DNA from: Microbacterium sp. | GTDB taxonomy: Bacteria > Actinomycetota > Actinomycetes > Actinomycetales > Microbacteriaceae | Direction of reading: 5' to 3' | Assembly (NCBI GenBank): GCA_002703245.1 | Contig: NZTV01000062.1 | Span: 1-64,000 of the forward strand | DNA: 64,000 nt | Shown here: one piece after another, positions 1-64,000 of the stretch | How the letters are laid out: every line of letters starts with the position of its first letter | Numbering within the stretch: position 1 is the stretch's first letter | Notes under the pieces: generated by a model | Told to the model about the DNA's origin: nothing | What the model saw: the letters and a program-made list of their open reading frames with translations, nothing else | The model's database searches: none | Position numbers and translations under genes: made by a program

Positions 1-400
1 CGAGCGTCTGATCACGTTCGCCAAGCGCGGTGACCTGCACGCCCGTCGTCGCGTGCAGTCGATCATCGGTGACAAGGAAGTCGTGCACATCCTGTTCGCC
101 GAGATCGCGCCGCTGGTCGCCGAGCGTGAGGGCGGCTACACCCGCATCACCAAGGTCGGCAACCGCAAGGGTGACAACGCCCCCATGGCCGTGATCGAGC
201 TCGTCCTCGAGCCGGTCACTCCGAAGGCGAAGAACACCAAGAAGACCGCCGCGCCGGTCGCCGAGGAGACCCCCGCCGAGGAGACCCCCGCAGAGGAGGC
301 CCCCGCCGAGGAGACCCCGGCCGCCGAGGCCGGCGCCGAGTCGACCGAGGAGGGCGAAGCCGCCGAGGCCGCCGCCGAGGACGCCGACACCACGAAGTGA
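1..400 (+). CDS. rplQ: 50S ribosomal protein L17, C-terminal part
   Basis: Structural protein of the large ribosomal subunit. The reading frame is open from base 2 and runs in from outside the window; the visible part begins [18 protein letters not shown] and continues through the conserved [20 protein letters not shown] block, which is diagnostic for L17. After the conserved core (ending near VIELVLEPV) there is an extension of about 55 residues built of EETPAEE-type repeats and Ala/Glu runs, strongly acidic and probably disordered. Such tails are known from actinobacterial L17. A strong hairpin follows the stop codon, so this is the end of the ribosomal operon. The 5' part of the gene is not in the window. 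Confidence 0.97.
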
Positions 401-430
401 CGCCCGCCGGCTCTGCCGGATCATCGCAGC

Positions 431-466
431 CGGAAGGCCCGCCACCCGCGAGGGGCGGGCCTTCCG
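431..466 (+). terminator. Rho-independent terminator after rplQ
   Basis: Perfect 13-bp inverted repeat (cggaaggcccgcc at 431-443 and its complement at 454-466) around a 10-base loop, 30 bases after the L17 stop codon. The U-tract is short (tcgtt). It closes the ribosomal operon. Confidence 0.8.
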
Positions 467-507
467 TCGTTACGCGCTCGGTTTGACCGGCCCCGGGGGT
501 GCCCGCG

Positions 508-513
508 TACCGT
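508..513 (+). promoter_or_regulatory. -10 box of a leaderless promoter for GNAT gene 1
   Basis: TACCGT followed by 6 bases and then GTG at 520. The spacing puts the transcription start at or next to the start codon, which favours GTG 520 over the upstream in-frame GTG at 499. Confidence 0.55.
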
Positions 514-519
514 GGGGAG

Positions 520-1545
520 GTGGCCGATCAGACCCTGAACCACCGTGTGTCCGCCCCCGAGACCCTCGCACCCGTCGCGCATCCCGACGTGGCGTGGCGA
601 TCCCCGACCCCCGAGGACATCGACGCGATCCATGCCGCGCTCGTGTCCGCCGACGAAGTCGACCACCCGACGTGGGCCTTCGCCCGCGGGGACGTGGAGG
701 ACTGGTTCGAGCTGCCGCAGACGACCGCCGAGGACCTGCTGGTCGGGGAGACGCCCGAGGGGCGCATCGTCGCCGTGGGTGCCGCGATCAAGCAGGAGGA
801 CACCTCGCTCGAGGTGCGGGTGAGTCTGCAGGGCGCGGTCGTCCCCGACATGCGCCGCCGCGGACTGGGAACCATCGTGGGACGGTGGCAGTACGACCGG
901 GCCCTCCAGTTGCTCGCGGCCGAAACGGAGGCGACCGTCGACGGCGTCATCGAGCAGTACGTGCACGAGAACGACCCGGGCGCCGCCGCCATCGCCGGAG
1001 CGCTCGGGATGACCGTGGGCCGCTGGTTCGTCGTCATGGAGCGCGACCTCACCGAGCCGGTCTTCGAGGTCGAGGGCGACATCGAGGCCGGGGTGGACCT
1101 CGTGCCGCTGACCGCCGACCGCGTCGACGATGTGCGCCTGGCCCGAAACGACGCCTTCCGCGACCACTGGGGCAGCGTGCCGTACTCGGAGGAGTACTGG
1201 GGGTCGTTCACCGGGTCGGAGCACTTCAGCCTCGAGCTGTCGACGGTGGCCGTCATCGACGGCGAGGTCGCGGCGTTCTGCCTCGTGACCGTCAACGAGG
1301 AGAACTGGGAGCGCCGCGGACTGCCCTACGCCTACATCGAGTACGTCGGCGTCGTGCGGGCCCACCGGGGCAAGGGGCTGGCGCCGCGCGTGATCCGCCG
1401 GACGCTGCGGGCGATGGCCACCAGCGGCCTCAAGGCCACGCAGCTCGATGTCGACACCGACAGCCCGACCGGCGCGAACACCCTCTACGAGAGCCTCGGG
1501 TTCGTCGAGCGCGATCGGGAGCAGGTGTTCACCCGCCACTATTGA
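520..1545 (+). CDS. GNAT family N-acetyltransferase (double-domain), copy 1
   Basis: Predicted acetyl-CoA-dependent acyltransferase of about 341 residues with two GNAT-like folds. The N-terminal half has the acetyl-CoA loop pattern RRRGLGTIVGRWQ near residue 110; the C-terminal half has a second one, VVRAHRGKGLAPRVIRRTL, followed by TDSPTGANTLYESLGF, the typical GNAT beta6-beta7 ending. Two-domain GNATs of this size are common in actinobacteria (mycothiol synthase has the same layout), but the substrate cannot be read from the sequence. The next gene is a clear paralogue in tandem, with only about 45 bases between them. The start was chosen from the leaderless promoter; GTG 499 would add seven residues. 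Confidence 0.85.
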   Translation: MADQTLNHRVSAPETLAPVAHPDVAWRSPTPEDIDAIHAALVSADEVDHPTWAFARGDVEDWFELPQTTAEDLLVGETPEGRIVAVGAAIKQEDTSLEVRVSLQGAVVPDMRRRGLGTIVGRWQYDRALQLLAAETEATVDGVIEQYVHENDPGAAAIAGALGMTVGRWFVVMERDLTEPVFEVEGDIEAGVDLVPLTADRVDDVRLARNDAFRDHWGSVPYSEEYWGSFTGSEHFSLELSTVAVIDGEVAAFCLVTVNEENWERRGLPYAYIEYVGVVRAHRGKGLAPRVIRRTLRAMATSGLKATQLDVDTDSPTGANTLYESLGFVERDREQVFTRHY

Positions 1546-1578
1546 GCGTGAGCCGCTGTGCGCGCGTGTGGCGGGGCA

Positions 1579-1584
1579 TAGAGT
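1579..1584 (+). promoter_or_regulatory. -10 box of a leaderless promoter for GNAT gene 2
   Basis: TAGAGT, then 6 bases, then GTG at 1591. The tandem copy therefore seems to have its own promoter, with the same arrangement as copy 1. Confidence 0.55.
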
Positions 1585-1590
1585 GTGCGG

Positions 1591-2631
1591 GTGAGTCAGA
1601 CCCCGCCCGCCGCCGGTGCGCCGCTCAGCGCGCGCGTGACGGCTCCGCAGCGCCTGTCACACCCGACCCATCCTGACGTGGCGGTGTGGAGAGGGGCGAC
1701 GGCGGCGGATATCGACGCGGTGCACGCGGTGATCGCCGCGGCGGATCGTGTCGACCATCCGACGTGGGTGACACCGCGGGAGGACGTCGCCGACACGTTC
1801 GCCCTCGCGGACGTCGATCATCTCACCGACACGGTCCTCGCCTTCACCGCCGACGGGGAACCCGTCGCGGTGGGATCGGTGATGCGGCACCCGGACACAT
1901 CCGTGGCGGTCAAGATCCACCTCAGTGGTGCGGTGCATCCGCAGTGGCGCCGTCGGGGTCTGGGCGCGCGGTTGATGGCCTGGCAGCAGACCCGTGCGCG
2001 CCAGATGCTGGCCGCGTGCGAACGCGCCGTGCCGGGCGAGGTGCACGTGTACGCGCACGACGGTGACGACGGGACCGTCGTGCTCGCCGAGCGTGCCGGG
2101 ATGGTCACCGGACGCTGGTTCACGACCATGGAGCGCCACATGTCGCATCCGATCCCGGAGCTCGGCGTTCCGGAGGGCGTGACCCTCGTGGGCTTCGACG
2201 CCGCGCGCGACGAGGCGACGCGTCATGCCCGCAACGACGCCTTCCGCGACCATTGGGGGAGCTTTCCGACGCCGCCGGAGCGGTGGGCGCACTTCACCGG
2301 CGGGGCCTTCCTGCGGCGCGACCTGTCGACCCTGGCGGTGATCGACGGTGAGGTGGCGGCGTTCTGCCTGGCGTCGGTCAACGAGGACGACTGGGTCACC
2401 CTGGGTGCCACCCACAGCTACATCGACCTCATCGGCGTCGTCCGTGCGCACCGCGGCCGCCGCCTCGCGCCGCTGGTGATCACCCGCACCCTGGCGGCCA
2501 TCGCGACCGCCGGGCTCGAGCGGGCGGTCCTGGATGTGGACACGGCCAGTCCCACGGGGGCGAACTCGCTCTATGAAGGCCTGGGTTTCGTGGCGACCGA
2601 ACGCGACCGCGTCTTCGTCGCCCACTTCTGA
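1591..2631 (+). CDS. GNAT family N-acetyltransferase (double-domain), copy 2
   Basis: About 346 residues, collinear with the upstream gene: shared blocks include HPDVA near the N-terminus, WRRRGLGARLMAWQQ, RNDAFRDHWGS, STLAVIDGEVAAFCL and SPTGANSLYEGLGF. This is a tandem gene duplication with marked divergence, suggesting related but different acyl acceptors. The second acetyl-CoA loop is VVRAHRGRRLAPLVITRTL. The start at GTG 1591 is preferred because it lies 6 bases behind a -10 box; an upstream GTG at 1585 is in frame. The gene is convergent with the acyltransferase that follows. Confidence 0.85.
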   Translation: MSQTPPAAGAPLSARVTAPQRLSHPTHPDVAVWRGATAADIDAVHAVIAAADRVDHPTWVTPREDVADTFALADVDHLTDTVLAFTADGEPVAVGSVMRHPDTSVAVKIHLSGAVHPQWRRRGLGARLMAWQQTRARQMLAACERAVPGEVHVYAHDGDDGTVVLAERAGMVTGRWFTTMERHMSHPIPELGVPEGVTLVGFDAARDEATRHARNDAFRDHWGSFPTPPERWAHFTGGAFLRRDLSTLAVIDGEVAAFCLASVNEDDWVTLGATHSYIDLIGVVRAHRGRRLAPLVITRTLAAIATAGLERAVLDVDTASPTGANSLYEGLGFVATERDRVFVAHF

Positions 2632-2649
2632 GTCCTCCCGTGCCGCCCG

Positions 2650-4617
2650 CTACCGTGGCACCATCGGCGGGCCATCGCTGTGCTCCTCGCGGAACGCGCG
2701 CAGTTCCTCGCCGTAGCGTCTCACCGCGCGTTCGTACTCGGCACGTTCGATGCCGGTCGCGACCGCTTCGGCGTACACGTCGCCGCCGCGGCGACCGGGG
2801 TGGATGCGGTCGCCGGCCAGCAGGTCGGTGTGCGGGGTGATCGCGCCGCTCCAGTTGGCGACGCTCACGCCGGCGTGCGTGGCGGCGAAACCCCGCAGCG
2901 TGTCGTTGACTCCGCTGATCCAGTCGCGCGGTGCGTAGGCGTTGACGAGCACGAGGCGACGGTCGGGCCCGGTGATCTCGACCATCTCCTCGAGCGTCTC
3001 GCGGTCGACGGGGCCGTTGGTGCCGAGCCCCACGACGACCACCGGTCGCAGCCGTCCCTCGTCGGCGAGGGTGCGGAGGATGCCCGGACCCGCCCAGGCC
3101 GACCGCGACTCGGCGGCGTCGACGACGATGCCGGGGAACTCCGCGAGCAGGGACGGGGCGGAGGCGAGCATGACCGAGTCGCCGACGGCGACGATCTCCT
3201 CGCCCGAGACCGGGGTGGGTGACGGGGTCGGGACCGCGCCGGGTGTCTGTCCGGGCGTAGGGGCGGCGGTCGACTCGGCGGGCGCGGGGGACGGGGTGGC
3301 CGTCTCCGCGGCCAGCGCGGCGGCGCCCGCTTCGACGGCCGCCTGCCCCGAGGAGACGGCGGGCGCTGCGGCGAGGGCCGCGCCGGTGCCCGCGAGGAGG
3401 ACGGCACCGGCGGCGAGACCTGCGAGTGCCGGGATCCGGTGTGCCGCGCGGGCGCGAAGCGAGGCTCCGAAACGGCCGAGGGTGCCCCAGAATCCGAAGC
3501 GGCGCACCGGCGACTCGACGACGCGGTGGGAGAGCTCGGCCAGCGACAGGGTCAGCGCGAGAGCGAGGAGGCCGATCCCGCCCGGCACGCCGGCGTCGGG
3601 CCCCGTGCCCTCGAACGCGGCCAGCAGCAGCACGAGCAACGGCCAGTGCCACAGGTAGATCCCATAGGAGCGTTCGCCCACCCAGCGCAGCGGTGCGATA
3701 TCGAGAGCGCGTCCGAAACGCGACCCGGGCCACACACCGGCGAGGATCGTCACCGCCGCGCACACGCTTCCCGCGAGCAGGGCTCCCGGGAAGGTCGCGG
3801 TGGTATCGCCGGCGGGAAGGGACGCGACGACGAGGACCCCCAGCAGGGCGGCGACGCCCGCGACGGTCGTGGCCCCGCCGACCGCCCCCGAGCGGGCCCA
3901 CGTCGGGACGGCGCGTATGGCGAGGCGGTGCCGGAGTGGCGGGACGGCGAACGCGAGCGCGATGCCCAGCAGGATGCCGAACGCGTGGCTGTCGGTACCG
4001 AAGTAGGCGCGGGTGAGGTCGTCGCCGGAGCCGACGAGCAGCCCCATCCACACCGCGGACGCCGCAGCGAGCACCACCGTCGCCGCGATCCGGGCCCAGG
4101 TCCGGCGGATCAGGAGGAACAGGGGCAGCACGAGCGGCCACACGAGGTAGAACTGTTCCTCGACCGCGAGAGACCAGAAGTTGCGGAACAGCTCGGGGGT
4201 CGCGGCGGAGAAGTACCCGGTGCCGCCGGCGACGGCGATCCAGTTGTAGCTGAACGTGAACGCACCGACCACTTGTGCGCCCAGGCGCACCAGAACGTCG
4301 CCGCCGACCATCCACGCCGCCGTGGCGCACACGGTGACCACCAGGGCCAGCGCCGGTAGGAGGCGTCGGGCGCGTCGGCGCCAGAAGTCTGCCAGAGACA
4401 CCCGGCCCGTCGCCCGGTGCTCCCGCAGGAGGAGGCTCGTGATCAGGAACCCGCTGATGACGAAGAAGACGTCGACGCCGACGAAGCCGCCGGCGAAGAT
4501 CGTGCCGGGGAACAGGTGGTACACCACGACCGACGTCACGGCGACGGCCCGGAGGCCGTCCAGACCTGCGAACCGCGTCCGGGGCGCGGTCGAGGGGGTG
4601 TGCGGTGCGGTGGTCAT
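2650..4617 (-). CDS. Acyltransferase 3 / SGNH fusion, OafA-like
   Basis: About 655 residues. Residues 10-345 form the membrane acyltransferase-3 domain (about ten hydrophobic helices) with GLDGLRAVAV at residue 18, the catalytic His in VVVYHLF (His34) and FFVISGFLIT. After an Ala/Pro/Thr-rich linker comes an SGNH esterase-like domain: block I AVGDSVML, block III GLGTNGP and block V DRIHP near the C-terminus. Proteins with this layout O-acylate cell-surface glycans, the membrane domain moving the acyl group and the exported SGNH domain transferring it. The target is unknown; the nearby glycosyltransferase and surface genes make a cell-envelope polymer likely. The start is MTTAPHTPS; the reading frame is open further upstream but without conserved residues. 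Confidence 0.88.
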   Translation of the reverse strand: MTTAPHTPSTAPRTRFAGLDGLRAVAVTSVVVYHLFPGTIFAGGFVGVDVFFVISGFLITSLLLREHRATGRVSLADFWRRRARRLLPALALVVTVCATAAWMVGGDVLVRLGAQVVGAFTFSYNWIAVAGGTGYFSAATPELFRNFWSLAVEEQFYLVWPLVLPLFLLIRRTWARIAATVVLAAASAVWMGLLVGSGDDLTRAYFGTDSHAFGILLGIALAFAVPPLRHRLAIRAVPTWARSGAVGGATTVAGVAALLGVLVVASLPAGDTTATFPGALLAGSVCAAVTILAGVWPGSRFGRALDIAPLRWVGERSYGIYLWHWPLLVLLLAAFEGTGPDAGVPGGIGLLALALTLSLAELSHRVVESPVRRFGFWGTLGRFGASLRARAAHRIPALAGLAAGAVLLAGTGAALAAAPAVSSGQAAVEAGAAALAAETATPSPAPAESTAAPTPGQTPGAVPTPSPTPVSGEEIVAVGDSVMLASAPSLLAEFPGIVVDAAESRSAWAGPGILRTLADEGRLRPVVVVGLGTNGPVDRETLEEMVEITGPDRRLVLVNAYAPRDWISGVNDTLRGFAATHAGVSVANWSGAITPHTDLLAGDRIHPGRRGGDVYAEAVATGIERAEYERAVRRYGEELRAFREEHSDGPPMVPR

Positions 4618-4717
4618 CGATTCCGGGAGGGAGAGGCGGCCTGCGGGGCGAGGGGGACACGTCAGTGTACGACTCCGGGACGGGAAGTGGCCGAGCATCG
4701 GTGGGGAAGCCGCGGCG

Positions 4718-4723
4718 TAGGCT
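4718..4723 (+). promoter_or_regulatory. -10 box of the leaderless truA promoter
   Basis: TAGGCT, 6 bases, GTG at 4730. It gives truA its own promoter, consistent with its separation from rplQ. Confidence 0.6.
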
Positions 4724-4729
4724 GAGGCC

Positions 4730-5575
4730 GTGCGTATCCGGCTCGACATCGCCTATGACGGCACGCATTTCCGCGGGTGGGCGCGCCAGCCCGGGCTCCG
4801 CACCGTGCAGGGGGAGATCGAGGGGGCCCTCGCGCGCGTGCTCGGGGGAGAACCGCGTCTGGTGGTCGCCGGCCGGACCGACGCCGGCGTGCACGCGTCG
4901 GGCCAGGTCGCCCACGTCGACCTCGACCCGGTGCAGACCGAGCGGATGCTCTCCGGTCGGGCACGCACACCGCACGGCGACCCGGTCGGGGTACTCGCGG
5001 GTCGGCTACGGGGGGTGCTCGGCGCGTACTCCGATGTGACCGTGATCGCGACCCGCGCGGCACCGGAGGGCTTCGACGCGCGCTTCTCGGCGGTGTGGCG
5101 TCGCTACGCCTACCGGATCGCCGACCACGAGAGCGGATACGACCCGCTCGAGCGGTTGCGCACCACATCGGTCCGGGCCGCCCTCGACGCCGACGCGATG
5201 GACGAGGCGGCGCGATCCCTCGTCGGGCTCCATGACTTCGCGGCCTATTGCAAGCCGCGGGAGGGGGCGACCACTATCCGCACCCTGCTGGAATTCGATT
5301 GGGCCCGCGACGACGACGGCGTTCTCGTGGCGAACGTGAAGGCGGATGCGTTCTGCCACAGCATGGTGCGCGCGCTCGTCGGCGGGTGCGTCGCGGTCGG
5401 GGAGGGGCGACTGTCGGTGCCGGATCTGGCGGCGATCCGCGACGGTCTCGCGCGCGTTCCCGAGGTGAAGGTGCTCGCGGCACGCGGTCTGACCCTCACC
5501 GGGGTGGGGTATCCGGCCGATGATCTGTTGGCCGCCCGGGCGGTGCAGACCCGAAACCGTCGCGACGTCGACTGA
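4730..5575 (+). CDS. truA: tRNA pseudouridine(38-40) synthase TruA
   Basis: Converts uridines 38, 39 and 40 in the tRNA anticodon arm to pseudouridine. The 281-residue protein begins with the family signature DIAYDGTHFRGWARQ and carries the catalytic aspartate in AGRTDAGVHA (Asp51); further blocks are RYAYRI, FCHSMVRALVGG and LTGVGYP. Length and motifs are normal. In many actinobacteria truA directly follows rplQ; here about 4.3 kb with three unrelated genes lies between them. Start GTG follows a leaderless -10 box. Confidence 0.97.
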   Translation: MRIRLDIAYDGTHFRGWARQPGLRTVQGEIEGALARVLGGEPRLVVAGRTDAGVHASGQVAHVDLDPVQTERMLSGRARTPHGDPVGVLAGRLRGVLGAYSDVTVIATRAAPEGFDARFSAVWRRYAYRIADHESGYDPLERLRTTSVRAALDADAMDEAARSLVGLHDFAAYCKPREGATTIRTLLEFDWARDDDGVLVANVKADAFCHSMVRALVGGCVAVGEGRLSVPDLAAIRDGLARVPEVKVLAARGLTLTGVGYPADDLLAARAVQTRNRRDVD

Positions 5576-5599
5576 CCACGCGAACGGGGCGGTGCGTGC

Positions 5600-6217
5600 C
5601 TATTCGCCGGGCTGGAAGATCGCGACCGTGAGGGTGTCGCTCGCGGTCTGCTTGGCGTACTCCTTCGAGGTGGGCGTGGTCTGCACGAGGAAGTCGTACG
5701 TGAACTGCAGTTGAACGTACGCGGTGTCCGCGGGGACCGCGCCGACGTTGAAGGTCTGCGAATAGCTGTAGGGCGACAGGACGAGGTAACCGGGGGAGAC
5801 CGCCGACGTGTCGCTTTGCGGGTCGAGGGCGTCGAGCGTCTCACCGTCGCGGTCGTGGGCGACGGCGACCATCGTGGCGCTTTGCAGGTAGACCTTCTGC
5901 CCGTCGTCGGGAGAGACCTCGGTGACCATGGAGATGCTGACCGGTTTGACCGCGTCGGCGGTCCACAGATCCATCGACAGGGTCGACCAGTAGTCGACGG
6001 TGGCCGTGACGGCGCCCGCGACCAGTTCGCGCTGCGTCGAGCCGCTGGAGAGGTCGTTGGGGACCGGGGCGGGCGCCGGGGATGCGGTGGAGGTGGTGGG
6101 GGAGGGGGTCGCGTCGCCGCCGTCGCCGTACTCCCACGGGGCCGGGCCACATCCGGCGAGGGCCAGGGCGAGCCCGCCGGCGGCCACCGCCACCGCGGCG
6201 CGTCGTGCTGTCCTCAT
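5600..6217 (-). CDS. Putative lipoprotein, paralogue of the divergent lipoprotein
   Basis: 205 residues. An N-terminal Arg-rich start, hydrophobic stretch and lipobox LALAGC (Cys about residue 23) predict export and lipid anchoring. A Pro/Thr/Ser-rich linker follows, then a beta-rich domain with VTATVDYWSTLSMDLWTADAVKPVSISMV and the ending SDTLTVAIFQPGE. The divergent neighbour at 6442 shows the same layout (DLRLDVWAAD-like segment, VYISSISISSQ and a similar C-terminal strand), so the two appear to be diverged paralogues. I recognise no functional family. RBS-like GGGGAACC lies before the ATG. Convergent with truA. Confidence 0.75.
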   Translation of the reverse strand: MRTARRAAVAVAAGGLALALAGCGPAPWEYGDGGDATPSPTTSTASPAPAPVPNDLSSGSTQRELVAGAVTATVDYWSTLSMDLWTADAVKPVSISMVTEVSPDDGQKVYLQSATMVAVAHDRDGETLDALDPQSDTSAVSPGYLVLSPYSYSQTFNVGAVPADTAYVQLQFTYDFLVQTTPTSKEYAKQTASDTLTVAIFQPGE

Positions 6218-6299
6218 GCGTGGTTCCCCTCCGACGTGTTCGTTGGGCCCAGTCTACGAGAGCACCCGCCGGCGCTGACGCGCAGGGGGGCCGCTCCAT

Positions 6300-6337
6300 C
6301 CTCAAGGCTCCCTCAAGGCAACCTCAAGAACCTCAAG
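6300..6337 (+). promoter_or_regulatory. Four CCTCAAG direct repeats, candidate response-regulator operator
   Basis: CCTCAAG occurs at 6300, 6311, 6322 and 6331, that is with 11-, 11- and 9-base steps, inside the 224-base gap between the two divergent lipoprotein genes. Repeats on one face of the helix are the usual binding pattern of OmpR/PhoB-type regulators, two of which are encoded nearby. A CTTGA in opposite orientation lies at about 6357. Confidence 0.55.
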
Positions 6338-6441
6338 ACGGCGACATCGCGTGGTTCTCTTGATCATGTCGCGGGATCTCCTGCGACGCCGCCGGGGACC
6401 CGAACCCCGGCGGCACACTCGACCAGCTGGAGCGGAACATC

Positions 6442-7170
6442 GTGAGCATCTCGACATCGCCGGCCGTGCGCCGCATCTTCGCCGTGGGCGCGGCCGCCGG
6501 GCTGGCCGTCTCGCTCGCCGGCTGCACGCAGGTCGCGGAGGTCTTCAACGGGTTCCAGCAACCCGGCGCCGCCGACGAGCCTGTCACCTACGCCAGCCCC
6601 ACGCCCCTGGTGACCGAGGACATCGCCTTCGACTCTCTGTTCACGTATGACGGCTCGGTCTCGTTGTCCACCGACGTCGCCGACCAGCTCGAGCTACGAC
6701 TGGACGTGTGGGCGGCCGACCCGAAGCGCACCAGCGAGTGGGACACGGACAACGCGAAGACCTTCGGCTTCGCGGTGAACGTCTACGACCACTACGTCGA
6801 TGAGAAGGCGGTGCTGACCGAGAAGCGTCGGGTGTACATCTCGTCGATCTCGATCAGCTCGCAGACCGCGCAGACCTCGGGGCAGGTGCAGAGCCCCTTC
6901 CAGTTCAGCTCCGACCCGCGCACCCTGGTGCCCAGCGACACGCTGCGCTCCGATCGGGGCCTGCTGCTGAACAGCTTCCAGGGTGGTCTGCTGGTGCCGG
7001 AGACGACCATCAACCAGCTTCCGGCCGACACGTACGGCATCACCCTGGAGTTCGCGATGACCATCGCGGTGGAAGGTGTCGCCGACGACGACGACTCCTT
7101 CTCGCAGCAGACGGTGTACCAGTACCTGCCGATCGCGATATCCTCCGACGAAGAAGTGGCCGAGCAGTGA
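6442..7170 (+). CDS. Putative lipoprotein
   Basis: 242 residues with a signal peptide ending in the lipobox SLAGC (Cys near residue 28). The mature part is beta-rich and acidic: LELRLDVWAADPKR, AVNVYDHYVDEKAVLTEKRRVYISSISI, and a closing SQQTVYQYLPIAI followed by an acidic tail. It has no family I can name. It is divergent from its paralogue and directly upstream of the glycosyltransferase, whose ATG lies about 20 bases beyond this stop codon; they are probably co-transcribed from the promoter carrying the CCTCAAG repeats. GTG start with GGAGCGG about 8 bases upstream. Confidence 0.75.
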   Translation: MSISTSPAVRRIFAVGAAAGLAVSLAGCTQVAEVFNGFQQPGAADEPVTYASPTPLVTEDIAFDSLFTYDGSVSLSTDVADQLELRLDVWAADPKRTSEWDTDNAKTFGFAVNVYDHYVDEKAVLTEKRRVYISSISISSQTAQTSGQVQSPFQFSSDPRTLVPSDTLRSDRGLLLNSFQGGLLVPETTINQLPADTYGITLEFAMTIAVEGVADDDDSFSQQTVYQYLPIAISSDEEVAEQ

Positions 7171-7190
7171 CGGCGGTGAGGGGAACGATC

Positions 7191-8672
7191 ATGACGGATG
7201 TCAACAGCCCCCGCACGGTGGTACCGCACGCGCCCGACTCGATCCTGCCGCGTGAGCCGGACCGCGAGCCCGAAGCGGGCCCCGGGTTCGCGGACGATTT
7301 CTCCGCGGTGCTGGAGAACGCGACCGGACACCGTTCGACGATCGGATGCGTCATCCCGGCGTACAACGAGGAAGAATCGATCGCGGACGTCATCCAGTCG
7401 CTGCTGGCGCAGACGCGCGTGCCGGATGTCATCCACGTCGTCGTCAACAACACCTCCGACGCCACCGTGCAAATCGCCTCCGAGTTCGCCGGCGCGCACG
7501 AGCTCGAGACCGAGATGGGTGAGCAGTTCACCGAGGTCTTCGTCCACGACATCGGAAAGAACCCCGACAAGAAGGTCGGCGCGCTCAACTACGGCTACTC
7601 GCTCGTGGAGGGTTACGACTACCTGCTCGGCGTCGACGGCGACACCACGGCGGACCCGCGGGCGGTGGAGTACCTCGAGACCGAGGCCGTGTCGGACTCC
7701 CGCATCGGGGGGATCTCGGCGATCTATTCGATCGACGACCGCCCCATCAAGGGCCTGATCGGCAAGTGGCTCATCGCCGGGCAGCGCACGCAGTTCGCCG
7801 CGTTCAACCTGCAGAACCTGCTGCGCGGGCGCAACATGGCTGTGCTGGGCGGTCAGTTCTCGATCTTCTCGACCAACGCGCTGCGCGAGGTCATGCGACA
7901 GAACCACCAGTCGACACCGTGGGTGAAGGACAGCGAGGTGGAGGACTCGCTGCTGTCGCTGCAGATCAAGAGCGCCGGCTACCTCACCAAGATCAGCCCG
8001 TTCTCCCGCGCCGACGTGGGCGGGATGACCACACTCCGCGGGTACGACGCCCAGCAGGTGAAGTGGACGTACGGTGCGATCGAGCTCATGTGGCCCGGTC
8101 AGCGCGGCGACACGAAGGGTCAGCCGTTCCACCCGAACCTGCGTCTGCGCTGGTTCGAGAACTTCGGCATGCTCACAAACCTGTTCGTGCGTGTGGCGTT
8201 CGTCACGCTGCTGGCCGCGTCGTTGTCGATCAACGCGTTCGTGTTCTCGGCGTGGTGGCTGATCCCGGTGCTCATGGCGGTGCTGCTGAACCTGCGTATC
8301 GCCTACACGATGGAGAACCGCACCACACGCGACGTGCTGTTCGCCGCGCTGGTGTTCCCCGCGGAGATCTTCATGTGGATCCGGCTGAGCCACTTCCTGC
8401 GGTCGTGGACGCGCTTCCTGTCGCGCAAGAAGGTCGACAACTGGGCGATGCAGGCCAAGGCGGAGAAAGGCGGCGGCAGTACGCACTGGATCCCGTTGAT
8501 CCTGCTCCTGGCCGTCTTCATCGCGCTGGCGGTCATCTGGTCGATGCTCGACCCGGTGGTGCAGTCGACGATCCTGTGGATCGGGTGGCCGATCGTGGGT
8601 GTGGTGACGATCCTGCAGACGCTGCTGATGTTCTTCAAGCTGATCCGCCGTCACCAGGGATACAAGGTCTGA
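7191..8672 (+). CDS. Membrane glycosyltransferase family 2
   Basis: Processive-type polysaccharide synthase candidate, 493 residues. GT-A fold with VIPAYNEEESIADVIQSLL (donor-binding N-terminus), the acidic motif GVDGDTT (DxD position), and KDSEVEDSLLSLQIKSAGY (catalytic Glu-Asp region). The C-terminal third has four hydrophobic segments (LFVRVAFVTLLAASLSINAF, SAWWLIPVLMAVLLNL, DVLFAALVFPAEIFMWI, HWIPLILLLAVFIALAV). The layout resembles cellulose-, poly-GlcNAc- and hyaluronan-synthase-like enzymes. ATG 7191 has RBS GAGGGGA; an upstream GTG at 7167 lacks one. The GH6 glycosidase nearby suggests a beta-glucan-like product, which is inference. Confidence 0.88.
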   Translation: MTDVNSPRTVVPHAPDSILPREPDREPEAGPGFADDFSAVLENATGHRSTIGCVIPAYNEEESIADVIQSLLAQTRVPDVIHVVVNNTSDATVQIASEFAGAHELETEMGEQFTEVFVHDIGKNPDKKVGALNYGYSLVEGYDYLLGVDGDTTADPRAVEYLETEAVSDSRIGGISAIYSIDDRPIKGLIGKWLIAGQRTQFAAFNLQNLLRGRNMAVLGGQFSIFSTNALREVMRQNHQSTPWVKDSEVEDSLLSLQIKSAGYLTKISPFSRADVGGMTTLRGYDAQQVKWTYGAIELMWPGQRGDTKGQPFHPNLRLRWFENFGMLTNLFVRVAFVTLLAASLSINAFVFSAWWLIPVLMAVLLNLRIAYTMENRTTRDVLFAALVFPAEIFMWIRLSHFLRSWTRFLSRKKVDNWAMQAKAEKGGGSTHWIPLILLLAVFIALAVIWSMLDPVVQSTILWIGWPIVGVVTILQTLLMFFKLIRRHQGYKV

Positions 8673-8690
8673 CGGATAGACCGCCTTCGC

Positions 8691-8736
8691 ACAGACGAGA
8701 AGAGCCCCGCGCAGATGCGGGGCTCTTCTCGTCTGT
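8691..8736. terminator. Bidirectional terminator
   Basis: Perfect 20-bp inverted repeat (8691-8710 and 8717-8736) with a 6-base loop, between the convergent glycosyltransferase and response-regulator genes. The right arm touches the regulator stop codon. Arms end in GAGAAGAG/CTCTTCTC, giving U-rich ends in either direction. Confidence 0.85.
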
Positions 8737-9779
8737 CAGGCCGACGCGCTGAGTTCGCTGGTCATGCGGTAGCCGACGCCGCGGACGGTCTCGATGTAGC
8801 GCGGGTTGGTCGGGTTGTCTCCGAGCTTGCGGCGCAGGTTCGTCATGTGCGCTTCGATCGCGCGCTTGTCGGCCTCGCCGACGAAGTAGGAGGTCACATA
8901 CGACTCACCGCGCAACACGAGGGTCAGATCGGCCTTGCTGCGCACGCGTCGCTTGGACTCCATGAGGGTGGCGAGCAGGTCGAATTCGGTCCGGGTCAGT
9001 TCGAGTTGCTCGCCGCCGACGATCACGACGCGGGTATCGGGGTTGACCTGCAGATCGCGGTGGGTCATCACCGACGGGCCCGCGAGTTCCATCGCGCCAC
9101 CGGTGGTGGTGCGCTCGATGTCGGTCCCGGGTGCGGGGCGCTCGGGCTCGGCCGGCGCCCACTGGCCCGGGGCATCCGGCTGCAGGCGGTAGGTGGACGG
9201 GTCGTCCCGCGGAGGGGCGGCGTCGGGGCGGGGTGCCTCGAACGCGTCGTATCGCGGGTCCTGCCAGCCGCCGTGCGGGGGCGCATCCCACCCTTGTTCC
9301 TGGTCGTAGGCCGGTTGCGGGCCGCGGGAGGTGTTCCGGCCGCCGGGGAAGGACGGCCCGACCGAGTCCTGTCGGGGCGCCGGCGCCGCGGTGTTCTGGC
9401 GCGGGCGCCGCAGCATCGCGTCGATGCGGGCGCGGAATTCTCGCGGGCGGAACGGCTTGGTGATGTACTCGTCGGCTCCGGCTCCCAGACCCAGAACCAC
9501 ATCGGCCTCGTCTTCGAGCCCGGTCAGCATGATGATGTAGGTGTCGCTCTGTGCGCGGATGCGGCGGGCGGCCTCGAAACCGTCGATGCCGGGCATGTTG
9601 ACGTCGAGCGTCGTGATGAGCGGGCGGTAGGACGCCACCGCGCGGACACCGTCGATCCCGTTCCCGACCGACACCGTCGAGAAGCCGGCCGCTTCCAGCA
9701 CCTCGCGCAGGAGATGACGGATGTCGGGATCGTCCTCGACGATGACGGCTGTCTTGAGGTCAAGCGATGGATCGGTCAT
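8736..9779 (-). CDS. OmpR-type response regulator with a long linker (orphan)
   Basis: 347 residues. Residues 1-125 are a receiver domain: acidic pocket VEDDPD, phosphoacceptor in TLDVNMPGIDG, and KPFRPREF with the conserved Lys. The C-terminal 95 residues are a winged-helix DNA-binding domain (LTRTEFDLLATLM, RRKLGDNPTNPRYIETVRGVGYR). Between them lies about 110 residues rich in Pro, Gly, Gln and Asp with no visible fold, where family members normally have about 10-20. No histidine kinase is adjacent. It is a clear paralogue of the regulator at 17004. Start MTDPSLD has RBS GGAGC; the frame is open 16 codons further up. Confidence 0.9.
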   Translation of the reverse strand: MTDPSLDLKTAVIVEDDPDIRHLLREVLEAAGFSTVSVGNGIDGVRAVASYRPLITTLDVNMPGIDGFEAARRIRAQSDTYIIMLTGLEDEADVVLGLGAGADEYITKPFRPREFRARIDAMLRRPRQNTAAPAPRQDSVGPSFPGGRNTSRGPQPAYDQEQGWDAPPHGGWQDPRYDAFEAPRPDAAPPRDDPSTYRLQPDAPGQWAPAEPERPAPGTDIERTTTGGAMELAGPSVMTHRDLQVNPDTRVVIVGGEQLELTRTEFDLLATLMESKRRVRSKADLTLVLRGESYVTSYFVGEADKRAIEAHMTNLRRKLGDNPTNPRYIETVRGVGYRMTSELSASA

Positions 9780-9871
9780 CGGCGAAGCTCCGGCTCTTGG
9801 GGGAAGGGTGCGGGCCCGGTAGGACATTGCTGTGGGAAGGTATGTCTTCCGGTCATGCTACACACCGCCGG

Positions 9872-9883
9872 TACACCGGTGTA
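9872..9883. promoter_or_regulatory. Palindrome TACACCGGTGTA
   Basis: Perfect 12-bp palindrome in the 120-base gap between the orphan response regulator and the GH6 gene. It could be a protein-binding site upstream of the regulator or a short terminator hairpin behind GH6. A second small inverted repeat (GGAAG/CTTCC) lies at 9836-9851. Confidence 0.3.
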
Positions 9884-9899
9884 TGCCGCCCCGCGCGCG

Positions 9900-10922
9900 T
9901 CAGCGGGCTTCGCGGGTGAGCTCGACGGCGGCCTCGGGCCACCAGACGCCCGCCGCGGGGCCACCGTTGCAGGTGCCGTCGCTCTCGCCCGGCGGCTTGA
10001 TCCACAGGTTCGTGTCGACGACCTCGTCGCCCAGGGTCCCTCCGGGTTCACCGAGGAGACGGCCCGACGGGTTGCACCAGTCCCCGTTCGACCCCGCGCC
10101 GGATCGGGAGGTGTCGACGATCGCATGCGCCCCGCCGAGCAGATCGGAGAGTTCGTGCGCGTAGACGAATTCCTCGGTCGAGTGGTTGTAGTTGGAGACG
10201 TTCGTGGCGAACCCGCGGATGGCGTCGTCGCGGTCGAGCGCGTCGATGAGGGCGGCCATCTCTGCGGCGGGGACCCAGTTGGAGTGGCCGCCGTCGACGT
10301 AGATCCAGGTGTTCGTGCCGCCGAGGCGGTCGATGGCGTTGCGGAGCTGCCGGATGCGTTCTTCGACGTTGCCGCACTCCGGCGCCAACGCCAGGCTGTC
10401 CGGCTCGAGGATGACGATCTTCTGCACGTCGGGTGCGGCGTTCAGGCCCCGGGCGATCTCGTCGATCCAGGTCGCGTAGTCCTCTTCGGCCAGCCCGCCG
10501 GCGGAGAAGTTGCCGCAGTCCCGGCCCGGCAGGCCGTAGATGGCCACGGACAGGGCGGTCCCGGTGTCGCGGGCTTCGGCGGCGAGGGTCGTCACGCGGG
10601 CGGTCGCCTCGCCCAGGGGATCCTCCTCCGGCGTGAGCCAATAGGTGGTGGGCTGCTCGGCGAGGTACGCGGTGGCCTCGTACTCGGGTGTGCCTTCCTC
10701 GAGCGCGTCGAGGGCGCGGGCGGCTTTGGATTCGTCGGGGGCGACGACGGTCGTCCCGACCGCGGGTGGGTGGGCGGACAAGGTCTGCACCCCCCACGTG
10801 ATCAGAGAACCGACGCCCGCGAGGATCGCCAGGATGACGAGGGCCGCGAGACCGAGCAGTGTGAACAACAACCACCGCGGCATCCCGAACCGTCGCCGCA
10901 CGGGTGCCGGGCGTACAGTCAC
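9900..10922 (-). CDS. Membrane-anchored glycoside hydrolase family 6
   Basis: Beta-1,4-glucan hydrolase fold (cellulase/cellobiohydrolase family), 340 residues. A transmembrane segment at about residues 17-43 (WLLFTLLGLAALVILAILAG) anchors an external domain. GH6 blocks are clear: YGLPGRDCGNFSAGG, ILEPDSLA, TWIYVDGGHSNW, VDTSRSGAGSNGDWCNPSGR and LWIKPPGESDGTC, including the paired cysteines and the catalytic-base Asp region. Streptomyces has a GH6 protein next to its cellulose-synthase-like CslA; the GT2 gene 1.2 kb away suggests the same partnership. GTG start 6 bases behind a -10 box. Confidence 0.9.
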   Translation of the reverse strand: MTVRPAPVRRRFGMPRWLLFTLLGLAALVILAILAGVGSLITWGVQTLSAHPPAVGTTVVAPDESKAARALDALEEGTPEYEATAYLAEQPTTYWLTPEEDPLGEATARVTTLAAEARDTGTALSVAIYGLPGRDCGNFSAGGLAEEDYATWIDEIARGLNAAPDVQKIVILEPDSLALAPECGNVEERIRQLRNAIDRLGGTNTWIYVDGGHSNWVPAAEMAALIDALDRDDAIRGFATNVSNYNHSTEEFVYAHELSDLLGGAHAIVDTSRSGAGSNGDWCNPSGRLLGEPGGTLGDEVVDTNLWIKPPGESDGTCNGGPAAGVWWPEAAVELTREAR

Positions 10923-10928
10923 GCATCG

Positions 10929-10934
10929 ATGCTA
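10929..10934 (-). promoter_or_regulatory. -10 box of the leaderless GH6 promoter
   Basis: On the minus strand TAGCAT, 6 bases, GTG at 10922. GH6 is thus transcribed separately from its neighbours. Confidence 0.55.
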
Positions 10935-11019
10935 TCCCGATCGTGCCGGGAACCGTACGGCGCCCCGTCCTCGGCTATGGGATTGCTCCACGATCGCCCG
11001 CCGATCGGCGGGTGGGCAA

Positions 11020-11025
11020 TATGCT
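11020..11025 (+). promoter_or_regulatory. -10 box for the phosphoesterase gene
   Basis: TATGCT, 9 bases, ATG at 11035; a leader of only a few bases or none. It is divergent from the GH6 promoter 90 bases away. Confidence 0.5.
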
Positions 11026-11034
11026 GGCGGCATC

Positions 11035-11748
11035 ATGAAGGTCATCTCATACAACCTGCGCAAGCACCGGGCAGCCGGCGAGCTCGCCCACCTCGTCGAG
11101 CATCACGGCGCGGATGTGCTGTGCCTGCAGGAGTATGACACCCGCGACATCCCCGCGACGATCGGGGGGCTGCGGTTGGCCGATGCGACGCAACGCAATC
11201 GCCTGGGGCTGGCGGTGTACTACCGCGAGAACTCCTACCGCGCGATGGAGGTCCGGTCGCTGTCGCTGAAGAAGTCCCTTCACGACCGCGTGCTCAAGCC
11301 CGCCGAGGAACGACTGCTGGGCGTGCGGCTCCACGACATCGACGATGGGCACGAGTTCATCGTGGCCTCTTTCCACGCCGCGCCGCTGACGGCGCTGAAC
11401 TCCCTCCGGCGGCACCAGATCCGCACGGCGCTGAACGAGCTCAGCGCTCTGGGCGAGGGGTTGCCGGCCCTGATGGTGGGGGACTACAACTATCCGGTCT
11501 TCAAGGAGAACCTCGGTCAGAAGGTCCGCGAGCAGGGGTATGAATTGAGTCTCAGCGACGCGCGGACGTACACCCGGTACCGGTTCTTCCGGGGGCACTA
11601 CGACTTCGCGACGTCGGTGGGGTTCCGGGTCGACAAGGTCCGCACCCTCCCGCAGGGGCGCTCGGACCACCTTCCGATCCTCGTGACGGCGCACCCGACC
11701 CAGGCGTCGAGCCCGGTCCCGGAGCCCGTCGAGGTCGCGGGAGCCTGA
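11035..11748 (+). CDS. Endonuclease/exonuclease/phosphatase (EEP) family protein
   Basis: 237 residues of the metal-dependent EEP fold. Visible landmarks are ISYNLRKH at the N-terminus, CLQEYD (metal-binding Glu), VGDYNYP (Asp/Asn pair of the active site), and the C-terminal GRSDHLPILV (Ser-Asp-His, the general-base His). The family contains DNases, sphingomyelinases and inositol phosphatases, and the substrate is not evident. No signal peptide is seen, so it probably acts in the cytoplasm. The frame stays open far upstream but only the part from MKVISYNL is conserved and it starts right behind a promoter. Confidence 0.8.
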   Translation: MKVISYNLRKHRAAGELAHLVEHHGADVLCLQEYDTRDIPATIGGLRLADATQRNRLGLAVYYRENSYRAMEVRSLSLKKSLHDRVLKPAEERLLGVRLHDIDDGHEFIVASFHAAPLTALNSLRRHQIRTALNELSALGEGLPALMVGDYNYPVFKENLGQKVREQGYELSLSDARTYTRYRFFRGHYDFATSVGFRVDKVRTLPQGRSDHLPILVTAHPTQASSPVPEPVEVAGA

Positions 11749-11754
11749 GTCGGC

Positions 11755-12300
11755 TCAGGAGTTGCGGTCGCGTGAGCGGCGCACGCCCGCCACGACCGCG
11801 AGCACGGCACCGGCGGCGAGCAGCGCGCCCCCGCCGATCCACACGATCGCCAGCGAGGCCTGGTCGAGACCCGTCGTGGGCAGACCCTCCGCTGTCGTGA
11901 TGCTCGCGGCGGCGGTCCCGCCGGCGGAGGTCGGGGAGACCGCGGCGATGTTGTAGGTGCCGGTCGCGTTGGTCGGCAGCGTGATCCGGATGCCGCCGAG
12001 GGCGCCGTCGGAGGTGGAGGTGAAGGTGGAGCTGGCGGTGCTGATGGCCATGCGCACCATACCGAAGGTGGCGTCGGCGCCGTTCTCGCCGGTGACGGTG
12101 ACGGTCACCGGTTCGTCGGCCGAGAACGTGCCGGCGGAGCAGGCGAAGGTGATGGTGCTCCCCGCGGTCATCGTCGCCGGGCTGGTGGTGCACGACCCTG
12201 CGGGCGGGTAGATCGTGGCGGCCTGCGCGGCGCCGGGAGCGGCGACCAGCCCCAGGGTCAGGGCGGCGGCGGTGAGGAAGCGGGTGAACCGGCGTGTCAT
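11755..12300 (-). CDS. Small surface protein with LPTTG sortase signal
   Basis: 181 residues. A classical Sec signal peptide (MTRRFTRFLTAAALTLGLVA..AQAA) is followed by a Thr/Ser/Ala-rich beta domain of Ig-like appearance with a cysteine pair (SCTTSPATMTAG, TITFACSAGTF). The C-terminus is a sorting signal: LPTTG, a hydrophobic stretch of about 24 residues and RRSRDRNS. It should be linked to the cell wall by a sortase, which is not in this window. RBS GAGGGA precedes the ATG. It follows the DUF4012 gene on the same strand with a gap of about 55 bases. Confidence 0.82.
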   Translation of the reverse strand: MTRRFTRFLTAAALTLGLVAAPGAAQAATIYPPAGSCTTSPATMTAGSTITFACSAGTFSADEPVTVTVTGENGADATFGMVRMAISTASSTFTSTSDGALGGIRITLPTNATGTYNIAAVSPTSAGGTAAASITTAEGLPTTGLDQASLAIVWIGGGALLAAGAVLAVVAGVRRSRDRNS

Positions 12301-12355
12301 GAGGGTCCCTCGGGGAAGCGGGCGACCGGGGACATGTCTCCCCTTGGCGGGAAGT

Positions 12356-14149
12356 CTAGGCGCGCGGGCACGTCGCGACAACTTCCGTGGTCTCGCCGAT
12401 CCGCGGGGTGGAGACCGCTTCGACCGTGCGGGCACCCGGTTCGGGGGTGCGCGCGGTGACGAACACGCTCGCCTGTTCGCCGGATTCGAGGTCGAGTTCG
12501 AAGGTCAGCACGCGGCGGCCGTCGTGTGTGCCGCCGCCGAACCCGACGTCACCGTCGATCTCGGCGTCGATGAGTTCCCATCCCTCGGGCAGATAGAGAT
12601 ATCCGACGGTGCGTGCGGTGCCGGCGGGCACGCCGAACCCGCCGCCACCGGTGATGTAGTCCGGGAGCGGCGCGTCGGGGGCCGTATTGGTGAGCGTGAC
12701 GCTCACCGTGGCCTCCCCTTGTGCCGCGCCCGCCTCGTCGACCATGCAGGTGTCCCACCCGATGGCGGTCTCGGCGGTGACGTAGTAGTCCATCTTGGAT
12801 CCGGTGCCGTCGTTGAGGAACACCCCGAACCGCGCGGTGTCGTCGTCGGTGGGGGGAAGCCCACCGGCGAGGGTCGTGTCGGCCAGAAGCGCCTGGTCCT
12901 CCTCGTGGGCGCTCCACAGCAACAGGCGGTGTTCGTCGCCGGCGCGGGTGAGAGCGGACAGCAGAGCCGCCGGATCGCCGTCGCCGTCGGCGACGGCCTG
13001 GAAGACGGCGGCGGCCGCCGCAGCGAAGAAGGCATCCTGCTCGGCGGGGATCTCGTAGCGGAAATAGACCTCGTTCAGCAGGAGGTCGACAGCGTTCTCG
13101 GCAGTGAGCTCGTCACCGGTCGGGAGGGTCACCGGGCCGGTGGCCTCGAGGAGGTAGGACAGGGCCACCGGGTCGACCGCGATCACCCCGTCGACCGTTT
13201 CGCCGGTCTCCCGTTCCCACATCTCCTGGGCCAGCGCACCGGAGATCGCGAAGTCGGGGACCTGGGTCACGTTCTGGATGTAGCGCCCCGGGCGGGTGCC
13301 GTAGATGCCGAGGACCTCGTCGTCGAGGGGCAGGACGGCGTCGTCGTAGCGTGGGAAGTCGCTCGAGGAGCCTTGCGCGCTCAGCGAAAGCGCGCCGTCG
13401 TCGGTGTGGATCGCCGCGACTGCACCGGTGATCCCGCCCAGGGAGCGCCACTCGGCGTTGTTCTGGAACAGCAGGAGGTAGGTGCGGGGACCGTCGGCCC
13501 CGAGCATGGCCGGCAGGAGCGCGGTGGCGCGGGCGACCGCCCCCGCACCGTCACGGGTCTCGGTCAGCAGTGCCGACAGGTCGCCCACGGCGTCGCGGAC
13601 CGGCGGCAGGAGCGCGTCGCGATCGATGGTGGCGACGGCCGCGGTGGCGTCGACCAGCTCCGCAGCGCTCATGGCGGCGGCGTCCTGGATGGTGGTGAAC
13701 GGCGCGAGGTCCAGGCGTCCGTCCTGCGGTCGCAGGGCATCGACGTCGAATGTGCCGGCGACCTCGACGAGGGGGGTGAGGGCCGAGCCGGCGACATCGT
13801 CGACGGCCACGGTCATGGTCGACACGGCCGCGAGTTGGGGGCCGACCCAGGGGAGGGCTTCGGCCGCTCGCCAGATCGGGTCGGTCGTCAGCTCGCGGGC
13901 CTGCGCGGTGTCCTCGCCGATCACGGCGACGGTGTCGGCGGCGGTCGCGGGATCCGTCAAGCTGTCGCGGGCCAGCGCGGCCGCGGTCTGGGCGTCGCTC
14001 AGGTGGCCGTATGCGGCCAGGCCCCGCACGCCGATCCACGCGGCCGCGGCGACGGCGAGCACGAGGATGCCGCCGAGGACGGCGGCGAAGACGACGCCGG
14101 CGACGCGGAAGGCGTGCGGGAGCACGGGTGTCGACGGTGCGGGGGTCAC
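12356..14149 (-). CDS. DUF4012 domain protein
   Basis: 597 residues. One N-terminal membrane anchor (residues about 15-40) and a large external part. The stretch TYLLLFQNNAEWRSLGGITGA and the later DPVALSYLLEATGPV are typical of DUF4012, a family found near exopolysaccharide genes in actinobacteria and Firmicutes; its biochemical role is unknown. The C-terminal region (about 460-597) is beta-rich. It lies at the 3' end of the regulator / kinase / GGDEF-like operon but has its own -10 box overlapping the upstream stop codon. Confidence 0.85.
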   Translation of the reverse strand: MTPAPSTPVLPHAFRVAGVVFAAVLGGILVLAVAAAAWIGVRGLAAYGHLSDAQTAAALARDSLTDPATAADTVAVIGEDTAQARELTTDPIWRAAEALPWVGPQLAAVSTMTVAVDDVAGSALTPLVEVAGTFDVDALRPQDGRLDLAPFTTIQDAAAMSAAELVDATAAVATIDRDALLPPVRDAVGDLSALLTETRDGAGAVARATALLPAMLGADGPRTYLLLFQNNAEWRSLGGITGAVAAIHTDDGALSLSAQGSSSDFPRYDDAVLPLDDEVLGIYGTRPGRYIQNVTQVPDFAISGALAQEMWERETGETVDGVIAVDPVALSYLLEATGPVTLPTGDELTAENAVDLLLNEVYFRYEIPAEQDAFFAAAAAAVFQAVADGDGDPAALLSALTRAGDEHRLLLWSAHEEDQALLADTTLAGGLPPTDDDTARFGVFLNDGTGSKMDYYVTAETAIGWDTCMVDEAGAAQGEATVSVTLTNTAPDAPLPDYITGGGGFGVPAGTARTVGYLYLPEGWELIDAEIDGDVGFGGGTHDGRRVLTFELDLESGEQASVFVTARTPEPGARTVEAVSTPRIGETTEVVATCPRA

Positions 14150-14155
14150 CCTGTC

Positions 14156-14161
14156 ACTTTA
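14156..14161 (-). promoter_or_regulatory. -10 box of a leaderless promoter for the DUF4012 gene
   Basis: On the minus strand TAAAGT, 6 bases, GTG at 14149. The box overlaps the TAA stop codon of the upstream GGDEF-like gene. Confidence 0.5.
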
Positions 14162-15358
14162 GAGCGCCGATGGTGTGGAGCCGCTGGATGCGGTCTGGTC
14201 GTCGGGTCGACGCGGGACGCCGAGGGGCGGCCGCGTGTTGCCGACCCGATACCAGCCGTCCCCGCCGGCGTCGCGTGCTTCGGCCTCCGCCTTCGCGGCG
14301 GCGGTGATGAGCTCCTCGAGGTCGTATCCGACTTCGCGGACGGGGGCCCAGCCGATGCTCGCCGACAGTTGCACCGCGAGAGGCTGGCCCGGGCGCATGG
14401 TGCTCAGGCGCTGGAGGAACGCGCGCATGTGCTCGCGCACTTCATTCTCGGAGCGTGGGACCAGGATGAGGAGGGACCCGGTCGAACCGCCCGGACCGAT
14501 GTCGGACTCGGGCGGGAAGGTCGAGCGCGCGTCGGCGGTCATCCGGTCCATGGTCGAGGTGAACGCGCCTTCGCCGGCCGCCGCACGGATCTCGGCGACG
14601 TCGTCCAGGGTCATCGTCAGCAGCGACCACGCCACGTCGTCGCGCTCTTCGGCCCGGACGAGTCGATCCTGCATCACCCGTCGCAGGTCCCCTTCACGTC
14701 CGCCGATGCCGTCGTCGCCGGTCTCGGACAGGAAGAGCAGGGAGACCAGGGCGCAGATGATGTAGACGATCATCGCCACCGAGTTCACGGCACGCACCAG
14801 GATCAGGTCGTTCTCCCCGGCCGGACCCATCGCGATCGTCACGACCGCCACGACCGCCACGAGTGCACCGATGAGCATGAACGCGCCGGAAGCGAGGGTG
14901 AGGGGAAGGAGCATCCCGCCCCCGTGTGCCGGCCCGCGGAACAGCTCCCACCCGGTCAAGCCGGCGACGGCGGATGCGGCGAGGTAGAGCACGGCGAAAC
15001 CGGTGCTGTACGCCGGGCTGCCCGCGAGGACCACGAGGACTCCCGCCGAGACGAGCGCCTGCAACGGGGCGACCCACGCGAAGGTCGCCGCACCCCGGGC
15101 CGCGCGCAGGCCGCTCCAGATGAAGGCCGGCGCGCCGAACATGAAGCCGATGGCGGCGACACGGGCGGTCTCCTCATCCGCGGTGTCGGCGCTGATCGAC
15201 GCATACGCGGTGATCATCGTCAGGACGAACGCCATCGACCACAGGGCGGTGGCTGTGGAGGGGCGGCGGAGGAAGCCGAGGCCGATCATCAGGGTGGTCG
15301 CGAGCGTCGCGACGGCGGCCTGGCTGACTCCGAGGTTCAGCACGACGGTGGTGTTCAC
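14159..15358 (-). CDS. Membrane protein with degenerate GGDEF domain
   Basis: 399 residues. Residues 1-210 contain about six or seven hydrophobic helices; the C-terminal 180 residues follow the GGDEF pattern (LLTMTLDDVAEIRAAAGEGAF for the metal/nucleotide strand, SASIGWAP, YDLEELITAAAKAEAEARDAGGDG). The signature loop itself reads GPGGSTGSLLILVP, lacking the Asp-Glu needed for cyclic-di-GMP synthesis. It is therefore probably a sensor or nucleotide-binding protein rather than a cyclase. The GTG start overlaps the kinase stop by 4 bases (GTGA), so translation is coupled. Confidence 0.75.
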   Translation of the reverse strand: MNTTVVLNLGVSQAAVATLATTLMIGLGFLRRPSTATALWSMAFVLTMITAYASISADTADEETARVAAIGFMFGAPAFIWSGLRAARGAATFAWVAPLQALVSAGVLVVLAGSPAYSTGFAVLYLAASAVAGLTGWELFRGPAHGGGMLLPLTLASGAFMLIGALVAVVAVVTIAMGPAGENDLILVRAVNSVAMIVYIICALVSLLFLSETGDDGIGGREGDLRRVMQDRLVRAEERDDVAWSLLTMTLDDVAEIRAAAGEGAFTSTMDRMTADARSTFPPESDIGPGGSTGSLLILVPRSENEVREHMRAFLQRLSTMRPGQPLAVQLSASIGWAPVREVGYDLEELITAAAKAEAEARDAGGDGWYRVGNTRPPLGVPRRPDDQTASSGSTPSAL

Positions 15359-16998
15359 GGGGTGGCCTCCGGAAGGGTGATCGTGACGGTGGTGCCGCGT
15401 CCGACGGCGCTGTCGACACGGATCGAGCCGCCGTGGGATTCGGCGATGGCCTTGGCGATGCCCATCCCGAGCCCGGAGCCGGGCAGGCCGCTGCCGACCG
15501 CCTCCTTCGCGCGGAAGTAGTCGTCGAACAGATGGGGCAGGTCTTCCTCGGCGATGCCGAGTCCGCTGTCGCTGATGGTGATCTCGATCATGTCGTCGTG
15601 CGTGCGCGCGGCGACGCGGATGGCGCCGCCGTTCGGTGTGTATTTCACCGCGTTGCTGAGGATGTTGTCGATCAGCTGTCGCAACCGGAACGCGTCACCG
15701 GCGAGTCGGAAGGTGCCCGCGAGGTCGAGGGTGAGCGACTGGTCGCGGGTCCGCGCCGCCGCCGAGAACGAAGCGACCGATTCGCGCAGCAGACTCACCA
15801 GAGACACCGGCTCGTGCGGCACGGCGGTGTCGCGGTCGGTGGTGAGGATGCTCGCGATCAGGGCCAGCATGCGTTCGGCCGCACGGTCGATGGTGTCGAG
15901 GCGTTCGACCTGCTCGTCGGTGAGGTTCTCGTCGTCGCGCATGAGATCGACGTTGCCGAGCATGACGGTGATGGGGGTGCGCAGTTCGTGGGAGACGACG
16001 GCCGCGAGGTTCTCACGCCCGCGTTTCTCCTGGGTCAGCTCGGTGATGTCCTGGACCATCAGCAGGGTGCTGGGGCTCTCGTCGCCGACCGGCGGCAGCG
16101 GTTGGGTGGAGACCGACACGGCGCGCCACTGTCCGTGGTGATCGAAGACCCAGCCCCGTTCGCCATCGAGATGCTCGCCGCGTGCCGCGCGACGGACGGG
16201 GCGTTCGTCGGCGGAGAGCGCCCGACCGCGCTGGCTCTCGTAGTCGACCGTACGCGGAGGTTGCGTCGGGTCTTCGGGGTCGATGCCGTACAGCTCGAGG
16301 TAGGCGGCGTTGGGGGAGACGAGCTCGCCCGAGGGGGTCACCCGGGCGATGGCGATGTTGACGCCGTCGAACATCTGCGTGGCGCGGGCCTGCTGGGCCG
16401 ACACCCGCGACAACGTGCGCTGGGTGCGACCGGCCTGACTGCGCAGCAACGCCTTCATCGCCGTGGTCCGTCGTGCCATCTGCCGGAAGAGGACGCCCAG
16501 GAAGGCCAGGCACAGGAGCACGATCGCGAATCGCAGGGTGGCCAGCGACGACATGCTGGCGTTCATCGCATCGACGGCGATGACTGCGGAGATGAGCGCG
16601 AACGCCGCCACGAGCCACCGCGCGGAGTAATGGGTGGCGATCCACGCGACCGGGAAGCACCACAAGAACTCCAGCCGGAGCTCGCCGCCCAGCGACATGA
16701 TCCCGATCGCGCACGTGTCCGCGAGCGGCACGGCGACGATGGCGGCGTGGGGCACCCGGTCCCACGGGATGACCATCACCACCGCGCTGATGACGATCAG
16801 CAGGGCCGCGCCGATGATCAGGGGGGCGTGGACGAGCTGGCTCGTGGTCAGCGTGGTGATCACGAGCATGATCACGACCACGGCCGCGGCGAGGACGAGT
16901 TGCCACAGCCAGATGGACCGCGTGCGCGTGCTGACGACGCGCTTCGACCCGGTGGGGGCCGTGCGCGCGGCAGCTCTCGTGTCGGCAGGCCCCCGCAT
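15355..16998 (-). CDS. Membrane sensor histidine kinase with PAS domain
   Basis: 547 residues. Six hydrophobic segments (about residues 29-170), a PAS-like domain (ATQMFDGVNIAIARVTPSGELVSPNAAYLELYGID), then HisKA with the phospho-His in VVSHELRTPITVML and HATPase: NILSNAVKYTPNGG (N box), DSGLGIAEEDLPHLF (G1) and GSGLGMGIAKAI (G2). It autophosphorylates and should phosphorylate the response regulator encoded 5 bases upstream. The stimulus is unknown. An apparently intact enzyme, with no missing catalytic residues. Confidence 0.92.
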   Translation of the reverse strand: MRGPADTRAAARTAPTGSKRVVSTRTRSIWLWQLVLAAAVVVIMLVITTLTTSQLVHAPLIIGAALLIVISAVVMVIPWDRVPHAAIVAVPLADTCAIGIMSLGGELRLEFLWCFPVAWIATHYSARWLVAAFALISAVIAVDAMNASMSSLATLRFAIVLLCLAFLGVLFRQMARRTTAMKALLRSQAGRTQRTLSRVSAQQARATQMFDGVNIAIARVTPSGELVSPNAAYLELYGIDPEDPTQPPRTVDYESQRGRALSADERPVRRAARGEHLDGERGWVFDHHGQWRAVSVSTQPLPPVGDESPSTLLMVQDITELTQEKRGRENLAAVVSHELRTPITVMLGNVDLMRDDENLTDEQVERLDTIDRAAERMLALIASILTTDRDTAVPHEPVSLVSLLRESVASFSAAARTRDQSLTLDLAGTFRLAGDAFRLRQLIDNILSNAVKYTPNGGAIRVAARTHDDMIEITISDSGLGIAEEDLPHLFDDYFRAKEAVGSGLPGSGLGMGIAKAIAESHGGSIRVDSAVGRGTTVTITLPEATP

Positions 16999-17003
16999 GC
17001 GGC

Positions 17004-17768
17004 CTACCCGGCCGCCGCCGCGGTGGTGTCGCCGTCGGTGAGGCGGTAGCCCACGCCCCGGACCGTCTCGATGTAGCGGGGGGCGGCGGAGCTGTCGCCG
17101 AGCTTGCGACGGAGGTTGGTGATGTGGGCTTCGACGGCGCGCTCGTCGGCGTCGCTCACATAGGTGTCCTCGGTGGTGTCGCCGCGCAACATGCGGGCGA
17201 GTTCGGCTTTGCTGCGCACCCGACGTCGCGTGCGAAGCAACGCGGTGAGCAGATCGAACTCACTGCGCGTGAGGCCGGGATCGTCACCGGCGAGGGCCAC
17301 CATGCGGCTGCCCGCATCGAGGGTGATGTCGCGGTGGGACAGCACGTCGGCCTGGGTGGTGACCGTGCCGGTCGGTGCGGACTTCTCCTGTCGTTCCAGG
17401 CGCCGGGCGAGTGCGTCGATGCGCGCCCGCAACTCCCGGGGGCGGAACGGCTTGGCGATGTAGTCGTCCGCTCCGGCGCTGAGTCCGAGCACGGCGTCGA
17501 CCTCGTCGGCACGGCCCGAGATGATGAACATGTACGCGTCGCTGGCGGCGCGGATGCGTCGCGCCGCTTCGAATCCGTCGATGCCGGGGATCGAGATGTC
17601 GATGGTGATGGCAGACGGTTCGCGGTCGATGACCTCCTGCACGCCCCGTTCGCCGTCGGCGACGGCGACGGTGTCGAAACCGGCGCCCTCGAACACCTCG
17701 ACGATGACGGCGCGCATGTCGGGGTCATCTTCGATGATCACCGCCGCCCGGCGGTCGGCCTTGGTCAT
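17004..17768 (-). CDS. OmpR-type response regulator
   Basis: 254 residues: receiver domain (IIEDDPD, phosphoacceptor in TIDISIPGIDG, KPFRPREL) and winged-helix DNA-binding domain (LTRSEFDLLTALL, RRKLGDSSAAPRYIETVRGVGYRL). It is first in an operon with its cognate kinase and the GGDEF-like gene. It is paralogous to the orphan regulator at 8736 but has a short linker. ATG 17768 has RBS GGGAGG. A pair of AGCGCAAG repeats 11 bases apart about 80-100 bases upstream suggests autoregulation. Confidence 0.92.
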   Translation of the reverse strand: MTKADRRAAVIIEDDPDMRAVIVEVFEGAGFDTVAVADGERGVQEVIDREPSAITIDISIPGIDGFEAARRIRAASDAYMFIISGRADEVDAVLGLSAGADDYIAKPFRPRELRARIDALARRLERQEKSAPTGTVTTQADVLSHRDITLDAGSRMVALAGDDPGLTRSEFDLLTALLRTRRRVRSKAELARMLRGDTTEDTYVSDADERAVEAHITNLRRKLGDSSAAPRYIETVRGVGYRLTDGDTTAAAAG

Positions 17769-17847
17769 ATCTCGCCTCCCCCGATGGATGCCACGTTCTC
17801 CGGGGCTCCCCGTCCCGTCCATGGCGTGCGTGAATTGTCTCACATTC

Positions 17848-17866
17848 CTTGCGCTCGTCTTGCGCT
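17848..17866 (-). promoter_or_regulatory. AGCGCAAG direct repeat, 11-bp phased
   Basis: On the minus strand AGCGCAAG, 3 bases, AGCGCAAG (plus-strand CTTGCGCT at 17848 and 17859). It lies in the 267-base gap upstream of the response-regulator operon, just ahead of a possible -10 (GACAAT). Spacing of one helical turn is typical for OmpR/PhoB dimers. Confidence 0.5.
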
Positions 17867-17893
17867 TTCTCCTCGCCGAGTGAGCACGTGTCG

Positions 17894-17905
17894 CAGATAC
17901 ATCTG
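17894..17905. promoter_or_regulatory. Short palindrome CAGATACATCTG
   Basis: CAGAT-ac-ATCTG in the divergent gap between the response-regulator operon and the small gene at 18036. A possible operator; nothing else supports it. Confidence 0.25.
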
Positions 17906-18035
17906 TGCATCGTGGCCGTGAGGCTCGCAGAGCCGGGACCGGGCCGTTCCGGTGTCGACGAGACGGGTGATCGTCGCGACGGCGATGTCGACGGGGGTCG
18001 CTAGCGTTGCGGCACGGCCGGAGGAGGGTCGGCCG

Positions 18036-18341
18036 GTGGGAAGCACGAAGGTCAGTGACGAGATGCTGCAACTCGTCCTCGCGAACGTCGCGCCGTGCAC
18101 GTTGCCGTCCGACGCCTACGGACCGGTTCCGATGGAGTGGGTGTCGCCGCGGGTGCCGGTATGGGCATGGGTGTCGTGGCCCCACCGCGCGGCGGAACGG
18201 GTGGCGGGGTGGGCGACGGGCTGGAACGACCGGGTCGTCGCCGTCGCGTGGGAGACCGACCGGGGCGAGCGGAGCACGATCGTGTGGCGCAGCGCCGTCA
18301 GTAGGCGCTCGGCGGACCCCCCGGCGACCTCCCGGCGGTGA
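18036..18341 (+). CDS. Hypothetical protein, about 101 residues
   Basis: Starts MGSTKVSDEMLQLVL behind RBS GGAGGAGGG at a spacing of 7. The centre is Trp-rich (PMEWVSPRVPVWAWVSWPHRAAERVAGWATGWNDRVVAVAWE), and the ending is basic. No family recognised and no membrane segment. The frame extends upstream to 17952 but without an RBS. A possible -10 (TAGCGT) lies at 18002. The strong RBS and consistent codon use make it likely to be real. Confidence 0.55.
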   Translation: MGSTKVSDEMLQLVLANVAPCTLPSDAYGPVPMEWVSPRVPVWAWVSWPHRAAERVAGWATGWNDRVVAVAWETDRGERSTIVWRSAVSRRSADPPATSRR

Positions 18342-18518
18342 GATTGCTCTCATTCTCGGCGGACCGTTCCGCACCACGACGGGGCGCCGGTGGCCGTGTC
18401 CCCCGAACGGCGGACAGACGGGAGCCATCCGGCGACGTATCGTCGTCGACGAAGCATCCGCCCGCTGATGCGGACCGGCGGATTTCGGGTATCCGACCGC
18501 TCCATTCGAAAGCGGAAG

Positions 18519-18551
18519 AGTGGCCCCGGCGACCCCAGTGCCGGGGCCACT
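18519..18551 (+). terminator. Hairpin terminator
   Basis: Perfect 11-bp arms (18519-18529 and 18541-18551) around an 11-base loop, followed by tctctcgtc. It lies in the otherwise empty 370-base gap between two small plus-strand genes. I see no other gene or clear signal in that gap apart from a TAGAGT -10-like box at 18638. Confidence 0.6.
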
Positions 18552-18712
18552 TCTCTCGTCGCCGGTCGTGCGTTCCCGCGCGAGGAAACGCCGCGTGAGA
18601 TCCCTCTCATCGATGTCGGGATCGCGCCTGTGGGCGGTAGAGTTCAGGTATCGGTGTCGGTCCTCGCGCGTCCGGTCTCTGCAACACCCGTGAGGCGAAG
18701 GGATGTCATCCC

Positions 18713-19063
18713 GTGGGCTACCTCTACTACGGCAATCTGCCGGATCCGATCGAGTTCCCCGACCGTCTGCTGGCGCACCTGAAGGTCGTCATCGCGACCA
18801 AGCTGCGCCGTCACGAGAGCTTCACGATGTCGTGGCGAAACGCCGCGGGGGATGAAGGAGGTCGGTCCACCGTGTGGATCGAGCCGTCGATCCCGTTGCG
18901 CTTCGTGTTCGGCTCGGCCGAACCCGAGCCGCTTCACGCGCCGACTCTCAGCGAGCTGGCCAACCGGGCGAGCTCGACAGCCGGTCTCACCGTCGACCTC
19001 GACGCGGTGATCCCGTTCGACGCCGACGCCGTCCCGGCGTCGTCCCCGTCGGCGTTGGCCTAG
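18713..19063 (+). CDS. Small Microbacteriaceae protein, DUF7882-like
   Basis: 116 residues starting MGYLYYGNLPDPIEFPDRLL, then LAHLKVVIATKLRRHESFTMSW. I recognise this as the small family common in Microbacteriaceae (as I recall DUF7882), often mislabelled ATP-dependent DNA ligase although it has no ligase motifs. The function is unknown. GTG start with RBS GAAGGGA. Its stop codon overlaps that of the convergent gene at 19060. Confidence 0.75.
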   Translation: MGYLYYGNLPDPIEFPDRLLAHLKVVIATKLRRHESFTMSWRNAAGDEGGRSTVWIEPSIPLRFVFGSAEPEPLHAPTLSELANRASSTAGLTVDLDAVIPFDADAVPASSPSALA

Positions 19064-19359
19064 CGCGACAGCGCGTCCCAGTCGACCTCGACCGTGCCCG
19101 GATGGGTGCGCGAGATGCGCGCCGGGAGCACGGTGCCGACACGGGGCCAGTGGCGTCGATCGATCACCGCGGCCGTCTCGACGATCGATGCGCCGAGGCC
19201 TTCGGCTTCGGCGCGGAGGGAGAGGGAGCACTCCTGGTATCGGGCGCGCCCGTCGGGTGCGGAGACGGTGATCACCGTCACGGTGCCGCGCGCGGCACCC
19301 GCCATGGGGTCGCCGATCAGTCGCTCGAGCTGTTCTGCCGCGCTCTCCACCCCATCCAT
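19060..19359 (-). CDS. Hypothetical protein, 99 residues
   Basis: Begins MDGVESAAEQLERLIGDP and contains TVTVITVSAPDGRARYQECSL and AARISRTHPGTVEVDWDAL-like strands, a small soluble mixed alpha/beta protein without known motif. The stop TAG overlaps the TAG of the opposite gene. It is divergent from the universal stress protein gene with about 100 bases between the starts. Protein-like composition makes it likely to be real. Confidence 0.5.
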   Translation of the reverse strand: MDGVESAAEQLERLIGDPMAGAARGTVTVITVSAPDGRARYQECSLSLRAEAEGLGASIVETAAVIDRRHWPRVGTVLPARISRTHPGTVEVDWDALSR

Positions 19360-19458
19360 GCCGACAAGTCTCCCACGCCGGGGGCGGCGTCGGAGGCGTG
19401 TGCTCGATACGATCGGGGTGACGCCGCGTCCGCTGCGGCGCGGAGAGGGGCCGATGTG

Positions 19459-20301
19459 ATGTCCGAACGCATCGTGGTGGCCGTCACCGAGTCGGCCTCG
19501 ACCGTCCACGCGGTCGAATGGGCCGCGGCGCGAGCCGCCGCGCACGGGGCACGGCTGTTCCTGCTGGCCTCTTCGCCCGAGCACGGCGACACCGAGGCGG
19601 TCCCCACCGCACGCATCCTGCTCGACGCCGAAGAGGCGCGCATCGCCGAGATCGCCACGCGGCTCGGGATCGCGATCGACGTCGAGGCCCGCACCGTCCG
19701 GGGTGATCTCGCCCACCTCCTCGTCGAGGAGTCGGAGGGTGCCGGCATGGTCGTGCTCGGGCACGACCCTGCCGAGCATGCCCTGGCGCGCCACGTGGTC
19801 TCCGGCGCGCACTGCGCCGTCGCCGTGATCCCCGCCCGAGACGACACGGTGAGACGCGGCGTGGTGGTCGGGATCGACGACTCCGAGGTCACCGAGGCCG
19901 CCGTCGCCTTCGCCGTCGACGAGGCGGTGCGCCGCGGGGAGCCGCTGGTCGCCGCCAGTGCGTGGCTTCCGGCTCCCATGCCGGGGGACCTCACCGGCAG
20001 CGGCGACTATCTCATCGGGTCGGCGGACCCCGCCGGTCTCTATCCGGTCGATCTCGATGTGGTCGCGGCCGACCGTATCGAGCGGGCTCTCGCTCCGGTG
20101 CGGGCCGCGCACCCGGAGGTGGAGGTGCAGACCCGGGTCGAGGAGGCGGACGCGGCGCGGCTGCTGACCGACCTCGCCCGCGATGCCTCGGTGCTCGTGG
20201 TGGGCACGCACGGCCGCGGGGCGCTGGCTCGTTTCTTCCTCGGGTCGGTCAGCACCGCCGTCCTCGACGACCCCGCTTCGCCCACGATCGCCGTTCGCTG
20301 A
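19459..20301 (+). CDS. Tandem universal stress protein
   Basis: 280 residues with two USP domains (about 1-125 and 133-280). The second has the ATP-binding loop GTHGRGALARFFLGSVS (G-2x-G-9x-G-S/T); the first has a weaker one (GHDPAEHALARHVVSGAH). Actinobacterial tandem USPs bind ATP and are linked with dormancy, hypoxia and redox stress. The neighbouring MASE1 kinase and CheY-like regulator fit a stress-signalling group. ATG 19459 has RBS GAGAGGGG. Confidence 0.88.
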   Translation: MSERIVVAVTESASTVHAVEWAAARAAAHGARLFLLASSPEHGDTEAVPTARILLDAEEARIAEIATRLGIAIDVEARTVRGDLAHLLVEESEGAGMVVLGHDPAEHALARHVVSGAHCAVAVIPARDDTVRRGVVVGIDDSEVTEAAVAFAVDEAVRRGEPLVAASAWLPAPMPGDLTGSGDYLIGSADPAGLYPVDLDVVAADRIERALAPVRAAHPEVEVQTRVEEADAARLLTDLARDASVLVVGTHGRGALARFFLGSVSTAVLDDPASPTIAVR

Positions 20302-20320
20302 CCGGCGCGGTCGACCCGGA

Positions 20321-22045
20321 TCAGTCCCCGGCGTGCGCCGCGGGCGGATCGGCCGCGCGGAAGACGAGCGTCGAACGCAACCCGCCCTGACGGGGTGACT
20401 CGAGGCTGACGTGGCCGCCGTTGCGCTCGGCGAGCTCCCGCACGATCGCGAGGCCGAGGCCGGTCCCGGGGGTGTTCTGGGTCTCGGCATCCGGGGCGCG
20501 GTAGAACCGGTCGAAGGCGCGCGCGAGCGTCGCGGGCGACATGCCGGGGCCGGTGTCGGTGACGGTGAATGTCACGAACGCGCCGTCGGGCGCGGCCTCG
20601 ACCAGGACGGTTCCCCCTTGCGGGGTGAACTTGACCGCGTTGGAGACGAGGTTGCCCAGGGCGCGCACGGCATCGCTGCGGTCCGCGAGTACTACGGCCT
20701 CCGTCGCGATGCGATGCGTGAGGTCGACCTGCCGCGTCATCGCCATGGGGTTGTGCGTGCTGATGACGTCGGCGGCCAGCTCCGTCGCCGTCAGTTCGAC
20801 CGGCGTCAGGGTGGCGGGTTCGGCGTCGTCGTGTCCGAGGGACAGCAGGTCTTCGACCAGGTCGCTCAATCGGACCGCGTTGCGGCGGATCACCTCGACC
20901 CAGTCGCCCTCGGGCCGATGGATGTCCGCCTCGTGCAGCAGCTCGCTGTAGCCCAGGATGCTTGTGATCGGGGTACGCAACTCATGACTGGTGGTGGCCA
21001 CGAAGTCCTGTCGCTGCCGTTCCAGCTCGAGGCGTTCGGTCAGCGCGGCGGCTCGTTCGCGTTCCACGGCCGCCTGCGCCCGCGTCAGCTCGAGGGCCGC
21101 GGCGGCGCCCGCCACCGTCTCGTATCGGGCGGAGGAAAGCAGCACGCTGAACACCGCGAGCGAGGTCATGAAGATGACCGTGACCGCGGCGGTCTCCAGG
21201 GGACTGTCCACGCGCTCCGCGAACGCCCCCTGACCCAGAACGGTGAGGGTGAGCACCGCCAGCGATGTCAGGAGCGCCTGCGGGTAGACGACCCGGATCG
21301 GGAAGCGCAGCACCGCCCAGGTGAACAGCCCGAAGATCAGGAAGGCTCCGGGCAGGTTCGTCAGCGGCGAGAAGGTGAGGACGATCATCGCCACCAGCAG
21401 GAGCGATTGCGCGAGGACCTCGACCGTGTTCAGACGGGTCGCCAACGGTGGCGGCAGCAGCGCGAACGGGGCGATCAGCAGCACCGCGGCGCAGTGCGAC
21501 GCCCCCACGAACAGCCCGGTGAGCGGGGTGAAACCGGTGGAGAAGGCCGATCCCGCGATACCGATCACGACGGCGCTGGCCACGCAGGCGACAGCGGCGG
21601 CGAGAACGAAGTAGAGGGCGTTGTTGGCGGTGTCGAGGGCGAATCCGCGCGTGGTGCGGTCGAGCAGGTGTGCGCGGCGCGCCGTGAGCCGGGTGCGTCG
21701 CGCGAGCATCACGACGATGACGGCCGCCTCGAGCGCGTTCGCCAGGCCGTACCCGGCGGACAGGAGCACATCCCGTCCCGGCAGGGTGTTCGCGAACGTC
21801 GTGACCGCGAAGATCGCGACCACGGTGATCCAGCGATGATGCGGGGCCGCGCGGAGCGCGAACCACGCCGAGAACCCTGCGGCGGGCCACCACACGGCCA
21901 GCTCGACCCCGGGGATCGAGAACGAGACGCCGACGACGGCCAGCAGGAGCACGCCGAGCGGGCCGACCGCCCACAACCACGCGGGGGTGTGCTCACGGTC
22001 CTGCCGCGAGGGCGACGGCCGCGTGTCGAGGATCACGCGTTCCAC
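20321..22045 (-). CDS. MASE1-domain sensor histidine kinase
   Basis: 574 residues. The N-terminal half (about 25-310) is a multi-helix MASE1-like membrane sensor with WWPAAGFSAWFAL and the periodic hydrophobic blocks of that family. The kinase core has phospho-His in TTSHELRTPITSIL, N box NLVSNAVKFTPQGG, DTGPGMSPATLARAFDRFYR and GTGLGLAIVRELAERNGG. All catalytic motifs are present. It is divergent from a single-domain response regulator, its likely partner. Start GTG stands 6 bases behind a -10 box. Confidence 0.9.
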   Translation of the reverse strand: MERVILDTRPSPSRQDREHTPAWLWAVGPLGVLLLAVVGVSFSIPGVELAVWWPAAGFSAWFALRAAPHHRWITVVAIFAVTTFANTLPGRDVLLSAGYGLANALEAAVIVVMLARRTRLTARRAHLLDRTTRGFALDTANNALYFVLAAAVACVASAVVIGIAGSAFSTGFTPLTGLFVGASHCAAVLLIAPFALLPPPLATRLNTVEVLAQSLLLVAMIVLTFSPLTNLPGAFLIFGLFTWAVLRFPIRVVYPQALLTSLAVLTLTVLGQGAFAERVDSPLETAAVTVIFMTSLAVFSVLLSSARYETVAGAAAALELTRAQAAVERERAAALTERLELERQRQDFVATTSHELRTPITSILGYSELLHEADIHRPEGDWVEVIRRNAVRLSDLVEDLLSLGHDDAEPATLTPVELTATELAADVISTHNPMAMTRQVDLTHRIATEAVVLADRSDAVRALGNLVSNAVKFTPQGGTVLVEAAPDGAFVTFTVTDTGPGMSPATLARAFDRFYRAPDAETQNTPGTGLGLAIVRELAERNGGHVSLESPRQGGLRSTLVFRAADPPAAHAGD

Positions 22046-22051
22046 GGTCAG

Positions 22052-22057
22052 AGACTA
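22052..22057 (-). promoter_or_regulatory. -10 box of the leaderless MASE1-kinase promoter
   Basis: Minus strand TAGTCT, 6 bases, GTG at 22045. Confidence 0.55.
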
Positions 22058-22130
22058 GCGGTGATTATGGGGGACGACCCGGATTGATGCAAGGGTGCAT
22101 CGCCGTGGTGTGTCCGTCGCGGCGGCTGGG

Positions 22131-22136
22131 TAGATT
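22131..22136 (+). promoter_or_regulatory. -10 box for the CheY-like regulator
   Basis: TAGATT 35 bases before the GTG at 22171. Here there is a leader with RBS GGAGGTG, unlike the divergent kinase gene. Confidence 0.45.
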
Positions 22137-22170
22137 GGGATGACACCGAATCGCGAGCTGGAGGTGCCCG

Positions 22171-22536
22171 GTGGCTCAGGTGCTGATCGTCGAAGACGAT
22201 GACGACGTCGCATCCTTGGTCAGAGACGTGCTCGCCCGCGACGGTTACGACATCCGTGTCGGTCGCGACGGCGGTGAGGGTCTGGATCTCGCCCGGGAGC
22301 ACCGCCCCGATCTGGTGTTGCTGGACTGGATGATGCCCGTGAAGTCCGGGATCGAGGTCTGCGAGGAGTTGCGCTCGGACGAGGGATTCGCCACGACGCG
22401 GATCGTCATGCTCACCGCCCGGCGTGCCGACGAGGACCGCGAGCGGGCCATGGCCGCCGGCGCCGATGACTATCTGGTCAAGCCGTTCCTGCCGCGCGCG
22501 CTGCGCTCCCGCGTCGCCGAACTCCTCGCCGGTTGA
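22171..22536 (+). CDS. Single-domain (CheY-like) response regulator
   Basis: 121 residues, a receiver domain only: acidic pocket EDDDD at 8-12, phosphoacceptor Asp52 in LLDWMMPVKSG, Thr in MLTARRADED, and Lys in DDYLVKPFLPRAL. There is no output domain, so it must act by protein contact or in a phosphorelay. Divergent from the MASE1 histidine kinase with 125 bases between starts. GTG start with RBS GGAGGTG. Confidence 0.9.
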   Translation: MAQVLIVEDDDDVASLVRDVLARDGYDIRVGRDGGEGLDLAREHRPDLVLLDWMMPVKSGIEVCEELRSDEGFATTRIVMLTARRADEDRERAMAAGADDYLVKPFLPRALRSRVAELLAG

Positions 22537-22552
22537 CGTCGACGGGGTCCGT

Positions 22553-23860
22553 TCACAACTTGCCGGTCATCTCCCGAAGCCGGTCGTAGACCGGCCTGCT
22601 GCGCAACGCCGTCGCGGTGAGCACGGCGGCTGCGCCGGCGGCGATCATAGGGATGATGGCGGAGGTGACCGCCGTCATCTCGATCACCAGCACGATGCCC
22701 GTCAGCGGGGCACGGACGACGGCGGCGAACAACGTCGACATCCCGACGAACACGAACGTCAGCGCGAGGTCGGGCCCGAGACCCGGCCACAGACCGTCGA
22801 TGACCTGGATGAAGGCGAGGCCGGACAGCGCACCGAGGGCCAGCAGCGGCGCGAACAGTCCGCCGGGTGTTCCGGCCGCGTACGACAGCGGCCCGGCGAA
22901 GAAACGGATCACCAGGTAGGTGAGCACGACCGGAAGGGCGACACTCTGACCGTGCAGGAGTAACTGGGTCACCGCATCCCCACCGGAGACCGTGAGGGGG
23001 TCGTACAACAGCGCCGCGCCGACCACGGCCCCGACGAGAGCGGCGCGGACGGTCGGGGGGATGCGCCGTAGACGGTGCGCCACGGTGAGGCAGGTGACCA
23101 CGACAGACGAGTACGCCGCGCCGAGCAGCCCGATCACGACCCCGAACGCGACGAACAGCGGCAGCGCGTGCAGCGGCGCGGGCTCGACGCGGGCGACGTC
23201 GAAGTCGGCGGAGTTGCCGATGATGATCCGGGCGCACGCGACCGCGACGCCGACGGCGACCAGTGTCGCGAGCATGAGCCGTGTGGTCAGGCGGTGCGTG
23301 AGCTCCTCGAACACGAACAGGGCGCCGCCGATCGGCGCGTTGAACGCGACGGCGAGACCGGCCCCAGACAGGGCGCTCTGCGCGATGCGCACATCGGTCT
23401 CATCCCGTCGGACGGCCTGGGCGGCCGCGGCTCCGAGCGCGGCACCCATGTGCACCGTCGGGCCTTCGCGCCCGAGGACGAGACCGCCGCCGATGGCGAG
23501 GGCGCCGCCGACGAAGCGTGCGGGGATGACATCGAGCCGGGGCGGGGCGACCTCACCACGGACCACGGCCTCCACATCCTGGATGCCGCTGCCGGCCGAG
23601 CGGGGGGAGAGCCGCACGATCGTCGCGGCGGTCGCTGCGGCGAGGGCCGTCAGGAGGATGGGCACGATCCATCCGGAGGGGGTCTCGAGCGCCCACGTGA
23701 CGATGTCGCCGCGCAGCTCGGTCGCGCGGTCGAGCACCCATCGGAACGCGCCGCCGACGAATCCGGTCGCGAGTCCCGCCACCGCGGTGGCCAGGAGCAG
23801 GATCAGCAGGCCGGAATGCAACCCGTCGCCGTCGCGCTGCTCCCGCTCGGCCTGGTCCAC
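22553..23860 (-). CDS. ClC-family chloride channel/transporter
   Basis: About 435 residues with the ClC helices and selectivity motifs: GSGIQ (helix D), GREGPTV with the gating glutamate (helix F), and AGTPGGLFAPLLALGA (helix N). The glutamate is retained, so Cl-/H+ exchange or gated conductance is possible. No C-terminal CBS domains. The start was placed at GTG 23860 because a TAGCGT -10 box ends 7 bases upstream; an ATG at 23884 would add 8 residues but lies upstream of that box. Confidence 0.92.
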   Translation of the reverse strand: MDQAEREQRDGDGLHSGLLILLLATAVAGLATGFVGGAFRWVLDRATELRGDIVTWALETPSGWIVPILLTALAAATAATIVRLSPRSAGSGIQDVEAVVRGEVAPPRLDVIPARFVGGALAIGGGLVLGREGPTVHMGAALGAAAAQAVRRDETDVRIAQSALSGAGLAVAFNAPIGGALFVFEELTHRLTTRLMLATLVAVGVAVACARIIIGNSADFDVARVEPAPLHALPLFVAFGVVIGLLGAAYSSVVVTCLTVAHRLRRIPPTVRAALVGAVVGAALLYDPLTVSGGDAVTQLLLHGQSVALPVVLTYLVIRFFAGPLSYAAGTPGGLFAPLLALGALSGLAFIQVIDGLWPGLGPDLALTFVFVGMSTLFAAVVRAPLTGIVLVIEMTAVTSAIIPMIAAGAAAVLTATALRSRPVYDRLREMTGKL

Positions 23861-23867
23861 ATCAGCC

Positions 23868-23873
23868 ACGCTA
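23868..23873 (-). promoter_or_regulatory. -10 box of the leaderless ClC promoter
   Basis: Minus strand TAGCGT, 7 bases, GTG at 23860. Confidence 0.5.
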
Positions 23874-23895
23874 GCGAAGGACACGACCCGGAACG

Positions 23896-23935
23896 CCGAG
23901 ACGGCCCCCGACCGGCGGGTCGGGCGCCGTCTCGG
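23896..23935 (-). terminator. Hairpin terminator behind a gene remnant
   Basis: Outer arms of 10 bp (23896-23905 / 23926-23935) and inner arms of 7 bp with a GGCG loop. It lies 8 bases after the stop codon at 23943 and looks like the original terminator of the gene whose end is left there. Confidence 0.6.
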
Positions 23936-23942
23936 GGACCGC

Positions 23943-24008
23943 TCAGTCCAGCGCGGGGTACAGCGCGGGAGTGGTGCGGTACTCGGTGGCCTGCTCGAAC
24001 GAGCCGGC
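23943..24008 (-). pseudogene. C-terminal remnant of an unidentified gene
   Basis: The last 21 codons (AGSFEQATEYRTTPALYPALD, followed by stop) look like a genuine protein end, sit directly before a terminator and break off at the inverted-repeat element at 24010. No continuation is recognisable on the other side. The frame stays open through the element to an ATG at 24134, giving a 63-residue hybrid, probably by chance. I cannot name the original protein. Confidence 0.4.
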
Positions 24009-24009
24009 G

Positions 24010-24134
24010 ATGTCCCACTTTCTGCTCTTCAGGGGCGCCAATAGATCAGAAAAGGGGACATCCTCTCTGCGGTGGAGGAGGCATGTCCCGGTTTCGGTCG
24101 CCCCCAGGCGGCTTTGAAGCCGAAAGTGGGACAT
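24010..24134. mobile_element. 125-bp inverted-repeat element (MITE or IS remnant)
   Basis: Bounded by a perfect 13-bp inverted repeat, atgtcccactttc at 24010-24022 and its complement at 24122-24134. A nested pair gggacat (24056-24062) / atgtccc (24083-24089) repeats part of the end sequence. No transposase coding is visible inside. It abuts a truncated gene. Either a miniature transposable element or the joined ends of a deleted insertion sequence. Confidence 0.5.
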
Positions 24135-24226
24135 GCGTGGGGCGCGGGCGCGGATGCGGCGCCGGCGGTGGGGGGCGGGGGTGCGGTGCGGCGCGGCGCC
24201 GGCGGTGGGGCGCGGATGCGGCGGGG
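24135..24226. repeat. GC-rich direct-repeat tract
   Basis: Low-complexity G/C tract between the inverted-repeat element and ald. A 17-base unit (cggcgccggcggtgggg) occurs at 24157 and 24194, and a 13-base unit (cgcggatgcggcg) at 24149 and 24211. No coding sequence is visible. Confidence 0.55.
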
Positions 24227-25300
24227 CTAGAGGGAGATGCGGGGGTCGATGATCTCACCGCGGGCGGTGGACAGGCCCGCCCCGAGCGCGGGGTCTCGTT
24301 CCAGCGCGGCGTCGGTGCCGTGCTCGGCGAGGGCCAGCGTGTACGGGAGGGTGGCGTTGGTGAGCGCGACGGTCGAGGTGAGGGGCACCGCGCCGGGCAT
24401 GTTGGCCACCGCGTAGTAAACGGAACCGTGCACCCGGTAGGTCGGCTCGCTGTAGGTGGTGGGGCGGGTCCCCTCGAAGCAGCCGCCCTGGTCGACGGCG
24501 ATGTCGACGAGCACCGATCCGGCCCGCATGTTCTCCACCATCTCCAGTGTGACCAGCTTCGGCGCAGCCGAGCCCGGGATGAGTACCGATCCGATGACGA
24601 GATCGGCGGAGGCCACGGCCTCGGCGATGGTGGTCCGCGTCGAGACCCGCGTGTCGATACGCCCGGCGAAGCGTTCGTCGAGCTGCCGCAGTCTCGGCAG
24701 TGAGGTGTCGATGACGGTCACGTGCGCGCCCAGGCCGACGGCCATCTCGGCGCCGTTGGTGCCGGCGACTCCGCCGCCGATCACCACGACGTGCGCGCGC
24801 GGGGTGCCGGGGACACCGCCGGGAAGGATGCCCCGGCCCCCGCCGGGCGCCATGAGGTGGTGCACGCCCGCCTGTACCGACAGGCGTCCGGCGATCTCGC
24901 TCATCGGCGCCAGCAGGGGGAGTGAGCGGTCGGGCAGCTGCACGGTCTCATAGGCGATCGCGGACGTTCCCGCGTCGACGAGGGCGCGGGTCAGGTCGGG
25001 CACGGCCGCCAGGTGCAGGTACGCGAACAAGGTGAGATCCGACCGGAGCCGAGGGTACTCCGAGGCGACGGGCTCCTTGACCTTGACCACGAGGTCGGCT
25101 TCGCCCCACGTCGCGTCGGCGGATGAGGCGATGCGCGCCCCGGCGGCGGTGTAGTCCTCGTCGCGGAACCCGGAGCCGGCGCCGGCCCCGGACTGGACCA
25201 GGACCGTGTGGCCGCGGTCGTGCAGTTCACGCACGCCGACGGGGGTCATCCCGACCCGCAACTCACTGTCTTTGACCTCGGTGGGCACCCCGATGATCAT
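24227..25300 (-). CDS. ald: Alanine dehydrogenase
   Basis: NAD-dependent oxidative deamination of L-alanine to pyruvate, a link between nitrogen supply and the cell wall. 357 residues: MIIGVPTEVKDSELRVGMTP at the N-terminus (family signature), KVKEP with the catalytic Lys region, FAYLHLAA with the conserved His, and the Rossmann loop VVIGGGVAGTNGAEMA. Start ATG 25300 has RBS GGAAGGGG; upstream in-frame ATGs lack support. Divergent from an Lrp/AsnC regulator, the usual activator (AldR) arrangement in actinobacteria. Confidence 0.95.
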   Translation of the reverse strand: MIIGVPTEVKDSELRVGMTPVGVRELHDRGHTVLVQSGAGAGSGFRDEDYTAAGARIASSADATWGEADLVVKVKEPVASEYPRLRSDLTLFAYLHLAAVPDLTRALVDAGTSAIAYETVQLPDRSLPLLAPMSEIAGRLSVQAGVHHLMAPGGGRGILPGGVPGTPRAHVVVIGGGVAGTNGAEMAVGLGAHVTVIDTSLPRLRQLDERFAGRIDTRVSTRTTIAEAVASADLVIGSVLIPGSAAPKLVTLEMVENMRAGSVLVDIAVDQGGCFEGTRPTTYSEPTYRVHGSVYYAVANMPGAVPLTSTVALTNATLPYTLALAEHGTDAALERDPALGAGLSTARGEIIDPRISL

Positions 25301-25407
25301 GCGCATCCCCTTCCGACGTGACCGTATGGGCGCCACGCTCACAGAGTCCGCGGCAGCACGACAAGGAGAACCGAAGAATCCGTCTCCGAACGCGTGACCT
25401 CCCGCTG

Positions 25408-25413
25408 TATCGT
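25408..25413 (+). promoter_or_regulatory. -10 box of the leaderless Lrp-gene promoter
   Basis: TATCGT, 6 bases, ATG at 25420. Confidence 0.6.
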
Positions 25414-25419
25414 CGGACG

Positions 25420-25893
25420 ATGACTGAACGAGCGAAGATACCGTCGCTGGATGACACGGACGTGCGACTGCTCGACGAGTTGCATCGGGACGCGCGCGCC
25501 CCGCTCAGTCGTCTGGCCACCGCCGTCGGCCTCGCGGCCTCGACGGTTCACGCGCGGGTGTCACGCTTGGTGTCCTCCGGCGTCATCCGCCGATTCACCG
25601 TCGACGTCGATCCCGCCACGCTCGGGTACGACACCGAGGCGCTGGTCTCGGTGCGCATCCGCCCGGGCGCCCGTGCGCAGCTGACCGCGTTCGCCGAACA
25701 GCTCGAGAAGCATCCGGACGTGGCGCAGTTCTTCTACCTCGCGGGCGCGGAGGACTTCGTCATCCACTACCGTGGCCGCACCCGCCACGACCTGCGGGGC
25801 TTCGTCACCGACCATCTGTCGACGCAGCCGATCGTGGCGGCCACGAGCACGAGCCTCATCTTCGAGCACACCCGCGGACCGTTGTCGGGGTGA
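25420..25893 (+). CDS. Lrp/AsnC family regulator of ald
   Basis: 157 residues. N-terminal helix-turn-helix (LDDTDVRLLDELHRDARAPLSRLATAVGLAASTVHARVSRL) and C-terminal RAM effector domain (EALVSVRIRPGARAQLTAF, VAQFFYLAGAEDFVIHYRG). Such regulators bind amino acids, commonly alanine, and activate ald. The divergent position 120 bases from ald supports that role. The start follows a leaderless promoter, excluding the upstream GTG at 25318. Confidence 0.9.
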   Translation: MTERAKIPSLDDTDVRLLDELHRDARAPLSRLATAVGLAASTVHARVSRLVSSGVIRRFTVDVDPATLGYDTEALVSVRIRPGARAQLTAFAEQLEKHPDVAQFFYLAGAEDFVIHYRGRTRHDLRGFVTDHLSTQPIVAATSTSLIFEHTRGPLSG

Positions 25894-25913
25894 CCGCCTC
25901 GCGGCGCGTCGGG

Positions 25914-26306
25914 TCAGACGAAGCGGTCCTCGACGGCCGCGCGGATGTGGTCGCGAAGCTCGCGCACGCCCTCCAGGCCCCACGATTCCGGGTTGGGGAA
26001 CTGCCACGTGACGAGCTCTCCGGCGACCTCGCCCGGCAGGTCGAGGCCCGGCTTCATCGTCACGACGACATCGGCTTCGGCCAGCAGCTCGGCGGTGACC
26101 GGACGCGGGCTCGCGGCGGAGGTGTCGATGCCGAGCTCACCGAGGGCCTCGGCGACCTCGGGGCTGATGCTCTCGCCGGGGGCCACTCCTGCGGAGGTCG
26201 CGTCGTAGCGGTCGCCGGCGAGGTGGTCGAGCAGATGGGCACCCAGCTGGGAGCGCCCGGCGTTGTGCGTGCAGATGAACAGGACGACGGGGCGCTCGGC
26301 GCTCAT
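25914..26306 (-). CDS. arsC: Arsenate reductase / low-molecular-weight phosphatase family
   Basis: 130 residues with the P-loop CTHNAGRSQ (Cys12, CX5R). The second and third cysteines of thioredoxin-coupled ArsC are absent (the loop reads VVTMKPGLDLPGEV), so if it reduces arsenate it should use mycothiol as in the Corynebacterium single-Cys enzymes; a plain low-molecular-weight phosphatase remains possible. RBS GGAGGT. Its ATG overlaps the final TGA of the flavoprotein gene upstream (ATGA), so the two form one unit. Confidence 0.82.
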   Translation of the reverse strand: MSAERPVVLFICTHNAGRSQLGAHLLDHLAGDRYDATSAGVAPGESISPEVAEALGELGIDTSAASPRPVTAELLAEADVVVTMKPGLDLPGEVAGELVTWQFPNPESWGLEGVRELRDHIRAAVEDRFV

Positions 26307-27694
26307 CGGGTGACCTCCAGAGGGTGGGTGGCGTGTTCGCGCGACCACGCCTGGGTGGCAGCCTGCACGGCATCCCATGGCGAGCCGAGCGGCGGGGTGT
26401 AGGACAGGTCGAGTTCGCCGACCTGGTCGACGGTGAGTCCGGCGTACAGCGCGGTGGCGTAGGTGTCGACGCGTTTGGCGGTCTCGGTGCCCAGGCGTCC
26501 GGTGAGTTGGGCGCCGAGGAGGCGTCCGGTCTCGGTGTCGCCGGTGATGCGGAAGTGGATCTGTTGCGCGCCGGGCTAGTAGCGCTTGTGGTCGTCGGCG
26601 GCTGAGGACGAGGTGGCGGGGTGGAACCCGTCCGACTCGGCCTCGTGCTGCCGGAGGCCGGTGCGGGCGGCGACGACATCGAAGACCTTGACGACCTGGG
26701 TCCCCACCGACCCGGCGAAGCGGGCGGCGCCGCCGACGGCGTTCTCGCCGGCGACCCGGCCCTGCTTGTGCGCGGTCGTCCCGAGCGGCAGGTAGGTCGT
26801 GCCGAGGAGGCGATGGTGGGTGATGACGCCGTCGCCGGCGGCGAAGACATGGGGCAGGCCGGTGCGCATGTGTTCGTCGACGACGACCGCGCGACCCGCG
26901 CCGAGCCGGGCGCCGGCGGACTCCAGGAGAGCGGTGTGGGGTCGCACGCCCACCACGACGAGCACGAGGTCGGCGGTGTGGGTGACCTCCTCGCCCTCCC
27001 GTTCGGCGTGCACCGTCAGTCCCGTGCCGGTCTTCTCGACGCCGCCCACCGCGGTACCCGTGTGCACGTCGACGCCGTGGGCGACGAGTTCGTCGTGGAC
27101 GGTCGCGGCCAGTTCGGGGTCGAGGGTCGAGAGCACCTCCGGCCCGCGCTGCAGTTGCGTGACGCGCATTCCGCGGCCGCGGAAACCCTCCGCCATCTCG
27201 AGGCCGACGTAGCCGGCGCCGACGATGATCGCCGAGGCCGGGCCGCGGCGCTCCAGGTCGGCGTCGAGGGCGAACGTGTCGCCCATAGAGTGGATGACGT
27301 GCACGCCGTCTTCGGGGCCGAGCCGGTCCATTCCGGCGATCCCCGCGAACGAGGGTAGCGCCCCGGTCCCGACGACCAACTCGTCGTAGTCGATCGTGGT
27401 CGGACCGTCGTGATCCGTGACCGTGAGTCGACGCGCGGCGACGTCGATCCCGGTCGCGAGGGTGTTCAGGCGCAGCCGCATCCCGGTGGCCTCGAGATCG
27501 GCGTGGGTGCAGTGGGCGAGGGACTGCCACGGCTGCACGTCGCCGGAGAAGTAGTACGGGATGCCGCAGATCGAGTAGTTCGGGTACTGATCGGCGACGA
27601 CGACGGTCACGTCGACATCCGGGTCGAACTCGCGGGCGCGCAGCGCCGCGGAGATCCCGGCGTCGCTGCCGCCGACGGCGACGAGGTGCGTCAT
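26303..27694 (-). pseudogene. FAD-dependent pyridine nucleotide-disulfide oxidoreductase with an in-frame TAG
   Basis: CoA-disulfide reductase / NADH oxidase-like flavoprotein. FAD loop VAVGGSDAGISAAL, redox Cys43 in SICGIPYYFSGDV, NAD loop IIVGAGYVGLEMAEGF and FAAGDG are intact. Codon 373 is TAG (bases 26576-26578): the frame reads ADDHKRY-stop-PGAQQIHFRI and then continues without shift through a complete C-terminal dimerisation domain (TGRLLGAQLTGR, LDLSYTPPLGSPWDAV) to TGA at 26303. Family members usually have Tyr-Tyr-Pro here, so TAC to TAG is the likely change. Without readthrough a 372-residue protein lacking the dimer domain results. RBS AAAGGG. Confidence 0.88.
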
Positions 27695-27755
27695 GGGGGC
27701 CCTTTCGACCCCGTCACTGTGCGCGCGTCGGATGAACGGGGGGCAAACAGCCCCG

Positions 27756-27914
27756 CTACGCGGGCAGGTTCATCATCGTGTAGGCGATGAGGATCGCGCC
27801 GACGGCGGCGAGGACGAGCATCGCCCAGACCGGGAGGCCTCCCACCTCCTGCCGGTACCAGGGCGTGAGAGCGCGTGAACGGCGGCGTGAGCGGCGTGTG
27901 CGACGAGCGTGCAT
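27756..27914 (-). CDS. 52-residue single-pass membrane protein
   Basis: Short frame MHARRTRRSRRRSRALTPWY, then RQEVGGLPVWAMLVLAAVGAILIAYTMMNLPA. The N-terminus carries ten Arg in the first 14 residues, followed by one hydrophobic helix of about 20 residues, so the basic end should face the cytoplasm. RBS GGGAGA lies 8 bases before the ATG. No family recognised. It lies upstream of the flavoprotein-arsC pair on the same strand with a 61-base gap. Confidence 0.55.
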   Translation of the reverse strand: MHARRTRRSRRRSRALTPWYRQEVGGLPVWAMLVLAAVGAILIAYTMMNLPA

Positions 27915-28062
27915 CGGTGATCTCCCGAGGTCGAGTGACGGGTCGAGCGGTCCCCGTTACCCCTGCGTCCGCTCGGGGCGATGCTAGCGACTTCGTGTTT
28001 CGACTCTGCGGCGGGCCGGTGTCGGAGGGAGGTCGCGTCGAGGGGCGTCTGGCGAGCGGCGG

Positions 28063-28638
28063 TCACACGACGAGGCTGCGGGCGGTGCTGATCAGGCGCA
28101 CCGCCTCCTCAGGGGAGATGCGGGCGAGCGCGTAGGCTCCGACGACCAGACCGGTCACGGTCGCGGAGGTGCGCTCGCGTTCGGCGGGGTCGTCGTGGGG
28201 GCGACGTGCGCGGATGCCGCGGTCGATGGCGTGGCGCAGTTCGGCCCGGTAGGCGGTGATGACCTCCGCGACGTCGGCGTCGTGCGCGAGCGGGGAGCCG
28301 GCGGTGTTGATGAGCAGGCATCCGTTCGCGGCGGCGGGGGTGTCGGCGCGTGCGAAGACCTGCGCGAGGCCGGAGAGGTAGTCGGCCAGTGCGCCGGAGG
28401 GCACCGGGTCGTGCAGGAGCGGACGCAGGCGCGGACGCACGATCTCGTCGAGGTAGCTCTGCACGGCAGCGTCGAAGAGACCGCGTTTGGAGCCGAACGC
28501 GTGGTAAAGACTGGACCGCCCCAGTCCGGTCGCGTGCTCGAGGTCGGGGATCGCGACCGCCTCGAACCCCAGCCGCCAGAACACCTCGCGCGCGGCGCGG
28601 ACGGCGGTGTCGCGGTCGAACGTGGCCGGTCTTCCCAT
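28063..28638 (-). CDS. TetR family repressor
   Basis: 191 residues. N-terminal helix-turn-helix (DTAVRAAREVFWRLGFEAVAIPDLEHATGLGRSSLYHAFGSKRGLFDAAV) and a C-terminal ligand domain of the type with NGCLLINTAGS, known from regulators of reductases responding to electrophiles or quinones. Divergent from the oxidoreductase at 28763 with two operator-like repeats between them, so it probably represses both. RBS GAGGGG. Confidence 0.9.
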   Translation of the reverse strand: MGRPATFDRDTAVRAAREVFWRLGFEAVAIPDLEHATGLGRSSLYHAFGSKRGLFDAAVQSYLDEIVRPRLRPLLHDPVPSGALADYLSGLAQVFARADTPAAANGCLLINTAGSPLAHDADVAEVITAYRAELRHAIDRGIRARRPHDDPAERERTSATVTGLVVGAYALARISPEEAVRLISTARSLVV

Positions 28639-28674
28639 GCGCGTGCCCCTCTGCCCGGTGTGGAGTCGATTTTT

Positions 28675-28714
28675 TGAAACGGTCGGTCCACTATATTGTG
28701 AAACGCTCGTTGCA
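28675..28714. promoter_or_regulatory. Two TetR operator-like repeats
   Basis: TGAAACG-ct-CGTTGCA at 28699-28714 is an inverted repeat with one mismatch; TGAAACG-gt-CGGTCCA at 28675-28690 is a weaker copy 24 bases away. They flank the AT-rich ctatattgtg, which offers -10 boxes to both strands (TATAGT on minus). This fits repression of both divergent genes. Confidence 0.55.
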
Positions 28715-28762
28715 GAAAGTTCGGACGCGCGCGATCCGCGCATCCGAGGAGGAGGTACCCGC

Positions 28763-29782
28763 ATGGCAGAGTTCCGCAGTACGCAGATCCGACTGGCCGC
28801 CCGCCCGACCGGATGGCCGACGCACGACGACTTCGAGACCGTCGAGGTCGTCCATTCGGATCTCGCCCCCGGCCAGGTGCGCGTGCGGAACGCGTTCGTG
28901 TCGGTTGACCCCTACATGCGAGGTCGCATGAGCGATGCGCGCAGCTACGTCGCGCCCTACGGCATCGGTGACACGATCGCGGGAGGGGCGATCGGTCGCG
29001 TCGTGGAGTCGACCGTCGACGAGATGCCGGTGGGTGCGGTCGTGCTGCACCAGCACGGGTGGACCGACACCGTGCAGGATGAGGCCGCCACCTTCCGTGT
29101 CGTCCCGGAGATCCCGGGGCTGCCCCTGTCGTTGCGTCTGCACATCCTCGGGATGACGGGCCTGACCGCGTACGTCGGCCTCACCGCGATCGCGGGGATG
29201 AAGGAAGGGGACACCGTCTTCGTGTCGGGCGCCGCCGGCGCGGTCGGGACCGCGGTCGGGCAGATCGCGAAGCTGCTCGGAGCCGGACGCGTGATCGGTT
29301 CGGCCGGGTCGGCCGAGAAGGTCTCGTTGCTGACCGGAAAGTACGGGTACGACGCGGCGTTCGACTACAAGGACGGCGACGTGCGCGGCCAGCTGGCGGC
29401 GGCCGCGCCGGAGGGTGTCGACGTCTTCTTCGACAACGTCGGTGGCGACCACCTGGAAGCCGCTCTCGCGGCGTTCAACGACGGCGGTCGGGCGGCGCTG
29501 TGCGGCGCGATCTCGGTGTACAACTCCACCGAGTCGGTCCCCGGACCTGACAACATGTCGAACATCATCACGCGGGGCCTGACCCTGCAGGGCTTCACGT
29601 TGGGGTCGTGGCTGCACCTCGCACCGGAGTTCCAGGAGAAGATGACCGCGTGGTTCGCCGCGGGGCGCATCGCGTACGACGAGACCGTCTACGAGGGCAT
29701 CGACCGGACCGTCGATGCGTTCCTCGACATGATGCGGGGGGTCAACACGGGCAAGATGCTCGTGCGTGTCGGCGAGGTCTGA
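28763..29782 (+). CDS. NADP-dependent alkenal/prostaglandin-reductase-like oxidoreductase
   Basis: 339 residues, zinc-free medium-chain dehydrogenase of the PTGR/NADP-dependent oxidoreductase type (NADPH reduction of enone or alkenal double bonds). Markers are FVSVDPYMRGRM, ILGMTGLTAYVGL, VFVSGAAGAVGTAVGQIAKL (NADP loop) and FDNVGGDHLEAAL. RBS GGAGGAGG. Induction through the divergent TetR by reactive carbonyl compounds is plausible but inferred. Confidence 0.9.
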   Translation: MAEFRSTQIRLAARPTGWPTHDDFETVEVVHSDLAPGQVRVRNAFVSVDPYMRGRMSDARSYVAPYGIGDTIAGGAIGRVVESTVDEMPVGAVVLHQHGWTDTVQDEAATFRVVPEIPGLPLSLRLHILGMTGLTAYVGLTAIAGMKEGDTVFVSGAAGAVGTAVGQIAKLLGAGRVIGSAGSAEKVSLLTGKYGYDAAFDYKDGDVRGQLAAAAPEGVDVFFDNVGGDHLEAALAAFNDGGRAALCGAISVYNSTESVPGPDNMSNIITRGLTLQGFTLGSWLHLAPEFQEKMTAWFAAGRIAYDETVYEGIDRTVDAFLDMMRGVNTGKMLVRVGEV

Positions 29783-29837
29783 GCGTCCGCGTCGCGACGT
29801 GGGGCGCGCGGCCGCGCCGAAATTTCTGGCCTGAGGC

Positions 29838-29843
29838 TAAGAT
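29838..29843 (+). promoter_or_regulatory. -10 box of a leaderless promoter for the LacI-like gene
   Basis: TAAGAT, 6 bases, ATG at 29850. Confidence 0.55.
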
Positions 29844-29849
29844 CTCGAT

Positions 29850-30407
29850 ATGGCTGGTCAGAGCCGAAAGGCGACCCTGCAGGACATCGCCGACATCGTC
29901 GGCATGAGCCGGATGTCCATCTCGCGCATCCTGAACGGGAAACAGCAGACCTCTCCGGAGATGGACGAGCGCATCCGCGAGGCGATCGTCGAGACCGGTT
30001 ACCGGATGAATCGTGCCGCGAGCGCCCTCCGTCAGGGGCGCGCGCTGCCCACCGTGGGCCTTGTCGTCGAGCGCTTCACCGACACGTCGTGCAGCGCGAT
30101 CGCCGAGGCTGCGGCCGACGTGGCGGACGAACGCGGTGCGGTACTCGTCGTGGTGCGCGAGCGGCCAGGGGGTGGGGTCGAGGCGCTGGTGTCCCGCAAC
30201 GTGGACGGCGTCCTCGTCTGCGACCGTGACGAGACCGCGAAGGCGTGGAACGTCGATCGCCCCGTGGTGGCGGTGGGCGGTGGAGCCGGCGCCCTCCCGC
30301 AGGAACTCGGTGTCGCCGCCCGTGCGGCGACGGCGCACCTGTTCGAGCTGATCAACGGGGCCGCCGCCGAGATCTCGGGAGAAGGCGCCGCGCGCGACAC
30401 GGTCTAG
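29850..30407 (+). CDS. Short LacI-type regulator
   Basis: 185 residues. A complete LacI DNA-binding domain and hinge helix (TLQDIADIVGMSRMSISRILNGKQQTS, YRMNRAASALRQGR) followed by only the first subdomain of the periplasmic-binding-like ligand domain (LPTVGLVVERF, VDGVLVCDRD, RPVVAVGG). It ends about 150 residues earlier than normal members (330-340). No reading frame downstream supplies the rest, so either a truncated gene or a natural short form. Confidence 0.7.
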   Translation: MAGQSRKATLQDIADIVGMSRMSISRILNGKQQTSPEMDERIREAIVETGYRMNRAASALRQGRALPTVGLVVERFTDTSCSAIAEAAADVADERGAVLVVVRERPGGGVEALVSRNVDGVLVCDRDETAKAWNVDRPVVAVGGGAGALPQELGVAARAATAHLFELINGAAAEISGEGAARDTV

Positions 30408-30515
30408 CGTGCCGGTATGCGGCCCTCGCGGGGTCGGACGGGGGCGCCGCTAATGCATCACGGGGATGCGTGCAACCGGTCGCCGGAAATCGGGGTGATG
30501 GGTCAGAGTCGAGTC

Positions 30516-30869
30516 ATGAGAAGTGTCACCTACGCCGGACAGAACATCCTGACCGCCGACGACGTCGCCGAGGCGATGGTGGCTCTCTCGGTGGCGCTGA
30601 GCAACGAGCGACGTACCGAGGTGGTGACCGTGCCGATCTGCACGACCGAGGGGAATGTGGCCACGGCAGACCTGGTCATCGGCGCCGGCAACGACGTGAT
30701 CTCCGTGCCGGTCGAGTGGATGGGCGAGGAACCCGACTTCGACGATGCCGCCGAGCGGTTGCGCGCGCATGTGCTCTACCCGTCGACCCCGATCGTCGCC
30801 GCCGGGAACCCGCCGGAGCGCGGCGTCGACTGGGCCGGTGACCTCGACCTCGACATCGACCGCGGCTGA
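30516..30869 (+). CDS. Hypothetical protein, 117 residues
   Basis: Soluble acidic protein starting MRSVTYAGQNILTADDVAEAM, with ALSNERRTEVVTVPICTT and PVEWMGEEPDFDDAAERL. No family recognised. ATG 30516 stands 6 bases behind a weak -10 (CAGAGT); in-frame starts exist upstream at 30417 and 30495. Convergent with the ribokinase gene. Confidence 0.55.
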   Translation: MRSVTYAGQNILTADDVAEAMVALSVALSNERRTEVVTVPICTTEGNVATADLVIGAGNDVISVPVEWMGEEPDFDDAAERLRAHVLYPSTPIVAAGNPPERGVDWAGDLDLDIDRG

Positions 30870-30894
30870 TCCGCCGCCCCGCCGCCGGACGGGT

Positions 30895-31707
30895 TCAGTC
30901 GGTGAGCCACTGTTGGGCGCCGCGACGCAGACACGCGGCGGTGGCCGCGTCGACCGCGCGTTGCAACGCGTCCCCGCGGCCGGCCCCGGCCACGAGCGCG
31001 GCGGCGAGGGTGCCGGCGAACGCGTCTCCGGCGCCGGCGGTGTCCAGCGGCGTGATCGGTTCGGGCGTCGCGACCTCCCCCGCCCAGCGGGCACCGTCGC
31101 CGCCCCGGGTGGTGCAGATGCGGTCCTGCGCGACGCGTTCGCCGAGCTGACGCCGCTCGTGCTCGTTGACGATCACGACGTCGGCCTGTTCGAGCACATC
31201 GCCGAGATCGTCGCGCCAGGGCGAGGGGTTGACCACGAGGGTCGCCCCGGCGTCCGCGGCGCGGGTGGCCACGGCGCGGACGACCGCGGCGGGGATCTCG
31301 AACTGCACCACCACGACGTCGTCGGGTGTCCACGTCTCCGCCGCGACCTGTTCCGCCGACACCCGGCCGTTGGCACCCTCGGTGACGACGATCACGTTCT
31401 CGCCGGTGCTGTCCACGATGACGGTCGCGGCGCCCGTGGGGACGTCGGCGAGTCGCGCCACCGCGGAGGTGTCGATACCGGCGGCCGAGAGGTGGCGCAG
31501 GTAGCGGTCACCGTCGGCGCCGACCGCGGCGATCATGCGGGTCGGGGCGCCGGCGGCGGCCGCCGCGGCGGCCTGGTTGCCGCCCTTGCCGCCGGGCATG
31601 AACGCGCCGGAGAGGCTGTGCACGGTCTCGCCGGGGGAGGGGATGCGTTCGACCTCGAGCACCGTGTCGAGGTTGAGGGAGCCGACGACGACGACCGTGC
31701 CGTTCAC
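30895..31707 (-). CDS. rbsK: Ribokinase
   Basis: ATP-dependent phosphorylation of D-ribose to ribose 5-phosphate. 270 residues of the PfkB fold: VVVGSLNLD near the N-terminus, PGGKGGNQAAAAAAAG (sugar-binding Gly-Gly-Lys-Gly-Gly-Asn), VNPSPWRDDL, and the catalytic signature DTAGAGDAFAG. The GTG start overlaps the stop of the nucleoside hydrolase by GTGA. The pair forms a salvage unit: the hydrolase frees ribose and the kinase traps it. Confidence 0.93.
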   Translation of the reverse strand: MNGTVVVVGSLNLDTVLEVERIPSPGETVHSLSGAFMPGGKGGNQAAAAAAAGAPTRMIAAVGADGDRYLRHLSAAGIDTSAVARLADVPTGAATVIVDSTGENVIVVTEGANGRVSAEQVAAETWTPDDVVVVQFEIPAAVVRAVATRAADAGATLVVNPSPWRDDLGDVLEQADVVIVNEHERRQLGERVAQDRICTTRGGDGARWAGEVATPEPITPLDTAGAGDAFAGTLAAALVAGAGRGDALQRAVDAATAACLRRGAQQWLTD

Positions 31708-32663
31708 GACAGCGCTCCGACGAACAGCTCGCGGTAGCGGGTGGTGTCGACGGCGGTGACGACGCCGGTCGAGGCGTGGGTTCCGGGGGCCCCGGGGGCG
31801 GCGTGGCGCATGTCCACGATCGTCTGTCCCCGGGTCTCGCCCGGCGCGAGCGCCACGCCGACCGGCGCGGCCACGACGGTCAGCGCGCCCGGGTCGATCA
31901 CCGCGCACACGGTGCCCGCGTCGCCGAGCGGCGCTTCGCCGGCGCGCACGCGCCCCTCCTCGCCGCGGCCGGCGGTCAGGTGGTCCAAAAGCCCGCCGGC
32001 GAGCTGTGCCGCGGGCCGTGCGGACGAGGCGAGTGCGCGGATCGCGGTGGTGTCGCACGTGGCGGCGTAGAACGGTTCCAGCCCGTACATGAGGGTCGGC
32101 ACGCCGCTGTCGAGCACGACCTCGGCGGCCTCCGGGTCATGCCAGACGTTGAACTCCGCGACCGCCGTGACGTTGCCGGTACCGATCGCGCCGCCCATGA
32201 ACACGATGCGGGCGATCTTCGCGCGCACCGCCGGGTACATGCGCAGCAGGAGTGCGATGTTCGTCAGCGGCGCGAGCGCGATGATCGTCATCGGATCGGC
32301 GGCCTCGTCGAGGGTGCGGCGCAGGAGCTCGACGGCGTGAGCGTCGACCGGGGCCCCGCCGTGGGCCGGGAGGGTGATGTCGGCGAGTCCGTTGGCGCCG
32401 TGGACGTGGCTCGCGTCGCGGGGGCGTCCGACGAGCGGTCCCTCCGCGCCGGCGGCGACGGGGATGTCGTCTCGCCCGGCGACGGCGAGCACCCCGAGGG
32501 TGTTCTCGACGACCTGCGCGAGCGAGACATTCCCTGCGGCGCATGTCACCGCCTTCACCTCGAGGGAGGGGTGCGTGGCGGCCAGGAGGAGGGCCAGTGC
32601 GTCGTCGATGCCGGTGTCGACGTCGAGGATCACCGGGAGAGGGGAGGAGGGGGAGGCGTTCAC
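31704..32663 (-). CDS. Inosine/uridine-preferring nucleoside hydrolase
   Basis: Hydrolyses ribonucleosides to base plus ribose. About 319 residues with the calcium-binding signature DVDTGIDDALAL, MTIIALAPLTNIALLL, IVFMGGAIGTGNVT, AEFNVWHDPEAA and the late catalytic-His region. GTG 32663 follows GGAAGG directly and a CATGCT -10-like box; an ATG at 32717 would add 18 unconserved residues. First gene of the two-gene operon with ribokinase. Confidence 0.88.
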   Translation of the reverse strand: MNASPSSPLPVILDVDTGIDDALALLLAATHPSLEVKAVTCAAGNVSLAQVVENTLGVLAVAGRDDIPVAAGAEGPLVGRPRDASHVHGANGLADITLPAHGGAPVDAHAVELLRRTLDEAADPMTIIALAPLTNIALLLRMYPAVRAKIARIVFMGGAIGTGNVTAVAEFNVWHDPEAAEVVLDSGVPTLMYGLEPFYAATCDTTAIRALASSARPAAQLAGGLLDHLTAGRGEEGRVRAGEAPLGDAGTVCAVIDPGALTVVAAPVGVALAPGETRGQTIVDMRHAAPGAPGTHASTGVVTAVDTTRYRELFVGALS

Positions 32664-32749
32664 CCTTCCAGCATGCCGTGTCCGCGCCTTCCGACATGCC
32701 GCAGGGCCCGCGTGCACCGGAGTGCAGCGGGCCCCGCGGGAGGTGACGG

Positions 32750-34564
32750 TCAGGGGCGCGGGGCCGCTCCGCCGGGACCGGTGCCGCCCCCGCCTGCGCC
32801 TCCGCCACCGGCGCCCTGGGTGACGGTCAGCTCGCCGGCGCCGGCCGTGGCGACGGTGGCGCCGTCGGCGACGAGCGAGTACGACGATCCCGAGGTCACG
32901 CTCGGCGTGGAGACGGTGATGCTGGTCGAGCCGTCCGCCGTGAAGGTGCCGATCTCGCTCCCGGAGGCGTCGACGACGGTGAGGGCGGTGCCGTCGGCGA
33001 TGCCGGTGGTGGAGAACTGCACGGCCGACTGCGCCGACATGTCCAGGTCGGTGGTGAGGCCGCCGAGCGCGATGAGCACGCCACCGTCGATCGAGACCGT
33101 CCCGTCGGCGTCGACCGCGCCGTCACCGCCGCCGTAGGGGCCGGAGGTGATCACGGTACCGCCGGTCTGGGTCCAGTCGCCGTTGATGTCGATGCCGTCC
33201 CCGGCACCGTCGTTCGCGGTGCCCGCACCGCCGCCGTCGACCACGAGCGTGCCGCCGGTGACGATGAACTGGGCGCTCAGGTCGCCGGACTCGGGTTCGG
33301 ATGCGCCGCCGCCGGGGACGGCGGCGTTGACGCCGTCTTCGCTGGCGGTGATGTCGCTGGTGCCGCCGCTGATCGTGATGATCTCGGCCTCGAGGCCCTC
33401 ATAGGAGGTCGTGACCGTGACGGTGCCACCCGAAACCTGCAGCTCCTGCTCCGCGTGGACGCCGTCGTCACCGGAGGCGACCGTGAGGTCGGCGCCGGCG
33501 AGGTGGAGGTACGCATCGGCGTGCACTCCGTCGTCCGAGGCGTCGATGTCGATCGTGCCGCCTTCGAGGACCGCGACGACACCGGCGACGATACCCTTGG
33601 CGCCGCTGTCGGCCACCGCGTCGGTCGAGCCGCCGCCGGACACGATCGAGACCGTGCCGCCGGTGGTGACCACATCGGTGAACGCGTCGATGCCGTCGTC
33701 GCCGGCGTCGACGGTGGTCGAGCCACCCTCGATGAGGACGTAGCCGCGCTCGGCCTCCTCCTCGTTGTCGGCCTTCAGGCCGTCGCCGCCGGCCGTGACG
33801 GAGATGTCGCCGTCTCGGATGACGAGGTAGTCCTTGCCGCGGATGCCGTCGTCGACCGCATCCACGGTGACGGTTCCGGACTGGATGACCAGTCCGTCGC
33901 TGGAGGCGATGCCGTCGTTGCCGTTGCCCGTGACGGTCAGGGAACCGGTGCCGGTGATGGTGAGGTCGGCGGAGCTGTAGAGGGCGGCGTTCGCGTCGGC
34001 GTCGTCGGCGTAGGAGGACGCATCGCTGAGCGTGTTGCTCGATCCGTCGGCGAGGATCACGAGCGCCTCGTCGGCCGCCTGCACATCGATGGCGGCGCCG
34101 GCGTCGGTGGTGACGTCGACGTCGTCGAGGACGAGTCGGACCTGTCCGTCGGCGTCGGAGGAGACGACCACCTGGCCGGTGTAGTCGCCGGAGAGCACGT
34201 ACGTGCCGGGTTGCGAGATGAGCACGGTGTCACCCTCGTCGACCGCACCCTCGCCGCTGATGGCGGCGGTGGAGCCCGAGAAGGCGATGGTGGTCGCCTC
34301 GTCGAGGTCGTACTCGTCGTCGTCGTCCTTGTCGTGGGTGTCCTGGTTGCCCGCGAGCACGTCGGCGGCGGTGACGTCGGCGGTGTCGATGTTCGCGACG
34401 GTCACGACGGTGTCGTCGGATTCCTCGGTGACGGCGGCGACGGTGTCCTCGGATGCGGATGAGGCGACCTCGGTCGCGGTGCAGCCGGCGACGACGAGGG
34501 TCAGGGCGAGGGCGGGTGCGGCGGCCAGCCAGAGGCGGCGGGGGCGGCGGGTGCGGATGGTCAT
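32750..34564 (-). CDS. Carbohydrate-binding domain lipoprotein (Cthe_2159-like)
   Basis: 604 residues. Lipoprotein signal with lipobox VVAGC, an acidic linker, then a long repetitive beta-helix-like region of Asp-Gly motifs (SYADDADANAALYS, GNGNDGIASSDGL, DDGIRGKDYL, GGDGLKADNEE, DDGIDAFTDV, DDGVHADAYL, EDGVNAAV). This is the pattern of the Cthe_2159 family, calcium-dependent polygalacturonate- or cellulose-binding beta-helix proteins. The C-terminus is a Gly/Pro tail. It is the last gene in a set with a VTC polymerase and DUF4956, a recurrent trio. RBS AAAGGA. Confidence 0.85.
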   Translation of the reverse strand: MTIRTRRPRRLWLAAAPALALTLVVAGCTATEVASSASEDTVAAVTEESDDTVVTVANIDTADVTAADVLAGNQDTHDKDDDDEYDLDEATTIAFSGSTAAISGEGAVDEGDTVLISQPGTYVLSGDYTGQVVVSSDADGQVRLVLDDVDVTTDAGAAIDVQAADEALVILADGSSNTLSDASSYADDADANAALYSSADLTITGTGSLTVTGNGNDGIASSDGLVIQSGTVTVDAVDDGIRGKDYLVIRDGDISVTAGGDGLKADNEEEAERGYVLIEGGSTTVDAGDDGIDAFTDVVTTGGTVSIVSGGGSTDAVADSGAKGIVAGVVAVLEGGTIDIDASDDGVHADAYLHLAGADLTVASGDDGVHAEQELQVSGGTVTVTTSYEGLEAEIITISGGTSDITASEDGVNAAVPGGGASEPESGDLSAQFIVTGGTLVVDGGGAGTANDGAGDGIDINGDWTQTGGTVITSGPYGGGDGAVDADGTVSIDGGVLIALGGLTTDLDMSAQSAVQFSTTGIADGTALTVVDASGSEIGTFTADGSTSITVSTPSVTSGSSYSLVADGATVATAGAGELTVTQGAGGGGAGGGGTGPGGAAPRP

Positions 34565-34616
34565 GTCAGTGTCCTTTCGGGGTGCCACTTCGTGGGTGGG
34601 CGGGCGGCCGCGGAGG

Positions 34617-35438
34617 TCAGGCGGCCAGGGGTCGGGTGTCGGGGGTGGGGTGGTGGCCGTGGTCGACGGTCGCGTGGGAGAAGTGTCTGGTGAGCACGCG
34701 GTGCCACGGGTTCGACGGGAGGTCGGGGTGGAGGGCGGCCATCCCGGTGCCGTATTTCGAGATGCGGGCGGGACGGTGGCCTTGGCGCCACAGCGCCCGG
34801 TCGAGCGCACCGGCGCGTTGGCCGGACTTCGTCTCGACGATGACCGAGGCCGGCAGCTGGAGGACGGTGCCTCCGGCGTCGATCCAGGTCAGTTCGGTGT
34901 CGATGGTCGCGCGGGACGCGTCGCCCTCGGCGGCGGGCAGCAGCACGGTCGCACGGCGGTAGCGGGTCACGAGGGTCGGCTGCAACGTCTCGGCCAGGTG
35001 TGCGGCGTCCGGGATGCCGGCGTCGACGAGCAGGTCGGTGGCGTAGGCCACGGCGTCGTCGTCGAGTTCGTCGCCGGTGACCGGCACCCGCTCCTTGACG
35101 GTGGCCGACCGGGCGCCCTTGGTCTTCACCTCGAGGAACGACCCGCCCGAGTCGACGTAGGTGCGCGCTCGCACCTTGAACCGGCGCCGACGCTTACGCG
35201 CCGCCCCGAAGTAGCTGTCCAGCGCGGGGGTGTCGAAGTACTGCGAGGCGTACCGCAGCGAGCTTTCGCCGTCGATCTCCAGGATCTGGCTTCCGGGGGG
35301 AAGCGCCTGCAGCACGGCCGGCAGGTCTCGGCCGGGGACGATGTACTTGCGGTCGACCCGGGTCTGCAGTTCGGCTTGTGCGTTCAGCTCGTCGAGGCCG
35401 ATCGGGCGGAGCCGGTCGAGGGGGGTGAGGGTGTTCAT
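34617..35438 (-). CDS. VTC-domain polyphosphate polymerase
   Basis: 273 residues of the VTC catalytic tunnel fold, related to the yeast Vtc4 polyphosphate polymerase and CYTH enzymes: RVDRKYIVP, YFDTPALDSY, RRRRFKVRARTY with the basic strand, FLEVKTKG with the metal Glu-x-Lys, and VIVETKSGQ. Bacterial homologues synthesise polyphosphate, but here this is inferred. ATGA overlap with the upstream DUF4956 stop shows coupling. Confidence 0.88.
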   Translation of the reverse strand: MNTLTPLDRLRPIGLDELNAQAELQTRVDRKYIVPGRDLPAVLQALPPGSQILEIDGESSLRYASQYFDTPALDSYFGAARKRRRRFKVRARTYVDSGGSFLEVKTKGARSATVKERVPVTGDELDDDAVAYATDLLVDAGIPDAAHLAETLQPTLVTRYRRATVLLPAAEGDASRATIDTELTWIDAGGTVLQLPASVIVETKSGQRAGALDRALWRQGHRPARISKYGTGMAALHPDLPSNPWHRVLTRHFSHATVDHGHHPTPDTRPLAA

Positions 35439-36085
35439 CGTGTCACCTGCCAGGTGTGGGAGACGGTGTCGGGGGCGCTGTCGCGGTCGGCCTCGGTCGC
35501 GGGGTCGGCGGGGCCGCGGGTGGTGCGGCGGCGGGCGGAGCGGCGGGGGAGGGTGTATCGGACGTTCACGGTGGTGGTGTCCGAGACGAGGTCGAGGTTG
35601 CGGACGGTCACGCGCTGCACGGCGGTGCCGAGGGTCTCTTCGACCGCTTCCCGGGCGTCGTTCTCGTCGGGGTAGGCCCGGTCGAGGACGAGGGTCTGCT
35701 CGCGCGAGCGGCGCAGCACGGCCGGGCTGTCCACGATCGCGATGACGCCGACGATCAGAGTCGACAGGGCCAGCGCGGTCCAGGTGGCCGATCCGGACAG
35801 TCCCGCGATCAGACCGAGCGCGAGAGCGGCCAGGTAGTAGGCGATCTCGCTCTGTTCGATCTCGCGCGACCGCAACCGGATGATCGACAGGACGCCGAAC
35901 AGGCCCAGGCCGAGGCCGGCGCTGACGGTGGTGTCGGCCAAGACCATCGACACCGCCAGCACACCGACGTTGACGCCGACGAAGGCGACGGCGAGGTCGC
36001 GTCGACGGTGTCGGGGGTAGTAGACGGCGAAAGCGAGAACGGCGATCGCGACGAGGTCGAGGGCGATGATGCTGAGCAGGTCCAT
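35435..36085 (-). CDS. DUF4956 membrane protein
   Basis: 216 residues. Four to five hydrophobic helices in the first 140 residues (LLSIIALDLVAIAVLAFAVYY, VGVNVGVLAVSMVLA, ALALGLIAGLSG, STLIVGVIAIV), including GLFGVLSIIRLRSREIEQSEIAYYL, the signature of DUF4956. A soluble C-terminal domain follows. First gene of the polyphosphate-polymerase operon; probably the membrane partner of the VTC protein. RBS AGGAGAAC. Confidence 0.88.
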   Translation of the reverse strand: MDLLSIIALDLVAIAVLAFAVYYPRHRRRDLAVAFVGVNVGVLAVSMVLADTTVSAGLGLGLFGVLSIIRLRSREIEQSEIAYYLAALALGLIAGLSGSATWTALALSTLIVGVIAIVDSPAVLRRSREQTLVLDRAYPDENDAREAVEETLGTAVQRVTVRNLDLVSDTTTVNVRYTLPRRSARRRTTRGPADPATEADRDSAPDTVSHTWQVTR

Positions 36086-36137
36086 GGTCTTGTTCTCCTG
36101 ACGGATGGTGTCGGGAGTACCAAGACAACGGCCCACC

Positions 36138-36154
36138 GCTATGCGGTTGCTATG
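36138..36154 (-). promoter_or_regulatory. CATAGC direct repeat, 11-bp phased
   Basis: Minus strand CATAGC-aaccg-CATAGC (plus strand GCTATG at 36138 and 36149), 53-69 bases before the DUF4956 start. The one-turn spacing suggests an OmpR/PhoB-type activator site for the polyphosphate operon. Elsewhere in this 328-base gap: GTTAC-N6-GTAAC at 36171-36186 and a 7-bp hairpin aacccct/aggggtt at 36231-36264; no gene seen. Confidence 0.4.
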
Positions 36155-36413
36155 ACAGGCATCGGACGAGGTTACGAATCGGTAACGGGCCGGTTGTGTG
36201 CGTGAGGAGGTCCAGTGGCCGGCAGGCGGAAACCCCTGACGCGTGGCCGCTGAGATTAGGGGTTCCCCCGGAGGCGCGCATCCGGTTCGGGTGCGACACT
36301 CGTCTCACCAGACCACGCACCGGGACTCACTGGGGGCAGCCCGGGTGCAGCCGGCGGGATCTGTCGCTTGTCCCGCCGGCGTCTGGGGCCCCGGGGTGGG
36401 GGAGCGCGCGAGA

Positions 36414-37217
36414 ATGGATGTCGTGTCCGCACCGACTGCCCTGACCGATGTGCCCGATCCGACGTTCGTCATGTCGGAGGGCGGCTTCCGCCTTGCGACG
36501 TACTCGTGGGGTGACCCGTCAGGGCCGACGGTCGTGCTCGTGCACGGGTTCGCGTCGAACACGCGCGACAACTGGGTCAACACGGGGTGGGTGCGCGATC
36601 TCACCCGGGACGGCTTCCGCGTCCTCGCACTGGACCAGCGCGGCCATGGGGCCAGCGACAAGCCGCACGACGCCCGCGAGTATGAGATGAGCGCCCTCGC
36701 CCGCGATGTCGAGACCGTGCTCGACACCTACCTCGTCGACACCGTCACCTACGTCGGGTACTCCCTCGGCGCGCGCGTCGGGTGGGAGGTCGCGCGGCAC
36801 CTCCAGGGCCGCGTCGAGCGGGTCGTCCTCGGTGGTGTCCCCGACGGTGTCCCGCTCAGCCGGCTCGACCTCGCGCAAGCGCGTGCGTACGTGCGGGAGG
36901 GGGCGGAGGTGACCGATGCGCAGACCCAGCAGTACATCCGCCTCATCGAGCGCGTCGGGGGCAACGACCTCGAGGCGCTTCTGGCGATCGCCGAGGGGCT
37001 GAGGGCCTCCGGCGCCGCCGACCCCGACCCGGCGACCGCCCCCACCCAGCCGGTCTTGATCGCCACCGGGTCGCGCGACGCCATCCTCGAAGGGTCGAAG
37101 GCGCTCGCCGAGGCGTGCCCCGCGGGCCGCTTCGTCGAGATCCCGGACCGCCATCACTTCAACGCCCCGGGATCCCGCGACTTCCGCGCCGCCGCACGGG
37201 CATTCCTCGCCGACTGA
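36414..37217 (+). CDS. Alpha/beta hydrolase
   Basis: 267 residues. Oxyanion region VVLVHGFASNTRDNW, nucleophile elbow GYSLGARVG (Ser), acid in ATGSRDAI and His in DRHHFNAPG make a complete triad. RVLALDQRGHGASDKP is typical of esterase/epoxide-hydrolase-like members; the substrate is unknown. The start may be ATG 36414 or GTG 36423, the latter standing 7 bases behind a GAGAAT box. Convergent with the LLM monooxygenase. Confidence 0.87.
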   Translation: MDVVSAPTALTDVPDPTFVMSEGGFRLATYSWGDPSGPTVVLVHGFASNTRDNWVNTGWVRDLTRDGFRVLALDQRGHGASDKPHDAREYEMSALARDVETVLDTYLVDTVTYVGYSLGARVGWEVARHLQGRVERVVLGGVPDGVPLSRLDLAQARAYVREGAEVTDAQTQQYIRLIERVGGNDLEALLAIAEGLRASGAADPDPATAPTQPVLIATGSRDAILEGSKALAEACPAGRFVEIPDRHHFNAPGSRDFRAAARAFLAD

Positions 37218-37251
37218 CGCGCACCCCGGTCTCCTCCCGGGTCTCCTCGAT

Positions 37252-37321
37252 CCGGCCCCTTCTCGCCGAGCCACCCCCTTGCGCCGTGACGCAAACGGGC
37301 CGCTCGGCGACAAGAGGCCGG
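37252..37321. repeat. Intergenic palindromic element, copy A
   Basis: About 70 bases between convergent genes. Left arm ccggccccttctcgccgagc and right arm gctcggcgacaagaggccgg pair with a few mismatches; a small inner hairpin ttgcg/cgcaa lies at 37279-37294. It shares its arm sequence with the element at 43650 and may act as a bidirectional terminator. Confidence 0.55.
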
Positions 37322-37355
37322 TTCGCGGGCGAAGGTCGCCGCCGCCGGTGCCGGG

Positions 37356-38741
37356 TCAGTCGGCCAGCACCGGATGCGCGTCGCCGAGGCGGTCGTTGCC
37401 GGGCTGCTCCGTGAGGCGGGCGCGGAGGGTGTTCCCGGCCGTGCCGGCCCGCAGGCGGCCGCGCTCGCGCAGGATCGGCATGACGAGTCGGCCGAAGTCC
37501 TCCAGGTCGGCGGGTTCGAAGACCGGCTCGATGAGAAAGCCGTCGAGGTCGGTCTCGGCGGCGAGGGCCTCGATGCCGTCGGCGACCTGCGTCGGGTCTC
37601 CCACGAGGCGGAATCCCCGCGTGCCGCGGCCCTTGAGCTGGTCGAGGATCTCCCGCACGGTGGGGGCGTTCTCGCCGAGGAAGCGCTCGATGTTGCTCGT
37701 GCCCATCTGGCCCACCGGGCCGTCCTGACCGAGGACCTGGTGCAGCGTCTTGTCGGGGTCGAGCGTGAGCAGGTCGATGCCGGTGTTCCCGGCGTAGAGG
37801 GATGCGACGATCTCGTCGGTCTGCATCGCGTCGAACTCCGCCTCGTACCGCCGTGCCTCCTCCTCGGTCTCGCCGACGAAGACGGTCAGGCCGGCCATCA
37901 GCTTCATGCCCCGGGGGTCGCGGCCGCGCTCGGCGGCCAGGGCACGGATGTCGGCGACGGCGGCGGCGGTGCGGGAAGGTGTGGTGGCCTGGACGAAGAC
38001 GCACTCGGAGTTGCGGGCGGCGAACGCGCGTCCGGCGGGGGAGGTGCCGGCCTGGAACAGCACGGGGGTGCGCTGCGGCGACGGCGGGGCCCCGAAGTAA
38101 CCGCGGGAACGGTAGTGCTCGCCGTCGAAGACGACCGGATGTACGCCGTCCCGCCGGGCGTAGACACCGGTCTCGCGATCGACGACCCGGGCGTCGTCGT
38201 CCCATCCCTCCTCCCACAGGCGTGCGGCCAGCTCCACGTACTCGGCCGCCATCGCGTATCGGGTGTCGTGGGGGACGATGCCGTCCTGTCCGAACACGTC
38301 GGCGACGGCGTTCTGCGATGCGCCGGTGACGATGTTCCAGCCCACCCGGCCGGAGGTGAGGTGGTCCAGAGACGCCAGACGGCGGGCGAGTTGGGCGGGA
38401 TGCTCGAGGCCGGTGGAGAGGGTCACGACGAACCCGAGGGTGTCGGTGTGCTGGGCGAGCACCGGGATCAGGTAGTCCGGGTCGATCGCGGAGAAGTTGA
38501 TGCCCTTGGTCGCGGCGATCTCGGGCAGATCACCGTCGACGAGCGGGTAGCCGTAGCCGCCGGCGAAGAACAGGAAGTCGAAGCCGGAGTCTTCGAGCAC
38601 GCGGGCGATGTGGATCCAGTGTTGCGGGTCGAGGAAGTCCGCGCTGCGGCTGCGTGGGTGCGCCCAGCTGAAGGTGCCTCCCACCTGCGGAGCGGCCACC
38701 TCGAAAACGCCGAAGTGGAGGGTAGGGGGGTGTTCGTGCAT
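37356..38741 (-). CDS. LLM-class FMN-dependent monooxygenase (NtaA/SnaA/DszA type)
   Basis: 461 residues of the bacterial-luciferase fold in the nitrilotriacetate/dibenzothiophene-sulfone monooxygenase group. Landmarks: GGTFSWAHPRSRSADFLDPQHWIHIAR, DFLFFAGGY, VTLSTGLEHPAQLARRLASLDHLTSGRVGWNIVTG, FGQDGIVPHDTRYAMAAEYVEL, and VLFQAGTSPAGRAFAARN. These enzymes need reduced FMN from a partner reductase; two flavin reductases and an NADPH:FMN reductase lie within 5 kb. The substrate (C-S, C-N or similar bond) is unknown. RBS GGGAGC. Confidence 0.9.
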   Translation of the reverse strand: MHEHPPTLHFGVFEVAAPQVGGTFSWAHPRSRSADFLDPQHWIHIARVLEDSGFDFLFFAGGYGYPLVDGDLPEIAATKGINFSAIDPDYLIPVLAQHTDTLGFVVTLSTGLEHPAQLARRLASLDHLTSGRVGWNIVTGASQNAVADVFGQDGIVPHDTRYAMAAEYVELAARLWEEGWDDDARVVDRETGVYARRDGVHPVVFDGEHYRSRGYFGAPPSPQRTPVLFQAGTSPAGRAFAARNSECVFVQATTPSRTAAAVADIRALAAERGRDPRGMKLMAGLTVFVGETEEEARRYEAEFDAMQTDEIVASLYAGNTGIDLLTLDPDKTLHQVLGQDGPVGQMGTSNIERFLGENAPTVREILDQLKGRGTRGFRLVGDPTQVADGIEALAAETDLDGFLIEPVFEPADLEDFGRLVMPILRERGRLRAGTAGNTLRARLTEQPGNDRLGDAHPVLAD

Positions 38742-38849
38742 GCGTTGCTCCCGTGCGTCGGACCGGATGATCCGCACTGTACGGGCGCGATGTTTCCGTC
38801 TCGTCACACCGGAGGCGGGGCGGTCGGGGGAGGCGTCGCGGCGGCGCGG

Positions 38850-39860
38850 TCAGAACCCCGGGTGTGACAGGGTCAGCAGGACGCGGGCGGCGGTGTAGCG
38901 GGCCAGGCCGATCGGATGACGGACGTCGTATCCCAGCAGGTCGACCAGCTGCGCGAGCCGATCCTGCGCGGTCGAGTGGTGCACGCCGGCCAGAGCGGCC
39001 GCCTGTCGGACGCTTCCCATCCGTCCGTACGCGTCGAGGATGACGCGGTGGCGCGGGTCGAGGCCGGCCAGGGTGACCACGTCGGGGTGCTCCGCGGAAC
39101 GCTCGTCCGCGGCTTCGGCCAGCAGCATGATGGCGCCCACCTCGTCGGCGTCCACGAGGGGGAGCTCGGGGGATGTCATCCGCAGCGCGAGCGTGGCCGT
39201 CCGCCACGATTCCGGGAGGTCGTCGGGACGGACGCGGGTGCCGACGCCGATGCGGGTGGGCGTGGATGCGGCGCCGTCGGCATCGGCCGGGGGCGATGGA
39301 GCCGTGCGGGTGATGACGGCGCCTGCCGGACCCCATTCGGTGACCACCAGTGCGGACGGGCCGGCGACCGGCGGCGGGGCGTCGGGGAGGGTCGCGACGA
39401 CGCAGACCTCGTCGCCGGGCGCGAGGCGCAGGCGTGCGGTCGCCGCCCGCCGTTCGGCCGGCGTCGTGTGCTCGTCGATCGACTGTTCGACCGCGTCGAG
39501 CGCGTCGTTCCCTCGGCGGGCGGCGGTGATCTCGAGCGCCAGGGCGAGGCGTTCGAGGATCATGGCGTCGTTCGCGTGCGGGTCGCGGCGCTCGATCCAC
39601 ACCTGCCCGTCGGGCGGAACCCGTCGCGACAGCCGCGGGGCGTCGGGTTCCTCGTCGGCGGGTCTGCCCGTGGGTTGCACCCGGCGGGTGCGGCCGGGCG
39701 TGGAGCTGCCGACCACGGCGCCGCTGAGAGCGGCGGCCGCGCGCAGGAGTGCGTCGGGTCCGACGCCGCGGGCGACCAGGGCGTCGAAGTAGGAGATGAC
39801 CTTCAGCGACTCGCTCGCTTCGGCGTCGAGGGCGGTCAGTCGTCCCACCAGTTCCTGCAC
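38850..39860 (-). CDS. PucR-type transcriptional regulator
   Basis: 336 residues. The C-terminal HTH_30-type domain is clear (LDPRHRVILDAYGRMGSVRQAAALAGVHHSTAQDRLAQLVDLLGYDV), as in PucR/CdaR regulators, where it binds DNA. The rest has no named sensor domain. It lies between the esterase and monooxygenase genes on the same strand and is a likely local activator. GTG start with RBS GGGAG. Confidence 0.78.
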   Translation of the reverse strand: MQELVGRLTALDAEASESLKVISYFDALVARGVGPDALLRAAAALSGAVVGSSTPGRTRRVQPTGRPADEEPDAPRLSRRVPPDGQVWIERRDPHANDAMILERLALALEITAARRGNDALDAVEQSIDEHTTPAERRAATARLRLAPGDEVCVVATLPDAPPPVAGPSALVVTEWGPAGAVITRTAPSPPADADGAASTPTRIGVGTRVRPDDLPESWRTATLALRMTSPELPLVDADEVGAIMLLAEAADERSAEHPDVVTLAGLDPRHRVILDAYGRMGSVRQAAALAGVHHSTAQDRLAQLVDLLGYDVRHPIGLARYTAARVLLTLSHPGF

Positions 39861-39902
39861 GGTCTCACTCCCTCATGGCGCGCGCACAGTCTATCGACCG
39901 GT

Positions 39903-39938
39903 GACGCCGGGCCGCGGGGAGGGGCGCGGTCCGGCGTC
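39903..39938 (-). terminator. Hairpin terminator after the esterase gene
   Basis: gacgccgg (39903-39910) pairs with ccggcgtc (39931-39938), extended by an inner ccgcg/cgcgg; 6 bases after the esterase stop. Confidence 0.5.
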
Positions 39939-39944
39939 GGGCGG

Positions 39945-40916
39945 TCACGCGCCCAGGACGCGGTCGATCCAGCTCTCGCGGGCGGCGATGGCGGCCTGGG
40001 AGACGGCGGCTTGCGGCGCCATCGTGTCGAAGCCGTGGAACCCTCCGGCCCACACGTGCAGTTCGGCCTGAACGCCCGCGGCCCACAGGGCGGTGGCGTA
40101 GGCGACGTCTTCGTCGCGGAAGACCTCGGCGGAGCCGCAGTCGATGTAGGTCGTCGGAAGCCCCGACAGGTCGGTCGCGCGGGCGGGTGCCGCGTAGATC
40201 GAGACGTCGTCGCCGCCTTTGCGGTCGCCGAGCAGCGCGCTCCAGCCGGTGACGTTCGCTTCCCGGTTCCACACGCCGACGCCGTCGATCTGTGTCGTGG
40301 ACACGGTCGCATCGCGGTCGTCGAGCATCGGGCAGAGGAGGATCTGTCCGGCGAGGGCCGGGCCCCGCCGATCCCGGGCGAGGAGTGCGGTTCCGGCGGT
40401 GAGGCCTCCGCCCGCGCTCGTCCCGCCGACCAGGAGGCGCTCGGCGTCGATACCCAGTTCGTCGGCGTGCTCTGCGGTCCACACCAGGCCCGCGTAGCAG
40501 TCTTCGACCGGGTAGGGGTCGGGGAATTCGGGGGCGAGGCGGTAGTCGATGCTGACCAGGACGGCGTCGTGGCGGACGACGGCGGACAGGAAGGTGTCGA
40601 CACCGGTCATCTGGTCGCCCATGACCATGCCTCCGCCGTGGAGGTGGACGATGCCGGGTCGGTGACCGGCGTGGTCGGCTCGGGCGATGATGGTGGCGGT
40701 GATCTCGGCGCCTTCGTAGCCGGGGATGGTGACATCGCGCACGGTCACCCCGGCGGCGGCGATCTGCTCGTCGAGGCCCTGGGACAGCATCTCGGCCGTA
40801 CTGGCCCGCAGCGCCGGGATCATCTCCGGCGTGAGCGTCGGGAGCATCTGCGCCACCGCGTCGAGGGCAGGTTCGAGCTCGGCGTCGAACGGGGGGCGGG
40901 GGATGGCTACGGTCAT
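39945..40916 (-). CDS. HSL-family alpha/beta hydrolase (esterase)
   Basis: 323 residues. Oxyanion motif HLHGGGMVMGD, nucleophile GTSAGGGLTAG and late acid/His region (CGSAEVFRDEDVAYA, GGFHGFDTM) define the hormone-sensitive-lipase/acetyl-hydrolase family. No signal peptide, so it is an intracellular esterase. RBS AGGAG. In the flavin-monooxygenase group it could hydrolyse an ester formed by oxygenation, which is speculative. Confidence 0.9.
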   Translation of the reverse strand: MTVAIPRPPFDAELEPALDAVAQMLPTLTPEMIPALRASTAEMLSQGLDEQIAAAGVTVRDVTIPGYEGAEITATIIARADHAGHRPGIVHLHGGGMVMGDQMTGVDTFLSAVVRHDAVLVSIDYRLAPEFPDPYPVEDCYAGLVWTAEHADELGIDAERLLVGGTSAGGGLTAGTALLARDRRGPALAGQILLCPMLDDRDATVSTTQIDGVGVWNREANVTGWSALLGDRKGGDDVSIYAAPARATDLSGLPTTYIDCGSAEVFRDEDVAYATALWAAGVQAELHVWAGGFHGFDTMAPQAAVSQAAIAARESWIDRVLGA

Positions 40917-40992
40917 GGGAACTCCTTCGTTCTTCAGACCGCCACGGCTGCGTGGCGTGAGTCCATCGTGCGCTCCCCGTCGGGACGCTGTC

Positions 40993-41042
40993 ACCCGCCG
41001 TAGGTGGCGGATCCGCGATCGCGAACCCGCCACATGGCGGGT
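40993..41042. promoter_or_regulatory. Two adjacent small hairpins/operator repeats
   Basis: ccgcc-gtagg-tggcgg around 40995-41010 and acccgcc-acat-ggcgggt at 41025-41042, in the 126-base gap between the flavin reductase and the esterase. They may be a terminator for the first gene or an operator pair for the second. Confidence 0.35.
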
Positions 41043-41570
41043 TCAGCCGGCGAGCTGTTCCACCGCCTGCAGGTGGCGGTAGGCGCCCTTGAAGTACACG
41101 AGCGGTTCGGTGTCGCGCTCGTGCCACTCGGCCGGGCTCATCTCGACGACCTTCCCGATCACGATGAGGTGGTCGCCGGCCTCGTGCTCGGCCCAGATCT
41201 CGCAGTCCACCCACATGAGGGTGTCGGCGATGATCGGGTTGCCCGATGCCGCGGGGCTCCAGTCGATCCCGGCCCACTTGTCGGTGCCCTTGCGGGCGAA
41301 CTGGTTCGAGACGGCGTGCTGGTCGTGGGCGAGCACGTTCACGGCGAACTTGCCGTCGGCGGCGATACGCGGATAGGTCGTGGAGGTCTTCATGACGCTG
41401 AAGGACACCAGCGGCGGGTCGACCGAGACCGAGTAGAACGACTGGCAGGTGAACCCGACGGGTGCGTCGTCTTCGATGCCGGAGACGATGGTGATCCCGG
41501 AGGCGTAGTGCCCGAGCGTGTCGCGGAAGCGGCGTGCGTCGATGGCGGTGGGGGGAGTGGTGTCGGACAT
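41043..41570 (-). CDS. Flavin reductase (HpaC-like)
   Basis: 175 residues of the split-barrel flavin reductase family: RFRDTLGHYASGITIVSG, VGFTCQSFYSVSVDPPLVSFSV, FAVNVLAHDQHAVSNQFA and GDHLIVIGKV. Supplies reduced FMN to a two-component monooxygenase, plausibly the LLM enzyme at 37356. RBS AAGGAGG is very strong. Thirty bases behind the FMN reductase on the same strand. Confidence 0.9.
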   Translation of the reverse strand: MSDTTPPTAIDARRFRDTLGHYASGITIVSGIEDDAPVGFTCQSFYSVSVDPPLVSFSVMKTSTTYPRIAADGKFAVNVLAHDQHAVSNQFARKGTDKWAGIDWSPAASGNPIIADTLMWVDCEIWAEHEAGDHLIVIGKVVEMSPAEWHERDTEPLVYFKGAYRHLQAVEQLAG

Positions 41571-41600
41571 GGGGGATCCTCCTTCTGCGGCGGCCATCGT

Positions 41601-42140
41601 TCAGGCGGGGGTCGGGGCGTCGGATGTCGCCGCGGCGACGGTGGCGAGTCGGGCGAGGTTGCCGCGGTACTCCGCGGCCGCGTCGGCGACGACCTCGTCG
41701 AGCTTGTCCATCTGGCTGAGCGGGAGGTAGAAGCCGCGGCCGGGTACCGTCGCGCCCAGCTCGACCAGCAGCGGTGCAAGGGTGAAGGTCGGACCCATGG
41801 CGTGGGTGGAATCGGCGCCGGTGTGCACCGGGATCGCGGTCACCCCGGCGAGCCCGTTGGCGGGATACCGGTCCAGGAACGCCTTCAGCAGACCGGTGTA
41901 GGTCGCCTTGTACGTCGGGGAGGCGAACACGACGAGGTCGCTCTGGGCGACCTGGGCGTTCAGCGCCGACATGGTCTCCGACGGCCACGCGAAGATCTGA
42001 TCGACGTGGTCGGCGAGGTCGAGCACGTCGAGCTCGTACGAACCGGGGCTGAGCAGGTGGGAGACGAGAAGCTCCGCGACCTTGCGTGTGCGGGAGGCCG
42101 GCTTCGGGTTGCCGACGACCACCATGACTTTCAACGACAT
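41601..42140 (-). CDS. NADPH-dependent FMN reductase (SsuE/MsuE-like flavodoxin fold)
   Basis: 179 residues. Flavodoxin-like start LKVMVVVGNPKPASRTRKVAELL, then VVFASPTYKATYTGLLKAFLDRYP and FTLAPLLVELGA, typical of SsuE/MsuE enzymes that serve sulfonate monooxygenases. First gene of the minus-strand flavin group; no clear RBS precedes the ATG. Confidence 0.88.
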   Translation of the reverse strand: MSLKVMVVVGNPKPASRTRKVAELLVSHLLSPGSYELDVLDLADHVDQIFAWPSETMSALNAQVAQSDLVVFASPTYKATYTGLLKAFLDRYPANGLAGVTAIPVHTGADSTHAMGPTFTLAPLLVELGATVPGRGFYLPLSQMDKLDEVVADAAAEYRGNLARLATVAAATSDAPTPA

Positions 42141-42548
42141 CTGTGACTCACATCCGTACCGATTGACTGGGAGAGGATGATGTCGTGACTCCACGTAGCG
42201 CGGGGCTGCGGAGCGCACGAGACCTCCACACGCATCCAGGTTCTTTTGGCCCGAAGCGCCCGCAACGGCTTACGCTGCGTCACCAATTCTGCCACCACCG
42301 TGTTTCGCGCGTGTATCGAAGGCGCGCTCCGGGCGGGGCAGTCGGCGCAATCTGCCGTTTACATCCGTGTGACCGGCGGGCAACGCCGATCACGCACACT
42401 GAGGGTGCAGCGTAAGCCGCTGTGGACCCTCTCGGGACACAAGACCCCGGGGGCAGGCATCGGGTCTGGAGACGGATCGCATTCGTTGCGTGCCGCCCAT
42501 CGACCCGGTGCTCACCATCCGAGCGACGTCGTCGAAAGGGAGTCCGTC

Positions 42549-43097
42549 ATGACCTTGTTGTCCCCCGCCCTCTCCGAGAGCACCCGTGTTCTCGATGTGC
42601 CCACCCATGATCCCGACCATGTCCGCGGGGCCATGGGGCGGTTCCCGACCGGTGTCGTCGCCCTGTGCGCGATCGTCGACGGGCGCCCCGTCGGAATGGT
42701 CGCCTCGTCGTTCTCGGCCGGTGCGTCGTACAGCCCGCCCATGGTGATGTTCTCGGTGCAGGAGTCCTCGACGACGTGGCCGGTGCTGCGTCGCGCCGAG
42801 CGGATCGGGGTGAGCGTGCTCGGTTCGCACCAGTCCGATGCGTGCATGCAGCTCGCTTCGCGCAGCCGCGACCGATTCGACGGGCTCGCCACCACGGTGA
42901 CCGCCGAGGGGGCGGTTCTGGTCGACGGCGCCGCGATGTGGTTCGACTGCGACGTCTACAGTTGCGTCCCGGCCGGTGACCACTCGGTGGTCGTGATGCG
43001 CGTGCACAGCATGAACATCGACGACGACGGCGCCCCTCTGATCTACCACGAGCGCCGATTCCACGGACTCCGCGAGATCGACGGGGCACGAGCATGA
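42549..43097 (+). CDS. Flavin reductase domain protein
   Basis: 182 residues: VRGAMGRFPTGVVALCAIVDGRPVGMVASSFSAGASYSPPMVMFSV, GVSVLGSHQSDACMQLA and WFDCDVYSCVPAGDHSVVVMRV mark the split-barrel flavin reductase family. RBS AAAGGGAG. Preceded by a 408-base divergent gap with no recognisable gene (possible TACGCT -10 near 42272). Its stop overlaps the ATG of the riboflavin kinase gene (ATGA). Confidence 0.88.
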   Translation: MTLLSPALSESTRVLDVPTHDPDHVRGAMGRFPTGVVALCAIVDGRPVGMVASSFSAGASYSPPMVMFSVQESSTTWPVLRRAERIGVSVLGSHQSDACMQLASRSRDRFDGLATTVTAEGAVLVDGAAMWFDCDVYSCVPAGDHSVVVMRVHSMNIDDDGAPLIYHERRFHGLREIDGARA

Positions 43098-43585
43098 CCC
43101 CCGAAGAGCTGCGCCTGGCGTCCGATCCCGCCGAGACCGCGATGGTCCATTCCGTCGGAGGCGCCCCGGCCATCATCGGCACGGTCATCCACGGCGATCG
43201 ACGCGGACGCGAACTCGGTTTCCCCACGGCCAACCTCGCGCTCGCCGACGGCGACCGCATCGAGGACGGCGTGTGGGCCGCCGACGTGTATGTCGGCAAC
43301 ACCCGCCACATCGCGGCCGCCTCCGTCGGGCGCCGTCCGACGTTCTACGATGCGGACGGCGTCCGTCTGCTCGAGCCGTTCCTGCTCGATTTCGACGGTG
43401 ATCTGTACGGCAAGACGATCGTCGTGCACCTGCGCGAGCGCATCCGGCCCCAGCGTCGCTTCGAGAGCCTGGTCGCGCTCATCCAGCAGATGCGGCGGGA
43501 CGTCGAGGAGGTCCGCCGGTGGGCGCAGACGGCCCGTTCGTTGCCCCTGCGTTCCCGCGCGACGCTACCCGCCGGCACCCGCTGA
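43094..43585 (+). CDS. Stand-alone riboflavin kinase
   Basis: 163 residues matching only the C-terminal flavokinase domain of bacterial RibF: IIGTVIHGDRRGRELGFPTANL (ATP/riboflavin site with PTAN), ASVGRRPTF, FLLDFDGDLYGKTIVVHLRERIRPQRRFES. The FAD synthetase half is missing, so it should make FMN but not FAD. It is translationally coupled to a flavin reductase, suggesting a local FMN supply. The housekeeping RibF is presumably elsewhere. Confidence 0.87.
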   Translation: MTPEELRLASDPAETAMVHSVGGAPAIIGTVIHGDRRGRELGFPTANLALADGDRIEDGVWAADVYVGNTRHIAAASVGRRPTFYDADGVRLLEPFLLDFDGDLYGKTIVVHLRERIRPQRRFESLVALIQQMRRDVEEVRRWAQTARSLPLRSRATLPAGTR

Positions 43586-43649
43586 CCCGCCCCCGCGCAT
43601 CCCCGCCCCGATCCCGCGCCCCTCGCGCCCGGGAGCTTGATCGAGCCCT

Positions 43650-43711
43650 CCCTTTTGCGCCGAGCCGCCCCTTCTCCCACGTCTGGGAAGGGGCGGCTCG
43701 GCGACAAAGGG
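43650..43711. terminator. Large palindrome between convergent genes, copy B of the intergenic element
   Basis: Arms of about 28-30 bases (43650-43679 / 43684-43711) with a perfect core cgccgagccgcccctt and a 4-base loop. U-rich ends occur on both strands (cctttt / aaaggg). It serves both the flavokinase gene and pgi. The arm sequence is shared with the element at 37252. Confidence 0.7.
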
Positions 43712-43754
43712 CTGTCTCGGCGTCGCGGCGTGCGGGGTGCGTGGCGCGCGGAGG

Positions 43755-45434
43755 CTAGGCGCGGTGGGTGCGGTAGTAGTCCAGCAGGGCGCGAGTGGAG
43801 GCGTCTTGCGCGGCGATCGCGTCGGCGTCGCCCTCGATGGCCGGCGCGATCTGCAGGGCGAGCTGCTTTCCGAGTTCGACACCCCACTGGTCGAACGAGT
43901 TGATGCCCCAGATGACCCCCTGCGTGAAGGTGATGTGCTCGTAGAGGGCCACCAGCTCGCCGAGCACCCGCGGCGTCAGCGCGGGGGCGAAGATCGAGGT
44001 GGTCGGACGGTTGCCGGCGAAGGTGCGGGCGGCCACCAGCGGTCCCGTGGTGCCCTCGGCCTCGACCTCCTCGGCCGTCTTGCCGAACGCGAGCGCCTTG
44101 GTCTGGGCGAGGAAGTTCGACAGGAACAGGCCGTGCACGTCGCGGCCGCCGTCCTCGAGGGGGTAGGCCGGGTTCGCGAACGCGATGAAATCCGCCGGGA
44201 TGAGGCGGGTGCCCTGGTGGATGAGCTGGTAGAACGCGTGCTGGCCGTTCGTGCCGGGCTCGCCCCAGAACACCTCACCGGTGTGGGTGGTCACGGGGGA
44301 GCCGTCCCAGCGCACCGATTTGCCGTTGGATTCCATCGTGAGCTGCTGCAGGTACGCCGCGAACCGGCTCAGCTGCTGGGCGTAGGGGAGGACGGCGTGC
44401 GATTGGGCGCCGAGGAGATTGACGTACCAGACGTTCAACAGGCCCATCAGCACGGGCACGTTCTCGGTGAGCGGCGCCGACCCGACGTGCTCGTCGACGG
44501 TGTGGAACCCGGCGAGCAGCTCGCGGAAGACCTCCGGCCCGAACTCGATCATCAGCGACAGGCCGATGGCCGAGTCGACCGAGTACCGGCCGCCGACCCA
44601 GTCCCAGAAGCCGAAGGCGTTGTCGGTGTCGATGCCGAACTCGGCGACCTTGGCCAGAGCGGTCGAGACGGCGACGAAGTGGTGGGCGACCGCGTCGGTC
44701 TTCGCGGCCTCCGATCCGTCGATCGCGCCGGATGCCTCGAGCCCGGCCCACAGCCAGTCGCGGGCGAGGCGGGCGTTGGTGAGGGTCTCGAGTGTCGTGA
44801 AGGTCTTCGATGCGACGATGAACAGGGTCGTCTCGGGATCGAGGTCCTTCGTCTTCTGCGCGATGTCGGTCGGGTCGATGTTCGACACGAACCGGGCCTG
44901 GATGCCGGCGTCGGCATATGGCTCGAGGGCCGCGGAGATCATGACCGGACCGAGGTCGGAGCCGCCGATACCGATGTTGACGACATGCGTGACCTTCTTG
45001 CCGGTCACGCCCTTCCACTCACCACCGCGCACCCGATCGGCGAACGCCGACATGCGCGAGAGCACCTCCTGCACGTCCGCGTCGATGTCTTGGCCGTCGA
45101 CGACGAGGGCGGGCTCGGCGCCGGCTGGGCGACGCAGCGCCGTGTGCAGCACAGCGCGATCTTCGGTGGTGTTGATGTGCTCGCCGACGCGCATGGCCGC
45201 GTAGCGTTCAGCGACGCCGGTCTGCTCGGCCAGCTCCACGAGCGAGGCGAGGATCTCGTCGGTGACGAGGTTCTTCGACAGGTCGACGTGCAGGTCGGCG
45301 AGGGTGAAGCTGAGCTTGTCGACGCGGTCGCCGTCCGCGGCGAACCAGCCACGCAGATCGGGGTCGAACGAAGCGCGGTGGGCGTCGAGCGCAGCCCACG
45401 CGGGAGTACCGGTCGGGTCGATGGGAGCAGTCAC
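43755..45434 (-). CDS. pgi: Glucose-6-phosphate isomerase
   Basis: Interconverts glucose 6-phosphate and fructose 6-phosphate. 559 residues, normal length. Motifs: [59 protein letters not shown] (catalytic Glu and His) and [13 protein letters not shown] near the C-terminus. Start GTG 45434 follows a leaderless -10 box; the frame is open further upstream without homology. Divergent from the HAD phosphatase. Confidence 0.97.
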
Positions 45435-45440
45435 GCCCCT

Positions 45441-45446
45441 ACCGTA
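45441..45446 (-). promoter_or_regulatory. -10 box of the leaderless pgi promoter
   Basis: Minus strand TACGGT, 6 bases, GTG at 45434. Confidence 0.6.
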
Positions 45447-45549
45447 GCGCGGCGCCCGCGACGTCGGGGGCCGGTGCGCGCCCCCGCGCGGGTGGGATGC
45501 GCGCCCCCGTGCGGGGTGGGCGATGCCGGCTGTGCCAGGCTGGAAGCCT

Positions 45550-46356
45550 ATGACCTTCCCCGCTGCGGATCTTCGCCTCATCGCCGTCGACATGGACGGC
45601 ACCCTGCTGGACGGGGAGGGCCGCATCCCCGACACCCTGTGGCCGTTGCTGGAGCGGCTGCGCGAGCGCGGCATCCATTTCGCGCCGGCCAGCGGCCGTC
45701 AGCTCGCGACCCTGCAAGAGGCCTTCTCGGCTCACCGCGACGAACTCGTCTTCATCGCCGAGAACGGTGCGCACGTGGTCAGCGCCGGAGTGGAGGTCTC
45801 CTCCGACGCGCTCGATCCAGTATTCGTGGCTTCGCTGCTCGATCGTCTGCGCGCGCTCGCGGCCGAGCGGGACTTCGGGGTCGTACTGTGCGGCAAGCGG
45901 TCCGCCTACATCGAGCGCCCGGACGAGGCGTTCCGCACCGAGGCGGACCGGTACTACGCCAAACTCGAGCTCGTCGAGGATCTCGCGGCGGTCGACGACC
46001 AGATCGTCAAGATCGCGGTGTACGACTTCGTCGAGGCGGCCGATCTGGCCGCGCGGATCGACGACCTGCGCGAGACCCATCAGGTCGTGGTGTCCGGGCA
46101 CCACTGGACCGACGTCATGAACCAGGGCGTGAACAAGGGTGTCGCGCTCGGTCGACTGCAGGAGAGTCTCGGGGTGACCGCGGCGCACACCGCCGTCTTC
46201 GGCGACTACCTCAACGACCTCGAGATGATGGACGCCGCCGACATGTCCTTCGCGATGGCGAACGCCCACCCCGACGTGGCTGCGCGGGCGCGGCACCGTG
46301 CGCCGGCGAACACCGAGCACGGCGTGATCACCACCATCGAACGCCTGCTCGGCTGA
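45550..46356 (+). CDS. Cof-type HAD hydrolase
   Basis: 268 residues. HAD motif [10 protein letters not shown] (Asp nucleophile), motif II in ASGR, motif III Lys in NKGVALGRL and motif [13 protein letters not shown] with MANAHPDV. Cof-type (IIB cap) enzymes dephosphorylate sugar phosphates or flavin mononucleotide precursors. The divergent pgi gene and the nearby flavin genes leave both open. ATG 45550 stands 8 bases behind CAGGCT. Confidence 0.9.
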
Positions 46357-46434
46357 CGCGCACCTCGCCCTGTGGCGCGGCGGGTGATCTCGCTACGGTG
46401 GGACCAGGAATCCGGACGGGGGATGGGGATCACG

Positions 46435-47160
46435 ATGAAGAAGACGTTTGCGGCTCCGCTGCTGGCCATGACGCTTGCGGCTTTCGGGCTGGCCGGATGC
46501 GCCACGTACGACACCACCGGCGCGCGTCCGGCGGGACAGGACCCCTCGGTCACCGAGGAGACCGTCGACGAGAGCACGCAGGATGACGCCGTCGGCGACG
46601 TGCAGCCGCTGTCGGTCGTGCAGACCGCCGCCGGGATCTACGAGGGCGACGACTGGTACTGGTACGCCGTCGTGATCGAGAACCCCAACGCCGACTACAT
46701 CTACCCCGACGCCACATTCACCATCGAGGCGGTGGCCGCCGACGGCACCATTCTCGACTCCGACTCCCACTGGGAGGTGGTGCTGAGTGGTCAGACGGCG
46801 CTGGTCGGTTCGTTCCTCGACATCGGCAGCGAACAGATCGACCACCTCGATGTGATCGGCCCCGAGCCGGGCGAGGCGGTGTACTCGTCCGCCGCCGAGA
46901 CCGGGTTCGTCACCTTCGGCGACCTCGAGGTGGTCGAAGATGAGTGGTATGTGACAGTCAGCGGGAACGTCACGAGCGAATTCAGCGAGGATCAGGAGTT
47001 CGTCGAGGTCGCCGTGGTCGGCCGCGACGCCTCCGGCGACATCGTCGCGGCGGAGTACGGCTACATCGATCGGCTCCCCGCGGGCGGTTCGGCTCGCTTC
47101 TCGGTCGACGTGTGGGATGCTCCCGCCGGCCTCGAGTACGAGGTCTTCGCCTCGTACTGA
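46435..47160 (+). CDS. Putative lipoprotein
   Basis: 241 residues. Signal peptide MKKTFAAPLLAMTLAAFGLAGC with lipobox Cys near residue 22; acidic Thr-rich linker; then a beta-sandwich-like domain (YWYAVVIENPNADYIYPDATFTIEA, WYVTVSGNVTSEFSEDQEFVEVAVV, RFSVDVWDAP). The strand pattern recalls FxLYD-type domains of unknown function. RBS GGGGAT; possible -10 TACGGT at 46394. Confidence 0.75.
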   Translation: MKKTFAAPLLAMTLAAFGLAGCATYDTTGARPAGQDPSVTEETVDESTQDDAVGDVQPLSVVQTAAGIYEGDDWYWYAVVIENPNADYIYPDATFTIEAVAADGTILDSDSHWEVVLSGQTALVGSFLDIGSEQIDHLDVIGPEPGEAVYSSAAETGFVTFGDLEVVEDEWYVTVSGNVTSEFSEDQEFVEVAVVGRDASGDIVAAEYGYIDRLPAGGSARFSVDVWDAPAGLEYEVFASY

Positions 47161-47204
47161 TCCCAGCCCGGTGCGGCGCGGGCCCGGCACCGAGACCCGG
47201 CTCG

Positions 47205-47244
47205 GTGTCCGAGACCGCGGTGCGTGCAGCCAGGTTTCGGACAC
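47205..47244. terminator. Hairpin between convergent lipoprotein gene and regulator remnant
   Basis: 12-bp arms (47205-47216 / 47233-47244) with one G-T pair, in a 144-base gap that holds nothing else I recognise. Confidence 0.5.
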
Positions 47245-47304
47245 GGACCCGGGCTTCGCCGCGCACCGCATGCGTGGATCGCGTGCCGGGCGCCGGTGTC
47301 GGTA

Positions 47305-47673
47305 TCAGCTGCCGAACGACTGGGTGCCGACGACTGCGGGCAGGCGGATCTTCTCCGTCGCATCGCTGCCCGCCCGCGGCGTGAGCACCAGCAGCGCGTG
47401 CGAGCGGTCTTCGGTGAACAGCGCCTGACAGCCGACGTCGATCGCGCCGAGCTCGGGGTGAAGGAGGGTCTTGCGGTCGGCGAAACGACGCGCCACCACC
47501 TGCTGTTCCCACAGGATCCGGAACTCATCGCTGCGCGCGACGAGCGCTGCGGCGAGCTCCCCGGCGATGGACGCCGAACCCACTTCGCCGACTGCGGCGC
47601 GCAGGCCCGAGACCAGGGCGCGGCTCTGCTGCGGGTGATAGCTCGCGGGTAGTGTGCGCGGGAACCCCGCTAT
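47305..47673 (-). pseudogene. C-terminal remnant of an MmyB-type XRE regulator
   Basis: About 122 residues of the MmyB-like ligand domain found at the C-terminus of actinobacterial XRE regulators: LVSGLRAAVGEV, ELAAALVARSDEFRILWEQQVV, KTLLHPELGAIDVGCQALF, ALLVLTPRAGSDATEKIRL. The helix-turn-helix half is missing: an in-frame TAG stands at 47676 and the sequence switches to another gene. A GTG at 47583 could start a 92-residue product, unlikely to be functional. Confidence 0.75.
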
Positions 47674-47829
47674 CTACCCGCCGGTGCGTGGGTGGACGTG
47701 TGGACCGGCGAAGAGGTCGTCGGGGGAGTCGTCGACACCGTCGATGTCTCGAATCGCGCGCGCATCCCCGTGTTCGCCCGGGCCGCCGCGTGGCGCGAAG
47801 GCGGGCTGGAGAAGGTCTTCGCGGGCTGA
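47671..47829 (+). pseudogene. C-terminal remnant of a GH31 glycosidase
   Basis: 52 codons reading YLPAGAWVDVWTGEEVVGG, then IPVFARAAAWREGGLEKVFAG and stop. This is the typical C-terminal beta-domain end of GH31 (alpha-xylosidase/alpha-glucosidase) enzymes. A few more compatible codons may lie to the left (REPR). The catalytic barrel is absent. It points away from the regulator remnant, so both genes lost their 5' parts at the same junction. Confidence 0.7.
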
Positions 47830-47888
47830 CGCCGCCGCTCGGCCACACTCCCGTGTCGAGCTCATGCCGCGGGGTCGGGAAAGGAAAA

Positions 47889-47920
47889 CCGGCCCCGCGG
47901 CGGGGGGTCCGCGGGGCCGG
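47889..47920 (-). terminator. Terminator of the 14-gene catabolic operon
   Basis: Perfect 12-bp arms (ccggccccgcgg / complement) with an 8-base loop; on the minus strand followed by ttttccttt. It lies 26 bases after the stop of the last gene. Confidence 0.85.
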
Positions 47921-47946
47921 CCGGAGGTGGCGTCTTCAGGAGGACC

Positions 47947-48786
47947 TCAGACGCACACCTGCTCGATGGCGCCGATCCCGGAGATCGACGCGCGGACTTT
48001 CTCTCCGCGACGCAGATAGCGTCTCGGAGACATCCCGAACCCGACGCCGGGAGGCGTGCCGGTGAAGATCAGGTCACCGGGCATGAGGGTCACCACTGCC
48101 GAAAGGCGGGCGATGAGGTCGGGGACGGAGAAGATCAGATCGCTCAGCGGCGCGGACTGCATGAGCTCACCGTCGACCGTGCACTCCAGCACGGTCTGCT
48201 CAGGCGAGGGCATCTCGTCCGGGGAGACCAACACCGGCCCCAGCGGCGCGAATCCGGGGAAGGACTTGCCCAGCGAGAACTGTGCCGGCGCGCCGAGGAA
48301 CTGCACGTCGCGGTCGGAGAAATCCTGCCCGACGGTGAAGCCGGCGATGTGGTCGAACGCGTCGGCGGCGGCGATGTCGCGCCCGCCGATCCCGATCACG
48401 GCCACCATCTCGACCTCCCAGTCCACGCTGTCGCCGGTGAGGGTCAGCGGCCCGAACGGTCCGGTGATCGACGAGGCGAACTTGGTGAACACGATGGGGG
48501 CCTCGGGCACGGCGAAGCCGGACTCGGCGGCATGGTCGACGTAGTTCAGACCGACCGCGAGGATCTGCGCCGGCCTGGGGGAGACCGGGCCGAGCGTGTC
48601 CGGGGCGGGGAGGGCGTCCGTGGCGGGCGCGGCCGGATAGTCTGCCGCCCACGCGCGGAACTGCGCCCACCGGTCGTACAGACCTGTCACCTCGGCGGGG
48701 AAGCGCCCGTCGCTGGCGGATTCGACGTCGAGGCGACCCTCCGTGGTGAGGAGGGTCGCCCGACCGTCGATGACGGCCAGTCTCAT
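47947..48786 (-). CDS. Fumarylacetoacetate hydrolase (FAH) family enzyme
   Basis: 279 residues. The FAH domain (about 75-279) shows ILAVGLNYVDHAAESG, PIVFTKFASSITGP, DWEVEMVAVIG (metal Glu-x-Glu), GQDFSDRDVQF, GKSFPGFAPLGP and GDLIFTGTPPGVG. Members hydrolyse C-C bonds of 3-oxo/2-oxo acids or decarboxylate/hydrate 2-oxo acids. Last gene of the operon; ATGA overlap with ridA. A late step acting on a 2-oxo acid is plausible. Confidence 0.9.
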   Translation of the reverse strand: MRLAVIDGRATLLTTEGRLDVESASDGRFPAEVTGLYDRWAQFRAWAADYPAAPATDALPAPDTLGPVSPRPAQILAVGLNYVDHAAESGFAVPEAPIVFTKFASSITGPFGPLTLTGDSVDWEVEMVAVIGIGGRDIAAADAFDHIAGFTVGQDFSDRDVQFLGAPAQFSLGKSFPGFAPLGPVLVSPDEMPSPEQTVLECTVDGELMQSAPLSDLIFSVPDLIARLSAVVTLMPGDLIFTGTPPGVGFGMSPRRYLRRGEKVRASISGIGAIEQVCV

Positions 48787-49163
48787 GCGTCGGCCGGCAG
48801 GGCGACGATCGCGTCGATCTCGATGTCGAAACCGCGCAGGGCCGCCTCGATGGTGGTGCGGGCCGGCAGGGGTGCGGTGAGGTACTCGGCGGCGATCGCG
48901 TTGAACTCGGCGAAGTCGTCCAGCGACTTCAGGTAGACGCCGTAACGCACCGCGTTCGACAGGCTGCTGCCGGCGGCTTGGGCGACGGTCTCGAGGTTCT
49001 CGAACGTGCGTCGCACCTGGTCGGCGAAGGTCTCGCCGACGCGGTTGCCGTTCTCGTCGAAGGGGCCCTGGCCCGAGAGGAAGACGAGGCCGCCGACGGC
49101 GAGACCCTGGGAGTAGGGGCCGGCGGGCGGCGGGGCGTCGGTGGGCGAGACGGATTCGATCAT
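48783..49163 (-). CDS. ridA: RidA family enamine/imine deaminase
   Basis: 126 residues. Markers are PPPAGPYSQGLAVGGLVFLSGQGPFDENG, QVRRTFENLETVAQAAGSSLSNAVRYGVYLKSLDDFAEFN and PARTTIEAAL with the substrate-binding Arg. RidA hydrolyses 2-aminoacrylate and related enamines released by PLP-dependent dehydratases. A DSD1-like PLP enzyme is in the same operon, giving a direct reason for its presence. RBS AAGGAG. Confidence 0.92.
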   Translation of the reverse strand: MIESVSPTDAPPPAGPYSQGLAVGGLVFLSGQGPFDENGNRVGETFADQVRRTFENLETVAQAAGSSLSNAVRYGVYLKSLDDFAEFNAIAAEYLTAPLPARTTIEAALRGFDIEIDAIVALPADA

Positions 49164-49212
49164 GGTGGTGCTCCTTCGTGGTGCTTTCTTGCGGGGGAGG
49201 GTGAGGTCTTGG

Positions 49213-50001
49213 TCAGCCGTGCAGGCGCGGCACCGCGGCCAACAGCCGGCGCGTGTATTCGTGGGCCGGGTCGGTGAGGATCTGCGCGGTGGGCCCGTGT
49301 TCGACGACCGCGCCGCGGTACATGACGGTGACCGCATCGCAGAAGCGCGCGACCACCCCCATGTCGTGGGTGATCATCAGCACGGCCATGCCGCGTTCCT
49401 CGGCCAGTCGGTCCAGCGTGTCGAGCACGGCCGCCTGCACGGTCACATCCAGCGCGCTCGTGGCTTCGTCGGCGATGAGCAGGCGGGGGCGGGCGGCGAT
49501 GGCCATTGCGATCATGACGCGCTGGCGCATGCCCCCGCTGAGTTCGTGCGGATACTGGTCGAAGACCCGTTCGGCGTCGCGGATGCCGACCTCGTCGAAG
49601 CTGCGCAGCACCACTTCACGCGCCTGCGCGGCGGTGAAGGTGGAGTGGGTCCGCAACACATCCAGCACCTGGCGTCCGACCCGGAACACCGGGTTGAGCA
49701 CCGACATCGGGTCCTGGAAGATCATCGAGATCGCCGCCCCGCGGGTGCGGCGCAGCATCGCCGCGTCGGCGGTGAGCATGTCCTGCCCGTCGAAGACGAC
49801 CCGCGAGTGCTCGCCGTACTGCATGATGCGTTCGTCGTTCAGCCGCAGCACGCTCATCGCGGTGATGGACTTGCCGGATCCGGACTCGCCGATGATGCCC
49901 ACGCGCTGGCCGGGTTCGACCTGGATGGACACATCGTCGACGGACGGGGTCGCGGCGCCGGCGAAGGTGATGCGCAGGTTCTCGATCGACAGCAGGCTCA
50001 T
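49213..50001 (-). CDS. Peptide-type ABC transporter ATPase (DppD-like)
   Basis: 262 residues: Walker A GESGSGKSITA, Q-loop FQDPMSVLNP, signature HELSGGMRQRV, Walker B LLIADEATSALD, H-loop MITHDMGVV. One of two ATPases of the importer. The usual oligopeptide C-terminal cysteine extension is not present. ATGA overlap with the partner ATPase upstream; 49 bases before ridA. Confidence 0.95.
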   Translation of the reverse strand: MSLLSIENLRITFAGAATPSVDDVSIQVEPGQRVGIIGESGSGKSITAMSVLRLNDERIMQYGEHSRVVFDGQDMLTADAAMLRRTRGAAISMIFQDPMSVLNPVFRVGRQVLDVLRTHSTFTAAQAREVVLRSFDEVGIRDAERVFDQYPHELSGGMRQRVMIAMAIAARPRLLIADEATSALDVTVQAAVLDTLDRLAEERGMAVLMITHDMGVVARFCDAVTVMYRGAVVEHGPTAQILTDPAHEYTRRLLAAVPRLHG

Positions 50002-50846
50002 GATTCCTCCTCCAAGCCGGAGGTGAGGTCGATCGGACTGGTCAGGTCCGAAGGGGCGAGGTGGGTGCGGTGGCGCTCGGCGGGGTCGGGTTCGAGCACG
50101 GCGTCCAGGAGCGCACGGGTGTAGGGGTGTTGCGGGTTGCGGAAGACCTCGTCGGTGGGACCGGTCTCGATGATCTTCCCCAGGTACATCACCGCGACCC
50201 GGTGCGAGATTCGTCGCACCACGCCCAGGTTGTGGGCGATGAACAGGTAGGCGATGTTCTGTTCGCGCTGCAGTTCCTCCAGCAACGTGAGCACTTGAGC
50301 CTGCACCGACACGTCCAGCGCGCTGGTCGGCTCGTCGCACACGATGAGGGTCGGGTGCAGGGCGATGGCGCGGGCGATCGCGATGCGCTGGCGTTGGCCG
50401 CCGGAGAACTCGTGCGGGTAGCGACGCGCCATCGCCGGGTCGAGACCGACGCGCTCGAGTAGCGACGCGACTTTCGCGCCGAGCTCGGCGCGCGGCGCGG
50501 CCTTGTGCACGATGAACGGTTCGGCGATCTGGTCGCCGATGCGGATGCGCGGGTCCAGCGTGGAGTACGGGTCCTGGAAGATCATCTGCAGACGGCCACG
50601 GGTGGTGTGCCACTGCGCGGCACCGGCGGATTGCAGCTCCTGGCCCTGGAAGCGGACCGATCCGCGGTACGGGGTCAGGCCCAGTGCGGCGCGGGCGATC
50701 GAGGACTTGCCCGAGCCCGATTCACCGACCAGGCCGAGGGTCTCGCCTTCCCCGACGGTGAGGCTGACGCCGTCGACGGCGTTCTTGTCGGTGCGGCCGT
50801 AGTCGACGACGAGGTCGTCGATGGTCAGGAGGTCTGGTCGGGTCAT
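49998..50846 (-). CDS. Peptide-type ABC transporter ATPase (DppF-like)
   Basis: 282 residues: Walker A GESGSGKSSIA, Q-loop FQDPYSTLDPR, signature HEFSGGQRQRI, Walker B LIVCDEPTSALD, H-loop FIAHNLGVV, and NPQHPYTRALLDAV from the C-terminal region typical of DppF/OppF. Overlaps the deacylase gene by ATGA on one side and the other ATPase on the other. Confidence 0.95.
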   Translation of the reverse strand: MTRPDLLTIDDLVVDYGRTDKNAVDGVSLTVGEGETLGLVGESGSGKSSIARAALGLTPYRGSVRFQGQELQSAGAAQWHTTRGRLQMIFQDPYSTLDPRIRIGDQIAEPFIVHKAAPRAELGAKVASLLERVGLDPAMARRYPHEFSGGQRQRIAIARAIALHPTLIVCDEPTSALDVSVQAQVLTLLEELQREQNIAYLFIAHNLGVVRRISHRVAVMYLGKIIETGPTDEVFRNPQHPYTRALLDAVLEPDPAERHRTHLAPSDLTSPIDLTSGLEEES

Positions 50847-52402
50847 CGTGTCCTCCTCAAGAGCACGCCGGGAAGGCGTCCGGTCACGTGGCCGTCGGCG
50901 GCCACGCAGTGTCCCGCGACCCACACCCGTTCGATGCCGGTGGGGGCCACGAGCGGGCGGGTGTAGTCGGCACGGTCGCCGACCGTGGACGGGTCGAGGG
51001 CGACCAGATCGGCGGGGGCGCCGACCCGGATCCGCCCGCGCGAGGTCAGCCCGAGCCGGTCTGCGGGCTGACCGGTCATCTTGTGCACCGTCTGCTCCAG
51101 GGGCAGGCCGGCATCGAGCAGGTCGCGCATCGCGTGCGGGAACGTGCCGATCGAGCGCGGGTGGGGCAGGTTGATGGTGTGATCCAGCGCCAGGGCGACA
51201 CCGTCGGAGGCGACCGAGACGTACGGCTCGGCGAGCACACGTGCGGCGTCGGCCGGGCGGGTGCCGACCAGGATCGCGTCCACGGCGGCGTCGTGGCGGT
51301 CGATCACGTCGACGACGATGCGCGCCCAATCACGTCCGTGCGGGTCGTCGACCTGAAGCTGCGCGAGCGTGCGCCCCAGTTCGGGTGCCGCGCCCTCTCC
51401 GGCGCGGACGATGGTGACCGCGTCCGGGGGGAACTGCACCGTGCGCCGCAGCTGCTCGGCGAGGGCGTCGGGGGCGCCGCGTACTTCGGCGAGGATCTCG
51501 GCGGTGCCGCGGGCGCGCAGCGCGGGCGGCAGGAGCTGGAGCAGTGTGGTGTGCCCGGCCAGGTACGGGTAGGCGTCGGCGGCGACGTCGGAGACGCTGG
51601 CCCGGATGCGTGCGAGGGCGCCGTCGAGTGCGGAACCGTCGGGGTCGATGATCGAACGCAGGTGGGAGATCTGCAGGCGTACCCGGCTGTCGGCGGCCAG
51701 GCGGAGCATGTCGTCGACGGCGTCGACCAGTCCGTCGCCGTCGTAGGCGCGCAGGTGCACCCCCAGGAGGGCGTCGTGCTCGGCGACGGTCGCCGCGAGC
51801 GCCCGGAGTTCGTCTGCGTCGCTCATCTCGCCCGGTGCGTACATGAGGCCGTAGCTGAGGCCCCAGTATCCGGCGTCGAGCGCGTCGGATACCAGGCGTG
51901 ACATCGCGGTGCGCTCGGCGGCGGTGGCCGCGCCGGGGGCGTCGGCCATGACACGGCGCCGCACCGAGCCGTGGCCGAGCAACGGGGCGACGTTCCAGGC
52001 GGCCTCGATGCCCTCGAGGGCATCGAGGTACTCCGCGGCGCTCTCCCACGTGATCGGTACGTCGGGGACGACGTCGATGGTCGCGATCGCGTCGCGGAAG
52101 CCGTCGCCGGAGGTGGGCGCGGGGCTGAGCCCGCAGTTGCCGACGACCTCGGTGGTGATGCCCTGCAGCACCCGGGTGTCGCCGGTGGGGTAGGCGAAGC
52201 GGGTGAGGTCGGAGTGGGCGTGCAGGTCGACGAAGCCGGGGGTGAGGACGAGTCCGTCGAGGCGTTCCCCGACCGTCGCGTCGGCGGCGCCGGGGGCGTC
52301 GATGGCGACGATGCGACCCTCGGCGACGGTGATGTCGGCGGGGCGGGCGGGGGCGCCGGTGCCGTCGACCACGGTCGCGCCGGTGAGCACGGTGGCGCTC
52401 AT
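50843..52402 (-). CDS. N-acyl-D-amino-acid deacylase
   Basis: 519 residues of the D-aminoacylase amidohydrolase family: TPGFVDLHAHSDL (metal HxH), GITTEVVGNCGLSPAP, SYGLMYAPGEMSDADEL, LQISHLR (metal His) and SVASDGVALAL (catalytic Asp). These enzymes split N-acyl-D-amino acids into fatty/organic acid and D-amino acid. It lies between the permease and ATPase genes of the importer, strongly suggesting the transported substrate. Start MSATVLTGATV. Confidence 0.92.
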   Translation of the reverse strand: MSATVLTGATVVDGTGAPARPADITVAEGRIVAIDAPGAADATVGERLDGLVLTPGFVDLHAHSDLTRFAYPTGDTRVLQGITTEVVGNCGLSPAPTSGDGFRDAIATIDVVPDVPITWESAAEYLDALEGIEAAWNVAPLLGHGSVRRRVMADAPGAATAAERTAMSRLVSDALDAGYWGLSYGLMYAPGEMSDADELRALAATVAEHDALLGVHLRAYDGDGLVDAVDDMLRLAADSRVRLQISHLRSIIDPDGSALDGALARIRASVSDVAADAYPYLAGHTTLLQLLPPALRARGTAEILAEVRGAPDALAEQLRRTVQFPPDAVTIVRAGEGAAPELGRTLAQLQVDDPHGRDWARIVVDVIDRHDAAVDAILVGTRPADAARVLAEPYVSVASDGVALALDHTINLPHPRSIGTFPHAMRDLLDAGLPLEQTVHKMTGQPADRLGLTSRGRIRVGAPADLVALDPSTVGDRADYTRPLVAPTGIERVWVAGHCVAADGHVTGRLPGVLLRRTR

Positions 52403-53256
52403 GCGGTCCTCCGTCGACGCATCGGGTTGCTCGATTCGGCGACCAGCTCGCCGGCGAACATCAGCGCCGCCGCGGCGAGGGTGATCGCCAGGCCTGCCGA
52501 GATCGCGTAGTACGGCGCGGTGACGTAGTAGGCCTTGGAGTTCTCCAGAATCGTGCCCCACGTCGCCTCGGGCAGCGGCACGCCGAGGCCCAGGTAGCTC
52601 AGCCCGGCCTCGATGAGCACCGCCTCGGCCATCAGCTGTGGCACGAGGGTGGCCAGCGGGCCGGCGGCGTTGGGGAGGATGTGCCGGCCGAGCATGCGGG
52701 TGCCGCGGACGCCGACCACGTGGGCGGCGGTGATGAACTCCCGCTCCCGCAACGCCTTGGTCTGGGCGCGCAGTAGGAGGAACACGCGGGGGAAGAACAG
52801 GAAGCCGATGATCAGCGTGAGGCTGCCCGGGCTCGATCCGAAGCTGGCGACCATGAGGATCGCGAACAGGATGAGGGGGAAGGCGAGGGTAGCCGAGGCG
52901 GTGCTCGACAGCGCCCAGTCCACCACGCGGCGGGATGTTCCCGCGATCAGACCGGTGGGGATGCCGATCACCAGGGCCAGCAGCACGCTGCCGCCGGCGA
53001 TGAGGGCTTCGAGGCGGGTGGCGTACACCAGGCGCGCCCAGATGTCCGCGCCGGCCTCGTCGGTGCCCAGCGGGTGGGCCCAGCTGGGCGGCTCCAAGAT
53101 CGCGGCGGGGTCGACGGCGGCGGGGTCGTACGGGGTGAACAGTCCCGGGAAGGCGATCATCAGCAGCGCGACGGCGGCGACGATCAGCATGAACACCCGG
53201 GCGATGCCCAGGCGGGCCAGCAAGTGGGGCGGGCGCAGGTCGGTGGTGGCGCTCAT
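52399..53256 (-). CDS. Peptide-type ABC permease (DppC-like)
   Basis: 285 residues with six hydrophobic helices and the EAA-type loop region DWALSSTASATLAFPLILFA and AHVVGVRGTRMLGRHILPNAAGPL typical of DppC/OppC. The N-terminal TPYDPAAVDP segment precedes HPLGTDEAGADIWARLVYATR, a DppC hallmark. ATGA overlaps with both neighbours. Confidence 0.94.
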   Translation of the reverse strand: MSATTDLRPPHLLARLGIARVFMLIVAAVALLMIAFPGLFTPYDPAAVDPAAILEPPSWAHPLGTDEAGADIWARLVYATRLEALIAGGSVLLALVIGIPTGLIAGTSRRVVDWALSSTASATLAFPLILFAILMVASFGSSPGSLTLIIGFLFFPRVFLLLRAQTKALREREFITAAHVVGVRGTRMLGRHILPNAAGPLATLVPQLMAEAVLIEAGLSYLGLGVPLPEATWGTILENSKAYYVTAPYYAISAGLAITLAAAALMFAGELVAESSNPMRRRRTA

Positions 53257-54212
53257 CGGGCGATCCTCGGGTCGACGAGACGGTAGACGATGTCGGCGAT
53301 GTAGCCGATCAGCAGCACCGCCACGGTGGTCAGCAGCACGGCGCTTTGCACGACGAGATAGTCGCGGTTGAGCACGCTGCTCAGAAGAAGCTGGCCGAGC
53401 CCGCCGAGGCCGAAGACGGCCTCCACCAGCACGGCGCCGCCGATCAGCGCGCCGATCTGCACGCCGACGATCGTGATCATCGGCAGCACGGCGTTGCGTG
53501 CGGCGTAGGCGAACACACGCCGACGGGTGGGGAGCCCCATGGCCAGCGCGGTGCGCATGTAGTCCTGTCGGAACACGTCGGTCGCTTCGGCGAAGACGAA
53601 TCGGGTGAGGATGCCGCTGAGGAAGACGCTCAGGGTCGCCACCGGCAGCACCATGTGTCGGAGGAACCCGACGGGGTCATCGGTCGGGGCGACATAGCCG
53701 CCGGATGGGAACCAGGAGAGGTTGACCGCGAAGACGATGATGAGCACCAGCCCCAGCCAGACGGCGGGGATGGCCACCCCCATCGTGGAGGTGAAACGCA
53801 CCATGTTGGGGAACCATCCGCGACCTCGGTAGGCCGCCCACGTCCCGGCGAGGATCGACACCGGCACCGAGATGACGACGGCGAGGGCGATCAGCCACAG
53901 CGTCGGGGGGAGGGCGTCGACGATGAGGGTCGTCACGCTCACACCACTGCGGGCCGATTCTCCGAAGTCGCCCGTGAGCATCGCGCCGAGCCAGATCCCG
54001 TACTGCACGATCCAGGGTTGATCCAGCCCCATCTCGATGCGCAATTGCGCGAGGGTCTCGGCGGCGTCGGGGCGTCCCGCCTGGGGACCCAGCAGCAGCA
54101 CTGCCGGGTCCCCGGGCGTGAGCCGGAGGGCGAGGAAGACAAGCACCGATACGAGCCACAGCACCACGAGGAGCTTGCCCGCCTCGAGAAGCGCACGTCG
54201 CGCCAGATTCAT
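53253..54212 (-). CDS. Peptide-type ABC permease (DppB-like)
   Basis: About 319 residues with six helices: LLVVLWLVSVLVFLALRLTPGDPAVLLLG at the N-terminus, TWAAYRGRGWFPNMVRFTSTMGVAIPAVWLGLVL, and YMRTALAMGLPTRRRVFAYAARNAVLPMI (EAA loop). ATG 54212 is preferred because AGGGAGG lies 9 bases upstream; GTG 54221 would add three residues. Confidence 0.93.
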   Translation of the reverse strand: MNLARRALLEAGKLLVVLWLVSVLVFLALRLTPGDPAVLLLGPQAGRPDAAETLAQLRIEMGLDQPWIVQYGIWLGAMLTGDFGESARSGVSVTTLIVDALPPTLWLIALAVVISVPVSILAGTWAAYRGRGWFPNMVRFTSTMGVAIPAVWLGLVLIIVFAVNLSWFPSGGYVAPTDDPVGFLRHMVLPVATLSVFLSGILTRFVFAEATDVFRQDYMRTALAMGLPTRRRVFAYAARNAVLPMITIVGVQIGALIGGAVLVEAVFGLGGLGQLLLSSVLNRDYLVVQSAVLLTTVAVLLIGYIADIVYRLVDPRIAR

Positions 54213-54231
54213 CTTCCGCACCCTCCCTGGA

Positions 54232-55746
54232 TCACTCGGCGACCGTGACGCCGGTCAGCATCGGCCAACCCAGCGGGTTGACCGCGTAGCCGTCGACGCC
54301 GGTCGCGGCGACGGAGTAGATCGGCGTGAACTGCACCGCCATGATCGGCAGCTCCTCGACGAGGATCTCCTGCAGCTGGCCGTAGATGTCGGCGCGCGCC
54401 GACTCGTCCGAGACGGCGAGGGCGTCCGCGGCGAGGTCTGAGACCTCGGGGCTGACGTAGTCGTCGGTCAGGTGCGGGTTCATGATGATGTCGAAGAACG
54501 AGTTCGGGTCTGCACCCACGTTGAACACGTTCCAGGTCGCGTCGTAGTCACGCGAGACGTAGGCATCCAGCCACACCGACAGCTCGGTGACGTTCGGGGT
54601 GAGCGTTACGCCGATCTCGGCCAGCGACGCCTGCCACACGCGGGCGATCTGCTCGGCCTCGGGGAAGCCGCTGGGGATCTCCAGGGTGAAGCTCAGGTCG
54701 ATCGCGCCGGCTTCCTCGAGCATGGCCGCGGCCGCGTCGAGGTCGTAGGCGTAGCCGTCCTGCTCGGCGTAGGCCCAGCTGGACTCGGGGATCGGGCTCC
54801 ACTGGATGGATCCGTCGCCGCCGTAGGCGATGTCGCGGATCGACTCCTTGTCCAGCGCGGTCGCCAGGGCCTGACGGACCTGCTCGTCACCGAGCGTGCC
54901 GGAGGCGTTGAACTCGATGAGCGAGAGGCTGTTGGTGGTCGTCGGCTCGACGATCTGCGCACGATCGGTGTCGACCTGCTCGGCGGTGGCCGAGGTGACC
55001 GAGCTGACGATGTCGATGTCACCGCTGTACAGGCTGTTCAGCGCGACCTGCTGGTCGGTGACCGGCTTGTAGACGATCGACTCGGTCGCCGCGGCGTCAC
55101 CGAAGTAGTCGTCGAAGCGCTCCAGCACGATCTCGTCGTTGGCGCTCCAGCTGACGAACTCGTACGGGCCCGAGCCCACGGGGGCGCTGGAGGCGTCGTC
55201 GAAGCCGCTGGGGGCGACGATGGCGATCGAGGTGATCCCCGCCAGGAACGCCGCGTTGGGCGAGTTCAGCGTGATCACGACGGTCTGGTCGTCGGGTGCG
55301 TCGTACGACTGCACGTCGGCCAGGCGTCCCGACCAGATGGAGTCGGTGCCGTCGGCGGCGCGCTCGAGCGACTCGATGACGGCCGCGGCGTCGACGGGGG
55401 TGCCGTCGTGGAAGACCGCGTCGGGATCGAGGGTGAAGGTGAACACGGTGGCGTCTTCGTTCGCCTCGAACTCGCTGGCCAGATCGCCCTGCAGGTTCAG
55501 GTCCACGTCGTAGTCGACGAGGCTGCTGAACACGAGCTCACGGATCGCGTATTCGTAGATGATCAGCTGGTTCGTGTGCGGGTCGAAGTTGTCGATGTCG
55601 CCGGCGAGGGCGACGACGAGTTCGTCTGCGACGTCGGCCGTGCTGTCACCGTCACCGTCGGAGCCGGCGGCGCAGCCACCGAGCAGGAGTGAACCCGCGG
55701 CGACCGCGGAGACCGCGGCGACCCAGGGTCGGTTACTCTTTCGCAT
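54232..55746 (-). CDS. ABC transporter substrate-binding lipoprotein (family 5)
   Basis: 504 residues. Lipobox LLLGGC near residue 25, then the SBP-5 fold: FDPHTNQLIIYEYAIRELVFSSLVDYD, FTFTLDPDAVFHDGTPVDAAAV, VGSGPYEFVSW, FGDAAATESIVYKPV, LGDEQVRQALATALDKESI. Family 5 proteins bind peptides, nickel or opine-like and acylated compounds. It sits 19 bases before the permease genes. Confidence 0.94.
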   Translation of the reverse strand: MRKSNRPWVAAVSAVAAGSLLLGGCAAGSDGDGDSTADVADELVVALAGDIDNFDPHTNQLIIYEYAIRELVFSSLVDYDVDLNLQGDLASEFEANEDATVFTFTLDPDAVFHDGTPVDAAAVIESLERAADGTDSIWSGRLADVQSYDAPDDQTVVITLNSPNAAFLAGITSIAIVAPSGFDDASSAPVGSGPYEFVSWSANDEIVLERFDDYFGDAAATESIVYKPVTDQQVALNSLYSGDIDIVSSVTSATAEQVDTDRAQIVEPTTTNSLSLIEFNASGTLGDEQVRQALATALDKESIRDIAYGGDGSIQWSPIPESSWAYAEQDGYAYDLDAAAAMLEEAGAIDLSFTLEIPSGFPEAEQIARVWQASLAEIGVTLTPNVTELSVWLDAYVSRDYDATWNVFNVGADPNSFFDIIMNPHLTDDYVSPEVSDLAADALAVSDESARADIYGQLQEILVEELPIMAVQFTPIYSVAATGVDGYAVNPLGWPMLTGVTVAE

Positions 55747-55814
55747 GGTACGAGACCTCTTTCTGTTGGAGGGGTGGTGCTGGGGCGACCGGTGGTTCGG
55801 CATGTTGTTCGCGC

Positions 55815-56915
55815 TCAATGCCGAGCCACCGGGGTCCACATATCGACGACATCGGTGTCGTCGACGATGGCGATGCGGCTCCACATGTTGACGACGCCGC
55901 ACGCGTGATTGGGGAGGATGCGCAGGCGCTCGCCGACGCGCATCGTGTCGGCCGCGGGGCCGTCGAGCACACCGTGCTCCTCGTAGGCCCGCACGAATTC
56001 GATGTCTTCCAGAGGGGTTCCCTCGTCGTCGACGACGAGCCCGAAGCTGCGGTCGCGGTTGGAGCCGTCGGAGCTGAGGGCTTTGATGCCCGCGTCGATG
56101 GCGGCTTCCCCGTCGCGGACGGTGCTGATGACCGTGGTGTGCAGGTGCAGGGCGCAGGCGTCGAGGGGTGCCGAGCCCAGGCGCCACTGGTTGGCGTCGA
56201 AGAAGACGTAGGTGCCGGGGCGGGCTTCGGTGACCCCCTCGACGAACGGGGCGGAGTCCCACCCCGGGGTGGAACCCACCGAGACGGCGGGCACCGCGAT
56301 CCCCTCGGCGCGGATGAGTTCGGCGGCGGCGACCAGGGAGGCGGCGGCGGCGGCGCCGGCGTGGCGCAGGTCGTCGCGATCCCCCGGCAGCGACGCGAGC
56401 TGACCCTCGTGCATGTAGACGCCATCGAGGGAGACGCCGGGGAGGGTGGCGACGGCGCGGGCGACCTCGAGTGCTTGCTCGGCGGTCACGCCGGTGCGTC
56501 GCAGACCGGTGTCGATCTCGACCCGCACCGGCACGGTGATCCCCGCTGCGGTGGCCTGGTCGGACAACGCACGCACCAGGTGAATCGAGTCGAGGCCGAC
56601 GATGACCCGTCCGCGACGGTTTGCCTCGACGATGCGGTGCCGCTTGGCGGGGGTCGCGGGCGCGTGGGCCCAGAACAGGTCGGTGTACCCGGCCTCCAGC
56701 AACGCCTCGACCTCGTTCAGCGTCGCGCACGTGAACCCGACCGCGCCGGCCTCGCGCTGGCGGCGGGCGACCTCGATCATCTTCGAGGTCTTGAAGTGGG
56801 GTCGTAGCGCGATCCCGGCGGTGCGCATGCGGTCGGCCATCGCCTGGATGTTCGCGTCCATGCGGGCCCGGTCGATCACGAGGACCGGGGTGTCGAGGTC
56901 TGCCACGGCGGTCAT
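55815..56915 (-). CDS. PLP enzyme of the D-serine dehydratase / D-threonine aldolase (DSD1) family
   Basis: 366 residues. Alanine-racemase-like barrel with LDTPVLVIDRARMDANIQAMADR and the PLP lysine in LRPHFKTSKM (HxKT), VRVEIDTGLRRTGV, SVGSTPGWDSAPF, and the C-terminal metal site region LPNHACGVVNMW (His/Cys), all typical of DSD1/D-threonine aldolase. The reaction is beta-elimination or retro-aldol cleavage of a D-beta-hydroxy amino acid. RidA in the operon favours a dehydratase. ATGA overlap with the unknown upstream gene. Confidence 0.9.
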   Translation of the reverse strand: MTAVADLDTPVLVIDRARMDANIQAMADRMRTAGIALRPHFKTSKMIEVARRQREAGAVGFTCATLNEVEALLEAGYTDLFWAHAPATPAKRHRIVEANRRGRVIVGLDSIHLVRALSDQATAAGITVPVRVEIDTGLRRTGVTAEQALEVARAVATLPGVSLDGVYMHEGQLASLPGDRDDLRHAGAAAAASLVAAAELIRAEGIAVPAVSVGSTPGWDSAPFVEGVTEARPGTYVFFDANQWRLGSAPLDACALHLHTTVISTVRDGEAAIDAGIKALSSDGSNRDRSFGLVVDDEGTPLEDIEFVRAYEEHGVLDGPAADTMRVGERLRILPNHACGVVNMWSRIAIVDDTDVVDMWTPVARH

Positions 56916-58132
56916 CGCAGCGTCCCCATCCGCTCGGCGGCGGCGCGGACCCACTCGAAGGAGGGGGCCGTCGCGGTGCCGTAGTTGTACAGCGCGAGCC
57001 GGTCGATGCCGCAGGCCAGGACCGCGTCGACCTTGGTGAGGAAGTCCGCGCGGGTCGGGGAGAAGCTCGGCCACACCGTGAGGGCGACCGTCACGGGGGT
57101 GGTGTCGGTGCCGCTCAGGGCGCGCACGGCGAGGGTGTGGTCGATCTCCGCGGCCACCTCGCCGGCGGTGGGGAAGTAGCTCTCCAGCACGAAGCCGTCG
57201 GAGTGTGCCAGGGTCGCGGCGATGTCGACGCCCTCGAGCCAGTTCGTGGGGGCCGGGCGGCCCCACACGGCCGCGCTCACATCGAGCGCGGCGCCGTGGC
57301 GGCGCACCGCCGCGGCGGCGTCGACGACCAGCTCGGTGACTGCCGCCATGCGCATCCGCGTGTATGCGGCCAGCTCGGGCCACACCAGCAGCAGCGAGGC
57401 GAGCGCGGCGGCGGTGTCGTCGTCGCGCCCGGCCGGGTGTTCGACGTTCCAGGTGCGGTGCAACTCGGCGACGACCTGCGCCCGCAGGCGCTCGCCGTCG
57501 ATGCCGGCGTCGCCGGCGCGCGCCAGGCACGACGCGCAGAAGCACAGCGACAGCAGGTACCGCGTGGTCGCGTCCAGGCGCGCACCCCACAGCTCGTGGG
57601 GGTGGCCGTGCCCGACGAGCAGGTACGACAGGCTCTCGACGAGCACCCGCTCGAACAGGGCGGTCGCGCTGACGGCCTCGAGCAGTTCGATCGCGAAGGT
57701 GCGCGCGGCCGGGCTGGAGGGGCATAGACCGTGGGTGAACGGGTCGCCGAAGCAGTTCTCGATGGCCGCTTCGGGATGCGCGGTGGCCAGGTCGGTGTTG
57801 TGGAACGCGATCGCCCAGCCGTCGACGGCGACGCCGGCCGCCTCGGCGGCCCGTGCGAAGCGCGGATACAGGTCGGGGTCGGTCTGCGCGATCGACGAGG
57901 GCGGCACGCGCAGGCCGCTGAATGCGTCCGCCGGCAGGGGCAGGTGCGCGCGGTTGGCTTCGGCGACGGTGGCGACCCGCGCGGTGCGACGCGGAGCGAG
58001 CACCTCGGCGGAGTGGTACGCCGTGGCGATCTGCAGGCGGGTGACACCGCGCTCGGCGACCTGGTCGACGACACGCTCGGGGGTGTCGGCCTGCAGGTCC
58101 CAGGGGTAGACCATCATGCTCAGTTCAGCCAT
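56912..58132 (-). CDS. Uncharacterised TIM-barrel-like protein, 406 residues
   Basis: I do not recognise a named family. It begins MAELSMMVYPWDLQADTPERVVDQVAERGVTRLQIATAYHS-like barrel strands, and contains DGWAIAFHNTD, a stretch HGLCPSSPAARTFAIELLEA, ESLSYLLVGHGHPHEL and LCFCASCLARAG with Cys-x2-Cys. The pattern (Cys-rich loop in a beta/alpha barrel) occurs in uncharacterised glycosidase-like proteins. It lies between the DSD1-like enzyme (ATGA overlap) and the Gfo/Idh dehydrogenase (8-base overlap), so it should take part in the same pathway. Confidence 0.7.
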   Translation of the reverse strand: MAELSMMVYPWDLQADTPERVVDQVAERGVTRLQIATAYHSAEVLAPRRTARVATVAEANRAHLPLPADAFSGLRVPPSSIAQTDPDLYPRFARAAEAAGVAVDGWAIAFHNTDLATAHPEAAIENCFGDPFTHGLCPSSPAARTFAIELLEAVSATALFERVLVESLSYLLVGHGHPHELWGARLDATTRYLLSLCFCASCLARAGDAGIDGERLRAQVVAELHRTWNVEHPAGRDDDTAAALASLLLVWPELAAYTRMRMAAVTELVVDAAAAVRRHGAALDVSAAVWGRPAPTNWLEGVDIAATLAHSDGFVLESYFPTAGEVAAEIDHTLAVRALSGTDTTPVTVALTVWPSFSPTRADFLTKVDAVLACGIDRLALYNYGTATAPSFEWVRAAAERMGTLR

Positions 58133-59060
58133 CGGAAGCCTCCCGGTAGAGCGATTCGATGAGGGTGAGGGTGGGTTCGAGGTCGTCGACGCCGAAGCCG
58201 ACGGCGCGGGAGCGGAACGCCTGCCACTGCGCCGCGAAGGGGACCGTGTCGATGTCGATCGCGTCACCGGTGCGGGTTCCGTCTCCGTTGGAGATGCACC
58301 ACGAACCGTCCATCGCGATGTGCGCCGCCCCGCGGGTCCCGGTGACCACGAGGCCCGTGCCGACCGGCTCGTAGGGCGCCCACAGCAACTCGATCGACCC
58401 GGTGGTCGTTCCGGCGCGGAACCGCACCACGGCGTGATCTTCGGTGTCGTGGCCCGGGAGGACGGGGCGTATCGTGGCGGTGACCTCGTCGAGCGGTCCG
58501 AGCAGGGCGCGGGCACGGTCCAGGGCGTGCACCCCGTTGGTCACGAGAACCCCGCCGCCGCTGACGGAACGGTCGAAGTACCACGCCGGAAGCGCACCCT
58601 CCGGCAGCGCAAAGGCCATGCGGTCGGTGTAGCCGACGATCTCGCCGAGCTCGCCGGCGCCGACCGCGCGGGTCAGCTCGACGTATCCGGGCCAGTGGCG
58701 GGTGGACATCCCCACGAACACGTCGGCGCCGCCGGAGGCGGCCGTGAGGAGATCGGCCGGGTCCTGCCCCGGGATGCGGTGGGGCTTTTCGACGAGGGTC
58801 GGGATGCCCGCCGCGGCGAGCGTGACCAGCTGGTCGAGATGCTGGAACGAGGGGGTGGCGATGATCGCCGCGTCGACGGTTTCGGGGGACGCGAGGGCGC
58901 CGGCGAGGGATCCGAAGGCGAGCGCGTTCTCATCGAGGGCGCGGGCGCGGGTGAGATCCGCGTCGACCACGACGGCCACGCGGTCACCCGCCGCGCGTAC
59001 GGCGGCCGCGTGACGGTGACCCATCACACCGGCGCCGACGACGAGAACGCGCCGACTCAT
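58125..59060 (-). CDS. Gfo/Idh/MocA family oxidoreductase
   Basis: 311 residues. Rossmann loop VLVVGAGVMGHRHAAAVRAAG, then IIATPSFQHLDQLVTLAAAGIPTLVEKPHRIP (the conserved EKP), and a C-terminal substrate domain with SGGGVLVTNGVHALDRARALLG (His). NAD(P)-dependent oxidation of a polyol, sugar or amino-alcohol substrate. ATGA overlap with the aminotransferase upstream. Confidence 0.9.
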   Translation of the reverse strand: MSRRVLVVGAGVMGHRHAAAVRAAGDRVAVVVDADLTRARALDENALAFGSLAGALASPETVDAAIIATPSFQHLDQLVTLAAAGIPTLVEKPHRIPGQDPADLLTAASGGADVFVGMSTRHWPGYVELTRAVGAGELGEIVGYTDRMAFALPEGALPAWYFDRSVSGGGVLVTNGVHALDRARALLGPLDEVTATIRPVLPGHDTEDHAVVRFRAGTTTGSIELLWAPYEPVGTGLVVTGTRGAAHIAMDGSWCISNGDGTRTGDAIDIDTVPFAAQWQAFRSRAVGFGVDDLEPTLTLIESLYREASDG

Positions 59061-60364
59061 GCGAACAGTCCGTCTCGCTGCATGCCCGCCAGCACGGTGT
59101 CGGCCGCTTCGAGGGTGCGGTCGATGTCGTCGTCGGTGTGTGCGCCCGAGACGTGGTTGCGCTTGAGGGTCATGGGGTACATCACGAACCCGGCGTCGGT
59201 CATCCGGCGGTGGAAGGTCGCGTAGGCGGTGTCGTTGTTGCGCAGCAGATCCCGGTAGCCCTTGATCTCGCCGTCCATGAAGTAGCAGATGAACACCGAT
59301 CCGAGACCGGTCACGGTGGCGGTGATGCCGCGGCGCTCGGTGATCTCGGCGAGCCCGTCGCGCATGCGCTGCCCGAGTCGTGCGGTGTGCGCGTGGAACC
59401 CGACGTCGGGGTCGGTGATGACGTTCATCGTCTCGATCGCCGCGGCCATCGAGACCGGGTTTCCGTTGAAGGTGCCGGCGAGCACGACGTCGCCGCCGGC
59501 GGAGCTGAACCGGGACATGAGGTCGGCGCGGCCGCCCATACCGGCGACGGGGAAGCCGTTGCCCATGGCCTTGCCGTAGCTGGTGAGGTCGGGGGTGATC
59601 CCGCACAGCTCCTGGTATCCGCCGGGGGCGTGGCGGAAGCCGGTGATGACCTCGTCGAAGATGAGCAGGCTGCCCTCGGCGGTGGTCAGTTCCCGCAGCC
59701 CCTCCAGGAAGGCCTGGTCGGGCAGGAGGGCCCCGACGTTGTGGGGGACCGGCTCGAGGATGACCGCGGCGATCTGGTCGGGGTAGGCGGCGAACAGCGC
59801 CTTGACCGAGTCGAGGTCGTTGAACTCGGCCACGAGGGTCGAATCGAGCGCGTCGTCGAGGATTCCGGCCGAGAGCGGGTCGCGAGTGTAGGCCTTCTCG
59901 GCGGAGGAGGCCACGTTCCGGGCGACGGCGTCGTGCCAGCCGTGGAAGCATCCCTGGAACTTCAGCAGGTACTTGCGGCCGGTGACGGCGCGCGACAGAC
60001 GCACCGCCTGCATGGTGGCCTCGGTGCCGCTCATGGTCGTGATCGACATTTCGACGGACGGGATGAGCTCGGCGGTCAGGCGCGCGACCTCGATCTCGAG
60101 CTCGGTGACCCCGAGGCCGACCAGGTCGAGGTTGCCCAGCGAACGGGTGACGGCTTCGTTGACGCGGTCGTCGGAGTGACCGAGGAGGATTGCCCCGAAC
60201 GCGGCGTGGTAGTCGACGTACTCCCGTCCGTCGAAGTCGACCAGGCGTGAGCCCTTGGCGGATCGGAAGCCGGTGGGGGAGCCGATGCTCCGGGTCGCCG
60301 AGTTCACCCCGCCGGGGATAAAGGTGCGGGCCTGGGTGAGTAGGTCCTCGGTCGCGGTTGCCAC
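59057..60364 (-). CDS. Class III aminotransferase, glutamate-1-semialdehyde aminomutase-like
   Basis: 435 residues. IPGGVNSATRSIG and VDYHAAFGAILLGHSDDRVNEAV at the N-terminus, SGTEATMQAVRLSRAVTGR, KFQGCFHGWHDAV, LIFDEVITGFRHAPGG and the PLP lysine in TSYGKAMGNGFPVAGMGG. It resembles HemL, but the operon context points to an amino-acid transaminase or mutase rather than haem synthesis. RBS AAGGAG before GTG. Confidence 0.88.
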   Translation of the reverse strand: MATATEDLLTQARTFIPGGVNSATRSIGSPTGFRSAKGSRLVDFDGREYVDYHAAFGAILLGHSDDRVNEAVTRSLGNLDLVGLGVTELEIEVARLTAELIPSVEMSITTMSGTEATMQAVRLSRAVTGRKYLLKFQGCFHGWHDAVARNVASSAEKAYTRDPLSAGILDDALDSTLVAEFNDLDSVKALFAAYPDQIAAVILEPVPHNVGALLPDQAFLEGLRELTTAEGSLLIFDEVITGFRHAPGGYQELCGITPDLTSYGKAMGNGFPVAGMGGRADLMSRFSSAGGDVVLAGTFNGNPVSMAAAIETMNVITDPDVGFHAHTARLGQRMRDGLAEITERRGITATVTGLGSVFICYFMDGEIKGYRDLLRNNDTAYATFHRRMTDAGFVMYPMTLKRNHVSGAHTDDDIDRTLEAADTVLAGMQRDGLFA

Positions 60365-60420
60365 GGGTGGTTCTCCTTCGGTGGTGCGGTGATGCTCGTG
60401 TGCGGAAGTGGAGGCGGTGG

Positions 60421-61275
60421 TCAGCGGCTCGGGCGCGGGTCGTCCAGACCCAGGAGGCTGAGTGCGTCGCGGTGGATGATGCCCTCGACGGTCTCGTCGA
60501 GCACGTGGGGCAAGTCGCCGGCGCGGAATCCGGCGATGCGGCGCAGTCCGTCGATCGCGACGGACGGGCGCCAGAGCGGGAAGTCGCTTCCGAACAGGAG
60601 CTTGTCGGTCACGCCCCACTCCTGGGCGGCGACGAGCGCCATGAACCCGTCCATGGGGCGTGACCAGGCGGCGGAGACGTCGGCGAACACGCGGGAGTGC
60701 TTGCGGAGCACGACCATCGAGTCGCGCTGCCACGGGTGTCCCATATGGGCCATGATCTGGGTGAGGTCGGGGTGGCGACGGGCCACCTCTTCGATGATCA
60801 GCGGCTGGCTGATCGAGAGCCGACCCTGCGGGCTGGGGGTGGCGCCCATGTGCCAGAGGATCACCAGTCCGTGTGCGGTGCACATGCGGTAGAAGGGGTC
60901 GAAGTCCTCCGAGAGCGGGTCGAACAGCGACAGCACGGGGTAGAGCTTGACGCCCTTGAATCCGAGCGCGATGGCCTCTTCGAGCTGTTCGCGCCAGTCG
61001 GTGTCGAGCGGGTCGAGCGCGGTGAAGGCGATCGTCGGGGTCTTCAGCTGCGCGCAGTAGTCGGCGACGAAGCTGTTGGGGGTGTGCACCCCGGCGCGCG
61101 TGGCGGCGAGCCCGAACACGATGCCGACGTCGACGCCGGCCTCCTGCATCGCCTCGTCGTACTGGGCGGGGGTGATGTGCGGGTACGGCTTGCCGTAGGC
61201 GGGCTCCCAGTTCTTGCGGTGCTCGTCGCCCCAGTGCTCGGGCAGCAGGTTGTGGGTGTGGACGTCGACGATCAT
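60421..61275 (-). CDS. Amidohydrolase (amidohydrolase_2 type)
   Basis: 284 residues. MIVDVHTHNLLPEHW (metal HxH), FKGVKLYPVL, MAHMGHPW, and KLLFGSDFPLWRP with the catalytic Asp. This subfamily contains decarboxylases and hydrolases of cyclic or aromatic acids (ACMSD-like). ATGA overlap with the IclR gene upstream; 56-base gap to the aminotransferase. Confidence 0.9.
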   Translation of the reverse strand: MIVDVHTHNLLPEHWGDEHRKNWEPAYGKPYPHITPAQYDEAMQEAGVDVGIVFGLAATRAGVHTPNSFVADYCAQLKTPTIAFTALDPLDTDWREQLEEAIALGFKGVKLYPVLSLFDPLSEDFDPFYRMCTAHGLVILWHMGATPSPQGRLSISQPLIIEEVARRHPDLTQIMAHMGHPWQRDSMVVLRKHSRVFADVSAAWSRPMDGFMALVAAQEWGVTDKLLFGSDFPLWRPSVAIDGLRRIAGFRAGDLPHVLDETVEGIIHRDALSLLGLDDPRPSR

Positions 61276-62093
61276 GAGGCGTCTTCCGTTCGTTGCTGGA
61301 TGCCGCCGTTCGCGCGCAGCGAGGGCAGGAATCGGCCGTTGGCGGCCAGGTCTTCGGCGACGCGCTGCAGCACCGGGAGGAGCTGTTCGCGTCGCTCGGG
61401 GGAGAGCTCGCCGGCCGGTCCGGAGACGCTGACGGCGACGTTGACGTCGGTGTCGCTGGGCACGGGTACGGCCAGGCAGATGACGCCGAGGTCGCGTTCC
61501 TGGTCGTCGAGGCTGTAGCCGCACTCGCGGATGCGGTCGAACTCGGTCTCGAGGTCGGCACGCGTGGTGAGCGTGTGCGGTGTGAAGGAGGGGAGCGGTT
61601 CGGCGGGGAGGTGGTCGTCGACGCGGTCGGCGGGGATGCGGGACAGGAGTAGCTTGCCCAGTCCGGTGCAGTAGGTGTGGTCGAGCGAGCCGGCGCTGGA
61701 ACGGAACCGCAGCGGGCGGTCGGGCTCTTCGACGCACACGTGGAGCACCCAGCGACCTTCGAGGACGCCGATGTTGGCGGTCAGTCCGGTGATGGCGGCG
61801 AGTTCGCGCAGGTGGGGTGCGGCCACTTCGGCGGTGTCGGCCTGGCGGCGGTAGGTCTCGGAGATCTCCAGCACGGCGTGGCCGACGGTGTACTTCGGCG
61901 GGTTGCCCGTGCGGTACACGAACTCCTGTTCCTCCAGGACGGCGAGCAGTCGCACGAGGGTCGACTTGGGCAGCTCGAGGGCGAGGGAGAGGTCGGCGAG
62001 TCCCATCGCACGGTCGGTTGTGCCGAGGGTGCGGAGGATGCGCAGTGCACGAACCAGTCCCTGTGACTGATACGACGTGGCATGGCGTTCCAT
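61272..62093 (-). CDS. IclR family regulator, first gene of the catabolic operon
   Basis: 273 residues. N-terminal winged helix (LVRALRILRTLGTTDRAMGLADLSLALELPKSTLVRLLAVLEEQEFV) and C-terminal effector domain (LDHTYCTGLGKLLLSRIPADRV, CGYSLDDQERDLGVICLAVPV). It overlaps the amidohydrolase by ATGA and so is cotranscribed with the genes it probably controls. ATG 62093 stands 7 bases behind a -10 box; a second ATG at 62099 lies only 1 base behind it and is less likely. Confidence 0.9.
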   Translation of the reverse strand: MERHATSYQSQGLVRALRILRTLGTTDRAMGLADLSLALELPKSTLVRLLAVLEEQEFVYRTGNPPKYTVGHAVLEISETYRRQADTAEVAAPHLRELAAITGLTANIGVLEGRWVLHVCVEEPDRPLRFRSSAGSLDHTYCTGLGKLLLSRIPADRVDDHLPAEPLPSFTPHTLTTRADLETEFDRIRECGYSLDDQERDLGVICLAVPVPSDTDVNVAVSVSGPAGELSPERREQLLPVLQRVAEDLAANGRFLPSLRANGGIQQRTEDAS

Positions 62094-62100
62094 GTTCATG

Positions 62101-62106
62101 ACCTTA
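62101..62106 (-). promoter_or_regulatory. -10 box of the catabolic operon promoter
   Basis: Minus strand TAAGGT, 7 bases, ATG at 62093. A TTGACA lies 23 bases upstream of the box, too far for a normal -35, which could make the promoter activator-dependent. Confidence 0.5.
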
Positions 62107-62157
62107 GGTTGGCGCCCGGCCCCGAATGTTGTCAAGGAATTAATTTCATGTTTCGCG

Positions 62158-62181
62158 ACGTGGAACGCCAAACGTGGAACG
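62158..62181. promoter_or_regulatory. ACGTGGAACG direct repeat, candidate IclR site
   Basis: ACGTGGAACG at 62158 and 62172 (14-base step), and a partial inverted repeat GTTTC-N7-GGAAC overlapping the first copy. It lies in the 261-base gap between the IclR and LacI genes, about 55-75 bases upstream of the operon -10 box. No gene is seen in the rest of the gap. Confidence 0.4.
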
Positions 62182-62354
62182 GATTCTCTTGCTGGTTTGG
62201 CTGATTCCGGCGCGAGGGCGCCCCTTGCCGGCGGACTCGCGCGAGATTGCGCGCTACCGGTCGTGCCGTCGGCCGCGAGATTGAGCGGATGCCGACGTCA
62301 CGGGGTCCGCACCGCGGCGGCGCGATGCCCGTCGCGCCGCGCCCGAGGATCAGA

Positions 62355-63467
62355 TCAGCCGCAGCCGCAGCTGGCGCCGAGTTGGAGCGCCACCGCGACG
62401 GTCACCGTCCGCGGGGCGACGGAGCCGTCGCCGGGATCGGTGAGCAGGAGGTGCGCGGCCAGTCGCCCCATCAGCTCCATCGGCTGCCGCACGGTCGTCA
62501 GCGTCGGTGAGCACGTCCGCGTCGCCTGGATGCCGTCGAATCCGGCGATGAGGATGTCACGGGGAGCCTCGATCCCGCGCTCGCGCAACACGTCGATGGC
62601 GGCCAGGGCGGTCTGGTCGGTGGCGCACACGAGCGCATCGGGAAGGGTGCCGGCCTCGGCGCGCTCGAGGAGCGTGGTGAAGACGGGGTCGAGCCCCACA
62701 TCGACGGGATCCACGACTTCGCCGCGCACACCCTCGTACGTGCTGACGGCGTCGTCGAAGGCGTCACGGCGTCGACGCGGATCCCAGCCGTCGGCGGCCC
62801 CCACCCACCCGAGGCTGCGCGCCGCGTGCACCGTGACGAGGTGGTCGACAAGAGAGCGCACGCCGCCGGCGTTGTCGGCGAGCACATGGTGCCCCGGCCC
62901 GCCGCCGCTTGAGACCATGACGACCGGCACGGATGCGTTGAGCGCCTCGGCCGGCGCGAACCCGGCGTGCCCGGGAAGGACGGCGAGACCGTCGACCTGA
63001 CCGGCAGTCTCGGCGATCTCGTTTGAGCCGGTGCCCCCGCGCCGCAGCAGCACTCCGGTGGTGTTGCGCCGACACTCCAGCACGAACCCCCGCTGGACCT
63101 CGTCGACGTAGAGGGGGAACACCTTCGGCTCGCTCGCGCGAGCGTCCTCGGTAGCGTCCCATTCCACGAGCGGCGCGCCCAGGTCGAGCGCCGACAGGTC
63201 GGTCACGCCCTCCTCGGCCGCCTGCGTTCCGGGGGCCACGTCGAGAAGCAGGTCGAACAGGTGCAACCCGAGCACCCCGGTGCGCCCGCGCGCGAGGTTT
63301 CGTGCGGAACCGCTGGGGACGTAGCCGATCTCATGGGCGGCCTTCAGAACGACTTCGCGGGTCTCGGCGCGTACTTTGTCGGGCCGTCGGAAGGCGAAGG
63401 AGACCGTCGCGATCGAGACGCCGGCGCGCTCGGCGACGTCGTAGACCGTCGGGCGGCTGATGGCCAT
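62355..63467 (-). CDS. LacI family regulator
   Basis: 370 residues. DNA-binding domain TVYDVAERAGVSIATVSFAFRRPDKVRAETREVVLKAA and full periplasmic-binding-like ligand domain (TGVLGLHLFDLLLDVAPG, VDGLAVLPG, HVLADNAGGVRSLVDHL, DALVCATDQTALAAIDVL, PTLTTVRQPMELMG). C-terminus ends CGCG. Next to a GH3 glycosidase on the same strand, so it probably controls beta-glucoside use. RBS GAGGAG. Confidence 0.92.
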   Translation of the reverse strand: MAISRPTVYDVAERAGVSIATVSFAFRRPDKVRAETREVVLKAAHEIGYVPSGSARNLARGRTGVLGLHLFDLLLDVAPGTQAAEEGVTDLSALDLGAPLVEWDATEDARASEPKVFPLYVDEVQRGFVLECRRNTTGVLLRRGGTGSNEIAETAGQVDGLAVLPGHAGFAPAEALNASVPVVMVSSGGGPGHHVLADNAGGVRSLVDHLVTVHAARSLGWVGAADGWDPRRRRDAFDDAVSTYEGVRGEVVDPVDVGLDPVFTTLLERAEAGTLPDALVCATDQTALAAIDVLRERGIEAPRDILIAGFDGIQATRTCSPTLTTVRQPMELMGRLAAHLLLTDPGDGSVAPRTVTVAVALQLGASCGCG

Positions 63468-63492
63468 GTGCTCCTCGCTCTCGTGGGAGATC

Positions 63493-64000
63493 CTACTGAG
63501 GTGTCCCGACCGGCTCCGAGGCCACCGGCGACGACCGCAGCCCGAAACCCCGGGGGAAGAGCGGGTCGGCGGTTCCGTCCGGGACATCCGCCGCCGAGGC
63601 GCGGACGGCTTCCATCGACCGGGGGATCTGCACCGGAAGAAGCCCTCGCGGGGGGATGCGGCCCGCCAGGGCGGCGAGTACGGCGTCGTCCGAGCTGCCG
63701 TATTCGGCGACGAGGGCGGACGCGATCGGCAGCAGCGGGGTCAGGACAGCCGGCCGGTCGAGGTTCACCACGATTACCAGCGGTGCGTGCTCGGCGATGC
63801 GGCCCAGCCGCACGGCCAGTCCCGGGGGGAATTCCAGCGAACCCTGGTGGAACCACTTCTCGAGGAACAGGTCGTCCCGGGGTTCGAAGGGCGCGCCGAT
63901 GCGCACCACGGCGACGTCGGCCTCTTCCGGGTGCTCGACGCGCCGACCGTATGCCGCGAGCGCGGTGTCCCCGATGCCCTCGGCATAGATGCGGGTGTCG
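63493..64000 (-). CDS. GH3 beta-glucosidase, C-terminal part
   Basis: About 168 residues of the C-terminal alpha/beta sandwich of GH3: DTRIYAEGIGDTALAAYG, ADVAVVRIGAPFEPRDD, PLVIVVNLDRPAVLTPLL, ALVAEYGSSDDAVLAALAGRIPPRGLLPVQIPRS, DPLFPRGFGL. The gene enters from beyond the right edge, and its catalytic domain is outside the window. 25 bases separate its stop from the LacI start. Confidence 0.85.
   Translation of the reverse strand, partial: DTRIYAEGIGDTALAAYGRRVEHPEEADVAVVRIGAPFEPRDDLFLEKWFHQGSLEFPPGLAVRLGRIAEHAPLVIVVNLDRPAVLTPLLPIASALVAEYGSSDDAVLAALAGRIPPRGLLPVQIPRSMEAVRASAADVPDGTADPLFPRGFGLRSSPVASEPVGTPQ

Follow-up and report, generated by a model that had tools for sequence, protein, structure and literature searches.

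A flavoprotein gene in the 64,000-nucleotide stretch of Microbacterium DNA analysed here (the window) carries an in-frame TAG at codon 373. The TAG is probably a nonsense mutation, recent and private to this accessory gene of the CoA-disulfide reductase (CoADR)/NADH-oxidase type. On the reverse strand, the open reading frame runs from an ATG at 27,694 to the TAG (26,576–27,694; 372 amino acids), and the TAG itself (26,576–26,578, read from 26,578 to 26,576) falls within the dimerisation domain. The same frame then continues through 90 further sense codons of that domain (26,303–26,575) and closes with a TGA at 26,305–26,303, which overlaps the ATG of an arsC-like gene of the low-molecular-weight phosphatase family (25,914–26,306, reverse strand; 130 amino acids; PF01451, E = 1e-16) by 4 nt as ATGA. 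This arrangement of stop, same-frame continuation and overlap had been described in a first-pass annotation, whose coordinates proved exact.

By its sequence, the flavoprotein is a single-cysteine pyridine nucleotide-disulfide oxidoreductase of the CoADR/NADH oxidase group (TIGR03385; PDB 6ruz, 6pfz and 8a56), with which it shares the domain order, the catalytic-cysteine motif and the dimerisation domain. The FAD- and NAD-binding domains are complete within the 372 residues before the TAG (Pfam Pyr_redox_2, E = 6.1e-51), as is the motif NYSICGIPYY, which aligns with that of relatives and holds the single conserved cysteine. When the TAG is read as X, the likeness to the group spans the full length: the best solved relative is the NADH oxidase 6ruz (E = 2.9e-74), and the alignments to the three best solved NADH oxidases or CoA reductases printed cross the TAG without interruption, with a tyrosine at that position in all three. 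The window gene departs from the group in two respects, the stop at the tyrosine position and a TIGR03385 score of 301.2 bits, below the equivalog cut-off of 578.8, so that we treat it as a relative and not as a proven CoA-disulfide reductase. The equivalent tyrosine in CoADR presumably has a role in catalysis, a point that we did not use as evidence. The C-terminal dimerisation domain is present in the DNA but lies mostly behind the TAG and is predicted to be largely absent from the protein that is made; the continuation matches Pfam Pyr_redox_dim from position 47 of 110 in the profile (E = 4.7e-5; 24 bits, against a cut-off of 25.3).

First, the stop is confined to this gene among the relatives compared. 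They were gathered by scanning named genomes, which gave 79 loci including remote ones, and by searching the genus, where the N-terminal part matched 44 of 198 genomes and the C-terminal part 87 of 366, the window's own genome being among the matches in both; only the best matches were read as loci, giving 28 new relatives for the N-terminal part and 29 for the C-terminal part. Loci with matching coordinates in the scan of named genomes and the genus search with the N-terminal part (for example L018 of Microbacterium aoyamense with G011, and L019 of Microbacterium sp. AG1240 with G139) assign the window's genome to Microbacterium. A search of plasmid DNA (125 records) was used for context only. 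An initial reading of 109 best hits, among them repeats and three hits in the window's own genome, gave TAC in 86, TAT in 10, TTC in 3, and ATT, CGC and TAG in one each; 7 hits did not reach the codon, and the sole TAG was the window gene itself. A codon alignment of 76 distinct full-length relatives gave TAC in 69, TAT in 6 and TTC in 1, that is, a tyrosine in 75 and a stop in none of the 76. Nearly all C-terminal matches in the genus search had open frames of at least 458 codons, unbroken except in partial copies. Stops flagged within the match in two further genomes (G219 and G259) turned out on inspection to lie in intact genes and so lend the nonsense mutation no support, and an asterisk in the alignment of another relative (L010) marks its natural end. 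On these sequence comparisons the TAG is private to the window gene.

One remote homologue (about 37% identity) was left out of the codon alignment because its frame is ended by an upstream TGA of its own. In this gene, from the metagenome-assembled genome of Actinomycetes bacterium isolate HOT.MB2.50 (L078), the in-frame TGA (5,124–5,126) stands exactly at the catalytic cysteine. It is likely to encode selenocysteine, since the genome has a selB gene scoring over its cut-off and since CoA-disulfide reductase/NADH oxidase is listed as a selenoprotein family (PMC9312934, PMC1794560); a hairpin behind this TGA was no stronger than in shuffled sequences (z = 0.53).

Second, the frame behind the TAG appears to be real coding sequence that has kept its constraint. 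The ratio of nonsynonymous differences in the C-terminal part to those in the N-terminal part averages 0.94 between the window gene and the 71 relatives that fell within the chosen range of identity, compared with 0.957 over 2,149 pairs among the relatives themselves, 30 of the 71 taxa having a lower mean. We looked in this codon alignment for relaxed selection behind the TAG and found none; the continuation evolves no faster than the part that precedes it. All 24 near-invariant columns of the C-terminal part are kept, and these 24 codons, with 52 nonsynonymous sites and zero changes, would limit unconstrained evolution to roughly the last 14–18% of the branch, a rough bound in which the branch is taken as half the pairwise synonymous distance. 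The continuation had been called perfectly conserved, which describes these columns well but not the stretch as a whole, whose identity to the 20 nearest relatives listed is only 76–89%. That no other lesion is visible holds as far as we tested, with 81 of 82 near-invariant columns kept before the TAG.

Intact constraint of this kind means that the TAG is young, or is not real, or is rendered harmless by readthrough, and the constraint test alone cannot choose among the three. What speaks for a nonsense mutation in the sequences is the combination of a sense codon in 76 of 76 relatives with no loss of constraint on either side of the TAG; the missing decay behind the stop is equally expected from a consensus error or from a gene that is read through.

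Third, the genome in which the TAG lies uses TAG as an ordinary stop. A scan by codon usage covered 716 kb, made up of the window and 40 other stretches (24% of the assembly; a smaller first pass covered 389 kb), and scored 547 stops that end coding-like frames: 469 TGA, 57 TAG and 21 TAA. Behind 21 of these stops the frame runs on in coding-like fashion, and in 20 of the 21 a start codon occurs within 0–23 codons, as expected of a next gene. The window TAG is the only scored stop with a coding continuation and no nearby start, there being no ATG, GTG or TTG in frame for 69 codons. The scan is a heuristic that covered well-scoring genes, and in it a disrupted gene would count as a next gene if an ATG, GTG or TTG stood in frame soon after its stop. 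The amber identity of the codon needs no special reason, because TAG results from 930 of the 1,415 single substitutions (66%) by which 14 window genes could gain a stop.

These observations bear most directly on functional amber readthrough, in which a useful share of ribosomes would decode the TAG as an amino acid and complete the full-length protein. The fully constrained frame behind the TAG speaks for such readthrough, and bacteria show a basal level of readthrough that in E. coli can become high at certain sites (PMC11126739). Readthrough of E. coli reporters follows the order TGA > TAG > TAA, and the figure of 79% given there belongs to a single TGA reporter (PMC11126739). As readthrough at some level is common in E. 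coli reporters (PMC11126739), small amounts of full-length protein may plausibly be made here without serving a function. Against a functional role, however, stand the absence of TAG from all 76 relatives, the use of TAG to end ordinary genes and the lack of a second gene of this type in the 716-kb sample. The machinery points the same way: release factor RF1 is present (468.5 bits, over the cut-off of its profile), and none of 42 tRNA hits in the assembly has a CUA anticodon, with the proviso that the assembly is 84% complete and a suppressor tRNA could lie in the rest. (ARAGORN named 41 of the tRNA hits; the remaining one, at the end of a contig, is a fragment with an anticodon read by eye as GGU.) The one 81-nt stretch of RNA folded around the TAG did no better than shuffled sequence, with z = −0.35 and 73 of 200 shuffles folding at least as well. 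Stop usage, RF1 and the tRNA hits thus lend no support to recoding or suppression, and we regard functional readthrough as very unlikely. Its most elaborate version, in which an amber codon at the conserved tyrosine is usefully decoded and rations dimerisation of the arsenic-linked flavoprotein as a recent, lineage-specific switch in one species, strikes us as barely credible.

A different way for the gene to remain useful would be for the 372-residue protein to work as a short form, or for the two parts to act as separate chains. The completeness of the FAD- and NAD-binding domains and of the catalytic-cysteine motif within the 372 residues is compatible with a short form, but 76 of 76 relatives encode one full-length chain, and the stretches with only the C-terminal part that occur in two other Microbacterium genomes (G200 and G314) look to us like remnants. 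The 69 codons without a start codon also tell against it, and a split gene with an internal restart was rejected on the same ground. We consider this explanation highly improbable.

A more serious competitor to the nonsense mutation is an error of consensus or assembly, or a minor allele caught in the draft consensus, which would leave the organism's own gene intact. The sequence comes from a draft assembly (3.03 Mb in 120 contigs), and an error would likewise show itself as a stop with no decay behind it; an error explains the data as well as a mutation does, except for its rarity. To expect one error-made stop in 716 kb takes about 7e-5 consensus errors per base, whereas the expected number of such stops is 0.14 at 1e-5 errors per base and 0.014 at 1e-6, and the 716-kb sample holds no second one. 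An error seems to us possible though less likely than a mutation, and the base is probably present in the organism's DNA. Of the three readings offered in the first-pass annotation, a nonsense mutation and a sequencing error both still stand, whereas amber readthrough is left without support.

The surroundings of the gene are consistent with its being accessory. Elsewhere, to judge from gene content, the flavoprotein gene usually sits in arsenic operons: queries from a Rathayibacter plasmid for ArsR, aquaporin, ArsT or arsC found at least one match in 60 of 62 loci of relatives, the two loci without any match (L064 and L068) both being short contigs. Part of the ArsR2 query resembles arsC-like genes, and for that reason some of its matches lie on those genes. 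An arsC gene directly follows the flavoprotein gene in 33 of the 76 distinct relatives, with a 4-nt NTGA overlap in all 33; no arsC lies within 500 nt in 42, and in 1 the sequence ended. The window pair thus resembles the flavoprotein–arsC pair of actinobacterial arsenic operons, such as those on plasmids of Rathayibacter festucae and Frondihabitans sucicola, in gene order and in the overlap. The name arsC is suggested here by PF01451 membership and gene context, the best NCBIfam arsenate reductase model scoring 47.7 bits, far below its cut-off of 215.

Unlike those operons, the window has an interrupted flavoprotein gene, flanks that are unique among the loci compared, and no tblastn match to ArsR, aquaporin or ArsT anywhere in its 64 kb; with only the flavoprotein–arsC pair found, remnants of the usual arsenic operon were sought with these three queries and rejected. 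Upstream, on the same strand, lie a putative small gene (27,756–27,914; 52 amino acids with one hydrophobic stretch) and a gene for a TetR-family regulator (28,063–28,638; TetR_N, E = 5.6e-11, scored with a longer start), neither of which had a match in the relatives' loci compared; the window's neighbour genes in general are absent from those loci, many of which extend no more than about 1.5 kb past the flavoprotein gene. Further along, a short frame at 29,850–30,407 resembles, by eye, a LacI-type regulator shortened to 185 amino acids. The adjoining conserved alanine dehydrogenase–AsnC pair occurs in the six other genomes of the genus, of 119 searched, that have a close AsnC, and in those six the flavoprotein pair does not stand beside it. 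The window's own genome has six arsC-family genes, three of them on one contig (C41), and matches to the SBF and MIP families on other contigs. On contig C41, several arsC-family genes are clustered together with a gene that is ArsR-like by eye (L216); given this cluster, the genome has other arsenic-type genes.

The flavoprotein gene is also broken in other members of the genus. Four genomes were inspected because they showed partial copies: in G280 the first 264 residues are missing and the frame changes, while the arsC-like gene is intact; in G096 the N-terminal part is missing and the frame is broken near the end; and G200 and G314 retain only C-terminal stretches of about 70–85 residues. 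Similar partial matches appeared in G002 and G088 in the genus search with the C-terminal part. We read the partial copies, from their sequences, as probable remnants. The broken or remnant copies in these four Microbacterium genomes are those at L226, L227, L228 and L229, and the arsC-like gene beside the copy in L227 is intact. Because the pair stands without the usual arsenic genes and because copies are broken or remnant in all four genomes inspected for partial copies, the gene looks dispensable.

If the TAG is a nonsense mutation, RF1 would end translation at codon 373 and the 372-residue product, lacking most of the dimerisation domain, would probably be inactive, judging from the family. 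The arsC-like gene is intact. Its translation may be weakened if coupling is lost or through polarity, but arsC expression need not disappear, because a GGAGGT, its likely ribosome-binding site, lies just upstream of its ATG (26,313–26,318, reverse strand).

The simplest account is that an everyday mutation broke the gene or that the assembly is wrong at this base, with no special decoding involved. It resembles an ordinary young nonsense pseudogene in having one private stop and no further decay, in an accessory gene that is also broken in other members of the genus; we found nothing that sets it apart from one, and consensus error remains the rival. Its main value is as an instructive negative: a fully conserved frame after a stop suggests recoding, but set against relatives and other parts of its genome the stop proves single and private. 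For the genus, the broken copies suggest that Microbacterium has lost the arsenic-linked flavoprotein more than once, in one case (G280) while keeping an intact arsC-like gene next to it.
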